From Nitrospinae bacterium RIFCSPLOWO2_12_FULL_45_22 (GTDB taxonomy: Bacteria; 2-12-FULL-45-22): DNA of 11,643 bases. Where the stretch lies: positions 1-11,643 of the forward strand of contig MHDQ01000019.1 in assembly GCA_001803565.1 (NCBI GenBank), in the 5' to 3' direction. The notes below the pieces were generated by a model. It was not told the origin of the DNA and searched no databases. It was given only the letters and a program-made list of their open reading frames with translations. Below, in pieces: positions 1-11,643 of the stretch (positions within the stretch are counted from its first letter, which is position 1; every line of letters starts with the position of its first letter). Made by a program: the position numbers and the translations under genes.

Positions 1-42
1 TACACTCTCTAGAAGGGCAAACTATTAGTCCTGTCGTAATCC

Positions 43-108
43 TTCAGGGGTAGCCACAACCTTCAGCTTGCGCTATTCGCAGCCTAAAACCTGCGCCTAC
101 TCCCTGAA
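43..108. repeat. Degenerate palindromic (hairpin) intergenic repeat
   Basis: The outer arms are complementary (TTCAGGG at 43-49 with CCCTGAA at 102-108; GTAG at 50-53 with CTAC at 97-100). An inner stem CTTGCG/CGCAG surrounds a short loop near 73-77. The middle of the stem is mismatched, so this looks like a decayed copy. Its right half resembles the hairpin at 10325-10348 (shared CGCAG and CTAC blocks), which suggests a dispersed REP-like family. No ORF covers it. The rest of positions 1-191 shows only the AT-rich leader of the next gene, with no convincing -35/-10 pair. Confidence 0.45.
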
Positions 109-191
109 ACTGAGATATTCCGTCCGATCATTCTTTTTGATTAAGTATAAAAGATATAAGATTACCAGCCAAAAGGGAGCGAGGTAGACCT

Positions 192-620
192 ATGGAGACA
201 GTCCGTATCCGAATGATGACCAAAGACGATCTAGCCCAGATTATAGAGATAGATAAGAAGATTACTGGCAGAGAGCGCACATCCACCTGGCCCCAAAAGG
301 TTAGTAGCCACTTCGAGACCTATGATCTGGCTCTCTGTTTTGTGGCAGAGGTTGAGGGTAGGGTCCGGGGCTTTATATTAGGTAATATCCGGGGTGCCGA
401 GTATGGCCTTCCCCTGGGGGGATGGATAGATATTATGGGGATTGACCCAGAATATCAAGGTAGAGGGATAGGGCGTATGCTGGCCGATGCCTTTACTGAG
501 GAGTGTCGTTTCAGGGGAATAAAGGCCCGGGTAATGACCCGAGCAAGTGATGAACGGCTGCAGAAATTCATGTTGCGTCTGGGTTTTAAACGGGGCGAAC
601 TAATCAATTTTGACAAATGA
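192..620 (+). CDS. GNAT-family N-acetyltransferase
   Basis: This 142-residue protein is a single GNAT domain, an acetyl-CoA-dependent transferase fold. The acetyl-CoA pyrophosphate-binding motif A is visible as IDPEYQGRGIGRMLADA, with Q-G-R-G-I-G at residues 89-94, after a beta strand (WIDIMGI). The C-terminal part (MTRASDERLQKFMLRLGFKRGE) matches the usual motif B region, where a substrate loop ends in LGF. The length is normal for a minimal GNAT protein such as RimI-like enzymes. The ATG at 192 is supported by GAGGT at 181-185, six bases upstream. The substrate cannot be predicted. The gene stands alone and converges on the broken transporter, overlapping its end by 21 bp. It could be a ribosomal-protein or small-molecule acetyltransferase. 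Confidence 0.88.
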   Translation: METVRIRMMTKDDLAQIIEIDKKITGRERTSTWPQKVSSHFETYDLALCFVAEVEGRVRGFILGNIRGAEYGLPLGGWIDIMGIDPEYQGRGIGRMLADAFTEECRFRGIKARVMTRASDERLQKFMLRLGFKRGELINFDK

Positions 621-1398
621 ATTCCTTGAAAAAACCCGAGAAGGTATGATAGCCAGAACTACCGTAGCCATAAACCATCCTACCCCGATAAGGAGAGTAA
701 TCCCTCTGGGATAATTCCCATAAGGTTTAATAATCTCCTGGTAGAGGGTTATTCCCAGGATGGCACTCAGGATCAATGGGGTAAAGAAGCGGATAGCAAT
801 ATCCCACCAAATGCCGAGGCCGATGCTGGAGCGGTGATTGATATGTCCCCTTAGCTCCTTAGGGGTCAAGGCCCATCCTATAACAAGGCATTCAACCAGT
901 CCCACCGTCATCAGTCCGTATTGGCTAATGAAGTGATCTACAATATCAATCCAGAAAAGCTCACCCCGGGTAGTGAAGACTATACCCCCGAGAAGTCCTA
1001 AAATACAACTAAAGGTTACTGCTTGCTCCCGACTAACACCGAACTTGTCCTTCAAGCTACAGGAAAAGGCATCAATAATGGAAATAGAAGATGATACCCC
1101 AGCGAGGATCAAGGCCAGGAAAAAGATTATACCGAAGAGATTGTTTAAGAAAGGTAGCTGGTTTATCGCATTGGGATAAGCTACAAAGGCCAGGCCTATC
1201 CCTTGAGTAATAACCTTTTCAAAGGGTTGGCCGCTGACCTGGGCCATATAACCCAAAATAAGGGATTAAGTAGGCACCACCGCCGTCTGTGTAGCACAAA
1301 TAGCTAAAGCGCCAGATATTACCCAGCCCTACTGCAGAACCGATAGCTGCCAATAGGAAGCCGGTCCTGGTTTCCCATTGCTCTCGTCTATTTTCCAC
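600..1398 (-). pseudogene. Broken NSS-family sodium:amino-acid transporter, middle deleted
   Basis: Two reading frames together give the two ends of a sodium:neurotransmitter symporter. The N-terminal fragment (1398 down to about 1257, possible GTG start at 1396-1398) reads [20 protein letters not shown] and then GLGNIWRF and GGGAYLIPY, the TM1 sodium/substrate-binding region. The C-terminal fragment (about 1256 to 600, 218 codons) begins [18 protein letters not shown] and covers the late membrane segments. Compared with the intact neighbour (511 residues), about 270 residues between TM1/2 and TM7/8 are missing, and the two parts are in different frames. The breakpoint lies near 1250-1262. 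There is no clear Shine-Dalgarno sequence before the GTG. A transporter of this structure cannot work, so I call it a pseudogene. An assembly error is the alternative. Confidence 0.82.
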
Positions 1399-1414
1399 TG
1401 TTTTCGTAATTGTC

Positions 1415-1653
1415 TAGCCAAAAAAAGATTTTAGCTACGGATGGACACCGATATCCTTTCTAACCCTTCCTTGCCACGAAGGCACAAAGGCACCAAGGCC
1501 AATGGGAAGGTAGAGGCAAAGGGCTTTCTCTCTACCTTTGCCTATTCCTTTTGCTGCTCCTTAGTGGCTTAGTGCCTTTGTGGCTTGATCTATGCCTATC
1601 GGTGTCCATCGGTGTGTCTCTGTGGCACATATTTATAAGGCTTTATTTGGCTA
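1415..1653. repeat. Long nested inverted-repeat element
   Basis: Several complementary blocks are nested around a centre near 1525. They are TAGCCAAA (1415-1422) with TTTGGCTA (1646-1653); GGATGGACACCGAT (1439-1452) with ATCGGTGTCCATCG (1598-1611), 13 of 14 paired; GCCACGAAGGCAC (1473-1485) with GTGCCTTTGTGGC (1572-1584), 12 of 13; and AGGTAGAG (1508-1515) with CTCTACCT (1530-1537). The blocks are built from phrases (gcacaaaggcac, ggtgtccatcgg) that recur as repeats in many bacterial genomes. No credible ORF lies inside. It fills the gap between the small NSS-associated gene and the broken NSS gene, so it may also act as a transcript end. Confidence 0.6.
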
Positions 1654-1662
1654 AACTGTTAC

Positions 1663-1800
1663 TTATTTTTTTTCTTTCTCAAAAGTAAGGCCACTAGTCC
1701 ATACTTTATAGAAGGAGTAGAGAGTAAGCAATATAATTCCAGACCAGGAGAGAATTAAGAATAACCAACCACCTAGATTTAGGCCACTATTATCCAGCAT
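1663..1800 (-). CDS. MetS-like small subunit of NSS transporter, single membrane segment
   Basis: A 45-codon ORF starts with ATG at 1798-1800, overlapping the end of the NSS transporter gene by 11 bp in another frame, and stops with TAA at 1663-1665. The predicted protein has a short polar N-terminus (MLDNSGLNLGG), one hydrophobic segment (about residues 11-31, WLFLILSWSGIILLTLYSF) and a lysine-rich tail (FEKEKK). NSS-family methionine/alanine importers are often followed by a tiny one-helix subunit (MetS, as in the Corynebacterium MetPS system) with a tryptophan-glycine motif in the helix. Position, size, topology and the W-S-G pattern fit that role. Expression is probably by translational coupling, as no separate Shine-Dalgarno site is obvious. 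The family assignment rests on context and layout, not on strong sequence identity. Confidence 0.72.
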   Translation of the reverse strand: MLDNSGLNLGGWLFLILSWSGIILLTLYSFYKVWTSGLTFEKEKK

Positions 1801-3325
1801 ATTTTTTCTTCCAGGCAATCCTGACCAGCCATACAAATCCCAGGAATAAAGCCAGGATCATGGCCCGGGCCAGCCAGAGATAGGGTCGAGCATCTGGCTC
1901 AATCCCCACCATTAAGACCTTACTTGGCACATCCTGGATTACCCAAAAAAGGAGTATACCAAGGAGAAAAACCGGGGTTACATACTTCAAGATATAGTAA
2001 AAAATCTGGGGAATAGAAATCAATGCCCCCCGTCCTATCTCCTTCCTAACTTTGTCTATGCCAAAAATCCAGACATAAACGATCACCTCCAGGACGGCAA
2101 AGAGTACTAAAGCTAGAGTGCCTACCCAAAAGTCTATCTCATCCAGAAACCCTTTATCAATGAATAGGATAACTGGCTGTGCCAGGGTAAAGGTAATGAT
2201 CCCTAAAATCCAGGTAGCCTTTGTTCGCGAGATGTTCAACTCGTCTTGTAAAAAGGCCATGACCGATTGTCCTAGAGCAACTGCCGAGGTCAGACCGGCT
2301 ATAAAAAGCAGAAAAAACCAGAGGGTACCAAAGAACTTTCCCCAGAATATTCTTTGAAAGATTATGGGCATGGCCTGAAAACCCAGGTCAAAAGCCCCTC
2401 CATTAGCAATGTTTTGGCTCTCGGCTAGCCCAAAAAAGGTCACGGCTGCCGGGATAGCAATGGTGCTACCCAAGACTACTTCAGCTAACTCATTGGTAGA
2501 GGCCGTTGCCAGCCCGGTAAGGGCTACATCATCCCTTTCTTGTAAGTAGCTGGTATAGGTATGGATAATGCCCCAGCCTACACTAAGGGTAAAAAATATC
2601 TGCCCGGCCGCAGCCAGCCAGATAGAAGAGCTGGTTAAGGCCTTAAAATTGGGATTCCAGACATAGGCCAACCCTTGTCCTGGATTCCAATCGGGATGGG
2701 TAGGGTCGGGCGTGCCAAAAGTTAGGACCCTGATAGCCAGGACTATTCCCACCAGAAATAATAATGGTATGCCTATACTACATAAGATCTCAATACCCCG
2801 CGCTACACCCCTTGATAAGATAAACATGGTTATCCCCAGGGTTATTATAAAGAAGGCATAAGCAGATAACAGATTGGTGAAATATTGGTTGGCTTGTTTC
2901 CCCTGGAACCCGGCTAAAAACGCCCCCATCGCCTCCCGGCTCTGGGCTCCGAAATATTGGCCAGTAGCAGAAAAGAAGCTAAAGGCCAGGGTCCAGGAGG
3001 TTATATAAGAATAGTAGATCAGGATGGTAAAGGGGATAAAGATTCCGAGCACACCCATATATTTAGATATTTTATGGGACCAGATACTATCGAGCATCCC
3101 GGGGGTAGTGTGATAGCCTCGCTGTCCACCCAGCCTGCCCAGGCTGCACTCCATCCACATCAGAGGGATACCCAGGAGGATGAGGGAGATAAAATAGGGG
3201 ATCATAAAGGCCCCCCCACCATTTTTTACTGCCTGTACCGGGAACCGCAGGAAGTTCCCCAGTCCAATAGCATTCCCTGCTAAGGCCATGATCAGCCCTA
3301 TTCGAGTACCCCACCGCTCTGGCAT
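1790..3325 (-). CDS. Sodium-dependent NSS-family amino-acid transporter
   Basis: The product is an inner-membrane symporter of the sodium:neurotransmitter symporter (SNF/LeuT) family, importing an amino acid or related solute with sodium. The TM1 signature is clear: RWGTRIGLIMALAGNAIGLG followed by NFLRFP and NGGGAFMIPYF, which contains the unwound GNAIGLGN sodium/substrate site. At 511 residues with about 12 hydrophobic segments, it has the family length. The ATG at 3325 is chosen because AAGGAAGG sits five bases upstream, the LeuT-type N-terminus begins there, and the in-frame ATG at 3385 lies between the -35 and -10 boxes of the likely promoter. The gene overlaps the MetS-like gene by 11 bp. 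The neighbouring broken paralogue belongs to the same family. The substrate is unknown. Confidence 0.93.
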   Translation of the reverse strand: MPERWGTRIGLIMALAGNAIGLGNFLRFPVQAVKNGGGAFMIPYFISLILLGIPLMWMECSLGRLGGQRGYHTTPGMLDSIWSHKISKYMGVLGIFIPFTILIYYSYITSWTLAFSFFSATGQYFGAQSREAMGAFLAGFQGKQANQYFTNLLSAYAFFIITLGITMFILSRGVARGIEILCSIGIPLLFLVGIVLAIRVLTFGTPDPTHPDWNPGQGLAYVWNPNFKALTSSSIWLAAAGQIFFTLSVGWGIIHTYTSYLQERDDVALTGLATASTNELAEVVLGSTIAIPAAVTFFGLAESQNIANGGAFDLGFQAMPIIFQRIFWGKFFGTLWFFLLFIAGLTSAVALGQSVMAFLQDELNISRTKATWILGIITFTLAQPVILFIDKGFLDEIDFWVGTLALVLFAVLEVIVYVWIFGIDKVRKEIGRGALISIPQIFYYILKYVTPVFLLGILLFWVIQDVPSKVLMVGIEPDARPYLWLARAMILALFLGFVWLVRIAWKKKYAG

Positions 3326-3367
3326 TGTCACCTTCCTTGCAAGAGATTTATGAAAAAGCCGGGCAAC

Positions 3368-3396
3368 TTTATATCCGATCACCATGCTAAAGTCAA
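3368..3396 (-). promoter_or_regulatory. Sigma-70-type promoter of the NSS transporter gene
   Basis: On the minus strand TTGACT (3396-3391) is followed after exactly 17 bases by TATAAA (3373-3368), one mismatch from consensus in each box. Transcription would start near 3361, giving a leader of about 36 bases before the ATG at 3325. The longer start at 3385 falls inside the -35/-10 spacer and would not be on this transcript. Confidence 0.6.
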
Positions 3397-3549
3397 GGAA
3401 AAATTGATTACAGGGAAAATTGATTAAATCAGCAATTCTCGGTCAAAATTCTCGTGAGATTGCTTCGTAGCTAACACTCCTGGCAGTCAAAGCTGGATTT
3501 TTATGGTAACGAAGTTTTTAAGGCGATTGCAAATATTTGTTCATAATCC

Positions 3550-3578
3550 TTGACATTACTGGCATAGAATGATAAATA
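3550..3578 (+). promoter_or_regulatory. Possible promoter of the HExxH gene
   Basis: A perfect -35 box TTGACA (3550-3555) lies about 60 bases upstream of the start codon. The -10 box is weak: GATAAA with a 15-base spacer or TAAATA with a 17-base spacer. The rest of the divergent spacer between 3397 and 3618 is AT-rich and shows no gene or strong palindrome. Confidence 0.35.
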
Positions 3579-3618
3579 AATAACCGTAATTTTTTCAGTT
3601 TCAGGAGGATGATGAAGG

Positions 3619-4155
3619 GTGGCTACTTCCCTTTATTTCAACAAAGAACAGTATAATTGGACTATAGAGGCCGTTGAATACGCTGAGGATTTGGTTAAGT
3701 ATTTCTACCAGATGGCATATAGGGATTGGCAAGGTCTCTACTATGATGTTAAAACGTTAGCTGATTTGCAAATCCATGAGATTACTGATCAGGCCTTTGC
3801 CCAATTGGCTCGGTATGAAATGACTATGCCTGGGGGATCAAGGAGGACCGAGACTACTGAGTTTTATAGGATCTGTATCCAGGATCACAAGATTTTAGAT
3901 GCGATAGAGAATAGAGAAGACGGTATTAGCTTTCGCCCTTTAGTCCTCTATATTGTTACCCATGAGTTAATCCATATTATTAGGTTTGGTAAGCTTCTTA
4001 AGTGGTACGAAATACCTTCGGGCAGCGAAGCGGAAGAGGCCCGGGTTCATAAGGTTACCGGTCAGATTTTAAAAAATATTAATATGCCAGGGCTAGAGAA
4101 AGTCCTTGATAGCTATCAGGTTTATAGTATAGCTCGAAATGATCTGAGCAACTGA
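3619..4155 (+). CDS. Unrecognised protein with HExxH zinc-metalloprotease-like motif
   Basis: This 178-residue soluble protein begins with GTG at 3619, ten bases after AGGAGG (3603-3608). The two ATGs just after that site are in another frame that stops after 15 codons. A hydrophobic strand or helix LVLYIVTHELIHIIRFG carries HELIH at residues 115-119, the zincin active-site pattern. It is followed by an acidic stretch ending EEARVH (139-144) that could supply a third metal ligand. The N-terminal half is rich in tyrosine and aromatic residues (NWTIEAVEYAEDLVKYFYQM) and has no signal peptide, so the protein is probably cytoplasmic. I do not recognise a named family. The next gene, a FmdB-type zinc ribbon, starts 14 bases downstream and is surely co-transcribed, which hints at a shared regulatory or quality-control role. 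Peptidase activity is inferred only from the motif. Confidence 0.75.
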   Translation: MATSLYFNKEQYNWTIEAVEYAEDLVKYFYQMAYRDWQGLYYDVKTLADLQIHEITDQAFAQLARYEMTMPGGSRRTETTEFYRICIQDHKILDAIENREDGISFRPLVLYIVTHELIHIIRFGKLLKWYEIPSGSEAEEARVHKVTGQILKNINMPGLEKVLDSYQVYSIARNDLSN

Positions 4156-4169
4156 GGAGGTGGTTGATC

Positions 4170-4415
4170 TTGCCGATATATGAGTATCGCTGCAATGAGT
4201 GTGGCTGTGAGTTTGAGGTAATGCAAAAATTTTCTGATAGCCCGATCCAGACCTGCTCGCAATGTACTGGTCGGGTAACTAAACTTATCTCCCAATCTAC
4301 CTTTCACCTGAAAGGGACAGGCTGGTATGCTACTGACTACGTCAAAAAATCCGGGGGCGAAGATGCCAAGGATAAAGAGGCAGACAGCAAGGTCAAGGAA
4401 GATAAGAAAGACTGA
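4170..4415 (+). CDS. FmdB-family zinc-ribbon protein
   Basis: The product is 81 residues starting MPIYEYRCNECGCEFEVMQK, the classic FmdB N-terminus. Two CxxC pairs (C8/C11 and C29/C32) form the zinc ribbon. The conserved block STFHLKGTGWYATDY (43-57) follows, then a highly charged Lys/Asp/Glu tail that varies in the family. The start is the TTG at 4170: it gives the family-typical MPIYEYRC and stands nine bases after GAGGAGG (4154-4160). The in-frame TTG at 4164 is only three bases from that site. Members are small putative regulatory or nucleic-acid-binding proteins, named after a gene near formamidase operons, with no settled function. The gene is translationally close to the HExxH gene upstream and converges on the CCA-adding enzyme gene with four bases between stop codons. 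Confidence 0.9.
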   Translation: MPIYEYRCNECGCEFEVMQKFSDSPIQTCSQCTGRVTKLISQSTFHLKGTGWYATDYVKKSGGEDAKDKEADSKVKEDKKD

Positions 4416-4419
4416 AATT

Positions 4420-4445
4420 TCAGATAGATTCGCTGCGCTCACTAC
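4420..4445. repeat. 26-bp repeat, copy 1 (end of the CCA enzyme gene)
   Basis: The block from TCAGATAGATTC to GCTCACTAC matches 4916-4941 at 23 of 26 positions. On the coding strand it supplies the last codons of the CCA enzyme (GSERSESI and stop). It partly overlaps a 12-bp perfect palindrome CTGAAATTTCAG at 4412-4423 between the two convergent stop codons. Confidence 0.65.
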
Positions 4446-5751
4446 CGGCTTGCCCCTTCCGGGATAAATAATCGTCCACCAGCTCCAGGGCCTCTTGTCT
4501 GTTAGATATTTTTTCTTCTAACTGGGCATCTTCTATCAAGGTCAGCACTTCAGAGAAAAGGGGGCCGGGCTTATAGCCCATAGCAATAAGGTCATGGCCT
4601 GTTATTAAGCGGGGCGGGCGCAGGGCTTGTGGACTCAACTCTTTTAACTTTGCCTGACAAAATTCCCAATTGCTTAAGTTTCTATGACTGGCCAGGCAAT
4701 CCAGCCGGTGCAATTCTAAATGATCAGAAAAATCCTCCATCTGCAAAAAGCGCTTCAGCTTATTAAGCCGCATCTCCTGGACATGGATGAATTTCAGGTG
4801 ATGTCTGACCAGGGATACGATCTTATCCGTCTCTTTGCGGGAGAAGCGCAGCCGCAGACAAATATCTTCTGTCAGCTTAGAGCCTACCCGGGCATGGTTC
4901 TTAAAGGTTATCCGGTCAGTTAGATTCACTTCGCTCACTACATGCTTTTCATAAGTAAGGGGTTTGCCAATATCATGCAATAATACCGCTACTGCTAATT
5001 CGGGTGATGATGTTTCCATATGCTTTAGCATCAATAAAGTATGGGTCAGGACATCGCCTTCGGGATGATATTCCGGGGGTTGCTCTATCCCGGCCATAGC
5101 AGCTACCTCAGGCAGGATATGTTGCATTATACCGGTGTCGAGGAGTAATTTCGCACCAGCATACGCATTTTTGTCACTAAGGATCTTTATTAGCTCATCC
5201 CTGATCCGCTCAGGGCTTACCAGAACAATCTCTGAAGCCAGGTCTTTTAAGGCGATCAAAGTATTTTTTTCGATCTGAAATTGATACCGGCTAGCTAGTC
5301 GGATAGCCCGCATGAGCCGTAGCCGGTCTTCCCGAAACCGGGCAACCGGATCACCAATTGCCCGGGTAATCTTTCCCTCAATATCTTTCCTGCCACCAAC
5401 ATAATCCAACACCTTATCCTCTAAAGGGTCATAGAGCAGGCCATTGATAGTAAAATCCCGGAGTTGGGTATCACCTTCCTCAGACCAGGGCTCCCTACCA
5501 CGGAAAGAGGTGAGCTGGAACTGGTGCTGGTTTAACAGAATCATTACTACGGGGAATTGGGTCCCCAGGATAAAGGTCTTATCGAAGAGCTTTTTGATCT
5601 GTTCGGGAGAAGCATCGGTAGCTATATCATAGTCCTGGGGCTCCAGGCCCATGAGTGTATCTCTTACACAGCCACCGGCCAGGTATGCCTTAAAGTGATG
5701 TTTTCTGAGCCGTTCGATAATTTTTAGCGCCTCTTCTCTCATGCCGGTCAT
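4420..5751 (-). CDS. cca: CCA-adding tRNA nucleotidyltransferase with HD domain
   Basis: This class II tRNA nucleotidyltransferase/poly(A) polymerase family protein of 443 residues adds or repairs the 3' CCA of tRNA. The head domain shows GGCVRD (26-31), the metal-binding DYDIAT (D40, D42), and RDFTINGLLYDP (98-109). The nucleotide-recognition helix region REDRLRLMRAIR is at 140-151. An HD phosphohydrolase domain follows: THTLLML (H237), LLHDIGKP (HD at 259-260) and RHHLKF. Related enzymes in Firmicutes and other bacteria share this layout. The start ATG at 5751 overlaps the selD stop as ATGA, so translation is coupled; the in-frame ATG at residue 4 is an alternative. Residues 271-277 (VVSEVNL) and the last eight residues come from the 26-bp repeat, so the HD domain holds a repeat-derived loop between KPLTYEK and RITFKNH. 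It could be purely a poly(A) polymerase, but CCA activity is likelier. Confidence 0.92.
   Translation of the reverse strand: MTGMREEALKIIERLRKHHFKAYLAGGCVRDTLMGLEPQDYDIATDASPEQIKKLFDKTFILGTQFPVVMILLNQHQFQLTSFRGREPWSEEGDTQLRDFTINGLLYDPLEDKVLDYVGGRKDIEGKITRAIGDPVARFREDRLRLMRAIRLASRYQFQIEKNTLIALKDLASEIVLVSPERIRDELIKILSDKNAYAGAKLLLDTGIMQHILPEVAAMAGIEQPPEYHPEGDVLTHTLLMLKHMETSSPELAVAVLLHDIGKPLTYEKHVVSEVNLTDRITFKNHARVGSKLTEDICLRLRFSRKETDKIVSLVRHHLKFIHVQEMRLNKLKRFLQMEDFSDHLELHRLDCLASHRNLSNWEFCQAKLKELSPQALRPPRLITGHDLIAMGYKPGPLFSEVLTLIEDAQLEEKISNRQEALELVDDYLSRKGQAGSERSESI
4916..4941. repeat. 26-bp repeat, copy 2 (inside the HD domain of the CCA enzyme)
   Basis: This second copy of the block at 4420-4445 has three differences. 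Here it is read in another frame (codons for VVSEVNL, residues 271-277, plus part of the next codons) without interrupting the ORF. In related enzymes the linker between the HD-domain motifs DIGKP and RIxFxxH is, from memory, about six residues shorter. Confidence 0.65.
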
Positions 5752-6809
5752 GCTAAAACGTTAATCTTCCCCTCTTTATCCTCTATAATCCGGCCAATAA
5801 TAGCCGCGGCTGGGGTCTTCTTTTTTTTAAGCAATGCCAGGAGCTGGTCTGCTTTATTTGCTGGCACTGATATCAGGAGCCCCCCGGAGGTTTGGGCATC
5901 ACACAGGACTAATTCCTCTTCCAGGGTTATTTTGCGGTGCCAATTAACACTATCAGCTAAGAAATTACGGTTGGCATGGGTACCACCCGGGGCGATCCCT
6001 TTCTTAACTAAATCCCAGGTCTCTTCTATGACTGGCACTTTATCTAGATAAATCTCTGCTCCTACACCACTACCAACGGTCATTTCATGCAAGTGTCCCA
6101 GTAGCCCAAAACCGGTTATATCAGTACAGGCATTTACTCCTATTTGGAGCATGGCTTCCGAAGCCGCCCGGTTTAAAGAGGTCATTACGTATACTGCCTT
6201 GTCTACTACCTCTCCTGCTACCTCATCTTTTTTAATGGCGGTAGTAATTATCCCGATACCCAGGGGCTTGGTAAGGATCAGTAGATCACCTACTTTTGCC
6301 CCGGCATTAGTTACTACCTCTTTGGGATTAATTAGCCCAGTAACCGCTAGACCATATTTAGGCTCAGGATCGTTAATAGTATGGCCGCCCACAATAGTTA
6401 CCTGGGCTTCTTTGGCCTTCTCTGCCCCACCTTTTAATATCTGTGTCAGTATAGCCAAAGGCAGGGTGTTGTTAGGGAACCCGACAATATTCAGGGCAAT
6501 CAGGGGTTTTCCCCCCATGGCATATATGTCACTTATAGAATTAGCCACCGCTATTGCCCCGAAGCTATAAGGGTCGTCTACTACTGGCGTAATGTAGTCC
6601 ACAGTCTGGACCAGGGCCAGATCATCCGTTATTTGATAGACGGCGGCATCATCCGCGGTATTAGTTCCTACCAGGAGGTTGGGGTCTTCTATTTGTGGTA
6701 GTTCACGCAGCACCTGCGCTAAGTCCTGAGGACTGAGCTTGCAGGCTCAACCACCACCATGACTGAAGGCCGTTAGACGGGTCTTAGGGTCTTTTTCCGG
6801 TTGTGCCAT
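5748..6809 (-). CDS. selD: Selenide, water dikinase (selenophosphate synthetase), selenoprotein form
   Basis: SelD makes selenophosphate from selenide and ATP, the selenium donor for selenocysteine. Read with UGA (6747-6749) as selenocysteine, the protein has 353 residues, normal for the family. It begins MAQPEKDPKTRLTAFS and then HGGGUACKLSP, with Sec21 at the catalytic Cys/Sec position and Lys24 as the catalytic lysine. The ATP/metal-binding blocks follow: DDAAVY (about 53-58), DYITPVVDDPYSFG (71 onward), and NSISDIYAMGGKP (90-102). The start ATG at 6807-6809 has AGAAAGGAG about nine bases upstream. A conventional ORF would start at GTG 6713, losing the glycine-rich N-terminus and the active site. 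It lies 23 bases after the oxidoreductase gene and overlaps cca by ATGA, so it is the middle gene of an operon. Decoding requires SelA/SelB and tRNA-Sec elsewhere in the genome. Confidence 0.95.
6713..6745 (-). promoter_or_regulatory. Candidate SECIS hairpin for selD
   Basis: The mRNA one base after the UGA can fold into a long hairpin. The stem is CCUGC (6745-6741), GCU (6738-6736) and AGUCC (6734-6730), pairing with GGACU (6726-6722), AGC (6720-6718) and GCAGG (6717-6713). There is an AA bulge on the 5' side, one C/U mismatch and a three-base UCA loop. Thirteen pairs are Watson-Crick. The apical loop is 17 bases from the UGA, within the spacing known for bacterial SECIS elements. The loop lacks the G found in the Escherichia coli SECIS loop, so recognition by SelB would be lineage-specific. 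Confidence 0.7.
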
Positions 6810-6832
6810 TATCTATTTCTCCTTTCTAATTT

Positions 6833-8758
6833 TTATATTTCTTTAGCTACATTGTAACCTTCATGTATAGCCTCTAAGAGGGAACGAGGCCCTTTTCGAT
6901 CGCCAATAAAATAGACGGGCAGGCCTTTGTTATTCAAATTCGAAAAATCCTCCCTGGCAGCTAACCCAATCGCAATTACCACACTATCCACCGGTATTTT
7001 TGTCTTTTCGTTTGCCCGTCTCACCCAAATAGCGTTTTCAGCTAAGGCTTCAAAAACGGTGTTAGTCAGTACAGTAATCTTCTTTTGCTCCAACCGTTGC
7101 TTTTGGAACATACGGGCGATGGGGCCAAGCTCAGTAGCAACTTTGTCTAACATCTCTATAATTATGACCTCTTTGCCTTGGTCGGCTAAGAATTCCGCAG
7201 TTTCAACCCCTACTAATCCGCCACCAATAACGGCCACTTTTTGCCCGGTGGGCCTTCCTTCTAATACATCTCTATATGAGAGGATTTTTCCCCTGTCAAT
7301 TCTTATCCCGGGAGGGGCTACTGGTGTTGCGCCAGTGGCAACGATAATTATATCAGGGGCAAGGGCTGCAATATCTTCTGGTTTTATTTCCTTCCCCAGA
7401 TGGACTTCTACTCCCAGTTTCCTTAGCTGAGTCTTAAAGTATTGTAATACACTATCCAGCCCCTCTTTATGGGGAGGTATTTTAGCTATGCATAATTGTC
7501 CACCCAATTCCGGTTCTTTTTCAAATAAGATCGCTTCATATCCCTTTAATGCTGCTACCCGGGCTGCTTCCATCCCTCCCGGCCCCCCGCCGATAATAAT
7601 TACTCGTTTACGCTCCTGGGCCCGGGTTATCGGGGGCTCTTGTTCCCTACCAGCCTGGGCATTAAGGGTACAGGCAATGGGTCGGTTACTATATGCCCGG
7701 TCTACACATCCTTTATTACATGCAATACACTTTCTGATGTCTTCTAAGCGGCCTTCCAGGGTCTTTTTTAGTATCTCTGGATCAGCAATTAGGGGCCGGC
7801 CCAGGGCGATCAAGTCCGCTTTCCCTTCCTGAAGAATGCTTTCAGCTAGTAAAGGGTCGTTTATCCTGCCAAAAGTAATAACCGGCTTTTTAGTAACTCT
7901 CTTTACCCTTTCAGCCAGGGGTACTAAGCTCCCGGGTGGAAAGCACATGGGAATAACATTTACCAGGTTCCGGGATACTACTACCGAGACATTGAAGATA
8001 TCGGCCCCAGCCTCTTCTAACATATTGACCAATTGGATTATTTCTTTTTCGCTATACCTCCCTGCGGGATATTCGCTGGCTGGTATGCGGCAGGAAATGG
8101 GGAAATCATCCCCTACAGCATCTCTTACAGAAGATACTATCTGGCAAAGGAAACGGGCTCGATTCTCAAAACTGCCCCCGTATTCGTCAGTTCTGGTGTT
8201 AGAATCAGCCATCAAGAATTGTTCTGGCAGAGTACGGTGTCCCAAAAGAACCTCCAGGGCATCCAATCCCGCTTCTTTTGCCCTACTGGCTGCCTGGGCA
8301 TAGCATTCCAAAGTTCGTTTAATATCATCCAGGGTCATTTCTCTGGGCCTCTCGCCCAAAGACAGGTCTGCCAAACGTGACATAGCAGGCGGAACAGATG
8401 AGGCCGAAATGGGTTGAGTACCGATAATAGCAGGAGTACATTCTCTGCCCCCATGCATAAACTGGACTGATACCCTGGCGCCATATTTATGTAAAGTATC
8501 TGCCAGGAGTTTAAATCCAGGGATATGACTATCATCAAATAAAGAAAGGTTATGGTCCATTATCCTGCCTATTGTCTCTACTACAGTAGCTTCTATGGTT
8601 ATCAGTCCTACCTCACCCTTTGCCCTTTGTTCATAATAGGCAATCATCCTGGGGGTTACATTACCTTGAACATCTGCTAAATTAGTCCCCATAGGTGGCA
8701 TTACTACCCGGTTCTTTAACCTCATCCCTTTGATCTGGATCGGTTCAAACAGTTTCAT
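6833..8758 (-). CDS. FMN/FAD/4Fe-4S oxidoreductase of the 2,4-dienoyl-CoA reductase/old yellow enzyme family
   Basis: This 641-residue protein has the three-part layout of FadH-type enzymes. An FMN-binding TIM barrel (about 1-340) begins LFEPIQIKGMRLKNRVVMPP. A 4Fe-4S site has C344, C347, C351 and C363 in KCIACNKGCVDRAYSNRPIA. Then come an FAD domain (IIIGGGPGGMEAAR, about 387-400) and a pyridine-nucleotide domain (VIGGGLVGVETAEF, about 510-523). Electrons would pass from NAD(P)H through FAD and the cluster to FMN. The barrel active site is unusual. Where E. coli FadH has GSEGYLINEF, this protein has LLGHRTLPEQF, so the catalytic Tyr becomes Thr176, and the catalytic His appears to become Ser262. 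The substrate is therefore probably not a dienoyl-CoA. The ATG at 8758 follows GGAGAGG by five bases. It is the first gene of the operon with selD and cca. Confidence 0.88.
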   Translation of the reverse strand: MKLFEPIQIKGMRLKNRVVMPPMGTNLADVQGNVTPRMIAYYEQRAKGEVGLITIEATVVETIGRIMDHNLSLFDDSHIPGFKLLADTLHKYGARVSVQFMHGGRECTPAIIGTQPISASSVPPAMSRLADLSLGERPREMTLDDIKRTLECYAQAASRAKEAGLDALEVLLGHRTLPEQFLMADSNTRTDEYGGSFENRARFLCQIVSSVRDAVGDDFPISCRIPASEYPAGRYSEKEIIQLVNMLEEAGADIFNVSVVVSRNLVNVIPMCFPPGSLVPLAERVKRVTKKPVITFGRINDPLLAESILQEGKADLIALGRPLIADPEILKKTLEGRLEDIRKCIACNKGCVDRAYSNRPIACTLNAQAGREQEPPITRAQERKRVIIIGGGPGGMEAARVAALKGYEAILFEKEPELGGQLCIAKIPPHKEGLDSVLQYFKTQLRKLGVEVHLGKEIKPEDIAALAPDIIIVATGATPVAPPGIRIDRGKILSYRDVLEGRPTGQKVAVIGGGLVGVETAEFLADQGKEVIIIEMLDKVATELGPIARMFQKQRLEQKKITVLTNTVFEALAENAIWVRRANEKTKIPVDSVVIAIGLAAREDFSNLNNKGLPVYFIGDRKGPRSLLEAIHEGYNVAKEI

Positions 8759-8802
8759 ATTATCCTCTCCTATGCTCGCTCCTCAATTGATATTTATTTT
8801 TT

Positions 8803-8949
8803 GTAAGCGTTCAGCTATCAGCCTTCAGTTTTCAGTAAAACTAAGAATATCCAAGAAATAACCCTCTACTCCTAAGATAAGTGCTCATGGATAAGTTATT
8901 ATTTTCCCTTGGTTTGCTGACCGCTGACAACTGACGGCTGAACGCTTAC
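8803..8949. mobile_element. MITE-like palindromic element with possible 8-bp target duplication
   Basis: The ends are a perfect 13-bp inverted repeat: GTAAGCGTTCAGC (8803-8815) and GCTGAACGCTTAC (8937-8949). The similarity continues inward, as both arms carry TCAG-rich blocks (TATCAGCCTTCAG against CGTCAGTTGTCAG). TATTTTTT stands directly outside each end (8795-8802 and 8950-8957), as a target-site duplication would. The element is 147 bp and has no ORF. It sits between the divergent oxidoreductase and dehydratase-like genes and may displace or supply promoter sequence. The flanking repeat is low-complexity, so it could be chance. Confidence 0.6.
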
Positions 8950-8999
8950 TATTTTTTTTCTCTAGAATTTATTATCATAAGTTATTATACTTGAAAATA

Positions 9000-9029
9000 T
9001 TGCCAGACTTTAGCCAATTTTTTTAGAAT
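9000..9029 (+). promoter_or_regulatory. Likely sigma-70-type promoter of the dehydratase-like gene
   Basis: TTGCCA (9000-9005) and TAGAAT (9024-9029) are separated by 18 bases, with one mismatch to consensus in each box. Transcription would start near 9036, leaving a leader of about 54 bases that ends in the strong ribosome site GGGGGTGAGG (9074-9083), six bases before the ATG at 9090. Confidence 0.45.
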
Positions 9030-9089
9030 ATTGCGCCGTTTTGCAGATACTCGGCCCAGACTCTAAGAAAGATAGGGGGTGAGGAATAG

Positions 9090-10292
9090 ATGGAGTTCAG
9101 TAGAGGGAAAAATTCTAGGAAGCAAATGAAGACCTCACGGCAAATATGGCCTCTAACAAAGCGGTATTACAGCAAAATCAGACAGGCAAAGAACAATGGC
9201 CAACTAATAGCCTGGGCCTTTGCTTTTCCCCCACCTGAGATTCTACATGCCATGGATATTCCCTTTATCATGCCAGAACACTATTCTTCAGTCCTGGCGG
9301 CAAAACAGCAAGTGACCCCATATCTCGAAATATCTGACCAGTGTGGATATCCCATGGAGGCGTGCTCCTATCATCGGGCCTTGCTAGGGGTTTGCCTTTC
9401 TGGTGAAGAGATGATCTTCCCTCCGCCGGATTTTATTTTTGCCACCAATTTTTGTGATCCTTCTTATAAGGCCTTGCTCCAAATTGTAGAACAGTATAAA
9501 GTCCCATATTATCTGATGGATATTCCTTTCTGTGAGAGTGAGGAGGCGCCAGAAGAGGCCGTGGAATATTGCCGTAGTCAACTCGAGGAATTCATTGATC
9601 TTGCCAGTAAAGTTACAGGCAAGAGCTATGATGCCCAAAGGCTTTATAGTACTTGCGAATGGGCAAATGGGTGTTATAACCTTTGGGTCGAGATTAATGA
9701 GCTGCGGAAGAGAATCCCCTGTCCTATGGGAGTAGTAGATGAGATGGGAGATATTTTTCCTATGATGCAATTGGCCGGAACAAAAGAAGCGGTTGCTATA
9801 TATGAGATGCTGTTGGCAGAGGTAAAAGAGCGTGTTGCTCAAGGAGAAGGCATTGTCGAAGAAGAGAAGCATCGCCTGATCTGGGTTGGTTCAAATCCTA
9901 TTTACGATAATGGCATATTGGATTGTTTTGAGGAATACGGGGCGGCTTTAGTCAAATCCGATATGGATTGCACTTATACAATGAAAATTGATCTGGAAGA
10001 CCCTTTGAAAAGTCTGGCACAAAAAATGATCTCCAATTACTGGACCGGGAGTATTAAAAAACGGATCAAAATAATAAAGGATTTAATCCGGGACTATCAG
10101 GCCCAGGGCTTAGTAATGTTCTCTCAGCGAAACTGTCGCTCTTTTTCTGTGGGGCATAAAGCGGTTAAGGACGCCATTCAGGATGAATTCGGTATCCCGG
10201 TGCTTAACCTGGAAGGAGACATGATAGACCTGAGGGGTTATAATGCCCAGGAATTAAGAAGTAAAATCGAAGAGTTTATCGAAATCCTTTAA
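9090..10292 (+). CDS. 2-hydroxyacyl-CoA dehydratase subunit-like iron-sulfur protein (HgdB/FldC/BcrC superfamily)
   Basis: This 400-residue cytoplasmic protein belongs to the HGD-D superfamily, whose members use a 4Fe-4S cluster for radical dehydration of 2-hydroxyacyl-CoA or for ring reduction. Visible family features are WAFAFPPPEILHAMDIPFIM (42-61), the first cysteine region with C85 and C92 (EACSYHRALLG), ATNFCDPSYK (C122), YYLMDIPF (140-147) and the C-terminal SQRNCRSFSVGH (C349). Family members usually occur as two such subunits plus an ATP-dependent activator of the BadF/HgdC type. Neither is in this window, so the gene stands alone. Other members of this superfamily are the double-cubane-cluster proteins, which also act with a separate reductase, so dehydratase activity is not certain. 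GGGGGTGAGG six bases upstream supports the ATG at 9090. The gene is divergent from the selD operon and convergent with yqeC. Confidence 0.8.
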   Translation: MEFSRGKNSRKQMKTSRQIWPLTKRYYSKIRQAKNNGQLIAWAFAFPPPEILHAMDIPFIMPEHYSSVLAAKQQVTPYLEISDQCGYPMEACSYHRALLGVCLSGEEMIFPPPDFIFATNFCDPSYKALLQIVEQYKVPYYLMDIPFCESEEAPEEAVEYCRSQLEEFIDLASKVTGKSYDAQRLYSTCEWANGCYNLWVEINELRKRIPCPMGVVDEMGDIFPMMQLAGTKEAVAIYEMLLAEVKERVAQGEGIVEEEKHRLIWVGSNPIYDNGILDCFEEYGAALVKSDMDCTYTMKIDLEDPLKSLAQKMISNYWTGSIKKRIKIIKDLIRDYQAQGLVMFSQRNCRSFSVGHKAVKDAIQDEFGIPVLNLEGDMIDLRGYNAQELRSKIEEFIEIL

Positions 10293-10297
10293 CCTCT

Positions 10298-10420
10298 CAC
10301 AGCAAAACACGCAGATAAAGGTTTCGCAGGGCAAAGCCCTGCGGCTACTGAGGATTATCCCTTGGCTTTTCACTTCGCATTTTTAGTCTCCTTTTGTATA
10401 TCAGCTCAGCGTGTTCTGTG
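10298..10420. repeat. Inverted-repeat spacer with GC-rich hairpin
   Basis: The outer arms CACAGCAAAACACGC (10298-10312) and GCGTGTTCTGTG (10409-10420) are imperfect complements. Inside lies a perfect 8-bp stem CGCAGGGC (10325-10332)/GCCCTGCG (10336-10343) with an AAA loop, followed by GCTAC. No run of T follows the hairpin, so it is not a typical intrinsic terminator, although it sits between two convergent genes where termination is expected. The hairpin resembles the repeat at 43-108. Confidence 0.5.
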
Positions 10421-10437
10421 TTCCTGGAGATGAGTAA

Positions 10438-11214
10438 TTAGAGGGTATTTATGATTGTGGCGACCGGGTGAGACGACCTGGCATTCCCTAATATTATCTG
10501 CTTTATCCTGGGGTGGTGGCTAGCAAGGACCTTTTCTGCTAAGGATTTTGCCTGATTAAGGTCACTTAGCAATTCAACTTTATTGAAAAAAGGGATAATC
10601 CGAGCACCTGCTGGGCTACCTTTAATAATACCGAACGGATGGGTAAGGAGAGAAGCAATATGCTCCTGGGTGATGATCTCTCCTAGTGGGATTTTCAGGA
10701 GATTAGCAACTAGTTCCGCACGAAAGACATGCCCCTCCATAAGCTCTTTGCCTAACACATCTAGACCTACTACTGGTATCATTAAACTGGTTGTTTCAGG
10801 AATCACTGGCTCCCAATCAGCCGGGGCCTTTAAGGATTTTTGCGCCGCACCATCCGCTTCAATTATAATGGGCACATCGGGCAGTAGCTGTCTTAATTCA
10901 TTTATTGTTTCAGGTTTTAGCCCTTTCAATTTGCCACCTGGCAACGAGTTAGCGGCTAAAGTAATATGTCTATAGTTTTCCAGGGCCTTTGATAAGCTAG
11001 AGGGTATTCTTTCTTCCGGAGAAAGTAAGAGAACATGGGGGCTTTCTGTGGAGTTAGGACGCCTGATTTTAGTAGTAGTAGTAGTAATAACGTAGCTATG
11101 TTGCCGGGTAAGTTCCTTAGCCAGATTATACATCAAGGTAGTCTTACCCCCTGCACCTACCAGGCTTATAATCTCACCTGCCGCAATTCCAAACGCTTCT
11201 ACAAGGTCTAACAT
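10438..11214 (-). CDS. yqeC: Selenium cofactor biosynthesis protein YqeC
   Basis: This 258-residue P-loop protein matches the YqeC family, linked by genome co-occurrence to maturation of selenium-dependent molybdenum hydroxylases. The N-terminus LVEAFGIAAGEIISLVGAGG leads into the nucleotide-binding loop GAGGKTT (20-26). The family-typical blocks are TTTTTKI (44-50), IIIEADGAAQKSLKAP (116-131, with a probable catalytic or metal-binding Asp121) and VVGLDVLGK (148-156). The length is usual for the family. The ATG at 11214 gives the expected N-terminus, but its ribosome site is weak: AAGG is almost touching the ATG, and GAAGGA lies further back. Together with selD in this window it suggests that the organism uses selenium for a labile cofactor as well as selenocysteine. 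No molybdenum hydroxylase gene is present here. The 63-base gap to the upstream TPR gene has no clear promoter. Confidence 0.88.
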   Translation of the reverse strand: MLDLVEAFGIAAGEIISLVGAGGKTTLMYNLAKELTRQHSYVITTTTTKIRRPNSTESPHVLLLSPEERIPSSLSKALENYRHITLAANSLPGGKLKGLKPETINELRQLLPDVPIIIEADGAAQKSLKAPADWEPVIPETTSLMIPVVGLDVLGKELMEGHVFRAELVANLLKIPLGEIITQEHIASLLTHPFGIIKGSPAGARIIPFFNKVELLSDLNQAKSLAEKVLASHHPRIKQIILGNARSSHPVATIINTL

Positions 11215-11277
11215 TACCTTATTTGGTTTCCTTCTAATCGCCGAGCAGGATGTCGCTTAACATACGTATAGGTCCCC

Positions 11278-11643
11278 CTAAGATTGCCGGCTTAGTTCTT
11301 CATATACCGCCTTCACATACTCTAATACTGGTGGCAAATTACTATACTTAGCTGCAACAAGAGCTTGTTCTAAGTGTTGATCACATTTTTTAGCATTACC
11401 AAGCGCGTGCCATATTCGAGCAAGTTCAGAACATGTGTAGGCCAATCCCATATTATCATGTTCAGCAATGTAGAGCTCTTTTGCACGGTTGTATAGCTCT
11501 TTAGCCCTTGTAAATTCCCGATGATGTCGCCATAAATCTCCTTGTGACTGAAAAACATTGGCAAGGCCAAGATTATCCCTCTCCTGACGGTAGAGTTCGA
11601 TGGCTTCTTTGTAATGAGCCTCTGCCTCATCAATCTTGCCTAA
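11278..11643 (-). CDS. TPR-repeat protein, C-terminal part (start beyond the window)
   Basis: A reading frame open from the window edge to TAG at 11278-11280 encodes 121 residues with tetratricopeptide-like repeats. LGKIDEAEAHYKEAIELYRQ is a clear TPR helix pair ending, followed by RDNLGLANVFQSQGDLW, FTRAKELYNRAKELYIAE and HDNMGLAYTCSELARIWHAL, each about 40 residues apart. The repeated N-L/M-G-L-A and G-D/N-L phrases are typical of TPR domains in scaffold or regulatory proteins of the LGN or transcription-regulator type. The N-terminal domain that would define the function is missing. No ATG occurs in this frame near the edge, so an ORF search demanding a start codon would miss it. It may be transcribed together with yqeC. 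Confidence 0.82.
   Translation of the reverse strand, partial: LGKIDEAEAHYKEAIELYRQERDNLGLANVFQSQGDLWRHHREFTRAKELYNRAKELYIAEHDNMGLAYTCSELARIWHALGNAKKCDQHLEQALVAAKYSNLPPVLEYVKAVYEELSRQS

Follow-up and report, generated by a model that had tools for sequence, protein, structure and literature searches.

Where does the protein encoded on the minus strand of this 11,643-nucleotide stretch of Nitrospinae DNA (the window) begin: at a GTG at 6713, from which a mechanical ORF caller opens a 321-aa ORF, or upstream of it, across an in-frame UGA? The original prediction had continued the frame from that GTG through a single UGA (6747–6749) to an ATG at 6809 with a good ribosome site, and these coordinates all proved exact. 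On the minus strand, the ATG lies at 6809–6807, the TGA at 6749–6747, the GTG at 6713–6711, and the terminator, also a TGA, at 5750–5748. The TGA at 6749–6747 is the lone in-frame stop between the ATG and the terminator, and a Shine-Dalgarno-like sequence precedes the ATG. The gene has the following features:

5748–6809, minus strand: selD, predicted to encode selenophosphate synthetase (selenide, water dikinase) of 353 residues with Sec21; matches to TIGR00476, PRK00943, and PDB 3u0o and 2yye.
6815–6827, minus strand: ribosome-binding site region AGAAAGGAG, 5' of the ATG at 6809, recognised from the sequence.
6747–6749, minus strand: in-frame UGA, predicted to be read as selenocysteine (Sec21), which aligns with the SelD catalytic Cys; supported by the codon column and the alignments.
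6711–6713, minus strand: GTG that serves as the start for a table-11 ORF caller, and most likely the apical loop of a SECIS element rather than a start.

Translated from the ATG with the UGA as selenocysteine, the protein begins MAQPEKDPKTRLTAFSHGGGUACKLSPQDL... and clearly belongs to the SelD family. It scores 407.6 bits against the curated NCBIfam model TIGR00476 for selD (cut-off 125) and 389 bits against PRK00943 (cut-off 299), also a curated NCBIfam model, and the solved SelD structures match from the N-terminal part on (3u0o, 275 bits; 2yye, 246 bits). Alignment with other SelDs covers the full length, including the N-terminus and the catalytic position. In the alignment with 3u0o, the structure of E. 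coli SelD, residue 21 (SHGGGUACKLSP) falls on the Cys of SHGAGCGCKISP, which is the catalytic Cys17, and Lys24 on the conserved SelD Lys. U21 and K24 form a C/U-x-x-K motif that occupies invariant alignment columns, also when aligned to 3u0o. The SelD catalytic motif with Sec as the nucleophile, claimed from the letters around the UGA, is therefore borne out in that Sec21 sits on the catalytic Cys of 3u0o. The 321-aa product from the GTG would be truncated, as had been claimed, and would lack the catalytic residue, Lys24, and the surrounding N-terminal segment.

We then considered the codon at the Sec21 position in 103 SelD genes: 80 are from named genomes, and a genome search contributed the other 23, one of which is the window's own gene. 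The codon is TGA in 39 genes, TGC in 47, and TGT in 17, and no other codon occurs. A relative with a codon for neither Cys nor Sec would have spoken against selenocysteine; there is none, and with only TGA or TGC/TGT (64 genes) at the catalytic column, the pattern is the one expected for Cys/Sec exchange. The residues upstream of the GTG align with SelD N-termini (RLT..SHG.GU.CKLSP.DLAQVLR), and since, in addition, the TGA column holds Cys codons or TGA in 103 of 103 genes, the extension to the ATG at 6809 is not a chance open frame. Four genomes have two SelD genes each: both copies contain a TGA in G032, G033, and G022, and in G031 one copy is open and the other has a TGA.

The same column bears on the more serious of two alternatives, namely that the TGA is a true stop, a sequencing error, or a nonsense mutation in a Cys-type selD, so that the gene either starts at the GTG at 6713 or is broken. 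An ORF of 321 aa does exist from this GTG, and TGA is one substitution away from both TGC and TGT. What speaks against this alternative is that the TGA recurs at the same place in 39 of the 103 genes, including that of a relative from the same order (G001, 63–64% identical), and that a product starting at 6713 would be deprived of the residues needed for the motif described above.

The RNA structure also speaks against a stop or an error. Downstream of the UGA we found a conserved hairpin, most likely a bacterial SECIS element, which the original prediction had not included:

6705–6719, minus strand: putative bacterial SECIS hairpin with a 6-bp stem (6719–6714/6710–6705) and the loop GUG (6713–6711), 33 nt past the UGA; supported by covariation and fold.

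The apical loop coincides exactly with the GTG that ORF callers take as the start. At least six of seven hairpin pairs are kept in 22 of the 39 UGA genes versus 3 of the 64 Cys genes, a difference that is absent in shifted registers. The hairpin is thus conserved alongside TGA and rarely alongside Cys. Covariation was scored in 21 UGA genes, mostly of top similarity rank, which were not chosen by pairing but were picked after the comparison of the 39 with the 64 genes. In this alignment, 91.2% of cells pair, both partners have changed in five of the seven pairs, and the covariation score was reached by none of 500 shuffles, a control that ignores the relatedness of the sequences. RNAalifold predicts the same hairpin (6719–6714/6710–6705) unprompted. 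The 48 nt from the codon onward are also more stable in UGA genes (mean z of -1.6 versus -0.2 in Cys genes), with z-scores relative to dinucleotide shuffles and with UGA and Cys sets that are not phylogenetically independent.

The loop, with G first and then U, and the spacing of 33 nt agree with the published bSECIS model (PMC13188914). The energy limit of that model is -7.5 kcal/mol, and the isolated hairpin, at -7.1 kcal/mol, falls slightly short of it. A longer, 42-nt stretch reaches -19.0 kcal/mol in its minimum-energy fold, but this structure differs from the SECIS hairpin and is not conserved in relatives. The first SECIS candidate, the minimum-energy fold of the stretch immediately 3' of the UGA (loop UCA, at a distance of 17 nt), was rejected: it has no loop G, and the covariation of its pairs does not exceed that of shuffles. 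Rfam gave no match, either at the gathering score on the window or at a relaxed threshold on 6600–6850. More distant UGA genes (e.g., L105, L106, and L114–L116) are without this hairpin and may use a different one.

The original prediction further held that the organism must possess the full selenocysteine machinery, and selA, selB, and the tRNA-Sec (selC) are indeed all encoded in the genome, a 3.67 Mb draft that is 85% complete. One tRNA-Sec scores above the Rfam cut-off (75.3 bits, contig C247) and is confirmed by ARAGORN with the anticodon TCA, and selA (588 bits) and selB (372 bits), both above cut-off, form a pair overlapping by 4 bases on another contig (C264). This apparatus also counts against the TGA being a true stop or an error, which we consider very improbable. 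Decoding of the UGA as another amino acid (e.g., Trp in a reassigned code) is more improbable still, as nothing specific favours it and it is contradicted by the termination of selD itself with TGA (5750–5748), by a column that is exclusively Cys/UGA, and by the dedicated machinery in the genome. Judging from sequence evidence, selD almost certainly encodes a selenophosphate synthetase with Sec as its active-site nucleophile, which would be translated from the ATG at 6809 through SelB/SECIS recoding.

In the mechanism that we propose for this selenoprotein, translation would initiate at the ATG at 6809, and SelB bound to the hairpin at 6719–6705 would bring Sec-tRNA-Sec to the UGA at 6749–6747, where the ribosome would insert Sec rather than terminate and so complete the 353-residue enzyme. 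SelD is predicted to convert selenide and ATP to selenophosphate, which SelA would use for Sec-tRNA-Sec and which probably also supplies the selenium cofactor of molybdenum hydroxylases.

The window also encodes YqeC (10438–11214, minus strand; 177 bits, cut-off 73), whose name ties it to selenium-cofactor synthesis, and seven molybdenum-hydroxylase subunits (PF02738) are present in the genome. Neither YqeB nor a selenouridine synthase was found above cut-off in the draft genome. Among other candidate selenoproteins in the same draft, there were no UGA-containing genes in the 18 regions of formate-dehydrogenase-like oxidoreductases examined and no UGA in FlpD/MvhD or AhpC-TSA genes; HesB had no match in the genome, nor did glycine reductase B in a search run without a positive control. 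One could read this as SelD being the organism's only selenoprotein, with the whole Sec apparatus kept for an enzyme that produces the selenium donor for its own synthesis and the output going mainly to the molybdenum-hydroxylase selenium cofactor because no selenouridine synthase exceeds the cut-off, but this reading, drawn from few families in an 85%-complete draft, is doubtful.

The window has further features apart from selD. A second SNF-family sodium symporter looks broken (600–1400, minus strand): a C-terminal piece (600–1256) directly follows an N-terminal piece (GLGNIWRF...) in another frame and the middle is missing, which would point to an internal deletion or an assembly join. Its paralogue at 1790–3385 looks intact. 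A 178-aa ORF (3619–4155, plus strand) has a metalloprotease-like HELIH motif and no match in NCBIfam or Pfam. A search of a plasmid collection gave no match.

The surprise implied by the original prediction is overstated, as catalogues of selenoproteins have included Sec-containing SelD for two decades (PMC1794560, PMC4561486). Thirty-eight Sec-SelDs were listed in 2006, including those of Moorella thermoacetica, Carboxydothermus hydrogenoformans, and Desulfotomaculum reducens (PMC1794560), and of the SelD genes detected in a 223-genome reference set, 19% have Sec, the position never varying (PMC4561486). The gene described here shares with Sec-containing bacterial SelD (SPS-Sec, PMC1794560) the catalytic UGA, a downstream SECIS in the coding region, and Sec-decoding genes in the genome. 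There is no substantial difference: the motif is GGGUACK here and UGCK, UASK, or UAAK in many relatives. The E. coli-type Cys SelD (PDB 3u0o) is of the same family and matches, motif included, over most of its length (275 bits), but it has Cys where the gene here has Sec and needs no SECIS. Sec-containing SelD is among the commonest bacterial selenoproteins, and the present case is an ordinary one that adds no new biology. For annotation, the start of selD belongs at 6809 and residue 21 should be given as Sec, and the locus makes a small didactic point in that the false GTG start falls within the SECIS apical loop.
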